Assembly (NCBI GenBank): GCA_021846285.1
Contig: JAJZCB010000010.1
Span: 1 to 63,092 of the forward strand
Reading direction: 5' to 3'
From: Bacillota bacterium
GTDB lineage: Bacteria > Bacillota > Bacilli > Alicyclobacillales > SLC66
Length of the DNA stretch: 63,092 nucleotides
In this document: positions 1 through 63,092 of the stretch, one piece after another
Position numbering within the stretch: the stretch's first letter is position 1
Layout of the letters: each line of letters begins with the position of its first letter
Made by a program: the position numbers and the translations under genes
Notes under the pieces: model-generated
The model's input: only the letters and a program-made list of their open reading frames with translations
Told to the model about the DNA's origin: nothing
The model's database searches: none

Positions 1-195
1 AGCCTCCTTAGTCTCAAAAAACCTGTATACGTAAGGTTGCGAAATACTGACTCTTTCAGCTACCTGGGCTGTTGTCGCGCGATAGTAGCCGCTTTCCGCA
101 AAGACTGCCACTGCGGCCTCCAGAATCTCTTCCCTGCGGTTCGTCGAAGTGTGCTGTGCTCGCGCATGCAGGGTCTTGTGATCCGATTCGTCCAT
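1..195 (-). CDS. TetR-family transcriptional regulator, N-terminal part (cut by window edge)
   Basis: The minus strand from ATG at 195 reads 65 codons to the window edge. It encodes a classic TetR N-terminal helix-turn-helix: a helix with RREEILEAAVAVFAESGY, then the recognition segment TTAQVAERVSISQPYVYRFF. A G-rich Shine-Dalgarno site precedes the ATG. TetR proteins repress promoters and release on ligand binding; the ligand domain lies outside the window, so the target is unknown. In most Bacilli ileS follows divIVA at this place, so this gene marks a break in synteny. Confidence 0.85.
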   Translation of the reverse strand, partial: MDESDHKTLHARAQHTSTNRREEILEAAVAVFAESGYYRATTAQVAERVSISQPYVYRFFETKEA

Positions 196-243
196 CGTGT
201 CCGCCCCCACAACTCTCAGGTCATTTCGTTTTCAATATTATTG

Positions 244-253
244 ATTGATCAAT
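244..253. promoter_or_regulatory. Candidate TetR operator palindrome
   Basis: The perfect 10-bp palindrome ATTGATCAAT lies about 50 bp upstream of the tetR start inside an AT-rich stretch (positions 221-275). TetR regulators usually bind such dyads in their own promoter. The link is inference from position only. Confidence 0.35.
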
Positions 254-392
254 TACATAATACGAGACATCGAAATCGAGTGCAACCGTCTGCCTTGCGT
301 TAGTCAAACATGGGGCTCAATCATGAGACACGAGACGAAACCGACTCAGCAGGGTGAACAGCCTTTCCCTGCGTCTCAGTATACCTGTGGAC

Positions 393-445
393 TCAGGCGG
401 TCAGGGAACCCGGAAGGAGAACGAACTGGTTCCCTGACCGCCTGA
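393..445. repeat. 18-bp perfect inverted repeat between divIVA and tetR
   Basis: Arms at 393-410 and 428-445 are perfectly complementary over 18 bp with a 17-nt loop. It lies about 110 bp beyond the divIVA stop. Neither flank has a T-run, so it is not a canonical rho-independent terminator, although it could still end or protect the divIVA transcript. The rest of 196-552 shows no convincing gene. Confidence 0.75.
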
Positions 446-552
446 TCCCACCAGATGCCGGTCGCCCAGGAAGAAAGACTGACGATGCGCCGCGCAAGTG
501 TCGCGCTGAACACATGGTACAGTACGAAATTTACTATGTGAGTTGACGCAAC

Positions 553-1026
553 CTATTCCGACCGGGCATCCGTCAGTTCATCCCACTCCGTGGATTTGAG
601 CAATTCCATTTGCGCCTGCATGAGCGACTGGAATCGCGCTCTGAATATGGCGGCCTGTTTCTTAACCTCATCGAGTTCCATGGCTGTCTTGCGCGCCTTG
701 TTCAAAGCGTCCTGAACGATCCGATCCGCGTTCTTCTCGGCTTCGCGAACCACCAGCTGCGCCTCTTTTCGGGCGTTTTGCTTCAGTTCCTCCGAGGTTT
801 CCTGCGCCAGCATGATGGATTTGCCGAGCGAGTCCTCCATCATCCTGAAGTTTTTTACCTGCTCTTCCATCTGGGAGTACTTTTCCTCAAGTTCCTTATG
901 CTGCCGGATCAACACTTCATAATCCTTGATGACCCTGTCGAGAAAATCGTTGACCTCGTCTTCGTTATACCCACGCAGGGATCGTTTAAACTCTTTGTTA
1001 TGAATATCAAGAGGGGTCAAAGGCAC
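553..1026 (-). CDS. divIVA: Cell-division initiation protein DivIVA
   Basis: 157 aa. DivIVA senses negative membrane curvature at poles and septa and recruits division and sporulation partners. The N-terminus PLTPLDIHNKEF followed by the RGYNEDEVNDFLD motif is the conserved lipid-binding domain. The rest is a long charged coiled coil (about residues 35-140). The GTG at 1026 is chosen because AGGAGGT lies 9 nt upstream; a longer reading frame to 1080 has no such site. It is the last gene of the dcw/ylm block, downstream of ylmH. Confidence 0.95.
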   Translation of the reverse strand: MPLTPLDIHNKEFKRSLRGYNEDEVNDFLDRVIKDYEVLIRQHKELEEKYSQMEEQVKNFRMMEDSLGKSIMLAQETSEELKQNARKEAQLVVREAEKNADRIVQDALNKARKTAMELDEVKKQAAIFRARFQSLMQAQMELLKSTEWDELTDARSE

Positions 1027-1120
1027 GATGAGTCTACCTCCTACTATAAATCTGGAAACGGTTGGTTTAGCATTGGTCACATATTCGACATGTCACGACC
1101 AAATTCCTCTATTTTCATCA

Positions 1121-1906
1121 TCAAGTATAGCGGCCGATGCGAACAAATGTGCGTCCACTGCGCGACTGCCCTTGCGCAAGAAGGACGCGCGCACGTCCAT
1201 GGCCTCTTAGCGATACGATATCGCCAGACTGAATTTCTTCCGATGGATCGGTACAGACGGAGAAGTTCAACTGTACGTCTCCTGACCTGATGGGTTCCAG
1301 CGCCTTTGTCCTTGACAGTCCGAACGCATGCCCCACAAGCGCATCCAGTCGCAGGCTCTGCAGCGTTACCACCCGTTCGGTCAAAACTGGCGGCGCAATC
1401 CCTGCGATCGCACCGATTTCCACTGGACTTACCCGAATCGCCGCGCGGCCCGCCCGTACCCAATTGCCCAGAATGACAGGGGCAATGGCCGTTTTACAAA
1501 ACACATAGGCACCGCCCTGTACGCCAAATGCAATGTCGCCAATGCGATCCCGTTTGATGCCCAGGCCCAGCAGCGAACCGAGATAGTCCCCATGGGTTGG
1601 CGGGGGCTCTCCTGTTCCGGGTATGACCCGCAGACAACTGATCGCAAAGTCGCTTTCCTGCGGGCTGGGTCCACCCATCTCGTAAAAACAGCCGCAAGCG
1701 CGTTCCGCGTCTCCATGTCCACCGTATGTACGCCACGAAACCCCTTCTGCAGCGGCGACCACCACGCCGATCGCAGCCTCGCGCGGGGTTAGAAAATCAG
1801 TTACAGTCAGTCGTTCCGAGGCGCGAGCTCGCGTCGCCCATTCTTCGAAGCGTTTGGCGAGGATCTGTTCGGACGGACGAAAGTGAATCCTCGCTTCATC
1901 GCGCAT
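1121..1906 (-). CDS. ylmH: YlmH family S4-domain RNA-binding protein
   Basis: 261 aa. YlmH proteins carry a C-terminal S4 domain and have been linked to ribosome rescue or quality control. Here the S4 part is about residues 185-255 (LDALVGHAFGLSRTKALEPIRSGDVQLN...). The N-terminal region holds the family fold with FLTPREAAIG. It lies between ylmG and divIVA exactly as in Bacillus. The ATG at 1906 has an AGGGT element upstream. Confidence 0.9.
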   Translation of the reverse strand: MRDEARIHFRPSEQILAKRFEEWATRARASERLTVTDFLTPREAAIGVVVAAAEGVSWRTYGGHGDAERACGCFYEMGGPSPQESDFAISCLRVIPGTGEPPPTHGDYLGSLLGLGIKRDRIGDIAFGVQGGAYVFCKTAIAPVILGNWVRAGRAAIRVSPVEIGAIAGIAPPVLTERVVTLQSLRLDALVGHAFGLSRTKALEPIRSGDVQLNFSVCTDPSEEIQSGDIVSLRGHGRARVLLAQGQSRSGRTFVRIGRYT

Positions 1907-1942
1907 TTGTGATCTACCCTGCCTTTGCGCTCAGTTCCACTC

Positions 1943-2230
1943 TTACGATAGGCCAAACAATTGTAGAATATATTCCAGCACCCACAGCAATCCGTTTTCC
2001 GCAAAATAATACGCGATCACGGCGACGATGAGCGATAGGTCCAGGTAGCCGGCGCCAATTCTCACCGGTGGGATAAACCGACGAAACAGCGAGAGATACG
2101 GTTCCGTTACCCGAATGATGGCGCGTCCAATGCCCATCGACGCGACATCCGGGAACCATCCGATCAGCATGCGCGCGAGGATGCAATACCAGTATAGATT
2201 CATGACCCATAAAACGAATTGACCGATCAA
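1943..2230 (-). CDS. ylmG: YggT/YlmG family membrane protein
   Basis: 95 aa with two hydrophobic segments, about residues 5-27 and 63-90, separated by the conserved PYLSLFRRFIPP motif. YggT proteins are small integral membrane proteins found beside sepF; a role in division or envelope organisation is presumed, not proven. Translation probably starts at TTG 2230, since GAGGTGA lies 5 nt upstream and overlaps the end of sepF, which suggests translational coupling. Confidence 0.85.
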   Translation of the reverse strand: MIGQFVLWVMNLYWYCILARMLIGWFPDVASMGIGRAIIRVTEPYLSLFRRFIPPVRIGAGYLDLSLIVAVIAYYFAENGLLWVLEYILQLFGLS

Positions 2231-2234
2231 ATTG

Positions 2235-2660
2235 TCACCTCAAGTGCGCTCTGCCTTCACCTGCTAAATATTCACTCATCGTGCCTTGAATATCCACGTT
2301 CTCAGGCGCACAGAGAAAGATGTGATGGCCCAGTTTCTGCATACTTCCGCCAAGAGCGTACACGCAGCCGCTCATAAAATCGACGACCCGCAATGCCTGA
2401 TCGTAGGGAGCGCGGTGCAAATTGACAATGACAGACCGATGCGCTTTCAGGTGATCGGCGATCATCTGAGCATCGTCGTAGGAACCCGGCTCCGCGAGAA
2501 TCACTCGCACCTGCTTTTGCGTGTGCAAATTGACCACCGTACCGCGACGTCCGGGCGCCACGGGTTCCGTTTCCGGTTCATAGGCGGTGTCGTCAACCAG
2601 TGTCTCTTCCTCCCCTTCGTCATCGCCAAGCCCCAGGAAGTGCATGACGCGGTCGAGCAT
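2235..2660 (-). CDS. sepF: Cell division protein SepF
   Basis: 141 aa. SepF anchors FtsZ to the membrane and arranges filaments into rings. The N-terminus MLDRVMHFLGLGDDE can form the membrane-binding amphipathic helix. An acidic linker (about 15-45) precedes the SepF fold (VVNLHTQKQVRVILAEP... to the C-terminus). ATG 2660 is preferred because the helix then lies at the extreme N-terminus and a GAGGGG site is present; ATG 2681 is the alternative. Confidence 0.93.
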   Translation of the reverse strand: MLDRVMHFLGLGDDEGEEETLVDDTAYEPETEPVAPGRRGTVVNLHTQKQVRVILAEPGSYDDAQMIADHLKAHRSVIVNLHRAPYDQALRVVDFMSGCVYALGGSMQKLGHHIFLCAPENVDIQGTMSEYLAGEGRAHLR

Positions 2661-2746
2661 GAAATCACATCCCCTCTTCATGAATCTATCAACCTCTAAG
2701 ATACACTATTAGCGCGTGTCCGAAAAGGGGCGAGATCCGGAGCTTT

Positions 2747-3454
2747 TTACGATGTTCCTGACGCGACGAGCAAGCGGCCCACGCGTACCATGGTTGCCCC
2801 TTCTTCAACCGCCACGTCAAAGTCATTGGACATCCCCATTGACAATTCCGGAAGAGAAACTCCGCTCGCTGTCTGCAGGCGATCCCGCAACATCCGCAAC
2901 TCGGCAAAATCCCGCCGTGCGCCCTCCGGGTCGTCAACCTGACGGCCAATGGCCATGAGACCCCTGACAGCGACACCGGACAATGCCGTACAGTGCAGGA
3001 GCAAGTCGAGGGCTTGCGCGGGCGCAATCCCCGATTTTTGCTGTTCGCCGGAAATGTTCACTTGCAGGAGCACCGACACGGTTTTCCCAAGCTGGTTCGC
3101 GACCCGCCCAATCTCATCGGCCAACTGCGGCCGATCCACACTGTGGATCCACGCAAAATGGCGCGCCACTGCCGACACCTTGTTGCGCTGCAAAGGCCCG
3201 ATGAAGTGCCACGTGCCTGCCGACAACGCCTCCACCTTGGAACTGGCAGACTGCCACCGGTTTTCTCCGAAGTCTTTCAGCCCCTCTGACTGCAGCGCCA
3301 GAACTCGCTGAACATCCACATACTTCGTTACCGCAATCAGGCGCACTGTTTCCTTGGCGCGACCTGTTTTCTCCTGCGCCTGTCTGATCCGTTGCGAAAT
3401 GGCACGCAGACGTTCACGAACCTGCAGTTTATATTCCGTATCACTCCACTGCAC
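2747..3454 (-). CDS. ylmE: Pyridoxal-phosphate homeostasis protein (YggS/YlmE)
   Basis: 235 aa. This family binds PLP without a known catalytic activity and balances vitamin B6 and amino-acid pools. The motif LIAVTKYVDVQ contains the PLP-binding lysine. HFIGPLQRNK and the C-terminal LSMGMSNDFDVAVEEGATMVRVG are diagnostic. It follows pgeF by 10 nt. GTG 3454 is the likely start, with a rather distant GAGGGAG site. Confidence 0.93.
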   Translation of the reverse strand: MQWSDTEYKLQVRERLRAISQRIRQAQEKTGRAKETVRLIAVTKYVDVQRVLALQSEGLKDFGENRWQSASSKVEALSAGTWHFIGPLQRNKVSAVARHFAWIHSVDRPQLADEIGRVANQLGKTVSVLLQVNISGEQQKSGIAPAQALDLLLHCTALSGVAVRGLMAIGRQVDDPEGARRDFAELRMLRDRLQTASGVSLPELSMGMSNDFDVAVEEGATMVRVGRLLVASGTS

Positions 3455-3464
3455 GTGGTCAGAA

Positions 3465-4268
3465 TCACTCCCTCAGACAGATAAATCCGCCCTGGCGACC
3501 AGTCACGCCATGATCGCGCCGATGCGAAAAGTAGCCGTCCATGCAACTGGTGCAGACACTCGTATCCAGGATGTGAGCCGAATGGACGCCCAGTGACAGC
3601 AACTCATGGATACAAAGCGTTGGCAAATCAAGCATGACGGCGCCAATGGAACGAGCAGACCGGGGCAGGTCAGGCGCATCTGCATCATGGCTGAAGCGCC
3701 GATACGCAGTTGTCACGGCCCTGATCACTGGCAGATCCACTTCATAGCAGCAGCCGCGAATCGCAGGTCCGATCACCGCCCTGATGTTCATCGGCTCGGC
3801 CCCGAGATCCTCCATGGCGTGGATCGTCGCAGAAACCACACCCTCGGCCGCTCCTCGCCATCCCGCGTGAGCGACGGCGGCCACAGCGCCGCGGGAGTCG
3901 GCCAGCAAGAGCGGAACGCAGTCGGCCGTAAGCACAGCCAGCGCCATGTTTCGTTCCCGTGTGACCATGGCGTCCACACCCGGCAACGCGTCAGCGTGAT
4001 CGAAAGCACCGCGCCCCTCCAGGCGTCGATCTACGACCGCAACCGCCTTTCCATGCACCTGCTGCGCATAGGTGACGCGCGCAGGAGGTATGGACAGGAG
4101 CTTCGCCACAAGCGCGCGATTGTGCAGTACATCCGTTGGCTGATCAGGCACGTGCAGGCCGACATTGAGCGATTCAAAGGAGCCCCTGCTCACGCCGCCG
4201 CGACGACCGGAAAAGCCGCCGTCGACATTGACACCCAACCATTTGCCCACGTTAAGCCACTGCGCCAA
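3465..4268 (-). CDS. pgeF: Peptidoglycan editing factor / polyphenol oxidase family protein (YlmD, PgeF)
   Basis: 267 aa. The family (DUF152, YfiH-like) includes purine nucleoside phosphorylases and the factor that removes mis-incorporated L-serine from lipid II precursors. Metal-ligand motifs are visible: TADCVPLL, HAGWRG and GCCYEV, then SCTSCMDGYFSHRRD-type residues near the C-terminus. TTG 4268 is the likely start because GGAGGTG lies 6 nt upstream. It sits next to yggS in the ylm block. Confidence 0.9.
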   Translation of the reverse strand: MAQWLNVGKWLGVNVDGGFSGRRGGVSRGSFESLNVGLHVPDQPTDVLHNRALVAKLLSIPPARVTYAQQVHGKAVAVVDRRLEGRGAFDHADALPGVDAMVTRERNMALAVLTADCVPLLLADSRGAVAAVAHAGWRGAAEGVVSATIHAMEDLGAEPMNIRAVIGPAIRGCCYEVDLPVIRAVTTAYRRFSHDADAPDLPRSARSIGAVMLDLPTLCIHELLSLGVHSAHILDTSVCTSCMDGYFSHRRDHGVTGRQGGFICLRE

Positions 4269-4340
4269 ACATCACACCTCCATACCGTGACACCTACATC
4301 CTACCACAAAAACGCCGTCAAAAAAGGACCGGTCTCCCGG

Positions 4341-4640
4341 TCAGTACCCGCTGGACTGTCCACTTGCGCGGCTCCCGGCGAGATAGGTCGACTCGGATGT
4401 TCCGCCGCCGTGGCGCAGATCCACAAGCACGACATCCGATCCAATTTTTACGATCTGCGTCCAGGGGATTACAACCTCCTCCCCACCTGCCAACAACCCA
4501 AAGAATCTGCCCTCCGCCGGGATGATCATCGCCCGCAAGACACCACTCTCCAGGTCGATGTCAAGATCCCCGATCGCGCCCAGTTTCCTTCCATCCACGA
4601 TGTTGATCACATCTTTGGCCTGCAGTTCTGAAGCCCTCAT
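4341..4640 (-). CDS. ylmC: YlmC/YmxH family PRC-barrel sporulation protein
   Basis: 99 aa from ATG 4640. The short PRC-barrel domain (MRASELQAKDVINIVDGRKLGAIGDLDID...) is typical of YlmC/YmxH, small proteins of unknown biochemical role encoded beside sigG in spore formers. A glycine- and serine-rich tail follows the barrel. The position just downstream of sigG matches B. subtilis. Confidence 0.85.
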   Translation of the reverse strand: MRASELQAKDVINIVDGRKLGAIGDLDIDLESGVLRAMIIPAEGRFFGLLAGGEEVVIPWTQIVKIGSDVVLVDLRHGGGTSESTYLAGSRASGQSSGY

Positions 4641-4764
4641 TCGCCATCGCCCCGTTTTCGGCGGCAACCGAATTGGCTGCACTCACTCTAGCCTATGACA
4701 GCGCACGGCAAGTCTTGACGTATCAATCTGATTGCCGCAATCACGCGGCTCCGCGGCATAGAGG

Positions 4765-5541
4765 CTATTTGATGTATTTTTGCATGTGCACAATGGCGGC
4801 CTTCTCCAGGCGCGACACCTGCGCTTGGGAGATCCCTATCTCATCGGCCACCTCCATCTGTGTCTTCCCTTCAAAAAACCGCATCGACAAAATTCGTTTC
4901 TCACGATCGGACAGCCTTCTCATGGCCTCCTTGATCGCGATGCCTTCGATCCAGGAGCTGTCCTGATTTTGCTCATCACTGATCTGGTCCATCACAAAGA
5001 TCGGATCTCCCCCATCATGATAAATGGGTTCAAACAGAGATACGGGATCCTGAATAGCGTCAAGAGCAAACACGACTTCCTCTTTGGCGACTTCCATGAC
5101 CTGCGAAATTTCTGCGATTGTCGGCTCGCGCAAATTTTGGTTTGTCAAACTATCGCGTATTTGCAGTGCTCTATAGGCGATGTCACGCAGTGATCGACTG
5201 ACGCGGATCGGATTATTGTCGCGTAAGTATCGCCTGATCTCGCCGATGATCATGGGAACAGCATAAGTCGAAAATTTCACGTTTTGGCTAAGATCAAAAT
5301 TGTCAATGGCCTTCATGAGTCCAATGCAGCCTACCTGAAACAGGTCGTCGACGTATTCTCCCCGGTTGTTGAAACGCTGTATGACAGACAGGACCAGGCG
5401 AAGGTTGCCGTTTACAAGTTTCTCCCGCGCCGCCGTTTCACCGGATTGCAGGCGCGTAAACAGATCTCTCATCTCGGCATTGGTCAAAACGGGAAGCTGT
5501 GACGTATTGACACCGCAGATCTCGACTTTATTGCGCTTCAA
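4765..5541 (-). CDS. sigG: RNA polymerase sporulation sigma factor SigG (late forespore)
   Basis: 258 aa. SigG directs late forespore transcription. The opening KRNKVEICGVNTSQLPVLT is the highly conserved SigG N-terminus. Region 2 (VDDLFQVGCIGLMKAIDNFD) and region 4 (MEVADEIGISQAQVSRLEK) are intact. TTG 5541 has GGAGGGA 7 nt upstream. It follows sigE by 72 bp, the standard arrangement in spore formers. Confidence 0.97.
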   Translation of the reverse strand: MKRNKVEICGVNTSQLPVLTNAEMRDLFTRLQSGETAAREKLVNGNLRLVLSVIQRFNNRGEYVDDLFQVGCIGLMKAIDNFDLSQNVKFSTYAVPMIIGEIRRYLRDNNPIRVSRSLRDIAYRALQIRDSLTNQNLREPTIAEISQVMEVAKEEVVFALDAIQDPVSLFEPIYHDGGDPIFVMDQISDEQNQDSSWIEGIAIKEAMRRLSDREKRILSMRFFEGKTQMEVADEIGISQAQVSRLEKAAIVHMQKYIK

Positions 5542-5583
5542 GGTCTTCCCTCCAAGGCACCATTCCGGTTCAATTCGTGTACC

Positions 5584-5611
5584 AGTATGTCCTCGAGAGG
5601 GAGAATTATGC
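5584..5611 (-). promoter_or_regulatory. Candidate sigma-F/sigma-G promoter of sigG
   Basis: In the sigE-sigG gap the minus strand has GCATA (5611-5607), a 14-nt spacer and GGACATACT (5592-5584). This resembles the forespore consensus GCATA...GGNNANANT. The spacer is slightly short. B. subtilis sigG is transcribed this way, so the site is plausible but unproven. Confidence 0.4.
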
Positions 5612-5613
5612 AG

Positions 5614-6342
5614 CTATATCATCTTGTTGAATTCTTTGCGCAACCGCTTGATAATGCGTTTTTCCAGCCGCGAAATGTAAGACTGCGAGATGCCCAGCAG
5701 GTCCGCGACATCCTTTTGCGTCATCTCCTTTTCACCCGCCAAACCGAAGCGCAGTTCCATGATTCTGCGCTCCCGATCTGTCAGCTTGTCGAGAGCTCCA
5801 TAGAGTAAAGTCCGGTCAACTTCCTCCTCTATGTCTCGGTAGATAGTGTCGCCTTCCGTTCCCAAAACGTCTGACAACAATAATTCATTGCCATCCCAGT
5901 CTACGTTCAGCGGTTCATCAAACGAAACTTCAACCCTCACTTTGTTGTTTCTGCGCAGAAACATCAAGATCTCATTCTCGATACAACGGGACGCGTAGGT
6001 GGCGAGTTTGATTTTCTTTTCCGTATCAAACGTATTGACAGCCTTGATCAGGCCAATGGTTCCGATAGAGACCAAATCTTCGATATTGATCCCTGTGTTT
6101 TCGAATTTGCGAGCGATGTAGACCACCAGACGCAAGTTTCGTTCGATCAGCAACGACCGGACAGCCTCATCACCGCTTGGCAGGCGTTCCAGCAGGAATT
6201 CTTCTTCTTCGCGCGTCAGTGGAGGCGGCAAAGCTTCGCTGCCTCCAACATAATAGATCGGATCCGGGCCGGCGCCCAGTTTAAGCAGAATGCGAAGAAC
6301 GAGTAGCCTCACCTGGAGACGTATGCGAACCGGTAGAAACAC
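5614..6342 (-). CDS. sigE: RNA polymerase sporulation sigma factor SigE (early mother cell), made as pro-SigE
   Basis: 242 aa. SigE is synthesised inactive and cleaved near residue 27-30 by SpoIIGA. The hydrophobic, basic pro-sequence (residues 1-30) is visible before [15 protein letters not shown]. Region 2 ([20 protein letters not shown]) and region 4 ([20 protein letters not shown]) are complete. GTG 6342 follows an AGGGAG site. The gene starts 62 nt inside spoIIGA, so protease and substrate are translationally linked. Confidence 0.97.
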
Positions 6343-7303
6343 TGCTCTCTCTCCCTTCTACGAGTAAAGCCGTGACGCTGGCGGGCAGAATGCAGTCGTA
6401 CTGATCTCCCTTGGAGAGCTGGTGCAGTTGCAAGGCGACCAAAATGGGTTTCAGAGACACTGCGCCACTGTCGAGAAGCGCCACAGCGTCGTCAGGGCGA
6501 AATGCCATTAAATACCCCCCGTGTCCACCCACGCCTCGATAAGGAACAATGCAGATGCGCTTGGCAAAGTGATCCAGGTTGGCGGTGTGACCATACAGCA
6601 CCTGCAACGGGTCTTTCCCGGCGTCAATAGCAGATACAAACTCGGCCGGCAGCAACTCCCCAACCCTTTCGGCATGCACCACCGCCACAGGCGTTCGGGT
6701 CACCGGATCGGCGAGGGCGTTACCCGTATCAAGCAACGCCCTCACTTCGACGCTTCGTTCCTCTACGGAAAGGCGCGTGACGACGATTTCTCCACTGTAA
6801 CGCCTGTGCTGCACCACATGCCCCCACAGAGCACGCACTGCGATCAGCGCCGTCGGGAGTCCGATGACCAGTCCGAGAGAAGACATGCTAGTCCACCAGG
6901 CAATTTGTCCGCGAATCAACATCAGACCTGCAAACGCGGACGTTTGCGGCGCAAACAGGCTATGCAAGCCATACACAGCGCCGGCTGCGGCAAATGTGAC
7001 GGCATAAAACGCGGCCGCCAGCTTAGCCATGCCAAGTAACCGTGAGTAGCTGTACCGCGACACCAGACGAACGGAAAACGCGATATTCACCATGACCAGC
7101 GAACACAGCCATTTCCATAGAAACGTCCGCAACCACCCAGTGCCGGGAAATAGTGTAACCACCGCATAGAGCGACCCCACACCCGCCGCAGCGATGGCGC
7201 GCCGTATCGTGATGCGTCGGCGCATCAAAGAGGCTGTGATCAACAGCAGACACGCATCGACACAAAGATTGATAGCAAACGCGATATCCACGTAGACGAC
7301 CAC
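6281..7303 (-). CDS. spoIIGA: Sporulation sigma-E factor-processing peptidase SpoIIGA
   Basis: 340 aa. SpoIIGA is a membrane aspartic protease that activates pro-SigE in the mother cell. The N-terminal half has about five membrane segments (from [18 protein letters not shown]). The soluble half carries the aspartyl-protease motif LLDTGN. GTG 7303 is chosen because AGGGGG lies 7 nt upstream and the protein then begins just before the first membrane helix. The end overlaps sigE by 62 nt. Confidence 0.93.
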
Positions 7304-7332
7304 ACGAGAACCCCCTGTGGGTGAGTGCCCAC

Positions 7333-7405
7333 AGTATAGTACATGTGTATTGCGAAGTTTGTCAGAACTTGCCCGTGGCGTAAGAAAAGAATCGACATTG
7401 TCGAC
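7333..7405 (-). promoter_or_regulatory. Candidate Spo0A-dependent spoIIG promoter
   Basis: The minus strand shows CTGACA (7365-7360) and TATACT (7338-7333) separated by 21 bp. Two sequences resembling the Spo0A box TGTCGAA lie upstream (TGTCGAT at 7397-7391 and TGTCGAC at 7399-7405, opposite orientation). B. subtilis spoIIG also has an unusually wide spacer with Spo0A boxes. The assignment is inference. Confidence 0.45.
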
Positions 7406-7474
7406 CGGGTTGCCAAGGTTTCTAGAGATGCAGTTGCTCCCCGCCAAAGCCCCTACACAACGGATATGCCCCTC

Positions 7475-7525
7475 TACCCATGAATCTGCCCGGAACCATG
7501 GTGGTTCCGGGCAGATTCATGGGTA
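7475..7525. repeat. 24-bp perfect palindrome between ftsZ and spoIIGA
   Basis: Arms at 7475-7498 and 7502-7525 are perfectly complementary with a 3-nt loop. No T-run follows on either strand. It separates vegetative ftsZ from the sporulation operon and could stop, slow or protect the ftsZ transcript. The remaining bases between 7304 and 7615 hold the candidate spoIIG promoter. Confidence 0.85.
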
Positions 7526-7615
7526 AACTCCCGTTCCTGACGTCAGTTGCCCGATGCAAAGTGAATTTTTATATGGCCAGTGATTGATTGGCGGCCTCAT
7601 GCGATGGCGACGGAT

Positions 7616-8692
7616 CTACGGACGGAGATTTTGCCTATTGCGTAAAAATGCCGGGATCTCCAGATTGTCACTGGCGCCCGCCGGACCAGGCTGTCCTTCT
7701 GGCTTGCGCAAAAACGGTTTCGGCGCCGCAGTGCCTGGGCGGTGCTCGAAACCGGTGGCAATCACCGTAACAATCAGTTCATCCTTAAGATCAGGTTTTA
7801 TCACGGCGCCAAAGATCAGGTTCACGTCCGCGTCGGCGGCCTCCGCCACGATATCGGCGGCTTCCGTCACCTCGAACAACGTGAGATTTTCCCCACCCGC
7901 GACCTGAATCAGGACACCCCGAGCGCCGTCGATGGATGTTTCCAACAACGGGCTGCGAATGGCCTTTTGCGCGGCCTCGGCAGCCCGTTTCTCACCACTG
8001 GCCACACCTATGCCCATGAGAGCAGAGCCGCGTTCGGTCATGATCGTTTTCACATCGGCGAAATCAACATTGATCAGTCCAGCCTCTGCAATCAGGTCGG
8101 AAATGCCGGACACACCCTGGCGCAGCACATTATCCGCTTCGCGAAACGCCTCCAGCATCGGTGTGTTCTTCTCGACGATTTCCAGCAGTCGGTCATTCGG
8201 AATGACGATGAGAGTGTCAACTTTCTCCTTTAACGCCGCTATGCCGTTCTCAGCCTGCGTTAAACGACGGCGACCCTCAAAAGTAAAGGGTTTCGTGACA
8301 ACTCCTACAGTCAGAGCGCCCAGTTCCTTCGCTATCTCCGCGATCACCGGCGCGGCTCCCGTTCCCGTGCCGCCGCCCATGCCCGCCGTAACAAAAACCA
8401 TATCCGCGCCCCGCAAGGCGTTCATGACCGCTTCCCTGCTCTCTTCAGCAGCTCTTTTCCCAATGTCCGGATTGGCGCCCGCGCCCAGACCGCGAGTCAG
8501 TTTTTCACCGATCTGAATGCGATCGGGCGCTTTTGAGAGATGTAGAGCCTGTGCATCGGTGTTGACCGTAATAAAATCTACGTTGCGAACGCCTGAATCG
8601 ATCATTCGGTTGACCGCATTGCACCCGCCTCCGCCCACGCCAATGACCTTGATATGCGCAAGCGAATCCAGTTCAAAATCGAACTCCAACAT
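7616..8692 (-). CDS. ftsZ: Cell division GTPase FtsZ
   Basis: 358 aa. FtsZ polymerises into the Z ring that organises the divisome. The tubulin signature [11 protein letters not shown], the N-terminal [16 protein letters not shown] and the synergy loop [11 protein letters not shown] are present. After a proline-rich linker the C-terminal peptide EIPAFLRNR, which binds FtsA, SepF and others, is intact. ATG 8692 has AGGAGG 7 nt upstream. It follows ftsA by 46 bp. Confidence 0.98.
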
Positions 8693-8738
8693 CACACGTC
8701 CTCCTTGACGCCCTATATGACACGCACGAAATATACAA

Positions 8739-9965
8739 CTAGATGAAATCCTGAAACCAACCCTTGATCTTCTGCAGAGCGCTCTGACCGCCCCTGGACC
8801 GCCTTGCCTGCGCGGTCGCGGCGACCGTCTGCCGTTGGTAGTACCTGGAGACATACTTGATCATCCCGACACAACCCACATAGGATGGATCGCGCACTCC
8901 TACGTAATCGGGTATCGCTACTCGAACCGGACCATCAAGCACCTGTTCCGCGAGTCTGTCTGCCCCTTTCAGTAACATCGATCCTCCAGACAGTACGTAC
9001 CCGCTCGGCAACCCGCGCGGATATCCCAACCGCTCCACCTCATACCGGACCAAAGAAAAGATCTCTTGCATACGAGGTTCAATAATATAGGCGAGTTCGA
9101 CTGTTGTACACTCCCGATCCACACTACTACCTATTCGCGATACCTTGAATTTTTCCTCTTCACGCGCTATCGAAACCTGCGCCACACCGTGCCTGCACTT
9201 GGCCGCCTCTGCGGCGTCGGTGCCCGTTTGCAAACCGACCGTGATATCGCTCGTCACACTGTCGCCGCCGACGGGAACGACCGCAAAACGCTCCAATGAT
9301 CCCCGTTCAAACACCGAGATCGTCGTTGATCCTGCGCCAACGTCAACCAGCACCACACCGAGTTTTTTCTCATCGTTTGACAACACCATGCCAGCGGCGG
9401 CGAGAGGCATGAGGACCGTTCCAGCCACCTCGATGCCCGCCCGTTCCACACACCTCAAAAGGTTGTGCAACACCGTCCGCGAGCCCGTGACAACGTACGT
9501 GTCAACCTCAAGGCGCACCCCGATCATGCCCCGGGGATCGGTCACCTCCTGCAAACCGTCGACCGTGTATTCACGCGGAACAACGTCCACGATTTCCCGC
9601 TCGGCAGGCAAATTGATCACACGGGCCGCTGCGATGACCCGTTCCACGTCTTCATCGCCGATCTCCCGATCCACGGCGGAAACTGCCACGATTCCATGAC
9701 TTGGTTGCAGGGAGATATGACTGCCTGACACCCCGACGTAAGCTGTCCCAATCGATATTCCAACCATGCGTTCCGCATGATCCACCGCCGCGCGAATCGC
9801 CGTCACCGTCTTGTCGATGTCGACGATGGCCCCTTTTTTAATCCCATCGCTTTTTGCCGTGCCAACACCGATAATATTGACATTCAATCCGTCAAGCTCG
9901 CCGATGATCGCACGGACTGTCGAGGTTCCAATGTCCAATCCGACAACAATATCTCCCTTGGTCAA
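8739..9965 (-). CDS. ftsA: Cell division protein FtsA
   Basis: 408 aa. FtsA is an actin-like ATPase that tethers FtsZ to the membrane. The phosphate-1 motif [17 protein letters not shown] opens the protein, [12 protein letters not shown] forms phosphate-2, and [12 protein letters not shown] the adenosine motif. The C-terminal [13 protein letters not shown] is the amphipathic membrane helix. TTG 9965 gives the standard N-terminus; the open frame runs further without family similarity. Confidence 0.96.
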
Positions 9966-10044
9966 GGAGTGGCACTCCCTTCTCCAATCAACTTCCCAAA
10001 AACAGTCTTTATAATTATACCAGTCTATCTTAGCATGAAAATGA

Positions 10045-10404
10045 CTACTGATGGGAAGGGATTTTTCTGCGCTGCAAGAACAAATGACGAATGGTCGCCA
10101 CATTATTGAAGATCCGAACACCAAAGGCAACCACGGCCGCCAATGTGAGATCGATTCCGAGCAGCGAGCCGATAAACGCCAGGGCTGCCGCGAGCAGCGT
10201 GTTGGAAAAAAATCCTGTCAGGAACACGCGATGGTCAAACTCATGCTGCAGCCCAGACTTGATTCCGCCAAACACCGTATCCAGAGCGGCGAGAATGGCC
10301 ACCGACAGATAAGCGGCATACTGAATCGGCAGGCGAATATTGACGGCCATTCCGACGGCCAGGCCAAACAGCAGTCCGATCAACGGTATAATCACCATTC
10401 TCAT
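10045..10404 (-). CDS. sbp: Small basic protein Sbp (DUF1290)
   Basis: 119 aa with three hydrophobic segments (about 4-22, 28-45 and 66-90) and a basic C-terminus, as in Sbp of B. subtilis, a membrane protein of unknown function located upstream of ftsA. ATG 10404 lies 12 nt behind GGAGG. It overlaps the end of the second DUF881 gene, and the group divIB-DUF881-DUF881-sbp-ftsA-ftsZ is conserved in Bacilli. Confidence 0.85.
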   Translation of the reverse strand: MRMVIIPLIGLLFGLAVGMAVNIRLPIQYAAYLSVAILAALDTVFGGIKSGLQHEFDHRVFLTGFFSNTLLAAALAFIGSLLGIDLTLAAVVAFGVRIFNNVATIRHLFLQRRKIPSHQ

Positions 10405-10405
10405 C

Positions 10406-11143
10406 TTAAATACCAACCTCCGTAGAGTATTGACCGGGCAGCGGGCCGCTGTAAGCGGGCAACGTGATGGGCGTTTTGCGGAACTGTGAGACGGTAAAGG
10501 ACTGCTCCAGGATATTGAACTGCTGTCCCAGCGCTTCTGCAGTCAGGATTGTGACCAAACGACCCGGCGATCCGACCGCCTCGATCTCATAAGGAGCGAG
10601 AACGGGTTGCCCGTTCACCTGTACGACACCGGAGAATGGTCCGGCATTCGCGGACAGTCCGTGTACAGAACGAATGCTGGACGTGGTGACAAGCCGCTGT
10701 CCGTTGATGGCGATAGCTTGCGCGCCGCCGGCTTGGAGAGCGTTGACAACAATCTGCAGTTGTGTCGCCTCATCTACATAGCTGAGCCCCGGAATGATCG
10801 GCAGCTTCGGATCAAAGGCGATGCTGATGCGGACACCAGGTCCGGCAACCGTTGTCATACCCGCCTGTTTCCTGAGTTTGGCAAGTTCCTGCCGCAAATC
10901 AACGAGACCGACCTTGGCGTGCACGGATACTTCCTCTAGCGCGCGCAGTTGCGCATCGTCTGCGGCAAGGGCGGCGGTCAACACAGCCGTTCTTGCGAGG
11001 GCTGCGTTCAGGGCCTCACTCTGCGACAGATAAGAGGTGTACGCCTGTACTGAGGGTGTGCGGTCAATGTGAAACTCCAATCCAAGCAAAATTCCGAGAG
11101 TGACACTGACGCCAAACAAAGCTCTCAGGGAGACAGGCTTCAC
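10406..11143 (-). CDS. DUF881 family protein (YlxW-like), second copy
   Basis: 245 aa. One N-terminal membrane helix (about 8-24), then a coiled-coil stretch (about 45-95) and an alpha/beta domain with VAGPGVRISIAFD and GAQAIAINGQRL. DUF881 proteins are extracytoplasmic; their biochemical role is unknown. The start ATG overlaps the stop of the first DUF881 gene by 4 nt, so the two are translationally coupled and probably act together. Confidence 0.85.
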   Translation of the reverse strand: MKPVSLRALFGVSVTLGILLGLEFHIDRTPSVQAYTSYLSQSEALNAALARTAVLTAALAADDAQLRALEEVSVHAKVGLVDLRQELAKLRKQAGMTTVAGPGVRISIAFDPKLPIIPGLSYVDEATQLQIVVNALQAGGAQAIAINGQRLVTTSSIRSVHGLSANAGPFSGVVQVNGQPVLAPYEIEAVGSPGRLVTILTAEALGQQFNILEQSFTVSQFRKTPITLPAYSGPLPGQYSTEVGI

Positions 11144-11892
11144 TGTTGCGCCTCCCCTGTTTGCGCCAGCAGGGCTGGTTCGTATGCGGGAATGCGGATG
11201 CGTCGCTTCTGCTCAGGCCGGGTCACATCGAGACCCCGGTTTGCGCCGCGCAGCGCGTCGAGCACTCCGCCCGGCAAGTTGAGGGCTGCTGCAAGCACGG
11301 AACTGTCGCCGATCGCGCGTATGACAAACGGCGGGCCAAGGCGTACAGTCCCCACGCGCACAACCGGGCCGATACAGTACACACCGGTTTGCGCCGAGAT
11401 GCGCGCCGAGTTGATGGAAACAGCGTCTGCGCCCGCGACAAACAGTTCATTCACAACCGAGCGCAGATCCCAGTCATGGGTGATGAACCGCGCCATGTCA
11501 GGACCACTCATGTGACCGTCCGAGATGGTGACGACAACGCCTGGTCCAGTGAGCGCTACAGTACCTGCCAACACCCGCGCGGCATGCAGTTGACGTTCCA
11601 CAAGAGCGGTCACACCCCCTCGCCGGATGGCGTCCGCCTGCAGCACCAGTACTCTGCGCATTATGCCGGCCTCCCGCTTCATCAGCGACTGGTTTACGTT
11701 GTCGACCGCCGCGAGACGCGAGCTCACACTGGCAACATCGGGCAAAGCAGACCAAATGGCGGCGCCGCCCAACGTCACGTCGTGATACTGCACCGACACC
11801 ATCAGGCCAAATACCGCGGCGACAATGGTCCACGATGCGACAACGCGCCGGCGGAGAGCCGAGTTCGATGCGGTGCGCGGCCATTGCTTCAC
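11140..11892 (-). CDS. DUF881 family protein (YlxX-like), first copy
   Basis: 250 aa. One membrane helix at about residues 17-34, a predicted coiled coil (about 55-100) and the DUF881 core (LTGPGVVVTISDG, GADAVSINSARIS). Similar to its downstream neighbour, so the pair arose by an old duplication that is widespread in Bacilli. Located just downstream of divIB, which suggests a division-related role, but no function is proven. Confidence 0.85.
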   Translation of the reverse strand: MKQWPRTASNSALRRRVVASWTIVAAVFGLMVSVQYHDVTLGGAAIWSALPDVASVSSRLAAVDNVNQSLMKREAGIMRRVLVLQADAIRRGGVTALVERQLHAARVLAGTVALTGPGVVVTISDGHMSGPDMARFITHDWDLRSVVNELFVAGADAVSINSARISAQTGVYCIGPVVRVGTVRLGPPFVIRAIGDSSVLAAALNLPGGVLDALRGANRGLDVTRPEQKRRIRIPAYEPALLAQTGEAQQ

Positions 11893-11904
11893 ATCCCGAA
11901 CCCC

Positions 11905-12657
11905 CTATTTGCGATAAGGCTTATACACTCCGTTTTGGCTCGAAATCAGGTCAACCATGCCCGGTCCCACATGCAGCAGCGCCAGTTTGCGCCGAATCGC
12001 GTCGTAGAGGGCCAAAGAAGCGCTAATATGACTGATCGGCATACGAATTTCAAAGCCATCGCGCGTAAACGCCAGAATACCGAGGCGTCCGTTCATTGGC
12101 TCCACGTGCAGTTCAGAGAGCTGGGCCACCTCTGCGGGAGGAATGTCTGGCAGTTGACGACAGATCGAGAGCAATCCAGAATTTTGCAGCTTACTGCCCA
12201 AGCTGATGGACAGGGGTTGCGAAGTGGACAAAATCGGTTTGTTTACGCCAACGCCAGCAGAATCGTTTTCCAGGACCGTTCCGTCAGCGAGCACCGTGTA
12301 AAATCCCCCGTTCGCCTCCAGTAACCCGGCCACAGATCGCTCCACTACGACGATGGTCACGGACCGCCTGAGAAAATTGCGCTCGATGCGCGCGCTTAGC
12401 AGCAGCGGGAAGTCCGCCAGCAAACGTTGTTGCGCGACTGCGACCGGTACCTTGAACAGGTTTTGTCCGTCCTTTATCCCGGTGTCGCGGATCAGTAAAG
12501 CGGCGGCAATGTCCGCGGCTCCAGTCACGCGGACAGTTTTAACGGTCGCCAGCGGCGAACGAATATAGATGGCGAACAGGACCAGTATAAAAAATATCAG
12601 GATGAGCAATGTATACGTAATCCTGCGTTTATAATTAGCAGGCGCCATTTCGGCCAC
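11905..12657 (-). CDS. divIB: Cell division protein FtsQ/DivIB
   Basis: 250 aa. DivIB is a bitopic divisome protein that stabilises FtsL/DivIC. A short cytoplasmic basic N-terminus is followed by one membrane helix (about 14-32), a POTRA domain starting at VKTVRVTGAADI, and the beta domain. GTG 12657 is the likely start, with GGGAG 12 nt upstream. A terminator-like hairpin separates it from murA. Confidence 0.9.
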   Translation of the reverse strand: MAEMAPANYKRRITYTLLILIFFILVLFAIYIRSPLATVKTVRVTGAADIAAALLIRDTGIKDGQNLFKVPVAVAQQRLLADFPLLLSARIERNFLRRSVTIVVVERSVAGLLEANGGFYTVLADGTVLENDSAGVGVNKPILSTSQPLSISLGSKLQNSGLLSICRQLPDIPPAEVAQLSELHVEPMNGRLGILAFTRDGFEIRMPISHISASLALYDAIRRKLALLHVGPGMVDLISSQNGVYKPYRK

Positions 12658-12700
12658 GTCAAGACTTGGCTCCCTTCACTCGGCAGACCTCTTCGCATGG

Positions 12701-12736
12701 AAAAAAGAGGGGCACAGTGCATGAACCCTGTACCCC
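12701..12736 (-). terminator. Intrinsic-terminator-like hairpin between murA and divIB
   Basis: On the minus strand a stem GGGGTACAG/CTGTGCCCC (12736-12728 with 12717-12709) is followed by a TC and six T residues. It lies 27 bp after the murA stop and would end or attenuate transcription inside the dcw cluster before divIB. Confidence 0.6.
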
Positions 12737-12762
12737 AATACAGAGACAAGTCTCATGCTCCT

Positions 12763-14052
12763 CTAGGCGTCCGCCTTTTTCCCGATCCGTCGCTTTGCAT
12801 CTCTCACTCTGGAAATTCGTGCCCCCAAATCGTGCAATTGCAGTTCAAGCGCCTCATAGCCGCGATCGATATGATGGACCCGTTCGACCACTGTCGTGCC
12901 TTCCGCAGCAAGCCCCGCCAGCACCAGCGCAGCGCCTGCGCGCAGATCGGTAGCCTCGACCACCGCTCCGGACAGTTCCTTTACCCCCCGCACAAAAGCC
13001 GAGCGGAGATCAACCTTGATCGCCGCGCCCATCCGCTGAAGTTCACTGACGTGCTGAAAGCGGTCCTCAAACACCGTCTCCGAAATGACGCTGATGCCAT
13101 TGGCCAAAGTCAGCAAGGACATGAAGGGTGCTTGCAAATCCGTGGGAAACCCCGGGAAAGGAGCGGTTTGAATGCGATCGACAGCCCGCAATGCGCCTGT
13201 GCGTTTGAGTTCCAGTATATCATGCGAAACCGTGACCTGCACACCTGTTTCGCGCAATTTGGTGATGACGGCCGTCAGGTCCGCAGCCCGCACATTGCGC
13301 AGCTGCACGTTTCCCCTGGTAACTGCAGCCGCGAGCAGCAACGTGCCGGCCACGACTCGATCCGGGGACACATCGAACTCACAACTCGCCAGTCGCGGCA
13401 CACCTTCAATCGTGATCGTATCCTCTCCGGCGCCCCGCACCCGCGCCCCCAGCCTCACAAGAAAGTCCGCCAGATCCCGAATCTCGGGTTCCCGCGCCGC
13501 GTTGCCGATGACAGTCTCCCCATCCGCCAAAGCAGCCGCCATCATCAAATTCTCCGTCGCGCCGACGCTTGGATAGTCAAGAAAGATCGTGGCGCCCCGC
13601 AGGCGTTCTGCTCTACACTCGATAAACCCGTGCCGATCGGTGATCTCCGCCCCCAGCAGTTCCAGCCCCTTCAGATGGAAGTCGACCGGACGAGATCCGA
13701 TTGTACAGCCGCCAGGCTTTGAAACACGAACGGAACCAAAGCGGGTCAACAGGGGACCCATCAAGAAAATCGACGAGCGCATGAGCCTCATCAGATGCTC
13801 GGGCACGTCTGTCGTGTGGATCGTGCGTGGATCCACAGTCACATGCCCATTGTCGTATGTCACGCGGGCGCCCAATGAGCGCAAAATGTCCAGCATGACA
13901 TGGATGTCGTCCAGATTCGGCACATCGTGCACAACGGTTTCGCCATCAGCCATGACCACCGCCGCCAGAATCGGCAGCGCGGCATTCTTTGACCCATGTA
14001 CCCGTATCGAACCACTGAGACGCTCACCGCCTTCAATGACTAAACGCTCCAC
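12763..14052 (-). CDS. murA: UDP-N-acetylglucosamine 1-carboxyvinyltransferase MurA
   Basis: 429 aa. MurA transfers enolpyruvate from PEP to UDP-GlcNAc, the first committed step of peptidoglycan synthesis. The substrate-binding lysine is in GSKNAALP. The catalytic cysteine, the fosfomycin target, is in [15 protein letters not shown] 14052 is chosen because GGAGGTGA lies just upstream and the product begins with the typical [11 protein letters not shown]. It starts 5 bp after the murB stop. Confidence 0.95.
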
Positions 14053-14057
14053 GTTCG

Positions 14058-14978
14058 TCACCTCCGCGCCTCGTCCTCTCCTACCACTCGAACTTCCGGT
14101 TCCAGCTTGACGCCGAACCGTTCCCACACCTCGGTCTGCGCAAGGCGCATGAGCGCCATCACGTCGACCGCCTGGGCTTGGCCCAGGTTCACAATAAAGT
14201 TGGCGTGGAGATCAGAGATCATCGCGTTTCCGATCCGCCGACCTTTCAAACCTGCGGCTTCAATCAGTCTGGCGGAAAAGTCTCCGGAGGGGTTTCTGAA
14301 TACGCTCCCGCAACTTGGCAATGACAGAGGTTGGCTCACAAGCCTTCGCCTGCTCCATGCGCGGACACGTTCCTGCATTTTGGCGCGATCACCCGCTGTC
14401 AGCGCAAACGTCGCTTCCACCACCACCAGGCCCTTTTCCCCAATGTCGCTGTGGCGGTACGCAAACGCGAGGTCTTGCGGCAGCACTTCCAACACCTCTC
14501 CAGCACGATCGATCACTGTGGCCTTCGCCAGTACATCCCTGATCTCGCCCCCGTGTGCGCCTGCGTTCATTGTGACGGCGCCGCCAACGGTTCCCGGAAT
14601 CCCTGTCGCGAATTCCAGTCCAGAGAGACCGCGGCGAATGGCAATATGCGCGGCGGACACGATCGTCCGACCGGCCAGCGCGGTCAGAGAGCACGCAGAT
14701 GTTTCGACTGCCGCAAAGTCGTCGCCCAGTTTCAGAACGACTCCCCGTATACCGCCGTCCTTGACAAGCAGGTTACTGCCTCGCCCCAGCACAAAAACCG
14801 GCAACTCGTGCCGCTTGGCGCTGGCAAGCGCCGCCTTCACCTCCGTCAGTGTGCCGGGAATGATCAGAACATCCGCCGGGCCGCCGATACGCCAGGTCGT
14901 ATGACGAACCAGCGGTTCGTCATAGAGTACGCTCTGCGCGACACCTGCGAAGACTGACTCAAGCGACCGCCGATCCAT
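14058..14978 (-). CDS. murB: UDP-N-acetylenolpyruvoylglucosamine reductase MurB
   Basis: 306 aa. MurB reduces UDP-GlcNAc-enolpyruvate to UDP-MurNAc with FAD and NADPH. FAD-binding motifs are LGRGSNLLVKDGGIRG and GIPGTVGGAVTMNAGAHG. SCGSVFRNP carries the catalytic serine region and the short C-terminal domain marks a type II enzyme. ATG 14978 follows an AAGGGG element. A 312-bp gap with nested inverted repeats separates it from murG. Confidence 0.95.
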   Translation of the reverse strand: MDRRSLESVFAGVAQSVLYDEPLVRHTTWRIGGPADVLIIPGTLTEVKAALASAKRHELPVFVLGRGSNLLVKDGGIRGVVLKLGDDFAAVETSACSLTALAGRTIVSAAHIAIRRGLSGLEFATGIPGTVGGAVTMNAGAHGGEIRDVLAKATVIDRAGEVLEVLPQDLAFAYRHSDIGEKGLVVVEATFALTAGDRAKMQERVRAWSRRRLVSQPLSLPSCGSVFRNPSGDFSARLIEAAGLKGRRIGNAMISDLHANFIVNLGQAQAVDVMALMRLAQTEVWERFGVKLEPEVRVVGEDEARR

Positions 14979-15139
14979 AACCAGAACTTGCCCCTTTCCA
15001 CACCGCACTCCCCTGAATAGACGATACGCCGACCACTAGGCGCTGGAGTCCGGCGCCGAACGTCGCTGTCCGCTGACGTACATCATCATATGTAAGCACG
15101 CGCGCTTGGTGACACTCGCCCATACACGCCGCCTGCTCC

Positions 15140-15261
15140 AGGGAACCTGTGAAATTCGATCGGTCCGTCGCCAAATTGTCCACATATAGCGTTTGATTAA
15201 AGCCTCAAACGCTATATGTGCCCAGTTTTCGTACCGCTCCGGACTTTTTCACAGGTTCCCT
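15140..15261. repeat. Nested inverted repeat (possible MITE-like element) between murG and murB
   Basis: Outer 15-bp perfect arms lie at 15140-15154 and 15247-15261. Inside them, 16-bp perfect arms lie at 15181-15196 and 15205-15220 with an 8-nt loop. The two 26-nt stretches between the arms are equal in length. The whole could fold into one hairpin of about 122 nt. No coding sequence is supported in this gap. Confidence 0.8.
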
Positions 15262-15290
15262 AGGCGACCGTTCCCGCCAGGTCGGAACGC

Positions 15291-16409
15291 TCAGGATGGC
15301 GGAGCGGTCAACCGGTCGATTTCGGCGCCAATGCGCGCCAGCGCATCGGGTCTTCCCAGTTTTAAGCTTGCCCGTCTCATCTCTTCCAGCGCGAAACGGT
15401 TATGAACCAACTGTTCCGCCAATCGTTTGAGCGACTCACCGCCCAACTGCGCCTCATCGAGGAGTTTGGCCGCACCCGCGTTCACCAGCGCAGCCGCGTT
15501 GTAGTCCTGATGCCGATGCGTCACGTACGGCGAAGGAATGAGTATGGCGGGAACACCCAAAGCCGTGATCTCAGCCAGGGTGGTGCCTCCTGCGCGGCTG
15601 ATGATCAGCGCCGCGAGCGACAGGAGGCTTGGCATGTCGTGATGGAACGGAACGATCTTCACCGCAGCCTTGAGCATTTCCGAAAGAGCCTGAGTGCGAT
15701 TCGCAATCTGTTCATAGTGAACCTGCCCCGTGACCCACACAACTTGATAATCCATGTCCTCTTTGCTCAACAACCACGCCAACGCGGCGTCGTTAATGGG
15801 GCTCGCCCCGCGACTTCCACTGGTAATCACAACGAGCGGCCGCTTGCGATCAATGTCCAAACCGACAACCGTTGCGGTCACATCTTCCGGAGCAATCCGC
15901 ACCACCTCGGAAGCTCGCGGATTGCCTGTGACGACAACGCGTTTGGTGTGTCGAAAAGAGTCAATGCCCGCCTCCATGGACAACATCACCGTATCCGCTA
16001 CTCTGCTCGCCATGCGGTTTGCCAATCCGGCAAACACGTCCATCTCCAAAATTGCGGAGGGAATACCGAGAGAATACGCCGCGAACACCACTGGCGCCAC
16101 CACATAACCACCCGTTCCAATCACAAGCTGCGGACGAAACCGTCGCAGTACGCGACGGGCGGTCCATGCACTCGTAATGGCCAACCAGGCTGTTTTAACA
16201 GCTTGCAACGATAGTGATCGTTTTAGACCCTGAACCTCGATAAACTCGTAAGTAAACCCTTCTCTGGGCACGATATCGCGCTCCAGACCATGTTTCGTTC
16301 CGACATACAGGATCTCGGCCTCGGGATATCGTTCCCGAATATAGCGTCCGATCGCCAGCGCGGGATAGATGTGCCCGCCGGTGCCGCCCCCTGTGAGTAC
16401 AACCCGCAT
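15291..16409 (-). CDS. murG: UDP-GlcNAc:undecaprenyl-PP-MurNAc-pentapeptide GlcNAc transferase MurG
   Basis: 372 aa. MurG adds GlcNAc to lipid I to form lipid II at the inner membrane face. The N-terminal GGGTGGHIYPALAI loop, the GTGGYV motif and the C-terminal donor-binding segment ISRAGGTTLAEITALGVPAILIPSPY are intact. It follows ftsW, the gene for its membrane partner, by 106 bp. Confidence 0.96.
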   Translation of the reverse strand: MRVVLTGGGTGGHIYPALAIGRYIRERYPEAEILYVGTKHGLERDIVPREGFTYEFIEVQGLKRSLSLQAVKTAWLAITSAWTARRVLRRFRPQLVIGTGGYVVAPVVFAAYSLGIPSAILEMDVFAGLANRMASRVADTVMLSMEAGIDSFRHTKRVVVTGNPRASEVVRIAPEDVTATVVGLDIDRKRPLVVITSGSRGASPINDAALAWLLSKEDMDYQVVWVTGQVHYEQIANRTQALSEMLKAAVKIVPFHHDMPSLLSLAALIISRAGGTTLAEITALGVPAILIPSPYVTHRHQDYNAAALVNAGAAKLLDEAQLGGESLKRLAEQLVHNRFALEEMRRASLKLGRPDALARIGAEIDRLTAPPS

Positions 16410-16515
16410 CTCGTGTCGCCGTCTCCTTCTCTTGTCAGCATGGCCGCAAGGACAGTCACCGTGTCCAGACGTGCGCCCGCGATATGACGGAATCCCGGAA
16501 TATTCAAGATTGCCT

Positions 16516-17613
16516 CTAGTAATGGGCGTATCGGGAGATGTTCATGAGAATGCCCACCGCAGTCAACATCAGGGTCAGCGATGAACCTCCGTAACTGATA
16601 AACGGCAACGTAATCCCCGTGACTGGCAACAGACCGATGACTACCCCAATGTTGATGAACACCTGTACCGCGATGACACCCGTCAGTCCGGCTGCGAGCA
16701 GGCTGCCAAAACGGTCCGGTACGCGCATGGCGGTCCGCAATCCGCGCCAGATCAGCACAGAAAATAACAGGATCGCCAAAGCCGCCCCGATAAAGCCCAG
16801 TTCTTCCGCCAATATCGCAAAGATAAAGTCCGTCTGCGGTTCGGGCAAGTAGAAATGCTTTTGTGTACTGTGCCCCAGCCCCACGCCCAGCAACGCCCCC
16901 TGTCCGAGAGCGATCAACGACATGATAATGTGATATCCGATGCCGCTGCGATACTTCCAGGGATTCATAAACGATGTAACGCGTTCCAACCGATACGGCG
17001 CGGACGCGATCAGCGCCGCAAAGGCGACCAGGCCCGCGCCGGCCATGGCCAGCAAGTGCCGCCTTCGCACGCCTGCCACAAAGATCATCAGCATGGTGGC
17101 GCCTGCGATCACCGCGCTCTGTCCGAGGTCCGGTTCGAGCATGATCAGACCGATCACCAGCGCCATCAGGGCCAGCGGCGGCGCCAGTCCACGTTTAAAG
17201 GATAGCATACGATCCGGATTCCTGCTTAAGAACCAGCTATAAAAAATAATCAGACCGAACTTGGCGAATTCAGATGGTTGTATGCCAAATGTTCCGATGC
17301 CGAGCCAGGCGCGCGAACCACCCCGCACCTGACCAACGTGGGGCACCAGCACGACGCCTAAAAACAACACGCACAACAGCATGATCTGTCGAGCATACCG
17401 GGCGAAGATCCGATAGTCGATCCTGCTCATGGCATACATCGACAACAAGCCCAACCCCGCCCAGAGAAGCTGGCGTTTGACATAAAAAAAGGAATCGTGA
17501 AAGTGCTCCTGTGACACCACGGTGCTTGCGCTGTGCACCATCATGACACCCAGCGCCAGTAGACACATAGTCACAAGCGGTATCATCAGATCGGCCGGTT
17601 TCTGCTTTTGCAC
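16516..17613 (-). CDS. ftsW: SEDS-family peptidoglycan polymerase FtsW/SpoVE
   Basis: 365 aa, about ten membrane helices. SEDS proteins polymerise lipid II together with a class B PBP. Diagnostic segments are GIQPSEFAKFG, EPDLGQS and the C-terminal LPFISYGGSS. GTG 17613 is preferred because GGGGG lies 8 nt upstream. In Bacillus the gene at this place is spoVE; whether this copy serves vegetative division, sporulation or both cannot be read from sequence. Confidence 0.93.
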   Translation of the reverse strand: MQKQKPADLMIPLVTMCLLALGVMMVHSASTVVSQEHFHDSFFYVKRQLLWAGLGLLSMYAMSRIDYRIFARYARQIMLLCVLFLGVVLVPHVGQVRGGSRAWLGIGTFGIQPSEFAKFGLIIFYSWFLSRNPDRMLSFKRGLAPPLALMALVIGLIMLEPDLGQSAVIAGATMLMIFVAGVRRRHLLAMAGAGLVAFAALIASAPYRLERVTSFMNPWKYRSGIGYHIIMSLIALGQGALLGVGLGHSTQKHFYLPEPQTDFIFAILAEELGFIGAALAILLFSVLIWRGLRTAMRVPDRFGSLLAAGLTGVIAVQVFINIGVVIGLLPVTGITLPFISYGGSSLTLMLTAVGILMNISRYAHY

Positions 17614-17644
17614 GAAAAAGCCCCCTACCAGGTACTCGTCCATG

Positions 17645-19006
17645 CTACAGCATATGCACCGCCTCTTTGAAGATTCGCCCACGGTCCTCAAAAGACGCAA
17701 ACATGTCCCAGCTTGCGGCGGCCGGCGACAGGAGCACAACGTCGCCAGACTCCGCCAACGCCGCTGCCTGTCGGACAGCTTCGGGCAGAGAACTCACTTG
17801 AAGCGCCACCGGTACTCCCGCTTGCCGGGCCATCTCGATCATGCGCGGACCAGACTCGCCGATGGCCAGGACGGCCTTTAGCTGGTTCGCGGCGACCGGA
17901 ACCAACGCAGACAGATCGTCGCCGCGTTCCAATCCGCCAAGAATGGCGATGATCGGTTCCACGAATGATGATATGGTCTTGATAGTCGCCTGGGGATTGG
18001 TCGCCTTTGAATCGTTGACAAACGATACACCCGCAATCTGGCGTACAAACTCCATCCGATGCTCGACCCCGGAAAACTCGCGCAAAGTGTCGGCGATTGC
18101 GTGTGCAGATGCTCCCGCCGCGAACGCGATCGCGGCCGCAAAGAGCGCATTTTGCACATTGTGCTCACCACGCAGCGCAATCTCGCTGACATCCATGACC
18201 GGCGTCGCGTTTTGCGCTCCAGGCACAGCCAGCATGAGTTTCCCGTCGAGAAGGTAGGCGCCGCGAGAGACGCGACGCTTTGTGCTCACAAGCCACACTT
18301 TCGCGGCTAGTTCTGATGCCAGATCAGCGACAATCTCCTGATCCCCGTTCAGGATGGCGATGTCAGTCGGTTCCTGATTGGCAAACAACCGCTTTTTCGC
18401 GTTGATATACTTTTCAAGCGTTCCATGATAGTCGAGATGGGCTGGATATATGTTGAGCAGTGCGGCAATCTTCGGTCGCAGGGAGACAGTTCCCTGGAGT
18501 TGGAAACTGGAGAACTCCGCGACAAGCACATGATCAGCCGGGGTGTCCAGGGCCACGGCTGAAAGCGGCGTACCGATATTTCCCGCCACAGTGGCAGGCA
18601 CGCCCGCCTCGTGAAGCATGTGGCCGACGAGCGTTGTGGTCGTCGTTTTTCCATTGGACCCTGTTATGCCGATGATCGGTGCGGCGGTCACCTGAAAGGC
18701 CACCTCCACCTCCGTGATCACAGGTACGCCGCGTTCCAGTGCGCGCAAGACGATCGGCCGATCGTAGGGAATGCCCGGATTTTTTACGACCAGATCACAG
18801 GCGTCGGCCAGTTCTTGGGGGTGCCCATCCGTAATCACCCGGATTCCCCTCGCTTCAAGCGCCTTTGCATCGGCATCCACGCGATCGCGCGCACTCGCAT
18901 CGTTGACTGTGACCTGCGCTCCGAGCCGCTGCAGCAGCTTGGCGACTGCAACACCGCTGCGGGCCAGCCCGAGAACCAACACCGACTTTCCTGAAAACTG
19001 CACCAT
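17645..19006 (-). CDS. murD: UDP-N-acetylmuramoyl-L-alanine--D-glutamate ligase MurD
   Basis: 453 aa. MurD adds D-glutamate to UDP-MurNAc-L-Ala. The N-terminal Rossmann-like domain starts VLVLGLARSGVAVAK, the ATP-binding loop is GITGSNGKTTTT, and the C-terminal domain contains GVSFVNDSKATNPQA. ATG 19006 follows GGGGTGAT and the longer open frame upstream has no family similarity. It lies 35 bp downstream of mraY. Confidence 0.96.
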   Translation of the reverse strand: MVQFSGKSVLVLGLARSGVAVAKLLQRLGAQVTVNDASARDRVDADAKALEARGIRVITDGHPQELADACDLVVKNPGIPYDRPIVLRALERGVPVITEVEVAFQVTAAPIIGITGSNGKTTTTTLVGHMLHEAGVPATVAGNIGTPLSAVALDTPADHVLVAEFSSFQLQGTVSLRPKIAALLNIYPAHLDYHGTLEKYINAKKRLFANQEPTDIAILNGDQEIVADLASELAAKVWLVSTKRRVSRGAYLLDGKLMLAVPGAQNATPVMDVSEIALRGEHNVQNALFAAAIAFAAGASAHAIADTLREFSGVEHRMEFVRQIAGVSFVNDSKATNPQATIKTISSFVEPIIAILGGLERGDDLSALVPVAANQLKAVLAIGESGPRMIEMARQAGVPVALQVSSLPEAVRQAAALAESGDVVLLSPAAASWDMFASFEDRGRIFKEAVHML

Positions 19007-19041
19007 GATCACCCCATCTGATCGCCGCCCAGCGCGCGGAT

Positions 19042-19998
19042 CTACCTTACGTATAAGTATAGGGCAACTACTGACATTGCTAACCCGGTCAGCCAAAACG
19101 TTGTGACAACCCGCCACTCCGACCACCCCGCCAATTCAAAGTGGTGGTGCAGCGGACTCATCCGAAACACTCTGCGACCCAACGTTTGAAAGGAGATAAC
19201 CTGAATAATGACCGACAACGCCTCGATAACAAATATACCACCCACAAGCGCGAGCCAGATCTCAGATCGTGTGAGCACCGCAATGGCCGCCAGCGACCCC
19301 CCAAGCGCCAGCGACCCAGTGTCGCCCATAAACACCTTTGCCGGATGACGGTTAAAGACCAAAAATCCGATCAGAGCGCCTACCATGGCCATCGCGAACA
19401 CCGAAACGTTCCACTGACTCTCCCACCAGGCCATCGCAGCAAAAGCGGCGAACGCAATCCCGGTGGTTCCGGCCGCAAGCCCATCCAAGCCATCGGTAAT
19501 ATTGACGGCGTTGGCCGTTCCAATCATAAAGAGAGCAAGAAATGGCAGATAGAAAATACCCAATTGCAACGAATAGCCGATACCCGGAATGAGTAGCTCA
19601 AAGTGCCAGCCCCGCAGATACAGCATGATATAAAAGGCGACCACGACAAGCACCTGGGCGAAAAGTTTCTGCCTGACGGTGAGTCCCAGATTGCGCCTGC
19701 GCAGGATCTTGATGGCGTCATCGAGCAGACCAATCAGTCCAAACGCCGCCAGGACGAACACCAATAGACCGGTTGTTGGCGAACTGGAGAATCGCCAGGC
19801 TGTAAACGCCGCGCTGACGATGACGAGTACGCCGCCCATGGTCGGCGTGCCCGACTTTTGTTGATGACGCGATGGGCCTTCCGCGCGAATGGCCTGTCCA
19901 AATCTGAAGCGGCGAAGCAACGGGATCGCGATGGGCCCCAAAAGCAGTACGATCGCGAACGAGACGCCCAAAATAAAAGACAGCGACTGCACGTCCAA
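19042..19998 (-). CDS. mraY: Phospho-MurNAc-pentapeptide transferase MraY
   Basis: 318 aa, ten membrane helices. MraY moves phospho-MurNAc-pentapeptide to undecaprenyl phosphate, forming lipid I. Conserved loops are GPSRHQQKSGTPTMGG, NAVNITDGLDGLA, VFMGDTGSLALGG and the histidine cluster PLHHHFE. The start is probably TTG 19998 with GGGGAGA upstream. Confidence 0.95.
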   Translation of the reverse strand: MDVQSLSFILGVSFAIVLLLGPIAIPLLRRFRFGQAIRAEGPSRHQQKSGTPTMGGVLVIVSAAFTAWRFSSSPTTGLLVFVLAAFGLIGLLDDAIKILRRRNLGLTVRQKLFAQVLVVVAFYIMLYLRGWHFELLIPGIGYSLQLGIFYLPFLALFMIGTANAVNITDGLDGLAAGTTGIAFAAFAAMAWWESQWNVSVFAMAMVGALIGFLVFNRHPAKVFMGDTGSLALGGSLAAIAVLTRSEIWLALVGGIFVIEALSVIIQVISFQTLGRRVFRMSPLHHHFELAGWSEWRVVTTFWLTGLAMSVVALYLYVR

Positions 19999-20050
19999 TG
20001 GTCTCTCTCCCCACTACTGTAGTATCCGGATCGCACCCATGCTCTGCGCA

Positions 20051-20135
20051 GGACGGATCATGCGTTGCACTGCAGCGAGTTTTGCGGCCCTTAGGCTGCA
20101 CCTGTTTGAGCGGCGGTGCCATGCATGATCCGTCC
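20051..20135 (-). repeat. Hairpin with family-conserved loop, copy A (murF-mraY gap)
   Basis: Arms at 20051-20070 and 20116-20135 pair over 20 bp with one mismatch and one G-U. On the minus strand the 45-nt loop contains CTCAAACAG and, further on, CGCAAAACTCGC. Loops with the same two motifs occur in copies near 42,855 and 45,856, while the arm sequences differ completely. Confidence 0.75.
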
Positions 20136-20182
20136 AGGCATGGCAGGGATGATCGTATTTCGGGCATAACTCGCAAGCGCGC

Positions 20183-21559
20183 TTAGCCCCACTGCTCAAG
20201 CCCAGGCATGAGCGTCTCCAGACGCACTCGCCGCGATCCCTTCAGAAGCACGACCGTACGCCTGCCGGCCGCCAGCCCCCCGGCAATCCACCCCTGCAGC
20301 AGCGCAGCACCGTCAGCCGCCGTGGCCGCCTGCGCCACACTCGGAACGCCGCTCGCGCCTTCCAGATAAAACAACGCGAATTCTCCCACAGCCAGTAGAG
20401 CGTCAATGCCGAACTGGCGCAGAGTCTGCCCCACTTCCCGGTGCAGTCGCTCCGACTCCTGACCGAGTTCAAGCATATCCCCGAAGACTGCGATGCGGTA
20501 ATCCACCTGCATGTTGCGCACGACCTCAAGGGCCGCGTAGACAGAGGACGGCGCAGCATTGTAGGCGTCATTGACGATAGTCAGCAACGGATGGGGTTGC
20601 GAAGTCTCCATACGCATTTTCGACAGTGAGGCTGTGGCAAGGGCGGTCGCCGCGCGACGCACATCCACTCCCACAACGTCCGCCACGGCAAGCGCGCACA
20701 GGGCGTTTCTCGCCTGATGCCGCCCCGCAACTGGCAGCGATACGAAAACATCTGCGGGCAAGACGCGAAACTCACTGCCTCCGGCCACATCCTGATAGTC
20801 GCACAACTGCCAGTCGGCATGAGGGCTCTCGCCAAAGCGCACCACCTCAACCCCCGTCGGCGCCGCCAGAGCTTCCAGCAGAGGTTCCTCTGCGGGAATG
20901 ACTGCCACACCGCCGCTGCCAAGCGCCTCAATCAACTCCCATTTGGCCTTGGCGATCCCTGCGCGCGATGCAAGCATGCCAATATGAGCGTCTCCGATCA
21001 AGGTAATCACACCGATGTCTACCTTGGCGATGTCTGCCAGAGCGGCGATCTCCCCGAAGGCGTTCATGCCCATCTCGAGCACGGCGATCTCAGCATCTTC
21101 GGGCAAGGCTAGAAGTGTCAGTGGCAGGCCAATGTGATTATTCAAGGAACCGTCAGTCTTGTGCGTTCGCAAATCGCCCGACAGGGCCTTGGCGATCAGA
21201 TCCTTGGTCGATGTCTTTCCATTGCTGCCCGTGACACCGATCACGCGAACGTTCAGAGTGGATCGATAGGCTCTCGCCATATCCTGAAGCGCCTTTAGAG
21301 TGTCTGCTACAAGGAGATGCGGTAAGGCGGACAGTTCCTGCGGAAGCGGTCTCTCCCGTTCCCATAGAAACCCGGCCGCTCCCTGCTCCATGGCCGCACG
21401 GACAAACAGGTGGCCGTCAAACCGTTCCCCTGCAAGGGGGATGAACAACTGCCCCAGCGTGACGTGTCGGGAATCCGTTGTCACACCGCGCAATTCCGTG
21501 TCCAGTTCGACGCCCTGGGCGCCTATCCAGGAGGCCACAGCCGCCAGGTTCGCGCGCAT
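20183..21559 (-). CDS. murF: UDP-N-acetylmuramoyl-tripeptide--D-alanyl-D-alanine ligase MurF
   Basis: 458 aa. MurF adds D-Ala-D-Ala to the UDP-MurNAc tripeptide. The ATP loop is GVTGSNGKTSTKDL, the central domain has VLEMGMNAFGEIAAL, and the C-terminal domain has NDAYNAAPSS. The ATG at 21559 shares its A with the murE stop codon (TGATG), indicating translational coupling. Confidence 0.95.
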   Translation of the reverse strand: MRANLAAVASWIGAQGVELDTELRGVTTDSRHVTLGQLFIPLAGERFDGHLFVRAAMEQGAAGFLWERERPLPQELSALPHLLVADTLKALQDMARAYRSTLNVRVIGVTGSNGKTSTKDLIAKALSGDLRTHKTDGSLNNHIGLPLTLLALPEDAEIAVLEMGMNAFGEIAALADIAKVDIGVITLIGDAHIGMLASRAGIAKAKWELIEALGSGGVAVIPAEEPLLEALAAPTGVEVVRFGESPHADWQLCDYQDVAGGSEFRVLPADVFVSLPVAGRHQARNALCALAVADVVGVDVRRAATALATASLSKMRMETSQPHPLLTIVNDAYNAAPSSVYAALEVVRNMQVDYRIAVFGDMLELGQESERLHREVGQTLRQFGIDALLAVGEFALFYLEGASGVPSVAQAATAADGAALLQGWIAGGLAAGRRTVVLLKGSRRVRLETLMPGLEQWG

Positions 21560-23043
21560 CACCGTTGCCCCCGCAGGATCTCCGCCGCAACGACGCGATC
21601 GTCAAAATCATATTTGGTGGCGCCGATAATTTGATACGTCTCGTGACCTTTTCCAGCGATCAGCACGACATCGCCTTCTCCAGCGCGCATCAGAGCCGCG
21701 CGGATGCCCTCCGCGCGCAACGTCTCACGCGTATATGCCTCCCTGGCAGCGTCTGCTATACCCGCTTCCATGTCGTCGAGGATGCTGTCGGGATCTTCGG
21801 TCCGCGGATTATCAGAGGTGAGTACCGTAAAGTCGCTGTACTTGAGCGCTATCTGCGCCATGACGGGACGTTTCTTGCGATCTCTGTCACCGCCGCACCC
21901 GACCACCGTAAATACTCGTCCAGCGCAGAACTCACGGATTGTTGTCAGCGCATTTTCCAGACTGTCAGGCGTGTGCGAGTAGTCCACCAGGATCGTATAG
22001 GGCTGGCCTGCAAGGACCCGTTCAAATCGTCCGGGAACGCCGGCGACGCCTTCCAGGGCCGACTTTATCACAGACAGCGGCACTCCCAGCGCCAGCGCCG
22101 ACGCCGACGCGCAAAGCGCGTTATACACGCTGAATCGCCCCGTCATCTGCAGACGCAAGAACTCATCGCCAGCAAACGTGTGCAACTGAAATGACACTCC
22201 GTCCGCCGTTATGCTCACATCGGCGGCGTGGACATCCGCGGACTCAGCGAAGCCATACGAGATCACTTGGTGCACCGTTTCCCTGGCGTATGCGACGCTC
22301 CACGGGTCGTCTGCGTTGAGCACGGCGACAGGCAGGGAACCGTCGGCGACAGCCAGGAAGTCATTGCCCAGACGCGAAAACAGTTTGCCTTTGGTTTGGC
22401 CGTACGCTTCCATACTGCCATGGAAATCCAGGTGATCTTGAGTCAAATTGGTAAAGGCTGCGATTCGAAAGGGGATGCCGGCCACTCTCGCCAGACTCAG
22501 AGCGTGGGACGACACCTCCATAACGACGTATTGTGTGTTCAGTTCGCGCATTTCCCGAAGAACGCGGACCAATTCCACCGCTTCCGGGGTCGTCATGTGC
22601 GAACTTCGGAGTTCGCCTCTACTCGTCCGTTGTTCAATCGTGCCGATCAGACCCGTCGTCTTGCCGTACGCCTGCAAAATCTGCTCGATGAGCATCGTCG
22701 TCGTTGTCTTGCCATTGGTTCCAGTGACGGCAACCATGGTCATGGCGCGGGCGGGGAATCCCGCGATAGCGTGTGCGACGTAAGGCGCCACACGCCTGGT
22801 GGATGGTACGATAACCTGAGTGCACGATACATCGCACCATTCTTCCACCAGAACAGCGCTCGCTCCGGCGGCGACTGCCGCCTGCACAAACGAATGGCCA
22901 TCATCATGTTCGCCCCGATACGCGACAAACAAGGATCCCGTTTCCACTCTCCGGGAGTCGTCACAGATCGACGAAATCTCTATATCCAGCGAACCTCGCA
23001 CAGTCTTTAGAACGATGGGCTCGATCATGTCTCTTAATAGCAT
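21559..23043 (-). CDS. murE: UDP-N-acetylmuramoyl-tripeptide synthetase MurE (meso-diaminopimelate adding)
   Basis: 494 aa. MurE adds the third stem-peptide residue. The motif TSDNPRTEDP contains DNPR, which identifies meso-diaminopimelate rather than lysine as substrate. The ATP loop is AVTGTNGKTTTT. DYSHTPDSL and AGKGHETYQ are also typical. It precedes murF and follows spoVD after a 94-bp gap holding a perfect palindrome. Confidence 0.96.
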   Translation of the reverse strand: MLLRDMIEPIVLKTVRGSLDIEISSICDDSRRVETGSLFVAYRGEHDDGHSFVQAAVAAGASAVLVEEWCDVSCTQVIVPSTRRVAPYVAHAIAGFPARAMTMVAVTGTNGKTTTTMLIEQILQAYGKTTGLIGTIEQRTSRGELRSSHMTTPEAVELVRVLREMRELNTQYVVMEVSSHALSLARVAGIPFRIAAFTNLTQDHLDFHGSMEAYGQTKGKLFSRLGNDFLAVADGSLPVAVLNADDPWSVAYARETVHQVISYGFAESADVHAADVSITADGVSFQLHTFAGDEFLRLQMTGRFSVYNALCASASALALGVPLSVIKSALEGVAGVPGRFERVLAGQPYTILVDYSHTPDSLENALTTIREFCAGRVFTVVGCGGDRDRKKRPVMAQIALKYSDFTVLTSDNPRTEDPDSILDDMEAGIADAAREAYTRETLRAEGIRAALMRAGEGDVVLIAGKGHETYQIIGATKYDFDDRVVAAEILRGQR

Positions 23044-23100
23044 TGTCAGTCCGTCCTTCCCAAACTCTCCACTTCCGACCCGCAGGGATCATCGATTTTT

Positions 23101-23133
23101 CGGAACAGCTTCACTCTAGGTGAAGCTGTTCCG
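23101..23133. repeat. 14-bp perfect palindrome between spoVD and murE
   Basis: Arms at 23101-23114 and 23120-23133 are perfect with a 5-nt loop. On the minus (transcribed) strand the hairpin is followed by A residues, on the plus strand by no T-run, so it does not look like a standard terminator. It may set the level of spoVD-murE cotranscription. Confidence 0.7.
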
Positions 23134-23137
23134 AGTG

Positions 23138-25090
23138 TCAACCGAATGTGCCAGGCACTGGCCCCAAATGCAGACGGACCACGCTGCCCTGTTCAACCTT
23201 CGCGCCGGCCGCCGGCGCCTGCGCGACGACATACGGCCCTTGGCCAACCACAACCAGCCGCAAAATGGCGCCGCTCTGAATCGCTGCCCGCGTCGCTTCC
23301 TGGTACGATCGTCCGGAGAGATTGGGCACCGTAGTCAAAATGGGATCGATGCCATACCGATACTTCTTGGCGATCCCCTGGACAGACGGCTTGACTCCAA
23401 GGTATTGCAGACTGTCTGCAAGAACATTGCCGACAACGGGAGCCGCGATCACGCCGCCGAAAACCGGAGTGCCTTTAGGTTTAGGATAATCAATCGCTAC
23501 ATAAGCAACCAGTTTCGGATTATTTGTGGGCGCCATGCCAATAAAAGACACAATGTAGTGCGCGCCAGAGTAATGGCCGTTGACCACCACCTGGGCAGTT
23601 CCGGTCTTGCCGCCGATGCGATACCCTTCGCGAAAGGCGTTGCCGCCCGTGCCCTGCGCTACCACACTCTCCAGTGCGCCGCGCACTTGCGCCGCCACCT
23701 CCGGAGAAATCACGCGGCGAACCTGCGTGGGAGCAAATGCCTGAACAACCTTGCCGGTTCCCGGATTCACGTACGCTTTGACGATTTGCGGTTTCATCAG
23801 GATACCGCCGTTCGCGATCGCGCCCACGGCCATCACCTGTTGAAGGGGAGTGACCGACACACCTTGCCCAAACGAAGTGGTGGCCAGTTCCAGAGGACCG
23901 ACTCGTTGCGGGCTAAAGAGGATGCCTTTGGACTCTCCGGGCAGGGTAATGCCAGTCTTGCTGCCGAAACCGAAAGCTCGAATGTACTGAAACAGCCGAT
24001 TTTTCCCGAGCCGCTCACCGAGTTGGATAAACCCTGGGTTGCAGGAATTTTCCACGACGTTGAGATACGACTGAGATCCATGCCCGCCCGCCTTCCAACA
24101 GCGCATCTTGTGACCGGCCACTTCATAATACCCGGGATCGTAAAAGCGATTCGAGAGAGTGACGGTGTGTTCCTGCAGGGCCGCCGCCAACGTAACAATC
24201 TTGAATGTCGACCCCGGCTCAAAGGTCTGCCAGATAGCGAGATTCCGGTTGTACGTCTCCTGAGGCGCCTGCCTCCAGTCGGCAGGATTGAACGTGGGAT
24301 AATTGGCCATGGCCAGAATCTGCCCTGTCTGCGGATCAGCGACGATCATTGTCACGCGATCCGGTTTGTATTTGGCGACCACATTCTGAATTTCCCGCTC
24401 GGCAAACTGCTGGATCTGCCGATCGATGGTCAGTTCCACGTTAAGGCCGGGAGTAGGCGCGACATATTCGTCGTTCGTTCCGGGAATCTCTTCGCCCCGC
24501 GCATTGGAGACAAACTGCAGGGCCCCCCGTTTGCCCTTGAGTTGGGTGTTAAAGGCAAGTTCAACACCGCTGAGACCCTGACCCTCGCCACCCGTGACCC
24601 CGAGCACTTGCGCCGCCATGTTACCGTAAGGATACGTTCGTTTGCCCTCTTCGGTCAAATAAATGCCGGGCAACTTCAGCGATCTGATCGCCTGCGTCTT
24701 CGCTGCATCCAGTCGGCGCCCACGCGGTCTTATGTACACCATCAGAGTTCGCTTGCTGATCAGCTTCAAGATCCCCTCGCGACTGCCGCCGATGACCTTC
24801 CACAGGAGTTCAGCGGTCCGCGCCTTGTTCTTGATTTGGCGAGGCACGGCGATAATGGTCGCGGCGCTGGCCGTGTAAACCAGCGCATTGCCGTGTGCAT
24901 CCAGAATGGCGCCGCGCACGGCTGGCAAAGGAATGTCACGCCGGATCAAATCTCCTGCCTTGGCCATGTAGTCGCCCGCCGCCAGCACCTGGATGTGAAC
25001 CAGTCTGCCCACGAGAATCGACGCCGCGCATGCAAACGCCAACAATACCAGAAAAATACGTCTACGGATCTTCGTTTGGGTGATTCGCAT
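23138..25090 (-). CDS. spoVD: Class B penicillin-binding protein SpoVD (stage V sporulation)
   Basis: 650 aa. SpoVD is a transpeptidase needed for spore cortex synthesis. One N-terminal membrane helix (about 12-32), a dimerisation/pedestal domain, then the transpeptidase with active-site motifs STFK, SCN (in ENSCNPGF) and KTGT. A single PASTA domain (VPNLSGRSYQEAT...) ends the protein. The second class B PBP gene directly upstream encodes the division enzyme. ATG 25090 is favoured over GTG 25105. Confidence 0.92.
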   Translation of the reverse strand: MRITQTKIRRRIFLVLLAFACAASILVGRLVHIQVLAAGDYMAKAGDLIRRDIPLPAVRGAILDAHGNALVYTASAATIIAVPRQIKNKARTAELLWKVIGGSREGILKLISKRTLMVYIRPRGRRLDAAKTQAIRSLKLPGIYLTEEGKRTYPYGNMAAQVLGVTGGEGQGLSGVELAFNTQLKGKRGALQFVSNARGEEIPGTNDEYVAPTPGLNVELTIDRQIQQFAEREIQNVVAKYKPDRVTMIVADPQTGQILAMANYPTFNPADWRQAPQETYNRNLAIWQTFEPGSTFKIVTLAAALQEHTVTLSNRFYDPGYYEVAGHKMRCWKAGGHGSQSYLNVVENSCNPGFIQLGERLGKNRLFQYIRAFGFGSKTGITLPGESKGILFSPQRVGPLELATTSFGQGVSVTPLQQVMAVGAIANGGILMKPQIVKAYVNPGTGKVVQAFAPTQVRRVISPEVAAQVRGALESVVAQGTGGNAFREGYRIGGKTGTAQVVVNGHYSGAHYIVSFIGMAPTNNPKLVAYVAIDYPKPKGTPVFGGVIAAPVVGNVLADSLQYLGVKPSVQGIAKKYRYGIDPILTTVPNLSGRSYQEATRAAIQSGAILRLVVVGQGPYVVAQAPAAGAKVEQGSVVRLHLGPVPGTFG

Positions 25091-25192
25091 CGGAACTCGC
25101 CTCACAGATTCGTCAGTCTTGTCCCTCCAAATTTATGCGAACCGCCAATCAAGTAGACTTGTCTCCCATCTCCTTCGGTCGCGAATCCCGGT

Positions 25193-27340
25193 CTAATAGA
25201 CGGTCGCTATCGGCGCAAACCGGGCGATTACAATCGTTCCCAAGGGCACCTCACGCCCTGGAGAAATGCTCTGCTCCACTACGTACCCATCGCCTTTTGG
25301 GTCGATCTGAAGACCCAAAAGCGAACATACACTCACGGCCTCGATCATGGGCATTCCCTTCAGATTCGGCACCCGCACCTTTCCAGAGAGAGACGTCGAC
25401 GCGGAAGTGGCGATCACCACCTGAGTGCCGGAAGCCACCTGAGTGCCGGCCTGCGGCCATTCCCGCACGACGGTTCCCGACGCATCGACCGCCGCCGCGG
25501 CCAGACCGGCTCGCTTCAACAACTGCGCGGCGCTCTTCACACTGAGACCCTGAACATCAGGAATTGTTGTATACGCAGTAGCCGCAAGGGACGTCGCCGG
25601 ATTTGCCAGAGCCTGTCCATGCGGCGGTATGCGCAGATAAGAGAGCGCCTTTTGAAGCACGAATTTCGCGGCGGGCGACGCCACATCGTTGCCGTACTGG
25701 ATGGTATTGTGCGGTTCACTCACTGTGACGAAAATCTCCAGCGCGGGATGATGGGCAGGAACAAAGCCGACAAACGAGAGATTGTACTTGTGCGGCAGGT
25801 ATCCGCCTCCCGGCTTCGGGATCTGGGCAGTGCCTGTTTTTCCCGCCACATTGTAGCCGGGAACATACGCCATGAGCGCAGGATCCTGGTTGACGTCCTG
25901 AATCATGATATTGGTCACTTCATTCATGATGGAAGCAGGAGCCACACGCCTCACAATGTGCGGTCGTCTGTAGTAGACGATACGCCCGCCAGGCGCCACG
26001 ACCTTCTGTACGATATAAGGGGTCATGAGATGTCCGCCGTTGGCTACGGCGCCGACTTCCGCCAACTGTTGAATGGGTGTCACGGCGAGCCCCTGTCCGA
26101 ACGTCATGGTCGCAAAATCGACCGGATTCAGGTTGTGCGGATTAAAGAGCAAGGAGGTGCCTTCTCCCGGCAGATCAATGCCGGTTGGCTGATCCATGCC
26201 AAAGAGATGAATGTACTTATAGAGCGTAGGCACGCCTTCGGCCTGACCGATGTGGATAAAACCTGTGTTGCTGGAGTAAATCATGGCCATTCGGTACGTG
26301 ATGCGACCCCAGCCCCACAGATTCCAGTCTCTGATCGGTACTCCACTTACGTAATCCACACCGGACATGTATGTCTGGTTCAGTTTGATCGAATGAGACG
26401 CGAGCGCTCCCGTCAGAGTCACGACCTTAAATGTTGAGCCCGGTTCAAACGGAGCGGAGATCGCCCAGTTCGTGTCCAGAGTCGCCGCGGGATATGTCCA
26501 GTACTGTCCGGGATTAAAATTGGGCAAAGCAGCCATGGCCAGAATCGCCCCCGTGTTGGGGTCCGCGACGATGATGGCGGCGTGCGCGGGAGTGAAACGG
26601 CGTTGTATTGTGGCCAAAGCTTCCTCCGCGTAGTGTTGGATAGCTGCGTCAATGGTCAGATACACACTGTCCCCATTTTGCACTGGTTTTGTGACAACCG
26701 ACCGAAATGGCAACGGGTCGCCCATGCTGTCCTGCATAAACTGCACTTGACCTGGCGTTCCTGCCAGGACGTGATTGTATTGCAACTCAATGCCTGCGGC
26801 CCCCGCGCCGGTCTGGTCCACAAAACCCACTACATGCGCAGCAAAGGAACCGTCCGGATATACCCGTTTGTAAGTTTTATAAGGGTTGATGTCATTGTAC
26901 AGACCAAGATGGGCGAACAGCGCCAGAACCCGTTCTTTGGTAGCCAGCGGCACATGAACCATATAGGGATACATCCTCAGCCAGGAGACCTGGGAGCGAC
27001 TCAACTGCTTCAACATGAAAGAGGGCTGCGCTCCCGTGATCGAAGCCAGGCCATCAGCGGCCGCCTGCAGTTTGTTGAAACCCGCTCCCTGAATACCAGG
27101 CAGATAAAGATCCAGATCATACGCCGGCGTGGAAAACGCGAGTTCATCCCCATTGGCGTCGTAAATGGATCCGCGCATTGGCATGACGGACTCTTCGGTG
27201 AGCCATTGCCGCTGCTCTTTGCCGCGCAGAAACGTATCCATGGACTGGACGTACCCGACTCGTCCCAACACGACCATAAAAAGTGCGATAAATGAACCTC
27301 TCACCAAATACGCGCGAAAGACTGTGCGACCCCTCTTCAA
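25193..27340 (-). CDS. pbpB: Class B penicillin-binding protein 2B (FtsI-like division transpeptidase)
   Basis: 715 aa. This is the septal D,D-transpeptidase that works with the SEDS protein FtsW. One membrane helix (about 10-30), then the transpeptidase with motifs STFK, SSN (IYSSNTGF) and KTGT. Two PASTA domains follow (TTIPDVQGLSVKSAA... and VRVPNLKGMPMIEAV...). TTG 27340 overlaps the ftsL stop by 4 nt. Confidence 0.93.
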   Translation of the reverse strand: MKRGRTVFRAYLVRGSFIALFMVVLGRVGYVQSMDTFLRGKEQRQWLTEESVMPMRGSIYDANGDELAFSTPAYDLDLYLPGIQGAGFNKLQAAADGLASITGAQPSFMLKQLSRSQVSWLRMYPYMVHVPLATKERVLALFAHLGLYNDINPYKTYKRVYPDGSFAAHVVGFVDQTGAGAAGIELQYNHVLAGTPGQVQFMQDSMGDPLPFRSVVTKPVQNGDSVYLTIDAAIQHYAEEALATIQRRFTPAHAAIIVADPNTGAILAMAALPNFNPGQYWTYPAATLDTNWAISAPFEPGSTFKVVTLTGALASHSIKLNQTYMSGVDYVSGVPIRDWNLWGWGRITYRMAMIYSSNTGFIHIGQAEGVPTLYKYIHLFGMDQPTGIDLPGEGTSLLFNPHNLNPVDFATMTFGQGLAVTPIQQLAEVGAVANGGHLMTPYIVQKVVAPGGRIVYYRRPHIVRRVAPASIMNEVTNIMIQDVNQDPALMAYVPGYNVAGKTGTAQIPKPGGGYLPHKYNLSFVGFVPAHHPALEIFVTVSEPHNTIQYGNDVASPAAKFVLQKALSYLRIPPHGQALANPATSLAATAYTTIPDVQGLSVKSAAQLLKRAGLAAAAVDASGTVVREWPQAGTQVASGTQVVIATSASTSLSGKVRVPNLKGMPMIEAVSVCSLLGLQIDPKGDGYVVEQSISPGREVPLGTIVIARFAPIATVY

Positions 27341-27729
27341 GACCCGCCCGTCCTCACTTGCACCGGCGTAGCCGGTTGCATTTTCAAAACTGACTCCGCC
27401 ACGTGAAGAATTCGCGTCGGCGATGAGAGATCGTACACTGTGGATTGCAAGGCCGCGTTTCGCGCCACTTGGTGAGAGAGAGACACCTTCAGCGCCTGAA
27501 TGTTATAGTTTTCGGCGACGAGACTCGCGTAGCGACCTACCAGGAAGATGGCGACTGCAGCGCAGAAAAGTAAAGACGCAATAATACCCAACCGATTTCT
27601 CGTCTGCGGATCCAGTCCCGCGCGAGAACGCGGAGCGACGTTCCCAGGAACCCGCCCGGGAGCTGGCACAAAAGAGGACTGTTGCGATCTTAGCATTCTA
27701 TCATCCTGCGCGGAATCGACTGCGATCAT
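27337..27729 (-). CDS. ftsL: Cell division protein FtsL
   Basis: 130 aa. FtsL is a bitopic divisome protein that forms a coiled coil with DivIC and interacts with DivIB. The cytoplasmic part (1-47) is followed by a membrane helix (about 50-68: GIIASLLFCAAVAIFLV) and a short extracellular coiled coil. ATG 27729 has AGGAGA 10 nt upstream. Its position between rsmH and pbpB is diagnostic, because the sequence itself is poorly conserved. Confidence 0.88.
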   Translation of the reverse strand: MIAVDSAQDDRMLRSQQSSFVPAPGRVPGNVAPRSRAGLDPQTRNRLGIIASLLFCAAVAIFLVGRYASLVAENYNIQALKVSLSHQVARNAALQSTVYDLSSPTRILHVAESVLKMQPATPVQVRTGGS

Positions 27730-27790
27730 AGTAGAAATCTCTCCTATACCTGTTGTCATAGATGCACAGCTATGATTTGCTGCCCTGCGT

Positions 27791-28735
27791 TTATAAACGT
27801 TCCGCAACCCGCAGCTTCGCTGATCGGGCTCTAGCATTGGCGGCAAGTTCCCGCTCGTCAGGAAGTATCGGTTTGCGCGTAATCACCCGCATGGCGGCCC
27901 GATGTCCACATGTGCACTGCGGCGCATGCGGCGGACAGACGCAGTCGCGCGCATACTGTGCAAACTGCTGTTTCACCATACGATCCTCCAGCGAATGGAA
28001 TGTGATGATGGCCGCTCTCGCAGATCCGTGCAAACACGCCGGAATCTGTTTCAGCAGTTCCTCGAGCGCCCCCAGTTCGTCGTTGACCGCAATGCGCAAC
28101 GCCTGGAAGACGCGTTTCGCGGGGTGCGGTCCAGTTCTGCGCGCTGCGGCAGGCACTGCTGCCTTGATCAGATCCACCAACTGCCCTGTCGTCGTGATAG
28201 CGCGGGTTGTTCGTTCGCGCACGATAAATGACGCGATGCGAGACGCCCACTTCTCCTCGCCATACTCTCGAAAAATGGCCGTGAGTTCTCGTTCGGAGAG
28301 AGTGCCGAGCAGAGTGGCCGCCGATCGTTCCTGTCGATGATCCATGCGCATGTCGAGAACGGCGTCATTGTTATACGAAAAACCGCGTTCGGCTTCATCC
28401 AGTTGCGGAGACGAAACCCCTAGATCGAACAACATGCCGTCGACCGGACCAATCCCCAGTTCTGTCAGATGTGTCTTCACGGCTTTGAAATTATCATGGA
28501 TCAAATGCAGGCGGTCGCCATATGTTTTGCGCCACCGTTCAGCGTTCGCGATGGCCTCCTGATCCTGATCAAACGCGATGACACGCCCGCCAGGTCGCGA
28601 GGCGTCCAACAAGGCCCTGGTGTGACCTCCGCCGCCCAGCGTGCCGTCGACATAGACGCCATCGTTCCGGGGCTGTAACGCCTCGACCGTTTGCCGCAAG
28701 AGCACGGGTTGATGAATAAACTCAGATTCATTCAC
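27791..28735 (-). CDS. rsmH: 16S rRNA (cytosine(1402)-N(4))-methyltransferase RsmH (MraW)
   Basis: 314 aa. RsmH methylates N4 of C1402 in the ribosomal P site. The S-adenosylmethionine loop is YVDGTLGGGGHTRALL. FDLGVSSPQLDEAERGFSY and HPAKRVFQALRIAVNDEL are family signatures. GTG 28735 has GGAGG 8 nt upstream. It follows mraZ by 27 bp. Confidence 0.96.
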   Translation of the reverse strand: MNESEFIHQPVLLRQTVEALQPRNDGVYVDGTLGGGGHTRALLDASRPGGRVIAFDQDQEAIANAERWRKTYGDRLHLIHDNFKAVKTHLTELGIGPVDGMLFDLGVSSPQLDEAERGFSYNNDAVLDMRMDHRQERSAATLLGTLSERELTAIFREYGEEKWASRIASFIVRERTTRAITTTGQLVDLIKAAVPAAARRTGPHPAKRVFQALRIAVNDELGALEELLKQIPACLHGSARAAIITFHSLEDRMVKQQFAQYARDCVCPPHAPQCTCGHRAAMRVITRKPILPDERELAANARARSAKLRVAERL

Positions 28736-28762
28736 GTCACTTGCCTCCAGGTTGCACTGTCA

Positions 28763-29194
28763 CTAAAGATCGAGGTCTACCAAACCGCTGGCCAGATCGC
28801 TGAATGACTCAGCAGCGCCCGCTGAATATGTTTTCCACATTTCTGCGTCCCAAATCTCAACCCTTGCGCCAACGCCAATGACAACACAATCGCGAGTCAT
28901 CTTCGCGTATTCGCGCAGATTCGCCGGCACCAGCACCCTGCCCTGCTTGTCAAGTTCCAATTCCGCCGCGCCGCTGAAGAAAAATCTCATGAATTGCCGC
29001 GCGTCCTGGCGAGCCAGCGGCATCGCGCGCAGTTTTGCTTCAAGCGCTTCCCAATCTTTGCGGGGGTACGCGAACAGACACTGATCGAGACCTCTTGTGA
29101 TGACAAAGAAAGACCCCAGTTCCTCACGGAATTTTGCAGGAATGGTGAGACGCGCCTTGTCGTCCAGGCTGTGCTGATATTCGCCCATGAACAC
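28763..29194 (-). CDS. mraZ: Transcriptional regulator MraZ
   Basis: 143 aa. MraZ is a ring-forming DNA-binding protein with two AbrB-like SpoVT domains that controls the dcw promoter. Each half is visible: GEYQHSLDDKARLTIPAKFRE and ELDKQGRVLVPANLREYA. GTG 29194 gives the canonical FMGEYQHS start and has a G-rich site 6 nt upstream. Three operator-like repeats lie upstream. Confidence 0.95.
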   Translation of the reverse strand: MFMGEYQHSLDDKARLTIPAKFREELGSFFVITRGLDQCLFAYPRKDWEALEAKLRAMPLARQDARQFMRFFFSGAAELELDKQGRVLVPANLREYAKMTRDCVVIGVGARVEIWDAEMWKTYSAGAAESFSDLASGLVDLDL

Positions 29195-29225
29195 GCGCAT
29201 TCCCCCCACTCATCCTGCATTTTAC

Positions 29226-29250
29226 CCCACTTCAACCCACTTTGCACCAC
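29226..29250 (-). promoter_or_regulatory. MraZ-type operator: three direct repeats at 10-bp spacing
   Basis: On the minus strand GTGGT, GTGGG and GTGGG occur at 29250-29246, 29240-29236 and 29230-29226, exactly 10 bp apart, upstream of mraZ. MraZ is known to bind TGGGN-type direct repeats in its own promoter region. Confidence 0.75.
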
Positions 29251-29251
29251 A

Positions 29252-29281
29252 ATGATAGATATATTCGTCTTTATAAATCAA
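29252..29281 (-). promoter_or_regulatory. Candidate mraZ (dcw cluster) promoter
   Basis: The minus strand has TTGATT (29281-29276), an 18-bp spacer and TATCAT (29257-29252), immediately upstream of the MraZ repeats. This fits repression or activation of a sigma-A promoter by MraZ. Confidence 0.5.
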
Positions 29282-29316
29282 AATCCTGCCTGCCCACGAA
29301 GGGCCGACAGGATTTT
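29280..29316 (-). terminator. Terminator downstream of bshC
   Basis: Stem AAAATCCTG/CAGGATTTT (29280-29288 with 29308-29316) lies 28 bp after the bshC stop. T residues are in the stem itself and in GATTT beyond it. It separates bshC from mraZ. Confidence 0.6.
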
Positions 29317-29343
29317 TATCCGCGAGACAGGGGGGCGTTTCAC

Positions 29344-30996
29344 TCACGGTTCAGCATACTCGCCGAAGGTGATGAATGTCATATGGCGGCCTGAACCGGG
29401 AGCCCTGGCGCCCAGTTCCGAAAGCCAGCGCAACCCGTATTTGGCGATCACCGACAGAGGTGTCAAAACTCGCTCCTGATCTGTAGCCTTCGGTCGTAAC
29501 CACACAGTCAGAGTACGCGCCGCCTGAACCACATCGTCTTGCTGGCGCATAAGACTCTTGGAGGTGCGAAGTTGGAGTCGGGCCAGCGCCTGTTCGATCG
29601 TCTTCAATGTTTTGCTCAGAGCCCCCTCCAGCTCCGGATCAATCGAAGTAAAGTACGCATTGGCGTCCGCCAGCGTCCGCCGCAAATCGTCAGTCATCTG
29701 TTCGACCACTTCGCCTGGGGTAGGTGAGAGTGACCGAACCAGCAGGTCCGGAAGGAGATCCTTGCCGAGCGCATCTTCCAGAGACACTCCCAAATGAGTC
29801 AGGGCATTGTGAACGTTTCGTGGAATGACGGTCACCCGTTCCCGCAGCAACAGAGGCGGAACAGTTCTGCCGCTTGCCGCGAACACCTCTTTGGCCATAC
29901 CGTGATAGGCGATTTCCGCAGGTCCGCCAACGTAGGCCAAAACAGGCAACAGGTGGTCCTGCACCACGGGACGAAAGAGAACTCCCGACGAAAACTCTTC
30001 CGGATTGTGTTCCAATCGATCGAGGAGCTCAGACTTTGTAATCGTTGTATCCGAATCGCGAAGGAAAAACGAATCCGCGTTATCCTCGTTAAAATTCAAT
30101 GCGAGACGCCTGCCGTCATCGATCAGATAAAGGAGTGAGTGCACAGGTTGCACCTCCACCTGCGGCTCATAACCGAGTTCCCGAACGGCCCTTGCCCCTG
30201 CCAGAGCAGCATCTCGAAACTGTTTCGGGTCATGAATCACCGGGGTAAAGGCGTCACGCACCAGGGAGCGCAAATCATGACGCACTGGATTTAAGGTCAA
30301 GATGGGGAGATCACCGAGCCAGGTGCAAACCAGGCGATTAAAGGCGTCTCCCATGTTGTCCGTTTCATGATAGGCGCGATACACAGTATCGAGGACTTCC
30401 TGCTTATACATCCCATTTGGCAAGTGAGTCGCCAGTTGAGTCATCAGGCGGTTCAGTTCCTCATCTCCGACCGCATGCACGCCGACTGGCGCGCGACCGA
30501 CCGGACGTTCCCGAAGTTGGGCCCGTTCCAACGACCCGGAAGCCGACACGAAAAATGCGGAAGCTACTTCATCGAAATCGTGATCTTCCGTCGCGGCCCA
30601 GAATACAGGCACAACAGGTCGCTGCAGAACCGTTTCATAATGACGGGCAAACGCCACTGCGGACATGGCCTTATACAGTGTATAGAGGGGCCCGGAAAAC
30701 AGCCCTGCCTGCTGCCCTGTGACAACCACGACAGCGTGCGGATCAGCCAACTTTCTCAGCAACGCGTCGGCGCCGGGCTGCAATTCTGTAACTTCAGTGG
30801 CGTACGAGCGCAGCGCCGCTACCAGTTTTGCCCGTTTCGCATCGTCAAATTGGGCTTCCACCTGCGCCGCGCGACGCACCATATCGGCCTGATCGGCGGC
30901 CATGTAGTCATAGCGACATCGCACTTTCGGATCACCGGACAGATAGGCGTCTGTGAGCGGATTACCGGTTGGTTTCTCCATTTGCCAGATATTCAT
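29344..30996 (-). CDS. bshC: Bacillithiol biosynthesis cysteine-adding enzyme BshC
   Basis: 550 aa, near the family length. BshC joins cysteine to glucosaminyl-malate in the last step of bacillithiol synthesis. VVTGQQAGLFSGPLYTLYKA and PVFWAATEDHDFDEV are diagnostic, with a long coiled-coil arm around residues 430-490. ATG 30996 has GAGGAG 9 nt upstream. The bshC-mraZ order matches Bacillus. Confidence 0.95.
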   Translation of the reverse strand: MNIWQMEKPTGNPLTDAYLSGDPKVRCRYDYMAADQADMVRRAAQVEAQFDDAKRAKLVAALRSYATEVTELQPGADALLRKLADPHAVVVVTGQQAGLFSGPLYTLYKAMSAVAFARHYETVLQRPVVPVFWAATEDHDFDEVASAFFVSASGSLERAQLRERPVGRAPVGVHAVGDEELNRLMTQLATHLPNGMYKQEVLDTVYRAYHETDNMGDAFNRLVCTWLGDLPILTLNPVRHDLRSLVRDAFTPVIHDPKQFRDAALAGARAVRELGYEPQVEVQPVHSLLYLIDDGRRLALNFNEDNADSFFLRDSDTTITKSELLDRLEHNPEEFSSGVLFRPVVQDHLLPVLAYVGGPAEIAYHGMAKEVFAASGRTVPPLLLRERVTVIPRNVHNALTHLGVSLEDALGKDLLPDLLVRSLSPTPGEVVEQMTDDLRRTLADANAYFTSIDPELEGALSKTLKTIEQALARLQLRTSKSLMRQQDDVVQAARTLTVWLRPKATDQERVLTPLSVIAKYGLRWLSELGARAPGSGRHMTFITFGEYAEP

Positions 30997-31047
30997 TGCC
31001 CTAAACTCCTCACATCGAACATTCGTCAAATGGTCTGTCCATGATCA

Positions 31048-32067
31048 TCACAGATAGGCGCGCTCATAGGGTTTTGGTACACGGGGAACTACACGCAAGG
31101 CTTTGGCGGCCGAATGACCCCAGTGTTTGTCGCGGAGAAATCCGCGCGCTACCGCGACAGCGTCAGTCTCTCCACTGCGCACAACATGTTCCGCCAACAG
31201 CGGGTCATCGAGCATCCCTACGGCGATCACTGGTACAGAAACCGCTCGCTTGATCAAGCTGGCAAATGGAACCTGATATCCTGGATAGATTGGCGGAGCT
31301 ATGGGAGCGTTGCCGCCTGAGCTGACATCGATCACTTCAATGCCGTGATCGACAAACATCTTGCAAAATTGCACCATATCCACTTCATTGTATCCGCCTG
31401 AGACGTAATCGGTGGCGGACACTCGAATGCCAACCGGAATCCGGTTCGCTACAGCCTTCTTGACAGTATCAATCACCTGCAGCGGAAAACGCGCCCGATT
31501 GTGCGGCGATCCGCCGAATTCATCCGTGCGCTGATTGGAAAACGGAGAAAGGAACTGATGCAGCAAGTAACCATGCGCCATGTGAATCTCTATTATATCA
31601 AAACCGCAGTCGATCGCTCGCAATGCAGCGGCGCGAAATGCGGTGAGCACTTCTTCCTGGTGGGCGCGAGACATTTCCTGCGGCACTTGGTAGTGATCAC
31701 TGAATCTGATCGCAGAGGGTGCCAGGATCGGGTCCGGCACATTGGCCTTACGACCCGCATGTGCCAGTTGAACGCCTATCTTGACTCCCTGTTGATGAAC
31801 GAAATCGGCAATCCGTCGCAGACCACCAACATGCACATCATCGTAGAGACTCACATCATTGACGGAAATACGCCCCCTGGCTTCTACACCAGTCGCTTCC
31901 ACCATCACGAGAGACGGGCCGCCCAAAGCCATGGAACCATAATGCACAACATGCCATTCCGTGATTTCTCCTGTCTCCAGAGCCATGTACTGGCACATGG
32001 GCGAAACGATAATCCGATTCTGAAGCTCAAGTTGTCCGATCGACAATGGATCAAATAAGCCTGGCAT
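31048..32067 (-). CDS. namA: NADPH dehydrogenase of the old yellow enzyme family (NamA/YqjM-like)
   Basis: 339 aa. A flavin-dependent ene-reductase that reduces activated C=C bonds with NADPH. FMN-barrel motifs include RIIVSPMCQYMA (the YqjM-type active-site cysteine), QLAHAGRKA, HGYLLHQFLSPFSNQRTDEFGG and the C-terminal RGFLRD. ATG 32067 follows GAGGGGG. It ends 51 bp upstream of bshC on the same strand; both relate to thiol and electrophile stress, so cotranscription is possible. Confidence 0.93.
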   Translation of the reverse strand: MPGLFDPLSIGQLELQNRIIVSPMCQYMALETGEITEWHVVHYGSMALGGPSLVMVEATGVEARGRISVNDVSLYDDVHVGGLRRIADFVHQQGVKIGVQLAHAGRKANVPDPILAPSAIRFSDHYQVPQEMSRAHQEEVLTAFRAAALRAIDCGFDIIEIHMAHGYLLHQFLSPFSNQRTDEFGGSPHNRARFPLQVIDTVKKAVANRIPVGIRVSATDYVSGGYNEVDMVQFCKMFVDHGIEVIDVSSGGNAPIAPPIYPGYQVPFASLIKRAVSVPVIAVGMLDDPLLAEHVVRSGETDAVAVARGFLRDKHWGHSAAKALRVVPRVPKPYERAYL

Positions 32068-32397
32068 TTTCGCGACCCCCTCGTTGCGAGTCTATCAAGG
32101 CAAATAGACAAAAAGCAAGTGTACATTAAAACATACTATACATGCGCAACTAGGGAAAGTAAAGTTTCTAACATTACCAGAGTTATTCTTTGCATGAGAA
32201 AAACCCCAATCACGTACTATCCCGGTCACGGCCAGCATAATCACTGACTTCAGATGACAGAAGCCAGCGCGATGATCCGCCGCGTTCTCGAATTTGCGGG
32301 GCATACTACCCTATACATTAGAGCTGACCCGAACTGTTGCATGGGGCGCCAATCATGCGATGCGCCCTTATACCCACTGTGCGAAGGAGGAGACTGT

Positions 32398-33789
32398 GTG
32401 GAAGACGTGATGTGCCGCCAGCGCATTCGCATCCATATCCGGGGATTGCAGGATGAGCGGACTCGACGGCTGCTGGAATCGCTCTTTCAAATGGTTGAAG
32501 GGGTCATCGCGGCCAGGGGAAACCCTCTTTCCGAACGGTTGGCCATCGATTATGACAACCGAAAAATTCACGCCTGGCAACTGACGGCGCTCGCGGGTCG
32601 CTTACAGAGCGACTCTCTTGCCCTTATGCCGTCAGAAGCCTACGCGCTGCGGCGTCACCAGATGTATCTGGCGACGCCCGTCGTACTTTTCGCCGCACTG
32701 CTGGTTCGTCGCCTGATGCGAGGAAAAACGTCCTTCGCCAACAACATAATCATCTATGAACTTGCTACGATTGTCGCCGTTTTTTCTGGATACCCATTGC
32801 TGCGAAAGTATGTCGATGCCCTTGCCAGGCGGTTGGGGGTGAGCGACGACCTGATTCTTGGCAGCGCATCTCTGTTTGTGGCCGTGCTGCGCGAATCATT
32901 CCTCGTATTTGCGGCGCTCTTCCTCCTTAGCTACAATTCCTACCGGAAGCGCAATAGCACGATTTCGGCAGCCGCCAAGGCGGGAGACGCAATCGCCGAC
33001 ATCGACAGCGAAAACTGTGAACCGCGGTCAGTGTCGCTATACGCGGAAAAATCTTCGAGAATCGGCCTGATCGGTGCCGTCTTGGCTGGATTTATTACCA
33101 AAAGCCCTGTAACAGCAAGCAGTGTCCTCGTTGCCGCCAATCCTCGTTCCATCGTGATTGGAGCCCGTTACAGCCTGAACCACGCTGAAATTCTTACTCA
33201 TGAAGATTGTCGGTATATCCCCATGCATACTGGCATGGACCTGTACGAATTGCCTGAAGCATGCGAAATTGTTGTTCTTCATGCACTGCCATCCGGCGCA
33301 AAACCGGCTTCTGATCCAGCTTTACTGGCTTATGCTGCAGAGCGCAATATCGTCATGCGAACACCGATACACATTGAAACCTTTCCGGACACAGCGCCCA
33401 CGTCTCGCCAGCGTTTAACGGGGGAACGACTGCGCAGAATCGTCCTGTTGGGAGACGAAGTCCATTATCCCGCGATCCATCAGCGGCAAGATCATTCAAT
33501 CTATCTGCGCGGATCCCAGTCTAATTTACTTCATACGCTGCAATTATCCGAAAGCCTGCATCAGTCCATAGCCGTCTCTAAACGATGCAACATGATTTTT
33601 GTCAGTTTTCTGTCGGGACTCGCCGCGTTTGGGCTTAACGCCAACACTGTCAATCTGCTTGCCGACGGATTCACGATCGTAACTCTGGCCTTGGCGGAAC
33701 AACTGACCCTACCCCCAGGCGCTCAGCGCGCATCCGTGAATGCAAGAAAAAAGGACAGAACGCGAAACGCCCTGCCCTCGTCATACTGA
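32398..33789 (+). CDS. Degenerate P-type-ATPase-like membrane protein with N-terminal HMA-like domain
   Basis: 463 aa from GTG 32398, 7 nt behind AAGGAGG. Residues about 8-60 (RIRIHIRGL...ERLAIDYDNRKIHAW) resemble a heavy-metal-associated domain without the CxxC metal site. Hydrophobic segments lie at about 90-103, 117-135, 153-179, 400-414 and 419-432. Where a P-type ATPase has the phosphorylated DKTGT, this protein reads VVLHALPSG (about 292-300). Where GDGxNDxPAL is expected it reads LLGDEVHYPAI (350-360). The catalytic aspartates are missing and the cytoplasmic domains are very short. This suggests a non-catalytic ATPase homologue; ligand and role are unknown. Confidence 0.65.
   Translation: MEDVMCRQRIRIHIRGLQDERTRRLLESLFQMVEGVIAARGNPLSERLAIDYDNRKIHAWQLTALAGRLQSDSLALMPSEAYALRRHQMYLATPVVLFAALLVRRLMRGKTSFANNIIIYELATIVAVFSGYPLLRKYVDALARRLGVSDDLILGSASLFVAVLRESFLVFAALFLLSYNSYRKRNSTISAAAKAGDAIADIDSENCEPRSVSLYAEKSSRIGLIGAVLAGFITKSPVTASSVLVAANPRSIVIGARYSLNHAEILTHEDCRYIPMHTGMDLYELPEACEIVVLHALPSGAKPASDPALLAYAAERNIVMRTPIHIETFPDTAPTSRQRLTGERLRRIVLLGDEVHYPAIHQRQDHSIYLRGSQSNLLHTLQLSESLHQSIAVSKRCNMIFVSFLSGLAAFGLNANTVNLLADGFTIVTLALAEQLTLPPGAQRASVNARKKDRTRNALPSSY
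33747..33777 (-). terminator. Intrinsic terminator of the minus-strand gene at 33819-34460
   Basis: On the minus strand a 10-bp stem with G-U pairs (33777-33768 with 33762-33753), a 5-nt loop and then six T residues (33752-33747). It overlaps the 3' end of the convergent ATPase-like gene. Confidence 0.65.
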
Positions 33790-33818
33790 CATGTACACCG
33801 CACTGACGCATGCCCGCT

Positions 33819-34460
33819 CTAGTCGGAGTCACTTTTCAGCATGTCGACAAAACTGTGATAGTCTGGTTTGAAATCCGCTCCCACATGGTCAACATCGTGA
33901 GCAAAGTGCAGTAGCGCCTGATGATTTTTGACGGCAAAGTCATCAGGAAGCCCACGTTTAGAATACTGCCTGCGAGTGTTTTCTCCATCTGTCTGCGGGA
34001 GCAGATGGTCGGATAACAGGAAATTGCCGGGGTTCACAGTATCCGTTCCCATCTGACCTATCTCAGTGGAACCAACCGTTCTGACCTTCCGTACCCAGTC
34101 CTTGGTTCCTTCGACAACTCCCTCAGTCGCATTCATCGTCGAAGCGAGCCCGTTTACGACAGCTTGGCGCAGCCACGGCCGTTCCTGAGATTTTTGAGGC
34201 TGCCACTGATCGCGAGTCTGCTCGACGTTCCTTTCCGTGTGCAGATTTCCGGCGTCAGTTGGCACGTTCCCGTGGTTCTTACGGACTCCAAGGCGTCCGA
34301 CACCATCCCCCAACGCCATGACGCCAACCGCTGCGTTCAGCGTAGCTGAACGCAAGACCCGACGGACCGATGGCACAGCCAAAAGAGTCGCGACACCAAG
34401 TGCAATCCAGCCCACTGAATTCTTGACTGTGAAAGAACGTTTAAGGATGCGGAACACCAT
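33819..34460 (-). CDS. Hypothetical membrane-associated protein
   Basis: 213 aa. ATG 34460 has a strong AAGGGGGG site. Two hydrophobic stretches lie in the first 60 residues (about 17-30 and 41-56), followed by a polar, His- and Asp-rich remainder ending FHAHDVDH-like and YHSFVDMLKSDSD segments. I do not recognise a family. It lies between the ATPase-like gene and the DUF5132-like gene and is divergent from the latter, so a shared function is likely but not shown. Confidence 0.7.
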   Translation of the reverse strand: MVFRILKRSFTVKNSVGWIALGVATLLAVPSVRRVLRSATLNAAVGVMALGDGVGRLGVRKNHGNVPTDAGNLHTERNVEQTRDQWQPQKSQERPWLRQAVVNGLASTMNATEGVVEGTKDWVRKVRTVGSTEIGQMGTDTVNPGNFLLSDHLLPQTDGENTRRQYSKRGLPDDFAVKNHQALLHFAHDVDHVGADFKPDYHSFVDMLKSDSD

Positions 34461-34601
34461 GAATTCCCCCCTTTCCTTTACACAAGGATTAGAATCCCCA
34501 CTCAGTTCAACCGCATGCGAACTGCTTTCTGTATGAACAGCCGGTTTATTGCAAAGGCTAGGATCCTCGATTCAATACGTCGAGCAGGAGGAATGCGCTG
34601 T

Positions 34602-34859
34602 ATGCGGAGGACGATTACCATAGAGGGGCTGTTATTGGGGATTGGAATCGGGATCTTGGGAACTATGCTGACGCCACTTGTCAGACAACGTTTTAAGCCA
34701 GCCGCCGACGCGGTCACAGGTGGGCTGTCGGCACTCGGCGAAAGTGCGAAAAAATGGAGTGAAGTCGCAAAAGAAGAAGTCCAGGACATTGTGGCAGAAG
34801 CGCAGTTTGAGCGAATGCGGAGAACGATTGACAGAGATATCGAACAGCCCCCGCACTGA
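34602..34859 (+). CDS. DUF5132-like small membrane protein
   Basis: 85 aa. A glycine-rich helix (GLLLGIGIGILGTMLTP) is followed by a basic, then amphipathic region with EVAKEEVQDIVAEAQFE. This is the layout of DUF5132 proteins, which I recall often lying near HMA-type and P-type-ATPase-like genes, as here. Function unknown. ATG 34602 has GGAGG about 10 nt upstream; ATG 34593 is too close to it. A terminator follows at once. Confidence 0.7.
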   Translation: MRRTITIEGLLLGIGIGILGTMLTPLVRQRFKPAADAVTGGLSALGESAKKWSEVAKEEVQDIVAEAQFERMRRTIDRDIEQPPH

Positions 34860-34874
34860 GACGGGGGCTGTTTT
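34844..34874 (+). terminator. Intrinsic terminator after the DUF5132-like gene
   Basis: Stem ACAGCCCCCG/CGGGGGCTGT (34844-34853 with 34862-34871) followed by TTTT. It overlaps the end of the reading frame. Confidence 0.8.
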
Positions 34875-34935
34875 ACGTCCGTAAAGACCTCTTATGCGAA
34901 CTCACACTCAGGACGCCAATTCACGTCGCCGCCGT

Positions 34936-36483
34936 TTAGACGGGATAGACAGGGTGCTTGCGGTGAGAAAACACCACATTCTTACTGTCATAGTGCCGCA
35001 ACCGCGCCGCCAGTTCCGTCCGCAGGTTCTGCGGCGCCACGACGGCATCGACAACCATTTCCGACGCCAGTCTGAAGATATCGATGTCCTCTCGGTACTC
35101 AGCCCGTTTCTGTTCTACAAATGCCGTGCGCTCCGGTTCCTGCAACTCGGCGATTTTATTCGAATACACGGCGTTGACCGCCGCCTCAGGGCCCATCACA
35201 GCAATCTGGGCCGTAGGCAATGCGATGCACGCGTCAGGCTCAAACGCGGGTCCTGCCATAGCATACAGTCCTGCTCCATATGCTTTGCGCACAATCACGG
35301 ACAGCTTTTGCACAGTGACGTCCGACATGGCGGCGATCATCTTGGCTCCATGCCTGATAATGCCCGCCCGTTCCACCTTGGTGCCTATCATAAACCCTGG
35401 CACATCAGCCAGGAACAAAAGCGGGATGCCATAGGCATCGCAGAGGCCGATGAAACGTGCTGCCTTATCGGCTGAATCGCCAAACAATACACCACCCTTG
35501 ACGCGGGGCTGATTGGCCACGATCCCCACTGAGCGACCGTCGATGCGCGCCAATCCGGTAATGAGTTCTCCCGCAAACAGGCGCTTCACCTCATAAAAGC
35601 TGTCGGCGTCAATCAGATGATCGATCAGGTCGTACATATTGAATGGCGCGTTCTGATTGGCAGGTATGAGATCTTCAATATTCGCCTGTGAATCTTCGGG
35701 GGCGCATGGCTCTGCCATAGGTGGACGCTCCGCATAATTGGCCGGGAAATAAGAGAGATAGCGCCGCGCCGACGCGATGGCAGTCTCTTCATCGGGAACC
35801 AGGACGTCACCGCACCCGCTGACAGAACAGTGCATGCGGGCGCCCCCCATTTCCTCCAGTGTGACTTTTTCGCCGATAACCATCTCCGCCATGCGCGGAG
35901 AACCAAGATACATGCTGGCATTGCCGTCAACCATGATCACAATGTCGCAAAACGCTGGAATGTACGCTCCTCCTGCCGCAGACGGACCGAACAGCACGCA
36001 CACCTGAGGCACCATGCCCGACATCTTGACCTGGTTATAAAAGATCCGTCCAGCACCGCGACGTCCTGGAAACATCTCGACCTGATCCGTGATGCGTGCG
36101 CCTGCCGAATCGACCAGATAAACGATCGGAACACAGAGTTTGATCGCCGTTTCCTGGATGCGAATGATCTTTTCGACTGTCCGCGCTCCCCACGATCCTG
36201 CCTTAACGGTCGAATCATTGGCCATCACGCAAACCGTTTGCCCGCCGATACGCCCCAGACCGGTAACCACGCCGTCCGCCGGCAAATCACCGGCCAGAGA
36301 GTTGGCAAACAGTCCATCTTCCAGTTCACAATCTTCATCAAAAAGCAGGCGCAACCGATCGCGCGCGAACAATTTGCCTGTCTCCCTGTTTTTTTCATGA
36401 TATCGACGCGACCCGCCCGCCATCACCTCAGTGTGCAAGTCTGCCAATCGCTCTGGGTTCGCCGCGCTTAGATCCGAACTCAT
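34936..36483 (-). CDS. yngE: Acyl-CoA carboxylase carboxyltransferase subunit (YngE/MccB-like)
   Basis: 515 aa, full length for the family. It transfers CO2 from carboxybiotin to an acyl-CoA, here probably 3-methylcrotonyl-CoA. Visible motifs are AGGAYIPAFCDI, SPRMAEMVIGE and GGVLFGDSADKAARFI. It is the last gene of an operon with biotin carboxylase, biotinyl carrier, HMG-CoA lyase and enoyl-CoA hydratase, which together form the lower leucine degradation pathway. Propionyl-CoA carboxylase is the main alternative; the lyase next door argues against it. Confidence 0.88.
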   Translation of the reverse strand: MSSDLSAANPERLADLHTEVMAGGSRRYHEKNRETGKLFARDRLRLLFDEDCELEDGLFANSLAGDLPADGVVTGLGRIGGQTVCVMANDSTVKAGSWGARTVEKIIRIQETAIKLCVPIVYLVDSAGARITDQVEMFPGRRGAGRIFYNQVKMSGMVPQVCVLFGPSAAGGAYIPAFCDIVIMVDGNASMYLGSPRMAEMVIGEKVTLEEMGGARMHCSVSGCGDVLVPDEETAIASARRYLSYFPANYAERPPMAEPCAPEDSQANIEDLIPANQNAPFNMYDLIDHLIDADSFYEVKRLFAGELITGLARIDGRSVGIVANQPRVKGGVLFGDSADKAARFIGLCDAYGIPLLFLADVPGFMIGTKVERAGIIRHGAKMIAAMSDVTVQKLSVIVRKAYGAGLYAMAGPAFEPDACIALPTAQIAVMGPEAAVNAVYSNKIAELQEPERTAFVEQKRAEYREDIDIFRLASEMVVDAVVAPQNLRTELAARLRHYDSKNVVFSHRKHPVYPV

Positions 36484-36492
36484 CGTGCCACC

Positions 36493-37269
36493 TCACCGTC
36501 CCTTATATTCAGGCTTGCGTTTTTCCGCAAAGGCCAACAGGCCCTCCATTCGATCACTCGTGCCGATCACGGATTCGTACGCCCTTTGTTCGATCAGAAG
36601 ACCCTCCTTGAGAGCAACCTCAATGCCCTGATCAATCGCCAGTTTGGCCTGTCGAACGGCGATTGGCCCCCCCTCCGTGATCGTTTGCGCCACCGTGAGC
36701 GCCTCCGCCAGAACATCATCCACAGCCACAACGTACTGCGCCAGCCCGAATTCACCCGCTTCTTGCCCCGAGATTCTGCGGCCCGTGAAGATGAGATCCT
36801 TCGCACGGGCTACGCCAACCAGGCGAGACAGTCGCTGCGTGCCTCCAGCCCCCGGAATGATGGCCAGCCGCGTCTCCGTCAGGCCCACTGTCGCATCCGT
36901 CGCCATCACGCGAAGGTCGCAGGCAAGAGCGAGTTCCAGCCCACCGCCGAGCGCTACGCCGCGGACAGCGGCGATCGTCGGTATAGGCAGATCTGCAATT
37001 TCCTCCACCACTGCGCGAATTCGACCAACAGCAAGCCGCACCTCGTCTTCGCTCATGGAGCGGCGTTCCTTTAGATCCGCACCCGCAGAGAACGCTCTGT
37101 TGCCGACTCCGGTCAAAATCACACAGCGTGCGCGAGAATCTTCCCGAACCGTGTTCAGAATGTCAGACAGTTCTCGCAACAAAGCTGTGGACAGCGCGTT
37201 CATGGCCTCTTCGCGATTGATCTGGATCAACCGCGTGTCGCTCTCGCAGATGAGATTACACAGAGCCAC
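36493..37269 (-). CDS. yngF: Enoyl-CoA hydratase/isomerase family protein (YngF-like, methylglutaconyl-CoA hydratase candidate)
   Basis: 258 aa. Crotonase fold with the oxyanion-hole segments AFSAGADLKERR and GVALGGGLELALACDLRV, and both catalytic acid regions (ETRLAIIPGAGGTQRL). In this operon the expected step is hydration of 3-methylglutaconyl-CoA to HMG-CoA. GTG 37269 is preferred because GGGGGG lies about 7 nt upstream; it overlaps the mvaB-type gene by 14 nt. Confidence 0.87.
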   Translation of the reverse strand: MALCNLICESDTRLIQINREEAMNALSTALLRELSDILNTVREDSRARCVILTGVGNRAFSAGADLKERRSMSEDEVRLAVGRIRAVVEEIADLPIPTIAAVRGVALGGGLELALACDLRVMATDATVGLTETRLAIIPGAGGTQRLSRLVGVARAKDLIFTGRRISGQEAGEFGLAQYVVAVDDVLAEALTVAQTITEGGPIAVRQAKLAIDQGIEVALKEGLLIEQRAYESVIGTSDRMEGLLAFAEKRKPEYKGR

Positions 37270-38179
37270 ATTCCATCCCCCCATCCGCAAACTGTACGGC
37301 GCTCGCATGGCTGCGCAGTGAGTGGCCGACGGCGCGCCTCAACTCAGCCAGCGGACGCTCCAGCGACTGGCTGCGGATACCGGAAAGAATTCCGAGGCCT
37401 TCCAACATATACACAAGATCATCTGTCGCTACGTTGCCCGAGGCGCCGGGCGCATAAGGACACCCGCCCAGCCCGCCCAGCGCGCTGTCAAACGTCGTGA
37501 CGCCCATCGTAAGCCCGACAAGGATGTTGGCCAGCGCCGTTCCGCGCGTGTCGTGCATATGCAGAGCCAAACGGTTGGTCGGAATATATTTTAACAATAC
37601 TTCCAGAACCCGCTCTGTATCGGCGGGTGTGGCGACGCCTATGGTGTCGCCCAGCGAGATTTCGTCGACTCCGTCTTCCAGCAAGCGCAAGGCCACGCGC
37701 AATACCTGATCGACCGCTATGGCGCCTTCATACGGGCAACCAAACACCGTCGACACATAACCTCTCACAAAGACGCCCTGTTCTTTCGCCGTGCGAGTCA
37801 CCTCTCGAAGCACAGGATACGTTTGCGAGATCGTCTTGTTAATGTTTCTCTTGTTGTGCGTCTCGCTTGCAGACATGAATACCGCAATCGCTTTCGCTCC
37901 CGTCTCCAGAGCGCGCTCCAACCCACGCCCATTTGGCACCAGAGCGCTGTACACGACCCCTGGCCGCTTGCGGATACCGGCAAACACCTCGGCGGCGTCA
38001 GCCAACTGTGGAATCCATGTGGGGTTGACAAAACTCGATACCTCGATGAAGGTCAACCCCGCGTCCGTCAAGCTGTCAATCCATGCGATTTTATCCGCGG
38101 TCGGTAGTATTGTCGGTTCATTTTGGAGCCCGTCACGGGGACCGACCTCCCATACCCTGACCTGTTCAGGCAGTTTCAT
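37256..38179 (-). CDS. yngG: Hydroxymethylglutaryl-CoA lyase (YngG/MvaB-like)
   Basis: 307 aa. Cleaves HMG-CoA to acetoacetate and acetyl-CoA, ending leucine degradation. Motifs are VGPRDGLQNE, HMHDTRGTALAN and GGLGGCPYAPGASGNVATDD, which holds the catalytic cysteine. ATG 38179 lies 2 nt after the carrier-protein stop, so the two are tightly coupled. Confidence 0.93.
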   Translation of the reverse strand: MKLPEQVRVWEVGPRDGLQNEPTILPTADKIAWIDSLTDAGLTFIEVSSFVNPTWIPQLADAAEVFAGIRKRPGVVYSALVPNGRGLERALETGAKAIAVFMSASETHNKRNINKTISQTYPVLREVTRTAKEQGVFVRGYVSTVFGCPYEGAIAVDQVLRVALRLLEDGVDEISLGDTIGVATPADTERVLEVLLKYIPTNRLALHMHDTRGTALANILVGLTMGVTTFDSALGGLGGCPYAPGASGNVATDDLVYMLEGLGILSGIRSQSLERPLAELRRAVGHSLRSHASAVQFADGGMECGSV

Positions 38180-38181
38180 GT

Positions 38182-38394
38182 CTACTCCAACTCCACTATA
38201 ATGTCGCCTTCATTGACAAAATCGCCTTCGCCCACGCGCACCTTCGCAACTGTGCCTGACACTTCCGCCGCCACCGGCACCTCCATCTTCATGGATTCCA
38301 GGATGACGACATCCTCGCCTGCCTTTACCTCCTGACCCGGAGCCACCAAAATTTTGAACACAGTTCCGGCCATATTGGACGCGACAGTTTTCAT
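38182..38394 (-). CDS. yngHB: Biotin/lipoyl carrier protein (YngHB-like)
   Basis: 70 aa. A stand-alone biotinyl domain with the biotinylated lysine in ESMKME and the symmetric hairpin fold ending VNEGDIIVELE. It shuttles carboxybiotin between the biotin carboxylase and the carboxyltransferase of the same operon. GAGGAG precedes the ATG. Confidence 0.93.
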   Translation of the reverse strand: MKTVASNMAGTVFKILVAPGQEVKAGEDVVILESMKMEVPVAAEVSGTVAKVRVGEGDFVNEGDIIVELE

Positions 38395-38438
38395 GCTCGC
38401 TCACTCCTCGCTCACTCGTGCTAGAATCACTGCAACAC

Positions 38439-39782
38439 TCAGGACACAAATCCCCGTTCCTGCAAAAATGCCGTGTGCGTCTGCCCGCGCAAAAAAACCT
38501 CATCAGAGAGAATTCGCGCCAGCAATGGGATGTTTGATTTCACTCCGGCCACCTCATAGTGGTCGAGCGCCTCAGCCATGCGGGCGCACGCCTCAGTGCG
38601 CGTGGCGCCGGAGACGATCATTTTCGCGAACATGGGGTCATAGTACGGACTGATGAAATCGCCTTCACGAATGCCGATTTCATGCCGAATCCCTGCGCCC
38701 TCCGGCAGTCGCAACGTCGTCACCAAACCCGGAGACGGCAGGAATCGGACAGGGTCTTCCGCACAGATACGGCACTCGATTGCGTGACGCACGGGCTCTC
38801 TGCCAAACAGTTCGGGCGCCAGTTGTTCCCCTGCCGCCACGCGCAGTTGCCACTCGACCAAATCCACCCCGTAGGCTTCCTCTGTGACAGGATGCTCAAC
38901 CTGCAACCGGGTGTTCATTTCCAGGAAGTAATACTGCCCGTCTTCATCCAGCAGAAACTCGACAGTGCCGACTCCCGTATAGCCGAGTTCCTGAACCAGA
39001 CGTAGAGCGGACCCCCCCATGCGCTCACGAAGTTCCCGAGTCACGGCCGATGAAGGGGCCTCCTCGACAATCTTCTGATGCCTGCGCTGAATACTGCACT
39101 CGCGTTCCCCAAAATGAAGCGCGTTACCGTGCGTATCGGCCAAAATCTGAATCTCGACATGACGGGGCCGCGGAATGTATTTCTCCACATACATGGTTCC
39201 GTCGCCAAAATAGGACTTCACCCGTTTGACCGACGACTCAAAAGCCTGCAGTAAGGCTTCCTCGTCGTAGGCAGTCACCATCCCGATGCCGCCGCCGCCC
39301 GCAGAAGCTTTCAGCATCACAGGGAATCCGATCAACCGCGCAGCTTCCGCCGCCTCTTGCGCAGACTCCACTGCGCCAGCCGTACCGGGCACCACAGGGA
39401 TCCCCGCCCGAGCCGCCATGGCGCGCGCACTGACCTTGCTCCCCATTTTCTCGATGGCAGAGGCGGGCGGACCCACAAAAACAAGTCCGGCATCCCGGCA
39501 GAGTCTGGCGAAATTCGCGTTTTCAGACAGCAATCCGTACCCAGGGTGAATGGCATCGGCGTCTACGCTCTTGGCCAGTTCTACAATGTGATCCGCCCGC
39601 AAATAGCTCTGCGCGACAGGAGACGGCCCTGCTGGAACAGCCTCGTCGGCCAGGGACACGTGCAGCGCGGAGGCGTCAGCCTCACTGTATATGGCCACCG
39701 TCCTGATTCCCAGGTTTCTGCAGCCTTGAATGACGCGACAGGCGATTTCACCCCTGTTGGCCACCAGAACTTTTGTTAGCAC
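38439..39782 (-). CDS. yngH: Biotin carboxylase subunit (YngH-like)
   Basis: 447 aa. ATP-grasp enzyme that carboxylates biotin on the carrier protein. VLVANRGEIACRVI, HPGYGLLSENANFA, KASAGGGGIGM, CSIQRRHQK and EMNTRLQVEHPVTE are conserved. GTG 39782 has GGGGGAG 10 nt upstream. It is the first gene of the degradation operon; the acyl-CoA dehydrogenase and ligase that precede it in B. subtilis are absent here. Confidence 0.93.
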   Translation of the reverse strand: MLTKVLVANRGEIACRVIQGCRNLGIRTVAIYSEADASALHVSLADEAVPAGPSPVAQSYLRADHIVELAKSVDADAIHPGYGLLSENANFARLCRDAGLVFVGPPASAIEKMGSKVSARAMAARAGIPVVPGTAGAVESAQEAAEAARLIGFPVMLKASAGGGGIGMVTAYDEEALLQAFESSVKRVKSYFGDGTMYVEKYIPRPRHVEIQILADTHGNALHFGERECSIQRRHQKIVEEAPSSAVTRELRERMGGSALRLVQELGYTGVGTVEFLLDEDGQYYFLEMNTRLQVEHPVTEEAYGVDLVEWQLRVAAGEQLAPELFGREPVRHAIECRICAEDPVRFLPSPGLVTTLRLPEGAGIRHEIGIREGDFISPYYDPMFAKMIVSGATRTEACARMAEALDHYEVAGVKSNIPLLARILSDEVFLRGQTHTAFLQERGFVS

Positions 39783-39805
39783 GTATGTACATCTCCCCCA
39801 AATCA

Positions 39806-39858
39806 GGAGACGTGAAACAACGTCTCCAAAGTATCGTGACTGGCGCGGCATCCAGTCA
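39806..39858. promoter_or_regulatory. Two small inverted repeats in the yngH leader
   Basis: Perfect dyads GGAGACGT/ACGTCTCC (39806-39813 with 39820-39827) and TGACTGG/CCAGTCA (39837-39843 with 39852-39858) lie between yngH and the divergent SDR gene. They may be operator sites or a leader hairpin. No regulator is identified in the window. Confidence 0.4.
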
Positions 39859-39949
39859 GCAACCATCATAGGCAGAATCAAACCCGCTCACCTGTATGGT
39901 ATCATCTTGGAAAGCAACATGCGAACGCGCAGAACAGGCAGGAGGCGCA

Positions 39950-40735
39950 GTGCGGGTCATGAACGATCTATCCGAACCAGTTTCCACGACTTGTCCATTG
40001 TTCGGGCAAGTAGCCCTTGTTACCGGAGCATCGCGGGGAATAGGCGCCGGCATTGCCCGTGCGTTGGCAAAAGCGGGGGCGGCGGTGGCGGTCAACTATT
40101 TGAATAACCGGGAACAGGCCATACACGTTGCCCGTGAATGCCAATCCTATGGCGCCAAGTCACTCGCGGTGCAGGCGGATGTCACCGATCTCGGCGCCAT
40201 TGCACGACTGGTTCAGGAAACGCAATTGCATCTGGGATCTCCCTCAATCCTTGTGAACAACGCTGGACGCGCCCGTTTCGGGCTGTTTATCGACACCGAT
40301 GAATCTATGTTGGCCGAGTTGTTAAACGCCAATCTAAAGGCTCCCTTTTTTTGTGCGCAGGCCGTGTTGCCGGGAATGCTCCAAGCAGGATATGGACGCA
40401 TTATCAATATCAGTTCCGTGTGGGGTATAGCCGGCGGGTCTTGTGAGGTCGCTTACTCAGCGTCCAAAGGCGGGCTCATCGCATTCACGAAGGCTCTGGC
40501 CAAAGAGGTCGGCCCGTCCGGGATCACCGTCAACGCGGTGGCTCCCGGAGCGATTGAGACCGACATGCTCACGCATCTCTCGAGTGAAGACCGGGAGCTG
40601 TTGAGCCAGGAGACGCCCGTTGGTCGACTCGGAACGCCGGCGGACGTGGCAGCCGCCGTCTTATTTCTCGCCAGTCCAGCCGCCTCATTCATGACAGGGC
40701 AGATTCTGAGCCCTAACGGCGGACTGGTGATCTAG
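39950..40735 (+). CDS. Short-chain dehydrogenase/reductase, FabG-like
   Basis: 261 aa. Classical SDR with the NAD(P)-binding GASRGIGAGIA, NNAG, active-site S in NISSVWG and YSASKGG, and the C-terminal SPNGGLVI. Likely a 3-oxoacyl-ACP reductase-type enzyme, but substrate cannot be read from sequence. GTG 39950 lies 4 nt behind AGGAGG; ATG 39959 is the alternative. It is divergent from the leucine degradation operon. Confidence 0.85.
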   Translation: MRVMNDLSEPVSTTCPLFGQVALVTGASRGIGAGIARALAKAGAAVAVNYLNNREQAIHVARECQSYGAKSLAVQADVTDLGAIARLVQETQLHLGSPSILVNNAGRARFGLFIDTDESMLAELLNANLKAPFFCAQAVLPGMLQAGYGRIINISSVWGIAGGSCEVAYSASKGGLIAFTKALAKEVGPSGITVNAVAPGAIETDMLTHLSSEDRELLSQETPVGRLGTPADVAAAVLFLASPAASFMTGQILSPNGGLVI

Positions 40736-40756
40736 CGCGCTGCCGTTTAAGAGGTT

Positions 40757-40899
40757 GTTCAAAAAGGGGTCAGAACTCCCCGGAGCATTGCATCGTCATC
40801 GCCAAGAATACTCCCTCACGTACACAAAACGTACGCTCGGTGCGCATTCTTGGCTCTCTTCCTTGCCCTGCTTGGGTCTTACCTGACCCCTTTTCGAAC
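40757..40899. repeat. Large nested inverted repeat between SDR gene and typA
   Basis: Outer 17-bp arms with one mismatch lie at 40757-40773 and 40883-40899. Inner 9-bp arms lie at 40801-40809 and 40846-40854. The central part resembles the sequence at about 62,488-62,570 between tRNA genes. Both flanking genes end here, so it may also stop transcription. Confidence 0.65.
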
Positions 40900-40906
40900 T
40901 GGCTCT

Positions 40907-42733
40907 CTAATGGGGAACGCTGGTTGCCGCGACTTTTTGCGCCCGTTCGCGTTCACCCTTGCGCAGCACCTTTTTTCGCAACCGAATACTCTTTGGCGTG
41001 ATTTCGCAATATTCGTCATCGGCAAGGTATTCAAGCGCCTCTTCGAGCGACAACAGTCTTGGTGTCTTTAATCGCGTCGTGTCTTCCTTGGTTGCCGAGC
41101 GCACGTTGCTCATGTGTTTTTCGCGACATACGTTAACCACGAGGTCGTTGTCGCGGGCATGCTCGCCCACGACCATACCTTCATAAACCTCAGTCCCCGG
41201 GATGATAAACAACACGCCGCGTTCTTCCACAGACTGAATGGCGTAGGCGGTAGCGACACCGGTCTCACTGGCAATCAGCACGCCGCTCTGCCGATCTTCA
41301 ATGTCCCCTTTGTGGGGCTGATGACTGTGGTACGTATGATGCATGGTTCCGTAGCCGCGCGTAGCCGTCAGCAACTCCGAGCGAAATCCGATCAACCCGC
41401 GCGCAGGAACGAAAAACTCGAGTCGTGTGCCAGACGTTCCAGGCACCATTTGCGAGAGATCGCCGCGGCGCATGCCAATGCGTTCCATCACCGTTCCGAC
41501 GTATTCCTCTGGAACGTCGATGACCAGGTGCTCAATGGGTTCAAGCAGTTCCCCAAACTCGTCGCGACGGTAGATCACTCGTGGCTTGGAGACCTGCAGT
41601 TCGTACCCCTCCCGTCGAATCGTCTCAATCAGAATCGACAGATGCAGTTCACCGCGGCCTGAGACCAAAAAAGCGTCTGGCGAATCTGTATCTTCCACGC
41701 GGAGACTTACGTCTTTTTCAAGTTCCGCATAAAGGCGCGAACGAAGCTTGCGTGAAGTTACGTGCGCACCCTCACGACCGGCAAACGGGCCGTCATTGAC
41801 CAGGAACGTCATTTGGAGAGATGGTTCCTCAATGGCAATGCTCGGCAAGGCTTCGGGCTGGTTGACATCGGCGACAGTTTCACCAACCGTCAGATCCCCG
41901 AGGCCGGCGACCGCGACTATGTCTCCCGCGCTTGCCTCTTCCCGTTCCACCCTGCGCAGGCCCTGAAATCCATACAGTTTGGAGACGCGTTGAGATGCTA
42001 CGCTTCCGTCAGCCTTTAACACGCTGACCTGCTGCCCGACGCGAATCTTGCCGCGGGCCACTCGTCCAATTCCGATGCGGCCAAGAAATTCACTGTAGTC
42101 GAGGATGCTGGGCTGCCACTGCAGAGGTTGCGATGGATCGCCGACCGGAGCAGGAATCGTTTTTACAATCGCGTCGAACAGCGGTTGCAGGTTCTGTGGA
42201 GGCTGGTCCAGGTCAGTGGTGGCCGTACCCTGCATGGCGGACGCAAACACGACCGGAAAATTGATCTGCTCATCGGAAGCGCCGAGATCCATGAACAGTT
42301 CCAGCACTTCGTCGACCACTTCCAGCGGTCGCGATAAAGGACGGTCGATTTTGTTGACAACGACAATTGGCACAAGATCCTTCTCCAGGGCCTTGCGCAG
42401 AACAAACCGCGTCTGCGGCATGCAGCCCTCAAACGCGTCAACGACAAGCAACACTCCGTCCACCATCTGCATGATCCGCTCTACTTCCCCGCCAAAATCC
42501 GCATGACCAGGGGTATCGACAATATTGATCACATAATCCTGATAAGCGATTGCCGTGTTTTTAGCCAGAATGGTGATGCCGCGCTCTCTCTCCAGATCAT
42601 TGGAATCGAGCACGCGATCATGGACAGTCTCGTTGCTGCGAAACACGCCTGACTGCCGCAGCATCTGATCGACCAGGGTCGTCTTGCCGTGATCGACATG
42701 CGCGATAATCCCGATATTGCGTAGGTGATTCAC
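40907..42733 (-). CDS. typA: Ribosome-associated GTPase TypA/BipA
   Basis: 608 aa. A translational GTPase related to EF-G, active in stress and cold adaptation and in 50S assembly. G1 to G3 motifs are [14 protein letters not shown] and DTPGHADF, and NKID is G4. The C-terminal BipA domain ([19 protein letters not shown]) is complete. GTG 42733 gives the standard [12 protein letters not shown] start. Confidence 0.95.
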
Positions 42734-42854
42734 TGTAGTACTCGTCCTCTCCCGAAAAACAATCATTTGTATGACAGCTTATTGTATCACACTGAATGAA
42801 ATCTTGCTATCCTGGAACATCGACAAATTGACCGCACCGTTCCTGTCGGTCGGA

Positions 42855-42919
42855 GTCATATATTGCGCCCCTGCTCAGACAGCGCTGTCGCTGAACTCGC
42901 GACGGGCGCAATATATGAC
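42855..42919. repeat. Hairpin with family-conserved loop, copy B
   Basis: Perfect 16-bp arms at 42855-42870 and 42904-42919 enclose a 33-nt loop containing CTCAGACAG and CGCTGAACTCGC. The same loop motifs occur in copies A and C with unrelated arms. No gene is supported in 42,734-43,068; it holds this hairpin, a G-run and a repeat module. Confidence 0.8.
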
Positions 42920-42929
42920 CCCTCCCCAA

Positions 42930-42940
42930 GGGGGGGGGGG
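42930..42940 (+). repeat. Run of eleven G residues
   Basis: Eleven consecutive G preceded by CCCCTCCCCAA, just beyond hairpin copy B. Such runs are prone to slippage and to assembly error. Confidence 0.8.
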
Positions 42941-42961
42941 TGCAGCCGTGAAAAACACTGC

Positions 42962-43030
42962 AGTCGTTTTTTCATTCTCTGCTGGTGTTGCGCAGCGGCA
43001 TGGAAGTCTATCCTAAAAAAATCGTCGCAG
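42962..43030 (+). repeat. Dispersed intergenic repeat module, diverged copy
   Basis: A T-rich start, a GGTGTTGCGCAGCGGCATGG-like core and GTCTATCCTAAAAAAATCG follow hairpin B in the same order as at 45,936-46,025 and 54,280-54,352. Confidence 0.5.
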
Positions 43031-43068
43031 GCGCATTTTAACCCCGGCACATCACGCGCAGCGGTTCC

Positions 43069-44033
43069 TCAAACGGGGGACGAAGGCGATTGCCCATCCT
43101 GGGCTTTAAACTTCGTGGATTTTGTCAGAGTCCATGCAAAGCGGACTGAGAGCAGAACGACGATCCACGAAATCGTCAAAGTCACATCCACGCCGAACCG
43201 TGCAGCCACCAGCCCGGCCAGGGCCATTCCAATGGGTACAAGGAGGGAGTGAAACATGGCCAGCGCTCCTGAAGCGGATCCCATCATTTCTATCGGAACT
43301 GTCCGCTGTCGAATCAGAGCCGCCGTTTGATTGCCACATCCCGATCCGAATTCAAGAAGCAACAATCCCATGATGAGTCCGGGCATGCCTCCGTCGGCTG
43401 ACAGGACCATAATGCCTGCGGCAATCAAGAGAGGCGATGACATGATGACCCATGACAGGCGATTTTGCAGCAATCGCGGACCGAGCGTGAGGGACAACAG
43501 GGCGCCGAGCGTTGCGATGCTTAACCCTATGCCGATTTGCGCGGCGGAAAGGTGTTCTGTCGCTTTGAGGTAAAGCACATACTCCCCGAGGAAAAAGCTG
43601 AATCCAAAATTCTGAACGGAAGTGTAGACAACCATTTGTCTCAACCGCTGATTGGACCAGACGACGCGAATGCCAGAGAGAATGTGGGTCGATGTTGCGG
43701 CGCGCCAAACAGGTTGCCCGCCGCCATGAGGACCACGGGGGGAATACTGTCGGAGAGCCAACCCACGAGATAGCCGCTAAAGACTGTTCCGAGTCTGCCA
43801 AACGTATTTGCATAGGCCAGAGCGATTGCCGGATGCGGGAAAGTTGTGGCTAGCCATTGAATGGAAAACTGTCCGATGCCGTCCGCATTGGCCGTGCATA
43901 CACGCGAAAGCCACAAACGCCATACGAGTGGATACCGTTTGGCAAATGTCAGCATAGCGGTGCGCGAAAGCTGTCCGGAAGCTGCAGGAGCAATTCCGAC
44001 AGAGGCATATCGGCCATTGAGTTCAATCGCCAT
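43069..44033 (-). pseudogene. MFS transporter, frameshifted
   Basis: The N-terminal frame (44033 to about 43700, LVWRLWLSRVCTANADGIGQFSIQW...) and the C-terminal frame (about 43700 to 43069, QRLRQMVVYTSVQNFGFSFFLGEYVLYLK...) together encode a major-facilitator protein with its usual helices. They join only by a one-base shift near 43700, in a GCGCGCC stretch. Either the gene is inactive or a base is missing in the assembly. Substrate unknown. The 5' end overlaps a decayed HAD gene. Confidence 0.7.
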
Positions 44034-44360
44034 GCCACGCCGTCAGGAAACGTCAATGCAGCGGTGACCGGGTTCGGGATGATCACGCAGAGCCTGCCTG
44101 CACGGACGGCCGCGAGCGCCCCGTTCAGTGAATCCTCGATGGCGACGGTCTGCCCGGCGCGTGCGCCAAGCCCCGCCACCCGCTCAAGGTGCGCGTGCGG
44201 GTCAAACCCGCCCCGCGTGCCAATGGCCTTGGACCAGAGCGCCAGCGGCAGTTCCGTCCCATACTCGGCAAACACCTCCTGGTAGGCCTCATACTCGGAC
44301 GTCTCCGTATCCAGGATCAAGCCGTCAAAGTCGAAAATAAGACCGCCGGGTTTTATCGGT
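43949..44360 (-). pseudogene. HAD-family hydrolase remnant with internal deletion
   Basis: The N-terminal phosphatase motif IFDFDGLILDTET and cap start (YEAYQEVFAEYGTELPLALW) are followed too soon by the C-terminal part GQTVAIEDSLNGALAAVRAGRL. About 70-80 residues of cap and core found in related phosphoglucomutase-like HAD enzymes are missing. No ATG, GTG or TTG start with a ribosome site precedes the first motif. A remnant is the best reading. Confidence 0.6.
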
Positions 44361-44532
44361 TTGCACCCCTTTCTGACTGATGGCCAGCACTGCGCTCAGG
44401 CCGATGAGCCAAGCGTCGGCATGCCCGTATTGAACACGATTGACGGAAGGCCGGTGCGGCTTGCAGCTGTCTTCTGCGCTCAGACCGGGCGCGCATTCCC
44501 GCGATTCCAGACCTCGAAAGGAACGCTCAAAA

Positions 44533-44541
44533 TGCTATAAT
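44533..44541 (+). promoter_or_regulatory. Extended -10 promoter of the aldo-keto reductase gene
   Basis: TGCTATAAT fits the extended -10 consensus TGnTATAAT. No good -35 is visible. It lies about 50 bp upstream of the GTG at 44590. Confidence 0.55.
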
Positions 44542-44589
44542 AATAAAGAAGTCAATCGTATGGACAGCAGCCGGATGAGGAGGCGTACT

Positions 44590-45594
44590 GTGGATATTCG
44601 CATACTGGGTCGATCGGGATTAAAGGTGCCGGAACTCTGTCTCGGAACCATGACCTTTGGCAACCAGGCTGATCCTGCCGCTGCCCACGCCATACTCGAT
44701 AAAGCCTTTGACGCTGGCGTTTACTTTATCGACACCGCTGACGTGTATCCGCTTGGAGGGAGCATCGGGCAAGTCGGATCTACCGAATCGATCATCGGTC
44801 AATGGTTGCCAAGCAAGCGGGAGCGGATCGTGCTGGCTACGAAATGCTTTGGCCGTATGGGTTCCGACCCAAATGACGGCGGTCTCGGACGCAGGCATAT
44901 CATGGACGCTGTGGACGCCAGCCTTCGTCGGTTAGGCACTGATTACATCGATCTATACCAGGCCCATCAATTTGATGCCGCAACCCCGTTAGAAGAGACA
45001 TTGCGAGCGTTCGACGATCTTGTCCGCTCTGGCAAGGTACGTTACATCGGGGTCTCAAACTGGCGTGCGTGGCAACTCGAAAAGGCGCTCGGCATCGCCG
45101 ACATTCGCAACCTGACCCGGATCAGCAGCGTACAGCCGCGCTACAACCTCCTGTTTCGGATGATCGAGGATGAACTGGTTCCCGCCTGCCTTGACGAAGG
45201 CGTGGGCATCATCTCCTATAACCCGCTCGCGGGCGGTATGCTGACAGGCCGTTATCAGCCAGGTCAAGAGGTCGAAGCAGGATCGCGTTTCGCACTCGGC
45301 GGCGTCTCTGGCGCTGGCGCCCTTTATCAACAACGGTATTGGCAGCAGACCACATTTGAAACCGTCGAACGTTATCGCCGCTGGTGTCAGGAACGCGGCC
45401 TGCAGGCGACCACAACGGCAGTCAAATGGGTGTCGCAACAACCCGGCATTACGTCGGCGATCATCGGAGCGAGTCGACCTGAGCAATTGACGGACAGCCT
45501 TGCCGCGACGGCCGCACGGTCACTCACACAAGAGGAATTGGACGACCTGAGTCAACTCTGGTTCTCTCTGCCCCGCCGTCAGGAAACTCGATAG
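44590..45594 (+). CDS. Aldo/keto reductase
   Basis: 334 aa. NADPH-dependent reductase with a TIM barrel. The catalytic Asp and Tyr are in FIDTADVYPLGGS, Lys in VLATKCFG and His in YQAHQFD; the C-terminal cofactor segment is AIIGASRPEQL. GTG 44590 has GAGGAGG 7 nt upstream. The physiological substrate cannot be told. Confidence 0.92.
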   Translation: MDIRILGRSGLKVPELCLGTMTFGNQADPAAAHAILDKAFDAGVYFIDTADVYPLGGSIGQVGSTESIIGQWLPSKRERIVLATKCFGRMGSDPNDGGLGRRHIMDAVDASLRRLGTDYIDLYQAHQFDAATPLEETLRAFDDLVRSGKVRYIGVSNWRAWQLEKALGIADIRNLTRISSVQPRYNLLFRMIEDELVPACLDEGVGIISYNPLAGGMLTGRYQPGQEVEAGSRFALGGVSGAGALYQQRYWQQTTFETVERYRRWCQERGLQATTTAVKWVSQQPGITSAIIGASRPEQLTDSLAATAARSLTQEELDDLSQLWFSLPRRQETR

Positions 45595-45646
45595 AAAGAT
45601 GCGGACCAAAAGCCGGCGCTCGTATGGTTATTCTCCGGCATGCTCG

Positions 45647-45762
45647 TGCTTGCTCCTCACGCTGCTTGCTCCTCACGCTGCTTGCTCCTCACGCTGCTTG
45701 CTCCTCACGCTGCTTGCTCCTCACGCTGCTTGCTCCTCACGCTGCTTGCTCCTCACGCTGCT
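45647..45762. repeat. 16-bp tandem repeat, about seven copies
   Basis: The unit TGCTCCTCACGCTGCT is repeated without interruption, with TGCTCCTCAC starting at 45651, 45667, 45683, 45699, 45715, 45731 and 45747. The copies are identical. There are no spacers, so this is not CRISPR. It lies between the aldo-keto reductase gene and an intergenic hairpin, with no supported gene. Confidence 0.95.
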
Positions 45763-45814
45763 CGCGCACCGTAAATGTACGCCAACCATAAGATGAAGGC
45801 AAATAGTGCGCCCG

Positions 45815-46025
45815 CGCCATGAAACTCTATCCCGGAAAATCGATCGTCTCTGCCCGCCGGAATCGTATGCTGCGCCGCTTCTCAAACACGGCTGCGCCGA
45901 ACTCGCCTCGGCGCAGCATACGATTCCGGCCAAGCGGGTTTTTCTTCCCGGTTGTTGGTGGCGCGAAGGCACTTTGGATTTTGCTTCGCAAAACTCAGAC
46001 ATGAAACTCTATCCGCAAAATCACT
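45815..46025 (+). repeat. Mosaic intergenic repeat containing hairpin copy C
   Basis: A module CGCCATGAAACTCTATCC (from 45815) precedes hairpin C (perfect 21-bp arms at 45856-45876 and 45910-45930, 33-nt loop with CTCAAACAC and CGCCGAACTCGC). A 26-bp segment at 45943-45968 is identical to 54311-54336, and a second ATGAAACTCTATCC follows at about 46001. A short reading frame crosses the element but is an accident of the repeat. Confidence 0.8.
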
Positions 46026-46086
46026 CAGGCTCATGTCACCTCGACACTTGGCATGTTCAGTTACAAATGAAACGGATGTGAATGGA

Positions 46087-46644
46087 ATGAACACTCGTCC
46101 CAAGCGCAAGACTCCGCAATTACGGCTGCCCGTCGCCGTCCGCAGGCGTATTAGAGAGGAAAGCCGCATGCTCAGTCTGTCTGAGAACGACTATTTGCTC
46201 CTGGTGACGCAGATCGCGACAGCCATTCGCGGCGCTGTATGGCCAAACGGGGTCAAAGACCCGGAAGTGCTCCTGTCCATCGCGGACAATCCGCTCGTGC
46301 TGCAAATTGTCGGCGCATTGGCTGGAACGATATGGAGTCAGGTGAAAGGCGTTCTTGACGCGGAGCAGTCGCCAGATCCGGCACCGTCTTCGGCGAACGC
46401 GGCGCCGGCGCTGCCCGGAAGGTCTGCCCCCGCCACAGTAACGCCCCAAATGGCTTCGCCACAGCAACGGGCCATTCCTGGCGCACCACCGACACCACCG
46501 TCGGCGCAGACAATGCCGCGGGCGGGGTCGCCGTTGATTCCGCCCCCGGCGGCGTCGCCTGCTTCGCCCAATGACCGTATGATCATCCTGATTGATCCGA
46601 TGACCGGACGACGTGTTCGCATGCACCGCCGCTCTGCTTTGTAA
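46087..46644 (+). CDS. Hypothetical protein with proline/alanine-rich C-terminus
   Basis: 185 aa from ATG 46087; ATG 46168, with GAGAGGAAA upstream, is an equally good start. Residues about 28-95 form an ordered, partly hydrophobic region (LSENDYLLLVTQIATAIRG..., VLQIVGALAGTIWSQVKGVL). About 100-160 are Pro/Ala-rich and the end is basic (DPMTGRRVRMHRRSAL). I do not recognise a family. Confidence 0.65.
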   Translation: MNTRPKRKTPQLRLPVAVRRRIREESRMLSLSENDYLLLVTQIATAIRGAVWPNGVKDPEVLLSIADNPLVLQIVGALAGTIWSQVKGVLDAEQSPDPAPSSANAAPALPGRSAPATVTPQMASPQQRAIPGAPPTPPSAQTMPRAGSPLIPPPAASPASPNDRMIILIDPMTGRRVRMHRRSAL

Positions 46645-46705
46645 TGCGCATTGTAAAACGAATGACCGGAAACCTCCACACTAAGTATCAGTTGCCGTCG
46701 TTGAG

Positions 46706-47968
46706 TCACTGGGGGTCAAGCTGAGTGCCGAGCCGCCTAAGCGTCACGTTCGCAGTGACCTGCACGGCGACATGAGGCAGTTGGCGGCGCCAATCATACC
46801 GCGCCATTTCATCATACGTCGAGAACTGGCCGCGCGCGTATCGGAAAAACCGAAACGGGTCCACCCGATACTTGATGTACAACTTTTTGATCAGATCTGT
46901 TTCCGAAAGGGACAAAGATCGTGCCAAACGGGTTTCCAGGAGATTGCGATTGTGAGCGTCTACAAACGACGCGTCCGTCTGATCGCCGAGAAGTTCCGCT
47001 TCAAATACCTGGTTGATGCGCAGACTTGGTCGCCGAACGGACAGATTTACCTTCACACTCATGGGCTCCGCGTCGCGTATATTGAGACTCAGATACCCCT
47101 TTTGACCCGTTGGCGATGCAATCGTATACGTACTCCTCCTCAGGGTGCCAGAGAGAAACTGCAACAGACGGGTTTCCTCACCGTTTAGCGCACAGACCAT
47201 CCTGTCTCCGCGAAAAATTGCTGTGCCCACGCACTCGACAGGATTGCCCCCGGCTCGATTGATCTTGCCCGCATCAGTACTCAATCGATTCTTTTGCATG
47301 TGTTTGCCGCTTCCCGCAGTCTTCTTGCTCTCCTTTGCGACCTGTCTGTTCTCACTTAGTATGGGTAACACCGGGTCCTCGTTGGGTGTCTCGAGTGCGC
47401 CAATGAACTCGTGTACCTGCACTGAGGGCGCGTATCCGGTGCGACGGCTGGAATCGTGCAGATCCTCGACCAAGCGCGTGGCGGAACTTTCCAGTACAGG
47501 CCTGTCTCCAAGAAAGATGTCCGTTACGCCGCTGTCTGCCACAAATACGTACAACGTGCGGCGAAATTCCCGATAACGCACAAGCGTACGCAACTGTGGG
47601 AGCAACCCTTCTCTTGCCATCGATTTCCCAAATATGACGGCGGACAGATGCGACAGATTGATCGTCCGTTCAATGCCTGCATTCATCATCAATATAGCCT
47701 CATTGAGATTTCTTCCCATAGCGGTTGTCACGGGTGTGCCCGATTGATAGTTTCCACTACCGCTCGTTGCGCCGCTTGAACCAGAAAGTTTACTCGGAAC
47801 AGCCACCCGCGCGGTTACTTGAACCTTGTGTCCACTCGCGCGATCGACGCCAAGAGTCACGGCAAACGCCTGCTCTTCCAGTTCCGCGCGATCATAGCAT
47901 CCAGACAGCACACTGAAGGACAATCCCAGCGACACAATATATCCACCAAGCGTGATTCTCGACAACAT
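46706..47968 (-). CDS. Ger(x)C family spore germination lipoprotein
   Basis: 420 aa. GerC-type subunits are lipoproteins of nutrient germinant receptors. A signal peptide ends in the lipobox LSGC (residues 21-24), followed by YDRAELEEQAFAVTLGVD, the conserved start of GerAC proteins, and the C-terminal GerAC domain (FEAELLGDQTDASF, FFRYARGQFSTYDE). The A and B subunits normally encoded beside it are missing, so it is an orphan here. A middle segment (about 200-235) is unusually polar. Confidence 0.85.
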   Translation of the reverse strand: MLSRITLGGYIVSLGLSFSVLSGCYDRAELEEQAFAVTLGVDRASGHKVQVTARVAVPSKLSGSSGATSGSGNYQSGTPVTTAMGRNLNEAILMMNAGIERTINLSHLSAVIFGKSMAREGLLPQLRTLVRYREFRRTLYVFVADSGVTDIFLGDRPVLESSATRLVEDLHDSSRRTGYAPSVQVHEFIGALETPNEDPVLPILSENRQVAKESKKTAGSGKHMQKNRLSTDAGKINRAGGNPVECVGTAIFRGDRMVCALNGEETRLLQFLSGTLRRSTYTIASPTGQKGYLSLNIRDAEPMSVKVNLSVRRPSLRINQVFEAELLGDQTDASFVDAHNRNLLETRLARSLSLSETDLIKKLYIKYRVDPFRFFRYARGQFSTYDEMARYDWRRQLPHVAVQVTANVTLRRLGTQLDPQ

Positions 47969-48062
47969 GCTCCACCACCCTTGCGTTCCCCATAATCTTC
48001 CTAATCGCCGCCGACTCTATGTATGGATCCCCGAATTCCGGCAGTTCGGAACGGCACTGGTG

Positions 48063-48068
48063 TATAAT
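48063..48068 (+). promoter_or_regulatory. -10 element of ylbP promoter
   Basis: A perfect TATAAT lies 32 bp upstream of the ATG at 48100. A convincing -35 is not seen. Confidence 0.45.
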
Positions 48069-48099
48069 AAAATGCAGTAGGATGAGGAGGAGTGCGCTG

Positions 48100-48564
48100 A
48101 TGTCAAACGTTCAGAGACTTCAGGTGAATTACCGGACACTGGAAGAATTCAAACGCTTTCGAGAGACCGGTCTTGAAGAATTGTCCATGATGGATGAACT
48201 CAAAGAAAACATGATTGAGAACAGTGTTGACAGCCCCTTTTATGGAATTTACGAAGAAGGAACACTTGTCGCACGCATGAGTCTGTATTCGATCTCCGCC
48301 AAGTACGACCGGTATTTTGATCCCCCGCGCGATCACCTCGAACTCTGGAAACTCGAAGTGCTTCCTGGCTACAAGGGTCGCGGTTACGGAACGCAACTCG
48401 TCGAATTTGCAAAATCGCTCGGCAGTCCAATCAAGGTGAACGTACGCCGCAAATCCCATCCCTTTTTCACTCGGCTGGATTTTACTCCGGTCAAATACGA
48501 GGCTGCCCGAGACCGCGGGGAGAATCCGTATGTATGGATCCCCGCGACCGAATCGACCTCCTGA
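48100..48564 (+). CDS. ylbP: YlbP-like GNAT N-acetyltransferase
   Basis: 154 aa. GNAT fold with the acetyl-CoA loop LPGYKGRGYGTQLVEFAK. The opening QRLQVNYRTLEEFKRFRE and the C-terminal PYVWIP region fit the YlbP group of Bacillus. Substrate unknown. ATG 48100 has AGGAGG about 9 nt upstream. Together with the RsfA/YlbO-like gene and bshC it reflects an old Bacillus neighbourhood, here loosened by insertions. Confidence 0.82.
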   Translation: MSNVQRLQVNYRTLEEFKRFRETGLEELSMMDELKENMIENSVDSPFYGIYEEGTLVARMSLYSISAKYDRYFDPPRDHLELWKLEVLPGYKGRGYGTQLVEFAKSLGSPIKVNVRRKSHPFFTRLDFTPVKYEAARDRGENPYVWIPATESTS

Positions 48565-48633
48565 CGATTTTGTGACAGAATACACATGAGTCGATGCGCT
48601 TTTCGAACCGATACCGGCACGCATATGTCATTA

Positions 48634-48642
48634 TGTTATAAT
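48634..48642 (+). promoter_or_regulatory. Extended -10 promoter of sodA
   Basis: TGTTATAAT matches the extended -10 consensus TGnTATAAT, 70 bp upstream of the sodA start. No clear -35. Confidence 0.55.
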
Positions 48643-48711
48643 GAAAGGGCGATGTGCCTCACCTGACATGGCGCACAGCCCATTACATAATCGAGGGAAA
48701 GAGGGATACCG

Positions 48712-49326
48712 ATGGCATTTCAAACGCCTGCACTTCCTTACGCGACGGACGCGCTCGAACCACACATCGACGCAAAAACGATGACCGTTCATCACGACGG
48801 ACATCATGTTGCTTACACCAACAACCTTAACGCCGCACTCGAAAATCACGCGGACTGGCAAGCGAAGAGCGTTGAGGAGATATTGGCCCATATTCATGAG
48901 GTGCCGGAAGCGATCCGCGCGACCGTACGCAACAACGGCGGCGGTCACGCCAATCACAGCCTGTTCTGGCCGCTGCTCAGCCCGAACGGCGGCGGTGAAC
49001 CGGCTGGCGCACTCGCGGACGCGATCAATCACGCATTCGGCAGCTTCGCGAAATTCAAGGAAGACTTCACCAAGGCGGCGGTTACTCGATTTGGCAGCGG
49101 TTGGGCTTGGTTGGTCGTCGACAGGAGCGGCCATCTTGCGGTAACCAGCACCGCCAACCAGGACAGCCCCATCACAGACGGTCTCACGCCGATTCTGGGT
49201 CTTGACGTATGGGAGCACGCCTACTATCTCAAGTATCAAAACAAACGGGCGGATTACATTGGCGCCTTCTGGAATGTCGTCAACTGGCATCAGGTTTCGA
49301 GCAATTTCGAACAAGCGAAAAAATAG
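48712..49326 (+). CDS. sodA: Superoxide dismutase (Mn/Fe)
   Basis: 204 aa, full length. Converts superoxide to hydrogen peroxide and oxygen. Metal ligands are visible in [15 protein letters not shown] and [21 protein letters not shown] (the DxWEHAYY signature). Manganese and iron forms cannot be separated reliably by eye. AAGAGGGA precedes the ATG and a strong terminator follows. Confidence 0.96.
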
Positions 49327-49348
49327 GATGGACTGTCATTGTTCACAG

Positions 49349-49386
49349 GCAAAAGGGCGATGGTCATAAGACCATCGCCCTTTTGC
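49349..49386. terminator. Terminator between convergent sodA and rsfA-like genes
   Basis: Perfect 17-bp stem (49349-49365 with 49370-49386) with a 4-nt loop. The TTTT tract is inside the right arm on the plus strand. It can serve both converging genes. Confidence 0.8.
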
Positions 49387-49397
49387 CGACTGCGGGG

Positions 49398-49994
49398 CTA
49401 TTCTCCCCTGTCCTGCTCATCAAGCTGATGCAGTTCAGCATTCCCGCTGCCTGCGTCCAGCAATTGTCTACGCCTCGCGCGGTCTACAATACTGAGCAAT
49501 GCCCTGTAGTCTTCGCTGATCACAAGATGCTCGTCAGATAGACGGCGCAACTGCGCCAGCAACTCCACCTTATCGCGCCGCAGTTTGTCCACTTCACTGC
49601 GCGCCGATTCCGCGTCTCGTTCCAACTGTTTGACGCGCGCCTGCAGGGCCGTAAAGTCTCGTCTGTATTGCCGCAAAAAACGCATGACAGCGTTCCATGT
49701 CACCACTGCAGGCGCACTGTCTGGCACAGGATCCTGATCCGGCTGCTGCTGTTTCGACTGCTCTTCCCGATGTTCTTTGCGCGCTAACTTGGCAAAATCA
49801 ATGGCTTCCAGGAATTGCTTGCGCACGCAGGCGTTCCAACGATATCCGCAAGCAGCCGGAGTGCGCTTTAAAGACTGTGCGCCCTCTTCAAACGCCGCCA
49901 ACTGAGTACTGCCTTCCCGGATGTGTTGCAATATAATGTCAGCCAGCTTCGCATCGTCTTCGGCCGTCCAAGCGTCTTGTCTCATGGTCTTCAT
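49398..49994 (-). CDS. RsfA/YlbO family prespore or sporulation transcription factor
   Basis: 198 aa. A Myb/SANT-like DNA-binding domain opens the protein (RQDAWTAEDDAKLADIILQHIREGSTQLAAFEEGAQSL...RTPAACGYRWNACVR). A Gln/Glu-rich linker and a long coiled coil (about 115-185) follow. RsfA and YlbO (GerR) of B. subtilis have this layout and tune forespore or mother-cell regulons. ATG 49994 has GGGAGGGG upstream. Which paralogue it represents is unclear; proximity to ylbP favours YlbO. Confidence 0.8.
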   Translation of the reverse strand: MKTMRQDAWTAEDDAKLADIILQHIREGSTQLAAFEEGAQSLKRTPAACGYRWNACVRKQFLEAIDFAKLARKEHREEQSKQQQPDQDPVPDSAPAVVTWNAVMRFLRQYRRDFTALQARVKQLERDAESARSEVDKLRRDKVELLAQLRRLSDEHLVISEDYRALLSIVDRARRRQLLDAGSGNAELHQLDEQDRGE

Positions 49995-50113
49995 GCAGTG
50001 ATATACCCCTCCCGAACTCCGAGGCTCCCTAGGGCTATGTATATGCATGACAGGCGTTGCGACAGCACTCCTTTTTCATAGTGCCGCCCTGCACCCCCTT
50101 GATCCGTTCGCGC

Positions 50114-50263
50114 CTACACCATACGCCGGCCGCGCATCGCGCCGATCAGTATGAGAGCCGTCTTTACGCGGCGGCTGGGTCGGACATGTTTGACCGCCCA
50201 CAAGAATGTTGCAAGCTCGAACCCGAGCAGGATCATCTGTCGAATCGTCTGCCACTTCCTCAC
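50114..50263 (-). CDS. Possible small membrane protein
   Basis: 49 codons from GTG 50263 to a stop at 50114, with GGGGGAG 5-6 nt upstream. It would encode a basic peptide with one hydrophobic helix (QMILLGFELATFLWAVKHV). It lies between midA and the rsfA-like gene on their strand. No family is recognised; the strong ribosome site is the main support. The rest of 49,995-50,433 shows no gene. Confidence 0.4.
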   Translation of the reverse strand: MRKWQTIRQMILLGFELATFLWAVKHVRPSRRVKTALILIGAMRGRRMV

Positions 50264-50433
50264 CAATGACTCCCCCATATCTGCAATCCAGTCAATGTAG
50301 TCAAGGGTATTTTGAGATGGAACGCATATCCTTAGTCATGCCAATTTTACACAAGGTGGAAATGCGCCGACTCCAACACAGGAACCGGCAACCCGTGACA
50401 ACCGGGATGATGGCACAGCGTTGGTACATGCGA

Positions 50434-51555
50434 TCATTCCCTCTTTGCAATAGCAACCATAAAGCGATCTCCCATGGCGCCGGGCATGATCACATGCTTC
50501 ACTGTCTGCAGGACTCGCGGATCCTTTGCGGCGGCACTCTGAACGACATCCATAAAATCCGGCATGTCGATGAGAAACGCCCCCTGGCGACGGACGGAGA
50601 CAGATTCATAGCCGCACTCGGCACACGCAGCCTGCAATACTGTAAAATCGACATCGTAGGTGAGATCGCATTCTCCCGGCGAGTCAATCCAATTGCCGAC
50701 CAGTCGATGCCGGGCATACGCGCGCAAAGACCCTTCGGGGCGATCCGCACCGACGATATCGCGTGTATATCCACCGTAGTCAATAAAGGCCAGATACTGA
50801 GGATGGATGTATTGGGCGACATCGCGTACAAGAGGGAGAATCCCTGTCTGCGCTTCAGCGACGAGCACACCATAGTCGTCATCACCGGGCGCCAGATATC
50901 GCTGCGCGTACTCAGTGAGTTCGCGATCGCTGGTGGGAACAAACCGCGTGACGGACCTGTCTCCGAAAAAGGGACCCGGCGCCGTGTCGTCTGTCTTAGA
51001 GTCAAAGACATCCTCCCTGTCACAGACCCACAATCGCCACAGTTTGCCTTCGCTCACTCGAACCAGATCACAGGGCAGCGCGTCCAGCACCTCGTTGGCG
51101 ATCACAAATCCGGATGTATATCGTTCTCCAGTCTCTCTGCGCAGGTCCGCCACCGAAGTTGCGGTTGCCAGTGCGCAGCGATCCGCTTCACCAGGATAAC
51201 GTTCCAGCAGTTGTTCAAGGATCGTCCGGGTGCGTAACTGGGCAACCAACGAGAGATCAATGCCCGCATAAACAATCGGACGACCGGATCCAGCCGTTTC
51301 CCGAATCAGCTCGTCCAATAATGAAACGGCGAGATCGCCGTCTCCACACCCCAACTCCACGATGCACAGCGGCTGCGCCGGCGCGACTGTACGAAGAACA
51401 AAGCGCGCCCATAGCGCGCCAAAGAGAGGCGACGCCTGTGCGCTGGTATAAAAGTCGCCGGCGCGGCCAAATCGTCTGCGCTCCCCTGAATAATAACCGT
51501 TCGGTCCATAGAGACTGCGTTCCATAAATGCCGATAACGGTTCTTTGCACGTCAT
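50434..51555 (-). CDS. MidA-family SAM-dependent methyltransferase (DUF185, NDUFAF7-like)
   Basis: 373 aa. The fold and motifs ([59 protein letters not shown]) identify the MidA/NDUFAF7 group of protein arginine methyltransferase-like enzymes. The bacterial substrate is unknown. Its ATG overlaps the clpP stop by 4 nt, so the two are translationally coupled, an arrangement I do not know as common. Confidence 0.88.
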
Positions 51556-52130
51556 GGACGAAGAATCTGATCGATCAGTCCATACTCTTTCGCCTCATCG
51601 GCGCTCATGAAAAAGTCCCTGTCAGTGTCTCGCTCAACCCGTTCGAGTGGTTGCCCGGAGCATTCCGCGATCAGTCTGTTCAGCCTGTTGCGTGTCTTGA
51701 GAATATGCTCCGCGGCGATCTTCAAATCTTCCGCCTGTCCCTGTTGTCCTCCGAGCGGCTGATGAATCATGACTTCGCCATTGGGTAGAGCGCTCCGTTT
51801 CCCTTTGGCCCCTGCCGTCAGCAACACGGCGCCCATCGACGCCGCCAGACCGACGCAGATCGTGGACACGTCCGGTTTAATGACCTGCATGGTATCATAA
51901 ATGGCAAGACCGGCAGTCACGGACCCACCGGGGCTATTGATATACAGAAAAATATCCTTTTCGGCGTCTTCCGAGGCCAAAAACAGCAATTGCGCCACTA
52001 CGGCATTGGCAACATCATCATCAATTTCCGTTCCCAAAAATATAATCCGGTCTCTTAACAATCGGGAATAGATGTCATACGCGCGCTCTCCGCGGCTGGT
52101 TTGCTCTATGACAGTCGGTATCACACTCAT
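51552..52130 (-). CDS. clpP: ATP-dependent Clp protease proteolytic subunit ClpP
   Basis: 192 aa. The catalytic triad is visible: Ser in [11 protein letters not shown], His in [12 protein letters not shown] and Asp in ERDTDRDFF. ClpP works with ClpC/ClpX/ClpE ATPases in protein quality control and in timing of sporulation. AAGGAGG precedes the ATG. A pair of dyads lies about 85-135 bp upstream. Confidence 0.96.
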
Positions 52131-52210
52131 CGCTCAATGGCCTCCTTGGGTCGCTGCCTGTTACAACCGAGTTAACCTGTCCTGTCTCACGATCGATCGC
52201 GGGCGAGACA

Positions 52211-52265
52211 TTCAGTACACTGAAAGAAGACCGGACAGCGCCGGCCATCTGTATCCAGTGTACTG
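52211..52265. promoter_or_regulatory. Paired dyads CAGTnnACTG upstream of clpP
   Basis: TTCAGTACACTGAA (52211-52224) and CAGTGTACTG (52256-52265) share the dyad CAGTnnACTG, with centres 43 bp apart, about four helical turns. They do not match CtsR or CIRCE sites. A looping repressor is one possibility. Confidence 0.45.
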
Positions 52266-52336
52266 TAACCGAAGGGGGAATCACAACTCGTCGGCGCAAA
52301 ATCTGGCGGCCAGTCAGTCATGAATCGACAGCCACT

Positions 52337-52555
52337 TTAACGAAAGCGAATTCCGTACTTACCCCGGTCGGTTTTATACAATTGCACTTCCGCTGGCGGA
52401 CGGCTTCCATGGACGCGTTTATCGCCTTCCACCCAAGCCGCTGCGCAATACGCTTCAAACTTGCTCTCGTACAGCCCTGCCCAATAGACCCACGATACAA
52501 GCCCCAACAAGCGACCACCCCCAAAAAAGCGATGAGCATAGTGTCGGCAAACCAT
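52337..52555 (-). CDS. Small hypothetical membrane protein, possibly frameshifted
   Basis: 72 codons from ATG 52555 behind TAGGA. The protein has a hydrophobic, Trp-rich segment (RLLGLVSWVYWAGLYESKFEAYCAAAW) and a basic tail (VQLYKTDRGKYGIRFR). An overlapping frame gives a better N-terminal helix (ADTMLIAFLGVVACWGL), joined across a T6G5 run, so one base may be lost or gained. No family recognised. Confidence 0.4.
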   Translation of the reverse strand: MVCRHYAHRFFGGGRLLGLVSWVYWAGLYESKFEAYCAAAWVEGDKRVHGSRPPAEVQLYKTDRGKYGIRFR

Positions 52556-52792
52556 ACTGGTCCTAACCCCCGCAATTATTGGACCCGGTCCGATAGAAGA
52601 GTGTAAAACATCCCATAGCTCTGAACCATTCCACTGTAGTCTGTCACATTCTTGCCATCACTCATCTGCGATTCAGTACAGGCCTGTGTGCTTTTTGCCG
52701 TAAATAAGGGTTGTCGTCCGACGCTCAACTCCGTATGATAAGTACAAAAGGAAGTCTCATCCGCAAAGACTCTCGCACAGGGGACGATGCAC

Positions 52793-53275
52793 ATGATGAC
52801 TCAAGCACAGTTTGACGAACTGCGAGCCAAGTTGCTGCCTTCGGGAGCGGATCGCGTGGTCGACCTGTTGGCCAGGTATCGGGACCGCATCGAGACGATG
52901 TCCATCGTCATCGAAAAAGTTCCGTTGCTTATCATTGGACGTCATGGGATGATTGCGCGTTTACCCAAAGGCAGCACCCTGCAAAAGTTCTCCCAGCCCG
53001 ACGATATACTATCGGCATTGCAGGATTTTCTTTCGCAAGACGAGACACTCTACGTCTTTGTGAACTTGCCGGACCTGCATGTGCCCGCCTATATCAGCGG
53101 TTTGCTCAGAGAGATCGCGGAGAAGGTGGAGCGGCAAGAAACCTTGCGCGCCCGCATTGACGAAGCGCTTGACCGCGGTGACAAGGCTGCCTTCTGTCAG
53201 TATACAAGCGAACTGCAGCGCTTGGAGTGCGCTGAGAATGTGGAAAGCGCGGAGAAAGATCTGCCGCAACTATGA
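52793..53275 (+). CDS. IDEAL-domain protein
   Basis: 160 aa. The C-terminal segment RARIDEALDRGDKAAFCQYTSELQRL is an IDEAL motif, found in small Bacilli proteins such as YpiB and in ComK-related regulators as a protein-binding element. The N-terminal 115 residues are an alpha/beta region I do not recognise. ATG 52793 is 9 nt from AGGGGA; ATG 52787 is too close. It precedes the DUF3055 gene by 31 bp. Confidence 0.65.
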   Translation: MMTQAQFDELRAKLLPSGADRVVDLLARYRDRIETMSIVIEKVPLLIIGRHGMIARLPKGSTLQKFSQPDDILSALQDFLSQDETLYVFVNLPDLHVPAYISGLLREIAEKVERQETLRARIDEALDRGDKAAFCQYTSELQRLECAENVESAEKDLPQL

Positions 53276-53306
53276 CACAATTTTCCCCGGAAAACGGAGT
53301 GTGGAT

Positions 53307-53573
53307 ATGACGGTCACCGATATCATGTATGATGAAACCGAAGTCACGGCGACTCGGTTTGTCGGCTTCACTGGAGAATACGGGAGGTTTGACCTGGCGA
53401 TTGTGACGACCAACCACTTCTTCGGGAAGCGGTTTGTCATCTCCATACAGTCCGGACGATCTGCCATCCTGACTGCCGAAGAGGCGGAGGATGCGGACTA
53501 TATTGCCTCGGCATTCCAGGTGTCAGAGCAGGACGCTGCGGAACTGGCGACCTTCCTGGCGAGCAATCTATAG
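53307..53573 (+). CDS. DUF3055 family protein
   Basis: 88 aa. The sequence TRFVGFTGEYGRFDLAIVTTNHFFGKRFVISIQSGRSAIL fits the DUF3055 family of small Bacilli proteins, as I remember it. Function unknown. A GGAG site lies 8 nt before the ATG. Probably cotranscribed with the IDEAL-domain gene. Confidence 0.7.
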   Translation: MTVTDIMYDETEVTATRFVGFTGEYGRFDLAIVTTNHFFGKRFVISIQSGRSAILTAEEAEDADYIASAFQVSEQDAAELATFLASNL

Positions 53574-53661
53574 AACTGTATCAGCATCGGCGGCCCATCA
53601 TGCGAGCGCCCACGCTCCCTGTCGGTTTGCCGGAAACTGCCGCACGCCCAACCATATAGGT

Positions 53662-54117
53662 CTAGACATCGATCGCAAATACCCCCTGGTAGCGGTCGGT
53701 AAATGCCTCTGACACGATGCGGTGCTCCTCGGGGTCTTCCACGGCTTCCAGACCGATCGCCTCTCCTTCGCCCGTTACGCGCAGGAAATACAGCGTCCGC
53801 TGGTCACTCTCACGGTCATAGTACGCACCGTACATGTCGTTGCCAACCGGAAAGTAAGCGCCCATCACAAGCCGTTTCGGATCATGCGCTTCTTCCGCGA
53901 GATCCACAAAGAAGATCCTCTCAATCGCGTCACGGACCTGCGCTTCGTACAGATCACCGGGAAAGTCCAGGATTACGGTCTCCCCTGCACTCTCGCGAAT
54001 CAGAAAGAGCAACCGCCGTGCGTCGCGTTCAAAAACGATCAATAGAAGATGGGTGTCTTCAAAGAAAAACGCGAAATGTTCCGCTTCCGGAAACTGAATA
54101 TTTGGGATGGCGCGCAC
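53662..54117 (-). CDS. DUF1292-like protein
   Basis: 151 aa from GTG 54117, behind a strong AAGGAGGGA. The C-terminal part (YDRESDQRTLYFLRVTGEGEAIGLEAVEDPEEHRIVSEAFTDRY) resembles the acidic DUF1292 (YrzB-like) fold; the N-terminal half looks like a second, diverged module. Function unknown. A typical DUF1292 gene lies 670 bp away on the other strand. Confidence 0.6.
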   Translation of the reverse strand: MRAIPNIQFPEAEHFAFFFEDTHLLLIVFERDARRLLFLIRESAGETVILDFPGDLYEAQVRDAIERIFFVDLAEEAHDPKRLVMGAYFPVGNDMYGAYYDRESDQRTLYFLRVTGEGEAIGLEAVEDPEEHRIVSEAFTDRYQGVFAIDV

Positions 54118-54279
54118 AATTCTCCCTCCTTGGACGCCGCGGCGGACCCTATGGTTTACTCTCATCCCCGATGCCGCTGCACACGAACGGCATCGCCAGG
54201 GCGCCTGGAAACGTCATGGTGATTGTACCATGAATCACACAGATTGCGTCGCGATCTCAGTGCGTTCCACACGCAAATT

Positions 54280-54352
54280 GGCTATACCGGGAAATCGCCG
54301 CAGGGTATCTTCTTCCCGGTTGTTGGTGGCGCGAAGCGCCATGACAGTCTAT
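54280..54352 (+). repeat. Dispersed intergenic repeat module, copy without hairpin
   Basis: The 26 bp at 54311-54336 are identical to 45943-45968. GCGCCATGACAGTCTATA follows and CTATACCGGGAAATCGCCGC precedes, both matching modules at 43 and 45.8 kb. No gene is supported in 54,118-54,418. Confidence 0.75.
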
Positions 54353-54418
54353 AATGGTCGAAGTGCATGCGTTTCAGCCCACTGGTGATCGCGCTGCGGC
54401 GGGAGGTCGAAGATTCGA

Positions 54419-54637
54419 GTGGAGAAGCCTTTGCGTTATGGGTTGTACAGCTTCATTTTTCTGTTATGCCTCGTCGGACTCCTGTCGCATACAGATACCC
54501 TCTTGGTCACTTCCCTTGTGGTTGCAATCCTGTTGGGGCTGGTTGTTGACCGCTGGGATAATTTGCGGGATGAGCCATTCAAGATGTATAACGTCAAGCA
54601 TGGGCACATTAAATCTAAGGAAGAGACGCATCCATGA
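54419..54637 (+). CDS. Small two-helix membrane protein
   Basis: 72 aa from GTG 54419, with GGGAGGT upstream. One to two hydrophobic helices (YSFIFLLCLVGLLSH and TLLVTSLVVAILLGLVV) precede a polar tail. No family recognised. Same direction as the DUF1292 gene 150 bp downstream. Confidence 0.55.
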   Translation: MEKPLRYGLYSFIFLLCLVGLLSHTDTLLVTSLVVAILLGLVVDRWDNLRDEPFKMYNVKHGHIKSKEETHP

Positions 54638-54788
54638 TCGACCGTAATGAAGTCATGCTGGACTGACGTTACGCACCCAAGCATGAGCAACAACTGAGGC
54701 GGACGTATTTGACCAGGCAAATTCACAAATGCTATCATTGGTGGCACAGTATGCGCGGCCTATCGCGCACGAAAAGAGGGAAATCCCC

Positions 54789-55103
54789 ATGGCGAATCAC
54801 GATGGTCACGATCACGAACATGACGAAGAACTGGAACAGGATGAGATTATCATCCTTGAGGATGAAGACGGCAACGAGCACGAGTTTGTGATAGCAGAAA
54901 CGTTTGAAGTGGACTCCCGGATGTATGCGGTTCTTGTGTCGGCGGACGGTTCCTCTGAGGAAGGCTTCATTTTTCGCGTCGAAGAAAAAGAAGAAGACGG
55001 TGAACCATACGTGGATTTCGTGGCCATTGAAGACGATGAAGAGTGGGCGGCCGTTGAAAAGGTCTATAACGAGCTGCTCGAAGACGATGAAGACGCCGAG
55101 TAA
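54789..55103 (+). CDS. DUF1292 domain protein (YrzB-like)
   Basis: 104 aa, very acidic. The His/Asp/Glu-rich N-terminus leads into the DUF1292 core (ILEDEDGNEHEFVIAETFEVDSRMYAVLV... EEGFIFRVEEKEEDGEPYVDFVAIEDDEEW). In B. subtilis yrzB lies with yrzL and yrrK near alaS; here it stands alone. Function unknown. AGAGGGA precedes ATG 54789, and a terminator includes the stop codon in its loop. Confidence 0.85.
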   Translation: MANHDGHDHEHDEELEQDEIIILEDEDGNEHEFVIAETFEVDSRMYAVLVSADGSSEEGFIFRVEEKEEDGEPYVDFVAIEDDEEWAAVEKVYNELLEDDEDAE

Positions 55104-55120
55104 TCGGCGTCTTCGCTTTC
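55089..55120 (+). terminator. Terminator of the DUF1292 gene
   Basis: Perfect 11-bp stem (55089-55099 with 55104-55114) with the stop codon TAA in the 4-nt loop, followed by GCTTTC. The T-run is weak. Confidence 0.55.
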
Positions 55121-55178
55121 TCTGATTAATAGGATTTCGTCAAATGCCTAGCCTTGGTCCAAACGCTGCTCTTTCGAA

Positions 55179-55269
55179 CGGAGTGAGAGGGATTCGAACC
55201 CTCGATACGCCTTTACAGCGTATACTCGCTTAGCAGGCGAGCGCCTTCGACCAGCTCGGCCATCACTCC
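55179..55269 (-). tRNA. tRNA-Ser (GCU anticodon)
   Basis: Minus strand folds with a 7-bp acceptor, long variable arm and anticodon loop CTGCTAA. CCA is not encoded. Confidence 0.93.
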
Positions 55270-55285
55270 AACATGAGAAGGAAAA

Positions 55286-55361
55286 TGGAGCCACTTGCCG
55301 GATTCGAACCGGCTACCTGCTCATTACGAGTGAGCCGCTCTACCAACTGAGCTAAAGTGGC
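55286..55361 (-). tRNA. tRNA-Thr (CGU anticodon)
   Basis: Cloverleaf with anticodon loop CTCGTAA, acceptor GCCACTT/AAGTGGC and encoded CCA. Confidence 0.93.
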
Positions 55362-55371
55362 AGCAGATCAT

Positions 55372-55448
55372 TGGTGGCGGAGGAGGGACTCGAACCCCCG
55401 ACACTGCGGGTATGAACCGCATGCTCTAACCAGCTGAGCTACTCCGCC
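55372..55448 (-). tRNA. tRNA-Met (CAU anticodon, elongator)
   Basis: Cloverleaf with anticodon loop TTCATAC, fully paired acceptor GGCGGAG/CTCCGCC and encoded CCA. The paired first base excludes the initiator; the sequence resembles Bacillus elongator Met tRNA. Confidence 0.9.
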
Positions 55449-55451
55449 TAC

Positions 55452-55545
55452 TGGCGGAGAGAGTGGGATTCGAACCCACGAGACGGTTTAAAGCCGCCTA
55501 CACGATTTCCAATCGTGCTCCTTCGACCAACTCGGACATCTCTCC
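55452..55545 (-). tRNA. tRNA-Ser (GGA anticodon)
   Basis: Long variable arm, anticodon loop TTGGAAA and encoded CCA. Confidence 0.93.
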
Positions 55546-55656
55546 ATAGCAAGACAAGAGATAAGATACCACGAATCAGGCCAAGAAGCAACTGCACAAA
55601 TCCCGCCAATCCCGCTTTTTACAACGCTCATCAGCGGTTTGGTCCGTCGACCTTCG

Positions 55657-56067
55657 TCACTTGACGGGGGGAATGGTCTTCAGTTGTACCTTATAAGCGC
55701 GCAGCAACCCGAGAAAGTCGTGAAACCAGGGACCGCCGTACGCGACAAGGACCCCGGCCGACACGTAATCCAGACCACTGGCCACCCATTCAGGCTGCAT
55801 GGTGCTCCAAACAGGTGTGAGCTTTAGCATCTGCAGCGGATGTACTTGCGCGATCCCTGCGAGCACCGTTCCATTGGCCCCTGCGAGAAAATGGATGTTG
55901 ACCCTGCGCAATGTCTCCTCATAGATTTCATCCCACTTGCTGTCGTTAGGCTCCGCTTTGGCCTGCAGGTGCAGGAAAGTGATACGCTTCTTCATCTGCT
56001 GCGTCACCGCTTGGGCTCCTGCTGACAGCGCCGCCATGACTGCGACGAACTGCATCAGTTCATCCAC
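55657..56067 (-). CDS. Hypothetical membrane-associated protein
   Basis: 136 aa from GTG 56067, behind GGGGGG. An N-terminal hydrophobic helix (LMQFVAVMAALSAGAQAV) is followed by a basic stretch and a second moderately hydrophobic region (about 85-115). No family recognised. It lies downstream of trpE after a hairpin. Confidence 0.55.
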   Translation of the reverse strand: MDELMQFVAVMAALSAGAQAVTQQMKKRITFLHLQAKAEPNDSKWDEIYEETLRRVNIHFLAGANGTVLAGIAQVHPLQMLKLTPVWSTMQPEWVASGLDYVSAGVLVAYGGPWFHDFLGLLRAYKVQLKTIPPVK

Positions 56068-56128
56068 ATGAATCCCCCCATTCCGGCTTTTGTAGAAGCC
56101 TACGCCGCGCAGATTGTCCGGTAGAACA

Positions 56129-56166
56129 CGCAAGGCGCCCCGATAGTTGCATCAAGGCGCCTTGCG
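56129..56166 (-). terminator. Hairpin after trpE
   Basis: Perfect 11-bp arms (56129-56139 with 56156-56166), 29 bp downstream of the trpE stop. Few T residues follow, so it is a weak terminator or a stabilising hairpin. Confidence 0.5.
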
Positions 56167-56194
56167 CATTGTTAAGGGGGGAACATGCTGTCCG

Positions 56195-57622
56195 TTAGAG
56201 AATTGTCGCCCGCAGAGCTCCCAGCTTATGATCACACTCCCGCCATTCCTGGCCGGGATCGGAATCTGCCACGATGCCTGCACCGGCCTGCAAGTACGTC
56301 ACTCCATTCTGATGAACCACTGTACGGATCACAATGGCGGTGTCGATATTGCCAAAACAGTCGAACATCCCGATCACGCCTCCGTACGGACCGCGCCTGA
56401 ATTCCTCAAGCTCGTCAATGATCTCCATCGCACGCACTTTTGGCGCTCCGCTCAAGGTGCCAGCCGGAAATGTCGAGAGAAAGACCTCAAATGGACTGAC
56501 GCCCGGTCTCAGCTTTGCCGTCACGAGTGACACCAGGTGAAATACATGGGAGTACTCCTCGATTTGCAACAGTTGGGCCACTTCAACCGTTCCCGGCGCC
56601 GCGATGCGACCGAGGTCATTGCGGCACAGATCGACAAGCATGACATGCTCTGCGCGTTCCTTGGGATCGCGCAGTAAGTCCTCCATCAGCTTCAGATTCT
56701 GCTCGGGCGTTTTGCCTTTGCCTTTGGATGTACCCGCTATCGGTTTCATTTGCGCTATTCCCTGATCAACCCGCACCTGCATCTCCGGGCTCGCGCCAAA
56801 GATCAGGTACGATCCATAGTGGGCGTAGAACATATACGGTGAAGGGTTCATCGCCCGTAAGCGCCCATATACCTCCAGAGTATCGATGTCGCCGAGGATC
56901 CGCATGCGCTTTGATATGACGCACTGAAATACATCTCCGGCGCGAATGTATTCTTTGGTGCGTAAAATACGGCCCACGTAGTCCTCGTACGACACGTCCT
57001 CATGTACTTGCAGCGCATTCTTGTCATAGCCTTCAAATACTGGCGGGCCGTCCTTGGCCAGATTGACCAACCGCTCAATCGCCTCCAGGCCAGGTCCGTC
57101 CACACCCTCGAAATAGTGAATGTAAAGATCCATGCGCTCCGGAGTAATATGCATGACGATACGATGGATTTGCAGATGAAAATCGTCGACTGCCCTATCG
57201 TCCTCTGTGGTGTCGGGAATATCCTCAAAATAGCGGATGCAGTCATACCCGAAAAAGCCCAAAAATCCGAACGCGTGAGCGGGCAGATCGGGTTCCGGGG
57301 CAAACGCCTGCATGACGGCGTCAAGCTTTTGCGGCAGTTCCTTCCCGATAGAGTGCACTGGAGACAGCCCGATCCCGGACAACACGCTGTCGTGCCCTGC
57401 GATCGTCATCCGATCGCCCTTGCCCCGAGCAGACAAAACAGGAAACAACCCTATGATCGAGGAACAGTATGCGCTCTTGGAATCAGTCACGGAGTCCAGT
57501 AGAAATCCCTGTTCTGGACCGTATTCCCGTACAAACGCTGTAAAAAAGGAGAATGCCTCAGCCTGTGCGGGAAATTGGTAACGGGCTGTTCGAACCCTCA
57601 ATGGCGCTGCCACCCTAGTCAT
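56195..57622 (-). CDS. trpE: Anthranilate synthase component I (TrpE)
   Basis: 475 aa. Converts chorismate to anthranilate with ammonia from TrpG. The motif MKPIAGT has Ala where aminodeoxychorismate synthase has Lys (PIKGT), which favours TrpE over PabB. LVDLCRNDLGRIA and STFPAGTLSGAPKVRAMEIIDELE are conserved catalytic segments. The ATG overlaps trpG by 4 nt. The other trp genes are not in the window, so trpG-trpE is a separate unit. Confidence 0.88.
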   Translation of the reverse strand: MTRVAAPLRVRTARYQFPAQAEAFSFFTAFVREYGPEQGFLLDSVTDSKSAYCSSIIGLFPVLSARGKGDRMTIAGHDSVLSGIGLSPVHSIGKELPQKLDAVMQAFAPEPDLPAHAFGFLGFFGYDCIRYFEDIPDTTEDDRAVDDFHLQIHRIVMHITPERMDLYIHYFEGVDGPGLEAIERLVNLAKDGPPVFEGYDKNALQVHEDVSYEDYVGRILRTKEYIRAGDVFQCVISKRMRILGDIDTLEVYGRLRAMNPSPYMFYAHYGSYLIFGASPEMQVRVDQGIAQMKPIAGTSKGKGKTPEQNLKLMEDLLRDPKERAEHVMLVDLCRNDLGRIAAPGTVEVAQLLQIEEYSHVFHLVSLVTAKLRPGVSPFEVFLSTFPAGTLSGAPKVRAMEIIDELEEFRRGPYGGVIGMFDCFGNIDTAIVIRTVVHQNGVTYLQAGAGIVADSDPGQEWRECDHKLGALRATIL

Positions 57623-58251
57623 TGCCGCACCCCCGTAACGACAGGCGCAGTGTCGACTGTTCCGGTCGGAGACTCAATTTCACCAGCGATGGCAAGGAAG
57701 TTTTCGATCATTTCATGGCCGAATTCAGTCAATACTGCTTCTGGGTGAAACTGTACGCCAAACACGGGGTACTCACGATGTTGTACAGCCATCATCAACC
57801 CATTGTCTGCGCGAGCCGTCACTCGTAGACATGCAGGCATATGTTCCGGTGAAATGACCAATGAGTGATATCTGGTGGCGTAAAACGCGGACGATATGCC
57901 TCTGAAAAGTGGTGAGGTGCCGTCCTGGCGAATCAGCGAGACCTTGCCGTGCATGATCTCGCCAGCTCGTACAATGGTTGCGCCAAACGCCTGACCGATG
58001 GATTGGTGCCCCAGACATACCCCGAGAATAGGAATATCTGTATACAATGCAGTCACCGTTGCTACCGAAATTCCCGCTTCATCCGGCGTGCAAGGCCCCG
58101 GTGAGATGACAATGCCTCTCGGCTTCATGGCTGCAATCTCATCCACGGTCGTTTCATCATTGCGGTAAACTTTAACATCGGCTCCAGCCATAAGCATGTA
58201 CTGGACCAAATTGAATGTAAAGGAATCATAGTTGTCGATCACGACAATCAT
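57619..58251 (-). CDS. trpG: Anthranilate/aminodeoxychorismate synthase glutamine amidotransferase (TrpG/PabA)
   Basis: 210 aa. Class I amidotransferase. The nucleophile is in GVCLGHQSIGQAFG, the oxyanion region in SPGPCTPDEAG, and His/Glu in FGVQFHPEAV. In Bacillus one such subunit serves both tryptophan and folate synthesis, which may apply here. The gene is first in the operon, behind a leader with a terminator and (G/U)AG repeats. Confidence 0.92.
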   Translation of the reverse strand: MIVVIDNYDSFTFNLVQYMLMAGADVKVYRNDETTVDEIAAMKPRGIVISPGPCTPDEAGISVATVTALYTDIPILGVCLGHQSIGQAFGATIVRAGEIMHGKVSLIRQDGTSPLFRGISSAFYATRYHSLVISPEHMPACLRVTARADNGLMMAVQHREYPVFGVQFHPEAVLTEFGHEMIENFLAIAGEIESPTGTVDTAPVVTGVRQ

Positions 58252-58285
58252 CCCGGCATTCCGCCTTTGCTACTAAAATGGAAAC

Positions 58286-58313
58286 AAAAAAACCACTGCC
58301 GGTTCCGTCGTGG
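58286..58313 (-). terminator. Leader terminator of the trpG-trpE operon
   Basis: On the minus strand the hairpin 58313-58293 (CCAC...CGG AA CCG...GTGG) is followed by seven T residues (58292-58286), 35 bp before the trpG start. Its position upstream of the gene marks an attenuator. Confidence 0.75.
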
Positions 58314-58369
58314 TCGAGTGTGCCCAAACCATGCGCAATGTACACGCTTGGTGACAGGCTCCTGTGTGG

Positions 58370-58407
58370 CTATGCTCAACTCGCCTCAACTAAATCGGAC
58401 TCTGCTC
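58370..58407 (-). promoter_or_regulatory. TRAP-type (G/U)AG repeat site in the trpG-trpE leader
   Basis: Read on the minus strand, triplets start at 58407, 58402, 58397, 58392, 58387, 58382, 58377 and 58372: GAG, GAG, CGA, TAG, GAG, GAG, GAG, TAG. Seven of eight are GAG or UAG, all with 2-nt spacers. This is the signature of the tryptophan-activated RNA-binding protein TRAP (MtrB). Confidence 0.8.
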
Positions 58408-58444
58408 AGCCGGCATCGCTGCTTGACGCCGCGCTATAGGTGTG

Positions 58445-58473
58445 AGTCTAACGCAGTAACCGGATATTGTCAA
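58445..58473 (-). promoter_or_regulatory. Promoter of the trpG-trpE operon
   Basis: Minus strand: TTGACA (58473-58468), 17-bp spacer, TAGACT (58450-58445). Transcription would start near 58438, about 30 nt before the (G/U)AG repeats. Confidence 0.8.
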
Positions 58474-58597
58474 TACTCATTTTCCATACTCAGCTTCCAT
58501 GAGGTGTTGTCCACTTCCGATAATTTAGACCCCACGTTACAAATGCCGTCGCTCGATTCTGACGTTTCTCATATAACATCAAGGTGAGAAGATCACC

Positions 58598-59859
58598 GTG
58601 GGGCCGATACACCGGAACTTGCCGATTGGTATTCGAAAACGTCCGAAGGAAGGGATGGATGTTCAGGTGACAAAACCCCCAAGCATCAAGAAGCGACCTA
58701 AGAAATTGAGCAGACCAGGCGCACGCTGCTGTACACTGATCATTAACAAGAACATTGTCAAATGTGGGCGTGTGAAATGCCGAAGGCATGGACCTCGCGG
58801 ACCTCGCGGACCTCGGGGACCTGCCGGACCTCCTGGACCTCCACCCCCTTGTGGAATGCCGTCCTGTCGATGGGTCGAGAGTCCAAATGACCCGTGCTAC
58901 TCCCCTTCCACACAGGCGTATTATCAGACGGTGCGTTATAGGGCCGACGGGTTTGCTCCTTTTGGTCCGTTCGCGTTCTACAAAATGTGGTACGACTTTG
59001 CCAGTACTGGCGGAATTGCTGTGGCCTCCTCTGCAAATGGGATCAACTGGACTTTTCGGGCTTATGTTACCGGGCTGATATCGACATCTCGGCATTCCAG
59101 GATTTTATTTGACCCAGATGGGTTTGGCATGGGGGTGCCATACAGGATTTGGTATTGGGATTCGGCCTATCTTTATGTGGATGATGCTACCGTACTTCGC
59201 ATGCTCCGAACTGCCAATTCTGTCGACGGGATCAATTGGACCAATGACACCCCTCTCACTCAAGATACGGCCCCCCCTTTGCTGACTCCTTTTCCGGCTT
59301 ATAACAGGGGGAGTTATGGACCTGCAGATGTTTTGTACTTCCCGGATAATCCTCCGGTTCTTGATCCGGTCAAGGCATTTAATAATCGATACGTCATGTA
59401 CTACAACATTACTGATGGATCGACTGAGCAACTGGCGCTGGCTGTGTCCGTCGATGGTGTATTCTGGAGAAAGGCAGGCCCTTTAGCTGTACTTCCGACA
59501 GGCAGTTCCGGCTCATGGGACGAAAATTACGCTACCGAGCACGCTGTGGTACTCGCCTGACAGCGAGCAACTTCATGATGTGGTACAGCGGAGGAAGAGC
59601 AAGTTCCCATGAAGGAATCGGCTCCGCGTCATCCGTGGATGGGGTAAATTGGGTAAAATTCTCCGGAAATCCGATATTCAGCATTAACGATGGTGTTCTG
59701 TGGAGAAATGAACGCACGCATGACCCTTGGGTATTGTTTGATTCCTTAAGATTCAGCGGTCATGGCGATTCAGTCTGCTTCAAGTTTTGGATGACCGGCG
59801 CCCCGACCGCAGCTCCCGCGAATATTAGTGTAGGTTACGCCACCAATTTACTGGGATAA
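58598..59859 (+). pseudogene. Collagen-like / beta-propeller surface protein, frameshifted
   Basis: A basic, Cys-rich N-terminus leads to six collagen triplets (GPRGPRGPRGPAGPPGPP), then CGMPSC and a repeat domain. In it SxxGxxW-type units recur (SSANGINW, NSVDGINW, SVDGVFW and, in the next frame, SSVDGVNW), as in five-bladed propellers of GH43-like or related lectin-like proteins. The first frame stops at 59560 and the fold continues in another frame to 59859; adding one C near 59557 restores it. Collagen-like proteins in spore formers often coat the exosporium, so a spore-surface role is plausible. GTG 58598 or ATG 58655 could start it. Confidence 0.65.
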
Positions 59860-60032
59860 GGGGCAACATCTCGTCAAGTGGCGGTTCGTCGCAAAGCAGC
59901 AGATCTAATACCCGATGCCGTGTCCAGGATGACCGCCGCGTGAGCGGCAGGATCTTGGACACGGTTGTTTTCGTTGGAACGCAGATAGACTGGAGCGTCT
60001 TCACACCCGCGAAAAATCGCTCGCAGGCGGCA

Positions 60033-60290
60033 TCAATACCGTGTACTGACAACCAGCTTCACCGTGTGCTTCTCCGGGATCTGCAGGGCTTGTCCAGTCT
60101 GGGGATTTCGCCCGGTGCGCGCCGCCCGCGTGGCCGGTTTGAGTTTACCGACGCCAACGATCGTCACTTCTTCCCCGGCTTTCAACTGCTCGTGTATGGC
60201 TTCTTGCAGTGCGTTCCATGCCGCCTCTGTGTCCTTCTTGCTCAGGCTGCTTGCTTCGCGGGCCCTTGTGATCAGTGCTTCCTTGCTCAA
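60033..60290 (-). CDS. HU-family DNA-binding protein
   Basis: 85 aa from TTG 60290, behind AAAGGGG. The HU/IHF fold is clear: SKEALITRAREASSLSKKDTEAAWNALQEAI and the DNA-binding arm GVGKLKPATRAARTGRNPQTGQALQIPEK. The C-terminal helix is shortened and unusual (HTVKLVVSTRY), more like HU relatives on mobile elements than the housekeeping copy. Confidence 0.8.
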   Translation of the reverse strand: MSKEALITRAREASSLSKKDTEAAWNALQEAIHEQLKAGEEVTIVGVGKLKPATRAARTGRNPQTGQALQIPEKHTVKLVVSTRY

Positions 60291-60367
60291 CTTGGCAACC
60301 CCTTTCTGATCGGTGTACAGGTTCGGCATTCCGACACACATGTGCCTCGCCCAATCATCGACCACTT

Positions 60368-60572
60368 TCACTCAGACCAGATGTCCTCAACGCACAGTTC
60401 CAACGCCCGCGCGCGCTATGCGAATGGCCACGCCGAGAGTCGGCGCTCGCTTTTGCTGGACAATCTGACTGAGCGTATGCGCCGATATCTCGGCGTGCGA
60501 AGCAAACCAGATCTGCTTCATGCCCCGCGCATCCCGGATGGCTCGCAACCGATTTCTTGAGCCCACCGACAC
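60368..60572 (-). pseudogene. XRE-family helix-turn-helix protein, frameshifted
   Basis: The frame from GTG 60572 encodes RNRLRAIRDARGMKQIWFASHAEISAHTLSQIVQQKRAPTLGVAIRIARA, a Cro/CI-type HTH. Its natural end LELCVEDIWSE lies in the next frame and stops at 60368. One base gained or lost in the GC run at about 60404-60415 explains it. It lies 78 bp upstream of HU on the same strand. Confidence 0.65.
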
Positions 60573-60775
60573 TCACTTCGCATCATCAGCATGACCACGT
60601 ATAAATGCCTCTAAACATGCGACTAGTAACTGCACGCCCGCGCGTATCGACCTGTCCTTCTCTGTTGCCGCTCGACTTCCTTGTCGGGAAGTCAGCGGTT
60701 TTTTCTCTCTTTTGTTGGTGGTAGGGTTGTAGACTGGTTGTCATCTGAGGTAGCATAGTGGAACGTCAATCACCG

Positions 60776-60832
60776 GGAGAAGTAGAATAGAGACCCCACT
60801 AAGATTTGACCACCGGGGTCTCTATTCTCCAC
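60776..60832. repeat. Inverted repeat flanking the transposition remnant
   Basis: AGAATAGAGACCCC (about 60784-60797) and its complement GGGGTCTCTATTCT (about 60816-60829) form 14-bp arms just before the ATPase remnant. They may be an old transposon end or a terminator. In the rest of 60,573-60,850 a short hairpin with TTTTTT at about 60,680-60,705 is the only other signal. Confidence 0.5.
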
Positions 60833-60849
60833 CATCGGCATCGCTGCCG

Positions 60850-61306
60850 GTGCGTGTCTATCTTACATGCGCTTGTTCCCTGATGTCCAGTCCTATTTGT
60901 CGTGGGTCTTGTCAGTTGATTCGAAAGCGGTGCGCCCTGCTCTGTCTGGAAGCGGCCGAACGGATGCGGCGAGCCAAGTGGAACGAAGACCCCTCCGAGT
61001 GGCCGACCGGGCTGCGCAAGGTCGTGAGCGCGAGTGTCCACCGAGAATCGGGGAACACGTTTCGCTCCGTTTGGCGCTATACCGGGAGAGAGCCACCTGT
61101 ATCTGTCTCGTGGCCAGAGCAGGAGGCCTTGGCCCGGATGCGACTGGTGATCGAGGGACAGGGGGTCGACGTGCTGACCGATGAGGTGGGCAGCGGGAAA
61201 TCCACCTTGGTTCGGGGCCTGTGCAGCGAACTCGATCACCTGTTGTACACGAATGTGTACAACTCGCTGTCCGATTTACGTCCGAAGGACTTTTATGCGG
61301 AGCTAG
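60850..61306 (+). pseudogene. Transposition AAA ATPase remnant (TniB/ExeA-like)
   Basis: The frame contains YTGREPPVSVSWPEQEALARMRLVIEGQGVDVLTDEVGSGKSTLVRGLCSEL, the start of an ExeA/TniB-like ATPase that assists DDE transposases. The first Gly of Walker A is Asp (DEVGSGKS). After FYAEL (about 61306) similarity stops and base composition turns AT-rich, so the gene is truncated by the following segment. The first 60 codons are not recognised. Confidence 0.55.
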
Positions 61307-61391
61307 TCGTATGGGTGGATGAAGCTTTAATCACGTTAAACGGTGGTGAGGCATATAGAAATTATAAAATAAAAGACCAAGGGGATAAGTC

Positions 61392-62047
61392 ATGGGGAGA
61401 TTACTCGACTACTTTGAAGCTAATCAAGGCAGAGTAATTCACAAATGGGTACACTATTTTGATATATATGAAAGACATTTTGAACGATTTGTTGGAGATG
61501 AGGTAAACATATTAGAAATCGGAATTTCGCATGGTGGATCTCTCCAAATGTGGAAGCACTATTTTGGCGAAAAGGCAAATATTGTTGGCGTGGATATCGA
61601 TCCACGCTGTAAGTCGTTTGAGGAAGAACGAATTAAAGTACTAATAGGAGATCAAGGGAACAGAAATTTCTGGACGTCAATAAAATCTTCATTACCGCAA
61701 TTTGACATTATCATTGATGATGGTGGCATGTTATGCACCAGTTAAAAACTACATTCGAGGAACTCTTCCCGTTACTGTCTCCGCACGGTGTTTACCTCGT
61801 CGAGGATTTGCATACATGCTACTGGGAGGAGTATGGGGGTGGATTAGGTAGACCTGAAAGTTTCATTGAGTATTCAAAGGGTTTGATTGACGTCCTTAAT
61901 TCGTCGTATTTGAGAGACTACCGACTTTCCGTAAATGGGTTCACTCTTTCCACTTGGTCAATGAGTTTCTATGATAGTATTCTAGTGTTTGAGAAAAGAC
62001 CCAAGGAGACGCCCTATGCAAAAATGACCGGAACTCCCTCTTGGTAA
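61392..62047 (+). pseudogene. Class I SAM-dependent methyltransferase (CmcI/TylF-like), frameshifted
   Basis: From ATG 61392 (AAGGGGAT upstream) the frame gives VNILEIGISHGGSLQMWKHYFG and FDIIIDDGG, then stops at 61745. The next frame continues MHQLKTTFEELFPLLSPHGVYLVEDLHTCYW to 62047. One C missing near 61727 would restore the usual DDGGH motif. Such enzymes occur in polysaccharide and secondary-metabolite loci. The segment is clearly more AT-rich than its surroundings, a sign of transfer. Confidence 0.75.
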
Positions 62048-62189
62048 ATTCAGCACCATCCTGTGTGGTGCAAACACTTCCTCATCCGTCGGTTTATCGC
62101 CCGGCGCATTCACATCCTCTATGCGACCATCGTAATTACCAACATAAAAATCTGCAGGAGAACCAGCAGATTTTAACGATTTAATCATA

Positions 62190-62266
62190 TGGTGGGCCTA
62201 AGTGGACTTGAACCACTGACCTCACGATTATCAGTCGTGCGCTCTAGCCAGCTGAGCTATAGGCCC
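62190..62266 (-). tRNA. tRNA-Ile (GAU anticodon)
   Basis: Anticodon loop CTGATAA, acceptor GGGCCTA/TAGGCCC, encoded CCA. Confidence 0.94.
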
Positions 62267-62269
62267 GTA

Positions 62270-62345
62270 TGGTTGCGGGGGCAGGACTTGAACCTGCGAC
62301 CTTCGGGTTATGAGCCCGACGAGCTGCCAACTGCTCCACCCCGCG
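62270..62345 (-). tRNA. Initiator tRNA-fMet (CAU anticodon)
   Basis: Anticodon loop CTCATAA between G-C-rich pairs (TCGGG/CCCGA). The unpaired first base of CGCGGGG and close match to Bacillus initiator tRNA support the initiator call. CCA is encoded. Confidence 0.93.
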
Positions 62346-62378
62346 TCGATATGCTGTTTGTTCCACACCAAGGTATGG

Positions 62379-62453
62379 TGGTGGGCGGTGGCAGGATCGA
62401 ACTGCCGACCCCTCGCGTGTGAGGCGAGTGCTCTCCCGCTGAGCTAACCGCCC
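62379..62453 (-). tRNA. tRNA-Val (CAC anticodon)
   Basis: Anticodon loop CTCACAC, acceptor GGGCGGT/ACCGCCC, encoded CCA. Confidence 0.93.
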
Positions 62454-62455
62454 AC

Positions 62456-62614
62456 GTTCGGCTTCAGATGCGCGTCGGATGGCTGCGTCACTACGTCATC
62501 GCCCGCTCACTCATGGACCTGTGCGTACACTCGTTCGCGCGCGCCGCCTGTTCCTTGCCCTCCTCGCGCCTCTTTGCCTTCGGTTCGGCTTCAGATGCGC
62601 GTCGGATGGCTGCG
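62456..62614. repeat. 32-bp direct repeat in a tRNA spacer
   Basis: A 32-bp sequence at 62456-62487 recurs exactly at 62583-62614 between tRNA-Val and tRNA-Glu. The 95 bp between resemble the centre of the inverted repeat at 40,790-40,870. Confidence 0.85.
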
Positions 62615-62623
62615 CGATACGTA

Positions 62624-62698
62624 TGGTGACCCCAAGGGGATTCGAACCCCTGTTCCCGCCGTGAAAGGGCGGTGTCTTAACCGCTTGACCATGGGGCC
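62624..62698 (-). tRNA. tRNA-Glu (UUC anticodon)
   Basis: Anticodon loop CTTTCAC, encoded CCA. Confidence 0.93.
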
Positions 62699-62701
62699 GT
62701 C

Positions 62702-62776
62702 TGGCTCCCCGAGTAGGATTCGAACCTACGACCCTCCGGTTAACAGCCGGATGCTCTACCGCTGAGCTATCGAGGA
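62702..62776 (-). tRNA. tRNA-Asn (GUU anticodon)
   Basis: Anticodon loop CTGTTAA, encoded CCA. Confidence 0.93.
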
Positions 62777-62781
62777 ATCTA

Positions 62782-62857
62782 TGGTGGAGCTAAGCGGATT
62801 CGAACCGCTGACCTCTTGAGTGCGATTCAAGCGCTCTACCAACTGAGCTATAGCCCC
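62782..62857 (-). tRNA. tRNA-Ala (CGC anticodon)
   Basis: Anticodon loop ATCGCAC. Acceptor GGGGCTA/TAGCTCC contains the G3-U70 pair that identifies alanine tRNA. CCA encoded. Confidence 0.9.
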
Positions 62858-62885
62858 GAAAGCAACTGCATCTCATTCGTGCATA

Positions 62886-62971
62886 TGGTGCCGAAGGCCG
62901 GACTCGAACCGGCACGGGGATCACCCGCGCGCTTTTGAGGCGCGTGCGTCTGCCAATTCCGCCACTTCGGC
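62886..62971 (-). tRNA. tRNA-Leu (CAA anticodon)
   Basis: Long variable arm, anticodon loop CTCAAAA, encoded CCA. Confidence 0.93.
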
Positions 62972-62977
62972 TAACGA

Positions 62978-63054
62978 TGGCGTGCCCGGAGAGATTCGAA
63001 CTCCCGGCCTTTTGATTCGTAGTCAAACGCTCTATCCAGCTGAGCTACGGGCAC
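62978..63054 (-). tRNA. tRNA-Arg (ACG anticodon)
   Basis: Anticodon loop CTACGAA, acceptor GTGCCCG/CGGGCAC, encoded CCA. The first anticodon base is normally edited to inosine. Confidence 0.93.
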
Positions 63055-63092
63055 AAAAAGGAGAACACGAGTAGAATAGCAAAAATCGACTA

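Follow-up and report, generated by a model that had tools for sequence, protein, structure and literature searches.

A predicted TRAP-controlled attenuator in front of a trpG-first trpG–trpE operon in an uncultured relative of Bacillus, with further candidate TRAP targets

The trpG–trpE leader found in the window (by which we mean the whole 63,092-nucleotide stretch of DNA analysed here) raises the question of whether TRAP, the product of mtrB, controls anthranilate synthase in this uncultured relative of Bacillus, and if so by what means. The first-pass annotation had proposed a leader laid out like the B. subtilis trp leader, acting by transcription attenuation on trpG–trpE alone. Modelled folds and comparison with relatives lead us to regard it as very probably a TRAP-controlled transcription attenuator, and the remaining trp pathway genes and one methyltransferase gene of the same genome seem to be under TRAP control as well.

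The operon consists of trpG followed by trpE, with the trpE start overlapping the trpG stop codon by 4 nt (Table 1). No second gene of the trpG/pabA type was seen in the genome (the other listed matches to the trpG profile are weak and belong to ORFs 522 and 349 codons long, lengths that would suit GuaA and CarA). The best profile for TrpE is trpE_most, and the protein is somewhat divergent as its score is below the equivalog cut-off of 517.7 bits. Just two chorismate-binding enzymes were found in the genome (contigs C83 and C58), TrpE and a MenF-like one adjoining a MenE-like one, and no separate PabB or PabA was seen there. A small ORF 3′ of trpE (55657–56133, minus strand), which gave no Pfam or NCBIfam match above cut-off, recurs at the equivalent position in eight other genomes of its family, referred to here as f1, with 64–98% identity and may be part of the operon. 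Where contig coverage allows, relatives likewise have trpG–trpE followed by this ORF and not by trpD (the contig of G002 ends inside trpG). On the other side, the intergenic region holding the trpG leader is common with a divergent ORF (58598–59560, plus strand) that includes a collagen-like GPRGPRGPRGPAGPPGPP stretch.

Table 1. Positions of the operon, its leader elements and the other candidate TRAP sites (window coordinates unless a locus is given).
Feature	Position	Strand	Remarks
trpG, anthranilate synthase glutamine amidotransferase	57619..58251	-	210 aa; TIGR00566, 238 bits; Pfam GATase
trpE, anthranilate synthase component I	56195..57622	-	475 aa; TIGR00564, 412.7 bits; Pfam Chorismate_bind and Anth_synt_I_N
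Sigma-70-type promoter TTGACA-17-TAGACT	58445..58473	-	TTGACA 58473-58468, spacer 17 nt, TAGACT 58450-58445
5′ stem-loop GGCGUC-AAGCAGC-GAUGCC	58412..58430	-	Just 5′ of the triplets; predicted in free and masked folds
TRAP-type site GAG GAG (CGA) UAG GAG GAG GAG UAG	58370..58407	-	Spacers all 2 nt
Triplets, 5-nt slots 1-4	GAG 58407-58405, GAG 58402-58400, (CGA 58397-58395), UAG 58392-58390	-	
Triplets, 5-nt slots 5-8	GAG 58387-58385, GAG 58382-58380, GAG 58377-58375, UAG 58372-58370	-	
Antiterminator 5′ arm, UCCG 58399-58396 and GUUGAG 58390-58385	58385..58399	-	MFE fold; inside the triplet array
Antiterminator 3′ arm, CUCGAC 58318-58313 and CGGA 58307-58304	58304..58318	-	Overlaps the terminator 5′ arm, 58314-58310
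Terminator hairpin ACCAC 58314-58310 / GUGGU 58296-58292, with U7 58292-58286	58286..58314	-	Predicted fold; bulged
Methyltransferase triplets (candidate TRAP site)	C93, L015:3993-4039 (4007-4039)		Seven, strict 5-nt register, straddling the start of ORF L015:4020-4769
Fused trpE-trpG	L284, L285, L286, L288 (G006, G007, G014, G008)		~730-745 codons; sister genera; triplets over the start

The leader has the parts that had been read from it. The promoter is present, and relatives whose contigs extend that far keep it at the same place as TTGAC(A/G/T)-17-TA(T/G)NNT; transcription would begin near 58438 on the minus strand. The array of (G/U)AG triplets described earlier as beginning about 30 nt into the transcript is also there, starting at about +32 from this putative start, with seven of eight consecutive 5-nt slots filled (the slot reading CGA is the missing one) and a possible eighth triplet, GAG 58361–58359, two slots beyond. 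The terminator with its seven U residues precedes trpG as claimed; a simple terminator scan missed it, probably because of the internal bulges in the hairpin.

The genome also encodes the regulator, and the search for mtrB that had been suggested as a check found the gene at C14:3463–3666 (PF02081, 120.5 bits). Over its whole length the predicted protein can be aligned to TRAP structures, 1c9s among them, and it keeps the equivalents of K37, K56 and R58 (B. subtilis numbering), which we take to be the basic RNA-contact residues of B. subtilis TRAP. The genes 3′ of mtrB resemble hepS and menG, presumably the gene order of B. subtilis too, and mtrB was found in 56 of the 61 genomes searched, this one included. 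The companion search for the anti-TRAP gene rtpA (PF15777) detected nothing in this genome or in any other of family f1; by our tally, PF15777 occurs in five genomes outside f1, with four or five of these being members of the sister family f2 scoring above cut-off. Anti-TRAP is not a defining feature of the TRAP attenuator itself.

An antiterminator overlapping 58370–58407 had been anticipated, and it is the predicted minimum free energy fold of the whole free leader, in which part of the triplet segment (UCCG…GUUGAG) pairs with CUCGAC…CGGA just 5′ of the terminator. We compared the predicted probability of the terminator, P(terminator), in the free leader and in a leader where the triplet segment was masked from pairing as if bound by TRAP, noting that such folding is thermodynamic and ignores both the co-transcriptional order of events and TRAP itself. 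With the mask, P(terminator) of the window leader rose from 0.12 to 0.98, and the switch was clear in 6 of the 10 leaders, namely the window and five relatives (G001, 0.03 to 0.98; G002, 0.18 to 0.94; G004, 0.23 to 0.99; G011, 0.00 to 0.90; G003, 0.01 to 1.00). The comparison did not show it in G016, G012, G005 (a truncated contig) and G009, where P(terminator) was more or less unchanged, low or falling. When the triplet segment of the window leader alone was shuffled, the mean free P(terminator) was 0.69, and the triplet segment therefore suppresses the terminator specifically in these predictions.

The mechanism we propose would work as follows. When tryptophan is scarce, TRAP would not be bound, leaving the triplet segment free to form the antiterminator with the segment just 5′ of the terminator, and RNA polymerase would read into trpG–trpE. 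When it is plentiful, the leader would wrap its (G/U)AG triplets around the TRAP–tryptophan ring and the antiterminator would be blocked, so that the U7 hairpin would form and transcription would stop about 35 nt before trpG. The 5′ stem-loop directly before the triplets would probably aid TRAP binding, as is thought for B. subtilis. What we observed is the anatomy of the leader, an mtrB gene in the genome, folds that compete in silico, and the retention of sites and pairings in relatives; TRAP binding, its dependence on tryptophan, termination itself and the part played by the stem-loop are inferred.

This retention was followed in nine other f1 genomes with a stand-alone trpG (55–97% TrpG identity), all nine of which have the same order of triplets, hairpin with U tract, and trpG. 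The 5-nt register of the triplets, whose loss in close relatives would have counted against TRAP control, is kept by relatives of the same genus and by other f1 genera with diverged leaders. Substitutions between the window leader and those of the same genus spare the triplets, bar a U/G change at the first position of one, and an alignment of ten leaders has 11 invariant columns 5′ of the terminator, every one of them part of a triplet; the hypergeometric value calculated for this takes no account of relatedness among the genomes. The core pairing of the antiterminator is kept in 10/10 leaders although bases have been substituted, in some cases in both partners of a pair. Pairing in the 5′ stem-loop is kept in all but one cell of the comparison, and several of its pairs have both bases replaced (the stem-loop arms were placed by hand for this count because MAFFT misaligned the stem-loops of two genera). 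Together with mtrB and the competing folds, this conservation supports the B. subtilis-like layout that had been recognised.

How TRAP would act once bound deserves more discussion. There are only seven, or perhaps eight, triplets compared with the 11 of B. subtilis, and the hairpin is bulged and weak, which speak against attenuation, though the attenuators of B. subtilis and B. halodurans are also weak (PMC3913778). TRAP might bind the leader and yet act chiefly by hairpin-independent termination, or by making the ribosome site of trpG more or less accessible once transcription has read through. Layouts other than the attenuator do occur in close neighbours. Triplets run up to and over the trpG ribosome site with no U tract in several f2 genomes, other f2 trpG genes have an upstream array and a U tract, and five f1 members without a matching stand-alone trpG carry a fused trpE–trpG frame, with four to six in-register triplets at the start of the gene in three of the five and a weaker set in a fourth. 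These ribosome-site and start-codon layouts indicate that the mode of TRAP action does switch, and in the window fold the 3′-side segment of the terminator can itself pair near the trpG start. However, that pairing is not kept in all relatives, and the f1 sites lie some 86–166 nt 5′ of trpG with the order of triplets, antiterminator arm and terminator maintained. We therefore consider action chiefly by these other means to be unlikely for the trpG–trpE leader, and the earlier argument from the distance of the sites to transcription attenuation is borne out by the antiterminator and terminator folds and the order kept in f1.

Control by a leader of another class, such as a T-box or one that responds to some other tRNA or a metabolite, with the triplets being incidental, is very improbable. 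Trp genes of Gram-positive bacteria commonly have T-boxes, as does trpS in this genome (L015:2510–2865, with the specifier read as UGG from the alignment), but an Rfam scan of 58000–58900 gave no match at any E-value up to 5, so there is no recognisable T-box at trpG–trpE, and the invariant columns are concentrated in the triplets.

The 7/8-slot array occurs only once in the 63-kb window on either strand, and among 300 dinucleotide shuffles of the window (600 strands) eight reached 5/8 slots and none reached 6/8. That the array could be an accidental purine-rich run, with the operon behind it expressed constitutively and the terminator there by coincidence, has almost no probability left, as runs of four triplets do arise in this genome at chance level (no more commonly than with a reversed control pattern, and several without a plausible target) but the array goes beyond what the shuffles produced and its conservation across genera at 55–69% TrpG identity refutes such an origin. 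Other matches of four to five triplets in the genome (contigs C12, C30, C52, C58 and C115) were judged to be chance or left undecided. One of these on C30, with five triplets in 5–7 nt steps about 20 nt 5′ of a GrpB-like ORF (L019:2041–2066), is either chance or a further site.

The preferred reading of a TRAP attenuator at trpG–trpE stands with two amendments, one being that anti-TRAP was not detected in this genome or its family. The other is that TRAP control does not seem to be confined to trpG–trpE: trpD, trpC, trpF and trpB, which are on a different contig (C122), appear to carry a TRAP-type attenuator of their own. In f1 the trpD leader (L118, about 70–190 nt before trpD, with the relatives L119–L134) contains triplets such as UAGcgUGAGCgGAGcaGAGcuGAG and three arms: CCUUAGU upstream, GUUCACG..ACUAAGG in the middle and, ahead of U residues, CCUUAGUU downstream. 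The two outer arms duplicate each other, so that either could serve as partner for the middle one, and this A/B/C arrangement, as read from the sequence, is classic for an attenuator. No switch appeared in equilibrium folds of the trpD leaders, with the terminator forming masked or unmasked in most, and for this reason the suggested attenuator rests on the duplicated arms and the conserved triplets. TRAP control of trpDCFB is thus likely, with less support than at trpG–trpE. The duplicated arms were seen to read CCUUAGU/CCUUGGU. A T-box was at first suspected on the trpD leaders from a GGGTGG-like stretch and was rejected; there was no match, with the triplets and the A/B/C arms found instead.

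A genome-wide pattern search turned up a second strict array, GAGacGAGaaGAGauGAGcaGAGaaGAGauGAG, where a class I methyltransferase gene begins; this gene follows trpS directly. The methyltransferase gene is present in 55 of the 399 genomes of our class sample, and by comparing lists we find mtrB in 50 of these 55 compared with 273 of the 399 overall. Triplets around the methyltransferase start scored 4.5 or more in 34 of 49 scored genomes with mtrB and in one of five without it (Fisher 0.047, to be read with the mtrB-less genomes numbering only five and the genomes being related), and in 1/1412 background windows from the methyltransferase loci. The exception without mtrB is G216, a fragmented genome from whose assembly the gene may be missing. 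The neighbours of the methyltransferase gene differ between genera, and in G045 an anti-TRAP gene lies directly 5′ of it (G045:C1:2981403–2982347; L109, L176), with six in-register triplets just before the ATG. The slot directly behind rtpA is, we believe, that of ycbK in B. subtilis, and the G045 pair resembles rtpA–ycbK in this.

Taken with the anthranilate synthase layouts, these sites make it likely, as far as comparison of sequences can tell, that TRAP represses translation of class I methyltransferases in many Bacilli, with a regulon reaching beyond tryptophan synthesis and transport, and that in this clade the control of anthranilate synthase has changed between attenuation and blocking of the start codon. 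The methyltransferase sites suggest that TRAP has a target unconnected with tryptophan synthesis in mtrB-bearing Bacilli, culturable ones included, and our literature search found no paper on a TRAP target of the methyltransferase type. TRAP control of anthranilate synthase is predicted to persist while its mode changes, and the three layouts (attenuator, ribosome-site cover and fused-gene start-codon site) therefore form a natural series within the clade, in which one could ask how a single RNA-binding ring retains control as the mode changes and what the minimum number of triplets is. We also observed that the f2 trpG leaders L042, L045, L048 and L049, in addition to triplets and a U tract, can form a hairpin (for example UUCAGCUC..GAGCUGAA) where the ribosome site of trpG lies; by analogy with the B. 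subtilis trpE ribosome-site hairpin, this could be a second, translational layer.

Our literature search found no paper describing TRAP attenuation of a trpG-first two-gene operon, and the closest known system is the B. subtilis trpEDCFBA leader, with its 5′ stem-loop, antiterminator and competing weak attenuator (PMC3913778). The leader described here is like it in having a 5′ stem-loop, short-spaced (G/U)AG triplets, an antiterminator over the triplets, a competing terminator and mtrB in the genome, and the modelled switch matches the published mechanism (PMC3913778, PMC11255114). It differs in governing trpG–trpE only with trpG first, in having seven to eight triplets rather than 11 and an uninterrupted U7, and in a genome where trpDCFB is on a second TRAP-type attenuator and anti-TRAP was not detected; in family f1 the trp genes would thus form two separate units, both behind a TRAP-type attenuator, with no detectable anti-TRAP. 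In B. subtilis, according to the part of PMC11255114 that cites Du 1997, TRAP covers the ribosome site of trpG (pabA) and blocks translation; trpG is the target in both cases, but the window sites are more than 100 nt upstream and behind a terminator, with the ribosome-site layout seen in some f2 genomes. The methyltransferase sites are like the TRAP sites of B. subtilis ycbK and trpP in being at the translation start (PMC11255114), and differ in belonging to another gene, one that adjoins trpS in the genus of the window genome and lies behind rtpA in G045. Finally, trp T-box leaders such as that of trpS share a choice between terminator and antiterminator tied to the supply of tryptophan, but they sense tRNA-Trp without a triplet array, and none was detected at trpG–trpE. 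In comparison with these systems, the trpG–trpE leader is a predicted TRAP attenuator in a new arrangement rather than a new mechanism.
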